A DNA stretch of 9,688 bases, taken from positions 5,411 through 15,098 of the forward strand of contig JAGRMP010000280.1 of NCBI GenBank assembly GCA_020441225.1. The letters are read 5' to 3'. Below, piece by piece: positions 1 to 9,688 of this stretch; within the stretch, counting starts at the first letter, position 1; each line of letters opens with the position of its first letter. The notes beneath the pieces were generated by a model. The model was not told the origin of the DNA. It made no database searches and was given only the letters and a program-made list of their open reading frames with translations. A program made the translations under genes and the position numbers. Source of the DNA: Maritimibacter sp. GTDB lineage: Bacteria; Pseudomonadota; Alphaproteobacteria; Rhodobacterales; Rhodobacteraceae.

Positions 1-1347
1 GCGATCCTCAACACCATCAACACCCGCCTCGATGTCGACACCGTCGCCTATATCTTCGCCCACGGCGGCGCCAAGGTGGCGCTGGTCGACAGCGCCTTTA
101 TCGGCCTCGCCGAAGCCGCGGTCGCCCGTATGGAGGGCGACGCGCCGCTTCTGATCGAGGTCAACGACCCCAATTCCGGCCTCCCCGCGAGCGGGCGGCA
201 CAGGGAATACGAAGACTTCATCGCCGACGGGGATGCGGCGTTCGACTGGCACCTGCCCGAGGACGAATGGGAAAGCCTCGCGCTCAACTACACCTCGGGC
301 ACCACCGGACGGCCCAAGGGCGTGGTCTATTCCCACCGCGGCGCCTATCTGCACACGCTCGGGCTGTCGCTCGACTGGGGGCTGGACCGCAACACGGTCT
401 ATCTCACCATCGTGCCGCTGTTCCACTGCAACAACTGGGTCCACACCTGGTCGATCCCGGCGGTGGGCGGCACTGTGGTCTGCTGCCGCGACATCACGCC
501 CAAGGCGATCTATGACGCCATCGCCGACGAGGGGGTCACCAATTTCGGCGGCGCACCGATCGTCTTGAACATGATCGTCAACGCCAAGGACAGCGACCGG
601 CGCGATTTCGACCATATCGTCAACGTCTACACCGCCGGCGCGCCGCCGCCCGCGGCAGTGCTGGCGGGGATCGAGCCGCTGGGGTTCACCGTGACGCAGA
701 TGTACGGGCTCACCGAGACCTATGGCCATGTCGTCGAATGCATCTGGCAGGACGATTGGGCCGCGCTGCCCGAGGCCGAGCGGTTCGAGCGCAAGGCCCG
801 CACCGGGGTGGCCCAGGTGATGGAAGAGCACGTCACGGTGATGGACCCGGAAACGATGCAGGAGGTGCCTGCGGACGGCGAGACCATCGGCGAGATCATG
901 ATGCGCGGCAACGTGGTGATGAAGGGTTACCTGAAGAACCCCGAGGCCACCCGCGAGGCGTTCCGCGGCGGCTATTTCCACTCCGGCGACATCGCTTTCA
1001 AACATCCCGACGGCTACATCAAGATCACCGACCGGTCGAAAGACATCATCATCTCGGGCGGCGAGAACGTCTCCTCGGTCGAGGTCGAGGGCGCGCTCAT
1101 GCACCATCCAGCGGTGCTGCTCTGCGCTGTCGTCGCCAAACCGGACGAGAAATGGGGTGAGGTGCCCTGCGCTTTCGTGGAGCTCAAGGAGGGCGCCGAG
1201 GCCACCGAGGAAGAGCTCATCGCCTTTGCCCGCGACCGGCTTGCCGGGTTCAAGACGCCGAAACGGGTGATCTTCGAGGAACTGCCCAAGACCTCGACGG
1301 GCAAGATCCAGAAATTCGAACTGCGCAAACGCGTGGCCGAGCTTTAG
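1..1347 (+). CDS. AMP-forming acyl-CoA synthetase, DmdB-like (5' partial)
   Basis: This ligase activates a carboxylic acid through an acyl-adenylate to a CoA thioester, and is probably cytoplasmic. Its 5' end lies outside the window: the frame is open from base 1 with the family motif LNTINTRLD, so roughly 95 residues are missing from a usual ~540. In the visible 448 codons I see the P-loop YTSGTTGRPKG (about residues 97-107), the substrate-pocket segment PLFHCNNWVHTW, the A5 motif QMYGLTETYG, the A7/A8 block YFHSGDIAF..GYIKITDRSKDIIISGGEN, and the A10 catalytic lysine in PKTSTGKIQK. All core motifs are intact. The HCNNW pattern occurs in medium-chain acyl-CoA synthetases and in DmdB, the 3-methylmercaptopropionate-CoA ligase of DMSP demethylation in roseobacters. 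I cannot choose between these by eye. The family call is firm and the substrate is open. Confidence 0.93.
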   Translation, partial: AILNTINTRLDVDTVAYIFAHGGAKVALVDSAFIGLAEAAVARMEGDAPLLIEVNDPNSGLPASGRHREYEDFIADGDAAFDWHLPEDEWESLALNYTSGTTGRPKGVVYSHRGAYLHTLGLSLDWGLDRNTVYLTIVPLFHCNNWVHTWSIPAVGGTVVCCRDITPKAIYDAIADEGVTNFGGAPIVLNMIVNAKDSDRRDFDHIVNVYTAGAPPPAAVLAGIEPLGFTVTQMYGLTETYGHVVECIWQDDWAALPEAERFERKARTGVAQVMEEHVTVMDPETMQEVPADGETIGEIMMRGNVVMKGYLKNPEATREAFRGGYFHSGDIAFKHPDGYIKITDRSKDIIISGGENVSSVEVEGALMHHPAVLLCAVVAKPDEKWGEVPCAFVELKEGAEATEEELIAFARDRLAGFKTPKRVIFEELPKTSTGKIQKFELRKRVAEL

Positions 1348-1486
1348 GGCCCCCGAGGCGGGCCGCCGGCCGCGTCGCGGTGGCTTGCCTGCCGCGGAAA
1401 CGGGTTAACAAGATGTAAACCGGGCGGCGCAGCTCAATGCAATTTTCGCGCAATGCGTTGTCGAACAAGGGTTTTCCGGCCCGAAT

Positions 1487-1516
1487 GGAATCCAGAAATC
1501 CGGATTTCTGGATTCC
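1487..1516. repeat. Perfect 30-bp palindrome
   Basis: The left arm GGAATCCAGAAATCC (1487-1501) is followed directly by its exact reverse complement (1502-1516), with no spacer and no mismatch. It could fold as a long hairpin or cruciform. No T-run follows on either strand, so a simple rho-independent terminator is not well supported. Its AT-richer composition stands out from the surroundings, which suggests a dispersed palindromic element or a protein-binding site. Confidence 0.9.
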
Positions 1517-1611
1517 GTGCCGCAAAGCAGCATGCCCCCCAATCCCGCCGCACCACCGTCAGACCGCCACGCCACCGGCGCGGGCTTACCCTCATGCCCG
1601 GCCGCAGTGCC

Positions 1612-1661
1612 TTCGAAAAACTGGACGCGACCCGCACGCCCGCGTTATCCTTTCGAAAAAC
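1612..1661. repeat. Two TTCGAAAAAC direct repeats 40 bp apart
   Basis: TTCGAAAAAC occurs at 1612-1621 and again at 1652-1661, exactly 40 bp apart (about four helical turns). The second copy ends 24 bp before the preferred start of the membrane protein gene. Each copy contains the palindrome TTCGAA. This could be a regulator site pair or chance, and no known regulator is assigned. Confidence 0.4.
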
Positions 1662-1685
1662 CTGAAAACGAGCAGCCTCGGCCCC

Positions 1686-2711
1686 ATGACGGCCCTCAAG
1701 AAATACCAGCGGCTCGAAGCCCCTGGCCTCTGGCGCGTAGCCCCTGAGGCGCAGCGGCTGAATGTGTCCGTCTCGATCGGCGACGCGACGCTGACCCTGA
1801 GCGATCACCGCAACCGGCCGCTTGTGCATTGGTCCCTGCCCGCGGTCCATCGGCTGAACCCCGGCGCCACCCCGGCACTCTACGCCCCATCGATCGACCG
1901 AGATGAGCCGGAAACGCTCGAAATCGACGAACCGGAGATGATCGAGGCCATCGAAATCGTCCGCCGGGCCATCGACCGCAGCCGCCCTCGGACCGGCCGG
2001 CTACGCCTCGCCCTCACCGTCGCAATCCTCGCTGCCTCCGCCACGCTCGCCATCTTCTGGCTGCCCGAGGCCCTCGTTCGCCACACCGTCTCGGTCCTGC
2101 CCGACGCCACCCGCACCGCCATCGGCGATCGGCTGCTCGACCGCATCGTCCGGGTTACCGGCCAGCCCTGCGACGCCCACCGTGGGCAAGCTGCGCTCGA
2201 CCGGCTGGCCGACCGGGTTCTCGGGGCGGAGAACGCGGGCCGCGTGTTTGTCTTTGCCTCCGGTATCTCCGGTGCCTTTCACTTGCCGGGGCGCATCGTC
2301 CTGCTCGACCGCGCCCAGGTCGAGGATTACGAAACCCCCGAAGTCGCCGCCGGCTACATTCTCGCCGAACGCCAACGTGCGGTCGACACCGACCCGATGC
2401 TCCCGCTTCTGGAACATGCCGGTCCCTTCGCCACGGCGCGCCTGTTGACCACCGGAATGCTCCCCGACGGGGTGCTCGACCGCTACGGCGAAATGATCTT
2501 CGCCCGTCCGCCCGAAGCGCTCGCCGTCGCGCCGATGCTCGCCCGGTTCAAATCCGCCGCGGTTGCGACGACCCCCTATGCGTTCGCCATCGATCAGAGC
2601 GGGGAAACCACGCTTGGCCTGATCGAAGCCGATCCCTTCCCAGCGGGCGAGGCTGCGCCGCTGCTGTCCGATGCCGACTGGGCGCAGCTGCAGATGATCT
2701 GCTCCGACTGA
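1686..2711 (+). CDS. Single-pass membrane protein, degenerate M48-peptidase-like
   Basis: The product is 341 aa. The start at 1686 (MTALKKYQRL) gives a sensible folded N-terminus; the next in-frame upstream ATG (1437) would add 83 low-complexity residues encoded across the palindrome. The Shine-Dalgarno match is poor, so the start is moderately sure. Residues 1-105 look cytoplasmic, one membrane helix spans about 106-126 (LALTVAILAASATLAIFWLP), and the rest is probably periplasmic. Residues 187-232 resemble the M48 metallopeptidase core: VFVFASGISGAFHLPGRIVL matches the usual NAFALPGGYIFV-type strand pair. It is followed by a helix where HExxH should be but AERQR stands, so both zinc histidines are missing. 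The C-terminal segment (TTPYAFAIDQSGETTLGLIE.. to SDADWAQLQ) looks like a conserved block I associate with Rhodobacterales hypotheticals. The fold link is inference and the function unknown; a pseudopeptidase or scaffold is most likely. Confidence 0.8.
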   Translation: MTALKKYQRLEAPGLWRVAPEAQRLNVSVSIGDATLTLSDHRNRPLVHWSLPAVHRLNPGATPALYAPSIDRDEPETLEIDEPEMIEAIEIVRRAIDRSRPRTGRLRLALTVAILAASATLAIFWLPEALVRHTVSVLPDATRTAIGDRLLDRIVRVTGQPCDAHRGQAALDRLADRVLGAENAGRVFVFASGISGAFHLPGRIVLLDRAQVEDYETPEVAAGYILAERQRAVDTDPMLPLLEHAGPFATARLLTTGMLPDGVLDRYGEMIFARPPEALAVAPMLARFKSAAVATTPYAFAIDQSGETTLGLIEADPFPAGEAAPLLSDADWAQLQMICSD

Positions 2712-2728
2712 CCCCGCCCTGCGCGGGG
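2712..2728. terminator. GC hairpin just after the membrane-protein stop
   Basis: CCCCGC at 2712-2717 pairs with GCGGGG at 2723-2728 across a 5-nt loop, beginning one base after the TGA at 2709-2711. No T-run follows, so a role in termination or 3'-end protection is possible but not established. Confidence 0.35.
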
Positions 2729-2778
2729 CGCGGGCAGCGCAGGCGATCTTCCCCACCGCGACGGATGCGCCATCAAAC

Positions 2779-2800
2779 GCCCCGCCGAACCTGGCGGGGC
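2779..2800. terminator. Hairpin between convergent genes, possible bidirectional terminator
   Basis: GCCCCGCC (2779-2786) and GGCGGGGC (2793-2800) form a perfect 8-bp stem with a 6-nt loop. It lies between the two convergent stops at 2711 and 2833. On the minus strand the stem is followed by GTTTGATG, a short weak T tract; on the plus strand there is none. Position and stem strength fit a shared terminator for this convergent pair. Confidence 0.5.
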
Positions 2801-2832
2801 CGCTCGATTGGTCCTTGAACTGAGCGGTTGGC

Positions 2833-3963
2833 TCAGCCGCGCGGATAGGCATCCGGGTAATAGCCGCGCAGGGTCTGAAGCGCGCGGGTCAGTTCGGCCG
2901 GGCTGGCAAAGGGCCCCGCCATCACGAGGGTCAGACCGGACCCGGTGCGCGCGGTTGCGGCGGTGAAACCGAGGCCCCGGAGCCGCGCGATGGCCCGGTC
3001 GGCATTGCCCGGCTGGCCGAACGCCCCGACCTGGACGAAGCGTGCGCCGGCGGTCACGGCCGCGACGGTCGACGCCGCCGCATCAGGCTGGCCCTTGCTG
3101 CCGATCACCGTCCGCGCCACGATCCGGACCGGAGCCGGTTCCGCCGCCGGCATCGGCACTTTCGACGTGTCCAGAACCGATGACATCTGCGCATCGCCAT
3201 AGGGTGTCCGGGGCCCGCGGTTCGGGTTCAGCCGGTCGTCGTCCCAGGCGGGTTTGTACCCGGCCGGGACCTCGATCCGGCGCGCAGGCGCCGCCACATA
3301 GCCCGGGACCGGCACGGGATCATACGGCGGCGCCGACGCGGTGAGCCCGTAGCCGCTGCCGAAAGCGGTGCCGGCCGCCCCGGCGGATGCCGGATGCGCC
3401 ACCAGCCGCGAGCGGCTGCCGTCGGCATGGGTCACGACATAGGACGTCGTGCGGCTCATGCCGCGCGGGCAGGAGACCGCGACGGTATCGCCGCCGATCT
3501 TGACCCGGGTCACCCCGCCGTCGGCCGGGCAATTCACCTCCAACGTGCGGCTCACGCCCCCCACGCCTCCCGCCACCGACACGGGCGAGCCGATGACCGG
3601 GTCGGGCTCGGTCATCGCGGCCGGCCGTGCAGCGGCTAACGCAGGCGCGGGCGCCATGGCTGTGGGCGGCCGCGGCGCGGGCGGGGCCGGCGGCGTTGCC
3701 GCTGCCCCCCGGACCGAAGCGGTCGGCGTCATGCCGCAGACGACCGTCTCGCGGTCGCGGCTGAGCCGCGGCACCCAGTTGACCGATGTGCCGATGCTGG
3801 CGCGCACATAGACGCATCCGCGGCTGTCGACATAGACGTCTTTCGCGTAGCCTGCAGGCGGCGTCTCGGCCGGCGTTGCAGCCTGCGATAGGCTCAGCGC
3901 CATCGCCGACGTTCCCAGCGCCGCCACAAGCGCCGCCACTCCCAACAATGTTGGAAATTTCAT
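2833..3963 (-). CDS. Exported SPOR-domain protein
   Basis: The product is 376 aa, read from the ATG at 3963, which is preceded by ACAGGG and gives a classic signal peptide (MKFPTLLGVAALVAALGTSA, cleavage probably around residues 22-29). An ATG 15 codons upstream would bury that signal, so I rejected it. The N-terminal module (about 38-80) has GYAKDVYVDSRGCVYVRA..NWVPRLSRDRETVVCG with cysteines 50 and 76. After a Pro/Ala linker, a second module has cysteines 145 and 165. The GYKPAW..RLNPNRG segment lies near 235-250, and a SPOR domain ends the protein (307-376: ARFVQVGAFG.. to GLTLVMAGPF). SPOR domains bind peptidoglycan strands stripped of stem peptides, usually at the division septum, so a periplasmic cell-envelope or division role is likely. 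It is not a recognisable FtsN, DedD, DamX or RlpA, and it lacks an enzymatic domain. It lies downstream of upp on the same strand, 119 bp away, and is probably transcribed separately. Confidence 0.88.
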   Translation of the reverse strand: MKFPTLLGVAALVAALGTSAMALSLSQAATPAETPPAGYAKDVYVDSRGCVYVRASIGTSVNWVPRLSRDRETVVCGMTPTASVRGAAATPPAPPAPRPPTAMAPAPALAAARPAAMTEPDPVIGSPVSVAGGVGGVSRTLEVNCPADGGVTRVKIGGDTVAVSCPRGMSRTTSYVVTHADGSRSRLVAHPASAGAAGTAFGSGYGLTASAPPYDPVPVPGYVAAPARRIEVPAGYKPAWDDDRLNPNRGPRTPYGDAQMSSVLDTSKVPMPAAEPAPVRIVARTVIGSKGQPDAAASTVAAVTAGARFVQVGAFGQPGNADRAIARLRGLGFTAATARTGSGLTLVMAGPFASPAELTRALQTLRGYYPDAYPRG

Positions 3964-4060
3964 ATCCCTGTCCCCCGACAAATGTGGTGGCACTTTGCCG
4001 GAGCACACCCCGCGAGTCCAGAGAATGATACTATTCGAACCGGTTTCTGAGTGGAATCCA

Positions 4061-4072
4061 GCTCAATTGAGC
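4061..4072. repeat. 12-bp palindrome between upp and the SPOR gene
   Basis: GCTCAATTGAGC is a perfect 12-bp palindrome, with partial pairing continuing outward (TCC on the left with GGA on the right). It starts upstream of the SPOR gene and just past the upp stop on the minus strand. It may be a weak terminator stem for the salvage operon or an operator; no T-run supports intrinsic termination. Confidence 0.4.
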
Positions 4073-4082
4073 GGGAATTGCA

Positions 4083-4715
4083 CTATTTCGTTCCGTACAT
4101 CCGGTCGCCCGCGTCGCCAAGACCGGGCACGATATACCCGTGCTCGTTGAGTCGTTCATCCACGGCCGCGGTCACGATCGGCACATCCGGATGCGCCTTG
4201 CCCATCCGTTCCACCCCCTCGGGGGCCGCGAGCAGGCACAGGAACCGGATGTTGGTCGCGCCCTTCTGCTTGAGCAGATCCACCGCCGCGACCGAGCTGT
4301 TGCCGGTGGCGAGCATCGGGTCGACGACGATCACCAGCCGGTCCTCGATCTCGGCAGGCACCTTGAAGTAGTATTGCACCGGCTCCAGCGTTTCCTCGTT
4401 GCGGTAGAGCCCGACGAAGCCGACCCGGGCCGAGGGGATGAGCTCCAGCACCCCGTCGAGCAAGCCGTTGCCCGCGCGCAGGATCGACACCAGCGCCATC
4501 TTCTTGCCGGCCAGTATCGGCGCTTCCATCTCCTTGAGCGGGGTTTCGATGGTGCGCGTGGTCATCGGCAGTTCGCGGGTGACCTCATAGGCGAGCAGCA
4601 ACGAGATCTCCCGCAGGAGCTGGCGGAAGCTGGCGGTCGAGGTGTCGCGCTGGCGCATCAGCGTCAGCTTGTGCTGCACCAGCGGGTGGGTCACGACATT
4701 GAGGTGGTCAAGCAT
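4083..4715 (-). CDS. upp: Uracil phosphoribosyltransferase
   Basis: Upp makes UMP and pyrophosphate from uracil and PRPP in cytoplasmic pyrimidine salvage. The 210-aa product has the family's normal length and is complete. Visible features are the N-terminal [12 protein letters not shown], the flexible segment [12 protein letters not shown] (about 77-88), the PRPP-binding loop [10 protein letters not shown] (131-140), and the C-terminal uracil-binding block [18 protein letters not shown]. The start at 4715 has GGAG seven bases upstream. The start codon lies inside the end of add (8-bp overlap), so translation is probably coupled and upp is the last gene of the cdd-deoB-add-upp operon. It would take up uracil released from the uridine that Cdd produces. 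Confidence 0.97.
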
Positions 4716-5697
4716 CGGCGGGCTCCAGTCTCTTTTCTATCTCTGCGCGGGTACGATCATCGCAAAAGGCGGCGTCGAGGGCCACCCGATTGAGCGCGGC
4801 AAAATCGTCCACGCCCCAGCCGAAGGCCCGGTCGAGCTCTTCGAACTCGCGGGTCATCGTGGTGTGGAAAAACGGCGGGTCGTCGGTGGAGACGGTCACC
4901 GGCACACCGGCCGCGCGCAGCCGGGCAATCGGATGCGCTTCCCAGGACGGATAGAGCCCGAGCGCGACGTTGGAGCCGGGGCAGACCTCCAGCACCGTGC
5001 CGCGTTCGGCAAGTTCGGCGACCAGCGCCGGATCCTCGATCGCCTGCACCCCGTGGCCGATCCGTTCGACCTTGAGATGGGTGAGCGTGTCGCGCACCGA
5101 GGCGGGCCCGCCCCATTCGCCGGCATGGCTGGTGAGCCGCAGCCCGGCCTCGCGGGCCATGTCGAAAGCATAGGCGAACTCGGCCGTGTCATAGGCATCC
5201 TCGGCCCCGCCCATGCCGAAACCGACGATGAAATCGCCCGCGGACTCCTGCGCGCAACGTGCCGCCTCGCGCGCCGCTTCGGGGCCGGAATGGCGCACCG
5301 CGGTGACGATCCCGCGCAGCGTGATCCCGAGCTGCTCGGCGGCGACCGCGGCCTCGAACATGGCGGCGAGATACTCCTGCCAGGCCACCGGATCGCGGCC
5401 GCCGCAGAAATCGGGGGACAGGAAGGTTTCGAGGTAGACCACCCCCTGCTCCGCCGCCTCGCCGGCGACGATGGCGGTGAGCAGCGCATAATCGTCGGGG
5501 GTCGAGAACGGACGGGTCGCCGCCTCGTAGACCTTGAGGAAATCCGGGAAATCCCGGTAGGCATAGGCGCCCTTCGCGTCGAATATGTTCGATATTTCCA
5601 ACCCCTTGGCGCGGGCCATATCGCGCACGAAAGCGGGCGGGGCGGCGCCTTCGAGGTGGTGGTGCAATTCGACCTTTGGGAAATCCTTGTAGCTCAT
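4708..5697 (-). CDS. add: Adenosine deaminase family protein (adenosine, possibly adenine)
   Basis: The product is 329 aa, read from the ATG at 5697 ([17 protein letters not shown]), which has GAGGGG six bases upstream. The frame stays open further upstream but only through repeat-rich spacer DNA. This is a zinc-dependent amidohydrolase. The likely zinc ligands are H12 and H14 (ELHHHLEG), H191 (SHAGE) and D272 (TDDP). E194 is the proton donor, H215 is the catalytic histidine (RIGHG), and GFGMGG (159-164) lies near the substrate. All key residues are present. Its place in a nucleoside operon favours adenosine to inosine. However, HLEG rather than HLDG, and STDDPPFF near the zinc aspartate, also occur in relatives acting on adenine or other aminopurines, so the exact substrate is open. 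It overlaps upp by 8 bp and is separated from deoB by 171 bp. Confidence 0.92.
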
Positions 5698-5868
5698 GCG
5701 CTGCCCCTCACGTTGCGTCTTTCGCCTGCGGCGGGCGGGGTGCCCCGGCTGCGCCGGGGCTGCAGGCTGCGCCCGCCTGCGGCGAGCGGGGGGCGCGCCA
5801 CGGCTGGCGCCGCGGCGCGGGGGCCCGGCTCGACCGGTGCCGCCCGGCCCCCAAAACCACACGCCCGG
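5698..5868 (-). repeat. 171-bp GC-rich spacer between deoB and add with repeats and hairpins
   Basis: No gene is seen here. Two near-identical 18-mers, CGCCTGCGGCGGGCGGGG (5723-5740) and a copy differing by one base (5774-5791), flank a perfect hairpin: GCCCCGGC at 5742-5749 and GCCGGGGC at 5753-5760, with a 3-nt loop. A second stem pairs GCAGGC (5762-5767) with GCCTGC (5775-5780). The arrangement resembles a REP-like or other dispersed palindromic element inserted in the operon. As mRNA it could stall transcription or set a processing/stability boundary between cdd-deoB and add-upp. Confidence 0.6.
5704..5709 (-). promoter_or_regulatory. Shine-Dalgarno deciding the add start
   Basis: GAGGGG on the minus strand ends six bases before the ATG at 5697. 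The longer open frame reaching 5862 has no comparable site and no conserved sequence, so this fixes the start at MSYKDF. Confidence 0.7.
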
Positions 5869-7080
5869 TCACAGGAAGCTTGTCCCCGCGCCGCGCATGT
5901 CGAGGCCCAGATGCGCTGCCACGCTCGCGCCGATATCGGCAAACGCCACCTGGCCGACCGCCCGGGGGCCGAGCCCCCAGCCCAGCACTGGCACCCGCTC
6001 GCGGGTGTGGTCGGTGCCGATCCAGCTCGGGTCGTTGCCATGGTCGGCGGTGAAGATCGCGAGGTCGCCGTCGCGCAGCGTGGCCAGGAACCGGGGCAAT
6101 TCCCGGTCGAACCATTCGAGATGCCCGGCATAGCCGGCGATGTTGCGCCTGTGGCCGTATTTCGAATCGAACTCGACGAAATTGGCAAAGACCAGCGCGC
6201 CCTCTTCCGCCGCTTCGCCCCAGCCCACCAACGCCTCGAACAGCTCGCCGTCGCTGCCATGGATGCCGCTCTCCATGCCGCGATGGGCGAAGATATCGTC
6301 GATCTTGCCGACCGCATGGACCGCCCGGCCGGCATCCTGGGCCCAGTCCATCACCGTGGGCTCGGGCGGTTCGAGCGAGAAATCCCGCCGGTTGGTGGTG
6401 CGGGTGAAGCCGGTCTCGGACGTGCCGACGAAGGGCCGCGCGATCACCCGCCCGACCCGCATCGCATGCAGCATCGGCGCCACCGCCTCGCACATCGCGT
6501 AGAGCCGCTCGAGCCCGTAGGCCTCTTCATGCGCGGCGATCTGCACGACCGAGTCGGCCGAGGTGTAGACGATGGGCTGGCCGGTCCCGAGATGTTCCGC
6601 GCCCAATTCGTCGAGGATGACCGTGCCCGAGCTGTGCTTGTTGCCGAGCACCCCACCCGCGCCCCCGGCCTCGACGAGAGCGGCGGTCACGTCGGGTGGG
6701 AACGCCGGCTGGGCGACCGGGAAATAGGTCCAGTCGAAGGGCACCGGCACGCCCGCGATCTCCCAATGACCCGACGGCGTGTCCTTGCCACGGCTGACCT
6801 CGGTGGCCGCCCCCCAGAGCCCCTGCGGTTTGGCCCCGAGACCGGGCGCCTTCACCCCGGACGCCAGTTCCAGCGCCGCGCCGAGCCCGAGCGCATCGAG
6901 GTTGGGCAACGCCAGCGGACCGGAGCGGCCGGAGTCGGCCCCGCCCGTGGCGCAGGCCTCGGCGATATGGCCGAGCGTGTTGGCCCCGGTGTCGGGCACA
7001 CCGTCGTTGAAGAAACTGTCGGCATCCGGCGCGCCGCCGATCCCGACGCTGTCGAGCACCACCAGGAAAGCGCGGCTCAT
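5869..7080 (-). CDS. deoB: Phosphopentomutase
   Basis: DeoB interconverts ribose/deoxyribose 1-phosphate and 5-phosphate, linking nucleoside phosphorolysis to central carbon metabolism. The 403-aa product is complete and of normal length. It is an alkaline-phosphatase-superfamily enzyme with two Mn ions. The likely metal ligands are D10 (VVLDSVGIGG), D305 and H310 (FDSKYGH), D346 and H347 (TADHGND), and H358 (GTDHTRERVP). The phospho-acceptor threonine is T101 in SRGKDTPSGHWE. All are intact. The start at 7080 overlaps the cdd stop as ATGA and has GGAGGG upstream within cdd, indicating coupled translation. The thymidine and purine nucleoside phosphorylases that would supply its substrate are not in this cluster. 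Confidence 0.97.
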   Translation of the reverse strand: MSRAFLVVLDSVGIGGAPDADSFFNDGVPDTGANTLGHIAEACATGGADSGRSGPLALPNLDALGLGAALELASGVKAPGLGAKPQGLWGAATEVSRGKDTPSGHWEIAGVPVPFDWTYFPVAQPAFPPDVTAALVEAGGAGGVLGNKHSSGTVILDELGAEHLGTGQPIVYTSADSVVQIAAHEEAYGLERLYAMCEAVAPMLHAMRVGRVIARPFVGTSETGFTRTTNRRDFSLEPPEPTVMDWAQDAGRAVHAVGKIDDIFAHRGMESGIHGSDGELFEALVGWGEAAEEGALVFANFVEFDSKYGHRRNIAGYAGHLEWFDRELPRFLATLRDGDLAIFTADHGNDPSWIGTDHTRERVPVLGWGLGPRAVGQVAFADIGASVAAHLGLDMRGAGTSFL

Positions 7081-7484
7081 GCGCCGCCCTCCATCTGCGC
7101 CTTGGCGAAGGCAAAGGGCAGAAGCTCCTCGATCTTGAGCGTGAGTGTATCGCCCCTGAGGTTGGCCATGGTCACGTCCACGCCCGGCGGCGCGAATTCG
7201 GCGATCTTCTGGCGGCAGCCGCCGCAGGGGCTGACCGGTTCGGGCCCATCGCCGATCACCGCGACCGCGGCGATCCGGGTCTCGCCCGCCGCCACCATCG
7301 CCGCGATCGCCCCCGCCTCGGCGCAGGTGCCCTCCGGATAGGCGGCGTTCTCGACATTCACCCCGGTGAACACCCGGCCCGACGCGGTGCGGATCGCCGC
7401 GCCGACCTTGAAGCCCGAATAGGGGGCGTGGGCGTTTTCACGCACCGCCCTGGCGTCTTCGATGAGAGAATTGGGCATGGACAT
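7077..7484 (-). CDS. cdd: Cytidine deaminase, homotetrameric type
   Basis: Cdd hydrolyses cytidine and deoxycytidine to uridine and deoxyuridine. The 135-aa product matches the short zinc-cysteine class. The start at 7484 (MSMPNSLIEDAR) is set by GGAGG six bases upstream; a second ATG two codons later is too far from it, and the open frame further upstream (to 7667) is non-conserved. The zinc ligands are C54, C87 and C90 (TCAEAGAI and PCGGCRQ) and the proton shuttle is E56. The substrate segment APYSGFKVGAAI and NVENAAYPEGTCAE are present. The residue after CAE is alanine, where Bacillus-type enzymes have arginine. This is the first gene of the salvage operon, with deoB overlapping its stop by 4 bp. 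Confidence 0.96.
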   Translation of the reverse strand: MSMPNSLIEDARAVRENAHAPYSGFKVGAAIRTASGRVFTGVNVENAAYPEGTCAEAGAIAAMVAAGETRIAAVAVIGDGPEPVSPCGGCRQKIAEFAPPGVDVTMANLRGDTLTLKIEELLPFAFAKAQMEGGA

Positions 7485-7490
7485 CCGCGG

Positions 7491-7495
7491 CCTCC
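7491..7495 (-). promoter_or_regulatory. Shine-Dalgarno deciding the cdd start
   Basis: GGAGG lies six bases from the ATG at 7484 and twelve from the alternative ATG at 7478, favouring MSMPN as the N-terminus. Confidence 0.7.
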
Positions 7496-7506
7496 GTTTT
7501 CCGACC

Positions 7507-7519
7507 GTTTGGTCCAAAC
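7507..7519. promoter_or_regulatory. 13-bp inverted repeat upstream of cdd, candidate operator
   Basis: GTTTGGTCCAAAC is a perfect inverted repeat with 6-bp arms around one central base, 22 bp upstream of the cdd ATG. On the minus strand it overlaps a weak promoter-like pair: TTGCGC at 7538-7543 and TAGTTT at 7516-7521, with 16 bp between. A regulator bound here would block initiation of the salvage operon. The shape and TGGTCCA core recall GntR-family sites, but no regulator gene is in the window and the assignment is inference. Confidence 0.5.
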
Positions 7520-7629
7520 TAATCGCCGTGGACCGGGGCGCAACCGAATTCGCGCGCCGGATGATTTCGGGCGGAGGTCCCCGCCTGTACGAGGTCCGCG
7601 AGAGGCGCTTGCGCGCGATTCCGCGGGGC

Positions 7630-9078
7630 CTATTGAGCAGCGTCCTCGGGCACGAACAGCGTGCCATCGCCGTTGAACGTCACCCCTTCGGGCAAAGCCG
7701 GGGCGGGGCCGGCATCGTGGCGCGAGGTCGGGCCGTCGTCGTCGCCCCAGCCACCGGCCGCCGTCGTGACGGCTGCCGGGTTTGCCGCAGGCGCGGCGGG
7801 CGGCGTGACCTCGGGGCTCGCCGCCGCGACGGTCACCTCGTCGGACTGCGGTGCGGGCCCGGCACCGGCATCGGGGGCAGGCGCCAGGGCGGTTGCCGCA
7901 TCTGTTTCCGGGGCGGGATCGCGAACGACCTCGGCCGCGGCGACCGTCTCTTCAACCGGCGCTGTTGTGGGCGCCTCGGCGACCGCCTGAGCCTCGGGTT
8001 CGGGCGCAGGCCCGGGTTCCACCGGCGCCGCCTCCGCAGTCGCCACCGCGACCGCTTCCGGTTCCACCGTGACCCCCTCGCTCACCGCAACCACCGTCGC
8101 ACCGGTCGCCTCGGCCGCGTCCGCACCCGCCTCGGCCGGCCCCGCGATGGTCACCGTTTCCGCCTCCGGCCCGGCGATTTCCTCGACCAGCACCGGCGCA
8201 TCGCCGGCGATGTCGAAGACCTTGCGGCAGGCCTCGAAGCCGTAGAGCCCGCAGGCCGTGCCGTGCATGTCGAGCGCGAGAAAGCCGCCAGCAAACACCT
8301 CATAGCCGCGGATCACGTCGGAAAACATCCGCACATAGCCTTCGTCGCGCGCGAGGAAAAAGCCCACGGTGCAGCCGCCGGTGCTGCAGTTGAGCGTGGG
8401 CGAGGACGAGCACACGGCGGCGGCGTAATCGATCACCAGATCCTCCCGGCCATCGCCATCGAGATCTTCGCGCCGTTCGAACCCCTGATCCATCGCTACC
8501 GTGCCGTCGAGCGCTTCGCAGGCGGCGACGACTTCGCCGAGCACCAGGCTCGCGGGGTTGTCGACCGGCGGCGACGGCATCGGACAGGCCTGCATCACCG
8601 TATAGAGCGCATCCGAGGACCCGTTGAGGCCGATCTCGACCTCCTGCGCCCCGTCCGGCCAATCGAGCCGGAGCGAGGCGCGCAGCCCGCGCTGCAGGAG
8701 ATCGACCAGCTCCTGGTGAATCCGCGGGTCGAACGCCGCCGTAAGCCTTGTGTGTCCCTGAGCGGCATGCGGGGTGAAATTCATCACCCCGACATCGCCG
8801 CCATCGACGCCGACCGTGACCGGGACAGAGGCCTCGACAGGTCCGCGCCCGGCGATCTCGACCGCGAAATGCAAGGGTTCGAATGCCGCGCATTCCAGCC
8901 GGAAACAGAGGTAGTTCGCCGTGCCCTCTTCGCCTTCGGGGCAGATGAAAGCCGTCGCCCCGCCCTCGGGCTCGTTCACCTGCCAGGCCTGCGCCACCGC
9001 GCCCCCGGCCGTGACAAGCCCTGCCCCGGCGACCACCAAAACGGCAAGGACGAGTTGAAAAGGACGAAAACGGCGCAT
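7630..9078 (-). CDS. Secreted cysteine-rich protein with Ca-loop-like motif and Ala/Pro-rich tail
   Basis: The product is 482 aa, read from the ATG at 9078. That start gives a clear signal peptide (MRRFRPFQLVLAVLVVAGAG.., cleavage near AVAQA-W at 31); the longer frame to 9216 would put about 46 odd residues before it. The folded part spans about 32-300 and has ten cysteines (46, 58, 63, 165, 187, 223, 231, 236, 276, 284), suggesting up to five disulfides in the periplasm or outside the cell. DLDGDGREDL (205-214) matches the DxDGDxxxD calcium loop of FG-GAP/dockerin/EF-hand-like motifs. Residues about 303-445 are low-complexity Ala/Pro/Glu/Val, probably an extended linker. A short ordered tail (GGWGDDDGPTSRHD.. 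to FVPEDAAQ) ends the protein. I do not recognise the family and assign no function. It lies 145 bp upstream of cdd on the same strand and is divergent from prpE. Confidence 0.82.
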   Translation of the reverse strand: MRRFRPFQLVLAVLVVAGAGLVTAGGAVAQAWQVNEPEGGATAFICPEGEEGTANYLCFRLECAAFEPLHFAVEIAGRGPVEASVPVTVGVDGGDVGVMNFTPHAAQGHTRLTAAFDPRIHQELVDLLQRGLRASLRLDWPDGAQEVEIGLNGSSDALYTVMQACPMPSPPVDNPASLVLGEVVAACEALDGTVAMDQGFERREDLDGDGREDLVIDYAAAVCSSSPTLNCSTGGCTVGFFLARDEGYVRMFSDVIRGYEVFAGGFLALDMHGTACGLYGFEACRKVFDIAGDAPVLVEEIAGPEAETVTIAGPAEAGADAAEATGATVVAVSEGVTVEPEAVAVATAEAAPVEPGPAPEPEAQAVAEAPTTAPVEETVAAAEVVRDPAPETDAATALAPAPDAGAGPAPQSDEVTVAAASPEVTPPAAPAANPAAVTTAAGGWGDDDGPTSRHDAGPAPALPEGVTFNGDGTLFVPEDAAQ

Positions 9079-9159
9079 GGTGCCCCCCGGCAAGATCTCA
9101 AGCGCCACGTTGCCCGGGACATGCGATTTGTGCAAGCCCTTGGACCCGATTCCCGATTC

Positions 9160-9269
9160 TTTGCAACCTCGGCCATTGAATTTGCAAAAATATCCGGATT
9201 TCCAGAGAACCTGCATATCTTCCGGGACTTTGCAAAACTTTGCACCCCTCGAAGGCGGTCAGATGCAAA
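9160..9269. promoter_or_regulatory. Cluster of TTTGCAAA motifs, candidate ScfR-family (RamB/PccR/MccR) sites
   Basis: Perfect TTTGCAAA lies at 9181-9188 and 9229-9236. Near matches are TTTGCAAC at 9160-9167, TTTGCACC at 9239-9246 and GATGCAAA at 9262-9269. The segment 9227-9246 is a tandem 10-bp repeat beginning ACTTTGCA twice, one helical turn apart. As I recall the literature, RamB binds an AAAACTTTGCAAA-type sequence and PccR of Rhodobacter sphaeroides binds paired TTTGCAAA. A propionyl-CoA synthetase gene downstream fits that regulon. The regulator's identity is inference. Confidence 0.65.
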
Positions 9270-9307
9270 TGTCGCAGCCGAATTCCGCCCCTGCTGGCGC
9301 AATCATC

Positions 9308-9345
9308 TTGTCCGAAAGCGCGCGGCTCCGTAACAACGTTGCAAA
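9308..9345 (+). promoter_or_regulatory. Candidate prpE promoter with overlapping TTTGCAAA-type site
   Basis: TTGTCC (9308-9313) and TAACAA (9331-9336) are separated by exactly 17 bp. They resemble a sigma-70-type -35 (4 of 6) and a weak -10 (3 of 6). GTTGCAAA (9338-9345, 7 of 8 to TTTGCAAA) follows at once, covering the expected transcription start. Such a position would suit repression. The weak -10 keeps confidence low. Confidence 0.35.
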
Positions 9346-9350
9346 GATCG

Positions 9351-9356
9351 AGGAGG
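9351..9356 (+). promoter_or_regulatory. Strong Shine-Dalgarno for prpE
   Basis: A full AGGAGG lies seven bases before the ATG at 9364. It is the best ribosome-binding site in the window and fixes the prpE start. Confidence 0.85.
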
Positions 9357-9363
9357 AGATCGC

Positions 9364-9688
9364 ATGGGCTACAAAGAGGTGTATGACGGCTGGCAGGCCG
9401 ATCCGGAAGGCTTCTGGATGGAGGTCGCGCAGGCCATCGACTGGGAGACCGCGCCGACAAAGGCGCTGACCGACAGGGGCGAGGGCCTGTACGAGTGGTT
9501 CGCCGATGGCATGGTCAACACCTGCTGGAACGCCGTCGACCGCCATGTCGAGGCCGGCCGTGGCGACCAGGTCGCGATCATCTACGACAGCCCCATCACC
9601 GGGCGACAGGCGAAGATCACCTATGCCGAGCTCAAGGAGCGCGTGGCGCGCTTCGCCGGCGGCCTCGCCGCGCGCGGGATCGAAAAGG
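9364..9688 (+). CDS. prpE: Propionyl-CoA synthetase (3' partial)
   Basis: The first 108 codons are present, and the frame is open to the window end without a stop. The product begins MGYKEVYDGWQADPEGFW and continues through VNTCWNAVDRHVEAGRGDQVAIIYDS and ITYAELKERVARFAGGLAARGIEK. This is the N-terminal domain of acetyl/propionyl-CoA synthetases, which form the acyl-CoA from propionate or acetate, ATP and CoA. The wording is close to roseobacter PrpE sequences as I remember them, which is why I prefer PrpE to Acs, but the catalytic core is outside the window. It is divergent from the secreted-protein gene, and the repeated TTTGCAAA motifs upstream suggest control by short-chain acyl-CoA status. 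Confidence 0.88.
   Translation, partial: MGYKEVYDGWQADPEGFWMEVAQAIDWETAPTKALTDRGEGLYEWFADGMVNTCWNAVDRHVEAGRGDQVAIIYDSPITGRQAKITYAELKERVARFAGGLAARGIEK

Follow-up and report, generated by a model that had tools for sequence, protein, structure and literature searches.

A conserved array of ScfR-type boxes before prpE in Rhodobacteraceae and PccR as its candidate regulator

The prpE locus and its neighbouring genes

The window, by which we mean the whole 9688-bp stretch of DNA analysed here, ends within a gene for a short-chain acyl-CoA ligase, prpE (9364..9688, plus strand, cut by the window end), and between this gene and a divergent neighbour lies a cluster of short boxes at 9160-9345. The divergent gene (7630..9078, minus strand) has a signal-peptide-like start, and its product gave no match in Pfam or NCBIfam. 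Further from prpE, the minus strand at 4083-7472 carries a nucleoside salvage row (cytidine deaminase, phosphopentomutase, adenosine deaminase and uracil phosphoribosyltransferase), and the window opens within an acyl-CoA synthetase gene of the PRK08162 subfamily (1-1347, plus strand, cut at the window start), which scores above its model cut-off.

The initial annotation held that the gene downstream of the boxes makes propionyl-CoA, and its full-length relatives bear this out. The window fragment alone cannot separate acetate from propionate ligases: the first 108 residues of the protein read from the ATG at 9364 match ACAS_N, AMP-binding falls below its cut-off and acetate-CoA ligase is the best NCBIfam model, slightly ahead. 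Full-length relatives do separate them. One of these, L012, reaches 1199 bits against PDB entry 5gxd, which we take to be the D. shibae PrpE, the next match, to the best acetyl-CoA synthetase, reaching 445 bits; its top NCBIfam models are propionate-CoA ligases, at 724 and 691 bits and below their cut-offs of 955 and 827. Judged by such relatives, the target gene is most probably prpE, a propionate-CoA ligase gene of short-chain acyl-CoA metabolism. Use of the D. shibae PrpE as an acrylate-CoA ligase is described in the available part of PMC5651017.

From a scan of genome contigs we kept 80 prpE relatives, 67-87% identical, which together with the window give 81 upstream regions. Both L001, a Maritimibacter metagenome-assembled genome (MAG), and L002, a MAG labelled Calditrichaeota, are included; their prpE upstreams are identical over the stretch shown, so one of the two MAGs is probably misbinned.

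The box array, its conservation and the predicted promoter

The palindrome TTTGCAAA occurs twice in the window, at 9181 and 9229, against an expectation of 0.02, and two or more copies were found in none of 200 shuffles. Allowing one mismatch at most raises the count to five (1.01 expected; shuffle maximum 4, n=200), four of them inside 9160-9345: the two exact copies, TTTGCAAC at 9160 and GTTGCAAA at 9338. Two half boxes with two mismatches, TTTGCACC at 9239 and GATGCAAA at 9262, bring the series to six starts (9160, 9181, 9229, 9239, 9262 and 9338). These counts and shuffles agree with the two perfect and four imperfect boxes of the initial annotation; its spacings of 21, 48, 10, 23 and 76 bp are exact, and the tandem 10-bp repeat that it noted is ACTTTGCA, present at 9227 and again at 9237. 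The six-box array at 9160-9345 is real and lies far above chance.

We refer to the boxes, none of which is assigned a strand, as A' (9160..9167, an accessory one-mismatch box 21 bp before A), A (9181..9188, perfect), B (9229..9236, perfect and, by column conservation, the best kept of all), the half box B2 (9239..9246, 10 bp after B) and C (9262..9269, degenerate in the window, at a conserved position and closest to the promoter), followed by a sixth box at 9338..9345. Start to start, A and B are 48 bp and B and C 33 bp apart in the window, that is, about 4.6 and 3.1 helical turns.

The array is conserved before prpE in relatives, a point that we ran as a refutation test of the initial reading. 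Two boxes 46-50 bp apart, with no more than two mismatches in all, occur in 65 of the 81 upstreams, as the A-B pair does in the window, vs 1 of 8100 shuffles in which single-base content only was kept. The spacing is 48 bp in 34 of these 65, 49 bp in 26, 47 bp in 4 and 50 bp in 1, and across 60 non-redundant upstreams that carry the array, each box B column is conserved in 59 or 60. No such pair was found in the remaining 16 (L014, L019, L023, L028, L035, L045, L050, L054, L058, L059, L065, L066, L075, L077, L078 and L080), the upstream of L066 comprising just 222 bases. Further boxes or half boxes accompany the pair at preferred positions: 20-23 bp before A, where A' lies, in 37 of the 65 array loci; 8 bp before A, a position empty in the window, in 38; 9-10 bp after B, where B2 lies, in 46; and 31-33 bp after B, the position of C, in 52. 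At control offsets boxes or half boxes were met at 5 of 3900 positions. The array of the initial annotation thus stands in five of its six boxes, which match positions kept in relatives; the box at 9338 does not, and since its counterpart is found in only 4 of the 65 array loci, the window included, it probably lies outside the conserved array. On a PrpE tree of 79 rows, presence of the array switches at least 10 times.

We also considered a constraint that would hold A and C 81 bp apart while B shifts. The A-C distance is 81 bp in 36 of 52 loci (raw table 20/5/6/16, p 4e-4); the PrpE tree, however, gives 5 independent pairs on supported branches, with no trend, and the idea was dropped for that reason.

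A column profile anchored on B shows conservation returning twice downstream, at about 79-82 bp (TTGC) and, to a lesser degree, at about 103-105 bp. On these columns we place a predicted prpE -35 element (TTGTCC, 9308..9313, plus strand) and, 17 bp after it, a putative -10 element (TAACAA, 9331..9336, plus strand), with transcription presumably starting near 9343. A consensus promoter scan of this region of the window did not call the promoter at 9308-9336. A strict promoter pattern was found in 19 of 65 array loci, 1 of the 16 others and 44 of 4050 shuffles, and a strict pattern for a further element, resembling TGCGATAATCTGNC, in 34 of 65, 3 of 16 and 21 of 4050, respectively; because strict patterns for both miss many loci, we relied on the column profile instead. 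A -35-like CTTG follows C at a distance of 45 bp in 41 of 52 loci and of 44-46 bp in 50 of the 52. Counted from a start near 9343, the centres of A, B and C would lie near -159, -111 and -78, and A with its companion, the composite B and C together cover the region from about 180 to about 75 bp upstream of that start. The position of C is a common one for class I activators.

In many relatives (L024 and L044, for example) the stretch resembling TGCGATAATCTGNC lies between C and the promoter, some 75-95 bp ahead of the prpE ATG. It is present also in some array-less upstreams, among them L023 and, from the genomes without a PccR-like protein considered below, L196.

In the window the array also lies about 80 to 190 bp before the start of the divergent gene, and action on that secreted-protein gene had been put forward in the initial annotation. 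As a general role this did not hold up. Relatives of the gene adjoin prpE in 10 of 80 loci, the neighbour in L003 being 75% identical to that of the window over 329 residues. With the upstream neighbour defined as the open frame conserved best within 2 kb, it is codirectional with prpE in 49 and divergent in 10 of the 59 array loci resolved in this way (6 were unresolved), which speaks against the divergent gene as the general target; the nearly fixed spacing to the prpE promoter does so as well. That the array serves the divergent gene is in our view extremely unlikely. In three array-less loci (L054, L065 and L066) a codirectional gene, presumably maeB for malic enzyme, ends no more than about 100 bp ahead of prpE, near enough that prpE may be read through there.

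Candidate regulators and their co-occurrence with the array

The boxes had been read as an operator for a short-chain acyl-CoA regulator of the ScfR family. The family search, a second refutation test, found a PF09856 (ScfRs) gene in 48 of 48 genomes, these being the genomes of 48 of the 80 prpE loci, and the family members present are of three kinds. A high-scoring, PccR-type ScfR (at least 227 bits) is found in 47 of the 48; the remaining genome is a MAG, where pccB was likewise not found. The high-scoring protein aligns with MtPrpR, its relative in the PDB (288 bits), including the CX2CX4C motif, scores 429 bits against the NCBIfam RamB model (cut-off 700) and, where examined (L128 and L145), its gene adjoins an MFS gene and pccB. 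The name pccB is our own reading of a carboxyltransferase gene whose top NCBIfam model, mmdA, stays below cut-off. With PF09856, an MtPrpR-like body, CX2CX4C and a place beside pccB, the high-scoring proteins of the relatives are probably PccR; in the L003 genome both PccR (744 bits, 74% identical to the query PccR) and pccB were found. A divergent kind (about 20-62 bits), which 47 of 48 genomes have, is encoded next to a two-component system in L113 and L115, as Pden_1785 is according to the part of PMC10370305 available. The third, intermediate-scoring kind (187-204 bits) is present in 8 of 48. RamB or MccR was rejected as the general regulator, because intermediate-scoring genes occur in just these 8 genomes, fewer than the at least 27 with a pair at prpE.

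The company kept by the exact box differs between the three kinds. Exact boxes were found in 8 of 8 neighbourhoods of the high-scoring gene (L111, L114, L119, L121, L124 and L128-L130), around the divergent gene in 1 of 8 (L113, L115-L118, L120, L123 and L127) and around the intermediate-scoring gene in 0 of 4 (L112, L122, L125 and L126). Paired boxes were matched in 42 of the 48 genomes, and among the matches listed 94 places, in 36 genomes, could be classified: 42 at prpE (assigned by contig position alone), 27 near pccR or pccB and 25 elsewhere. The last group counts against PccR as the reader of the array, though at least one of the 25 lies at a pccB-like gene on another contig. The start of pccR was found at 23 of 38 loci (two of the 23 being repeats); at least one box is present in 23 of 23 leaders and two or more in 14. 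In leaders such as L084, L087 and L093 the boxes are no farther than about 75 bp from the start of pccR and often 22, 29-31 or 40 bp apart, and their place near the start suggests autoregulation.

We then compared sites and regulator across 199 Rhodobacteraceae genomes. A PccR-like protein is present in 171 of them by a criterion of E up to 1e-60, which admits other ScfR proteins and so makes 'PccR-like' a superset; of the 28 genomes without one, 20 were identified by name and 8 by elimination, their completeness not being given. Pairs of boxes 47-49 bp apart occur in 64 of the 199 genomes, namely in 64 of 171 with vs 0 of 28 without a PccR-like protein (p 1.2e-5, kinship ignored). In 59 of the 64 the pair is located at prpE, 162-215 bp before it, among the prpE positions listed; of the five others, three (G147, G148 and G154) have no prpE position in that list. 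Restricted to the 189 genomes with prpE, the pair lies at prpE in 0 of 24 without vs 59 of 165 with a PccR-like protein, again among the positions listed (p 6e-5, kinship ignored). The 28 genomes are not stripped of the pathway, since 25 keep pccB and 14 the divergent ScfR; prpE is kept in 24.

Upstream regions were fetched for 10 of the 24 prpE genomes without a PccR-like protein and for 30 with one that have no exact pair. Two boxes at the array positions were found in 0 of the 10, and a degenerate array in 7 of the 30 (L203-L205, L208, L213, L214 and L220). At pccB the distribution is sharper: in a hand-picked set, an exact box lies within 350 bp before the gene in 30 of 30 genomes with a PccR-like protein vs 3 of 20 (from the 25 that keep pccB) without (p 1e-10, kinship ignored). 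In 28 of the same 30 genomes pccR and pccB are no more than 5 kb apart, and in the other 2 they lie on different contigs.

Several observations run against control of the array by PccR. The three genomes G186, G192 and G219 keep the exact box before pccB without a PccR-like protein; in the MAG L001 the array is present and neither pccR nor pccB was found, so the region may simply be missing there; and many genomes with a PccR-like protein have no array, the exact pair occurring in just 64 of 171, from which it follows that PccR does not always act on prpE. Chance, or a site for an unrelated factor, would draw on the shortness of palindromes like TTTGCAAA and on genome statistics that ignore kinship. 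Set against it are the excess of TTTGCAAA in the window, the conservation in 65 of 81 upstreams, the pairing of the prpE site with PccR and the contrast at pccB, and we consider it extremely improbable.

Another ScfR might bind the array instead: RamB or MccR in genomes that have them, or the divergent protein encoded beside the two-component system. The near-universal divergent ScfR would be available for this, and a TTTGC(A/G)AA motif is given as common to MtPrpR and MtRamB in the part of PMC6765138 available. The divergent gene is, however, kept in half of the genomes that lack a PccR-like protein, none of which has the pair; exact boxes are scarce beside it and absent from the four intermediate neighbourhoods; and the intermediate kind is itself confined to a sixth of the genomes searched. 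We judge such a regulator very unlikely. From the protein and site comparisons, PccR is the best candidate for the array, which supports the operator reading of the initial annotation and narrows it to one member of the family.

A proposed model of PccR action and its relation to known systems

What is found at 9160-9345 is a TTTGCAAA-type pair upstream of a probable acyl-CoA gene, co-occurring with its candidate regulator (kinship ignored). We think it likely that this is the prpE regulatory region, with clustered PccR operators from which an acyl-CoA-responsive PccR activates prpE. PccR is described as an activator without which R. capsulatus grew less well on propionate (available part of PMC10370305), pccB as being under PccR control (available part of PMC12632250) and MtPrpR as a tetramer that binds CoA and acetyl-CoA (available part of PMC6765138). 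If PccR is tetrameric like its relative MtPrpR, then, charged with a short-chain acyl-CoA such as propionyl-CoA, it would occupy A, B and C, and one tetramer could bridge two boxes; the cooperative or looping control raised in the initial annotation is conceivable. The promoter at 9308-9336 would be activated from C, at a nearly fixed distance to the -35 element, with B as the anchor. The PrpE product, propionyl-CoA (or acryloyl-CoA from acrylate), may report back to PccR; as PrpE makes propionyl-CoA, this would close a positive loop, which PccR-driven carboxylation would balance. With PccR also serving pccB, flux into the pool of propionyl-CoA and flux out of it would increase in step.

The sign of the regulation could also be the reverse for much of the time, PccR binding the array but mainly repressing prpE until acyl-CoA builds up. 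Such a passage from repressor to activator has a precedent in the RamB model, in which the tetramer inhibits and the ligand-charged form activates (available part of PMC10370305), and boxes near the pccR start codon would suit autorepression. The conserved boxes at prpE, however, precede the predicted promoter, with little variation in their distance from it, and conservation is lacking for the one box, at 9338, that would cover the start; we consider repression of this kind unlikely and infer activation.

Going further than activation by PccR, the array might work as a PccR enhancer built of several elements in a nearly constant geometry and make propionyl-CoA entry a cooperative positive-feedback switch. 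This we offer tentatively, and with more doubt than confidence. Were it true, carriers would switch abruptly to the use of propionate, or of DMSP-derived acrylate, along with carboxylation.

The regulator is already known, and it is the arrangement and, probably, the target that are added here. For Rhodobacter (Cereibacter) sphaeroides, PccR and its target pccB (Carter and Alber 2015) are described in the available parts of PMC10370305 and PMC12632250. Like that protein, the candidate regulator is an ScfR regulator of propionyl-CoA assimilation with the same box before pccB and in pccR leaders; the target considered here, by contrast, is prpE, whose elements number at least three and extend over about 110 bp. 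RamB of Paracoccus denitrificans Pd1222 shares the family, near-identical upstream boxes and CoA-thioester ligands, but is described in the available part of PMC10370305 with one pair, an 18-bp spacer and other target genes; two boxes are called 'common for ScfR binding sites' there. The proposed site of MtPrpR of Mycobacterium tuberculosis, the tetrameric PDB relative of PccR, likewise holds TTTGCAAA, but consists of a perfect and an imperfect palindrome 1 bp apart and serves the methylcitrate operon (available part of PMC6765138). The prpE array matches the spacing of neither site (1 bp for MtPrpR, 18 bp for RamB); since spacing varies between the described ScfR members, we do not treat it as defining. 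As the initial annotation had proposed, the array exceeds a simple paired site, being larger than, and spaced differently from, the ScfR site pairs in the available parts of PMC10370305 and PMC6765138. Among the papers listed in a literature search that did not cover the founding PccR paper, none links PccR to prpE, and absence from print is not claimed.

If control of prpE by PccR is correct, PccR, already known to control propionyl-CoA carboxylation, would also govern the activation of propionate and of acrylate, a product of DMSP cleavage, in a common group of marine bacteria. For measuring ScfR binding and activation, the operator also offers naturally occurring losses and variants in spacing, together with an almost constant distance to the promoter. 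A further possible target appears in L155 (1501-1538; G023:C17:313057), where a TTTGCAAA pair lies about 90-120 bp before a gene that we take to encode pyruvate carboxylase.
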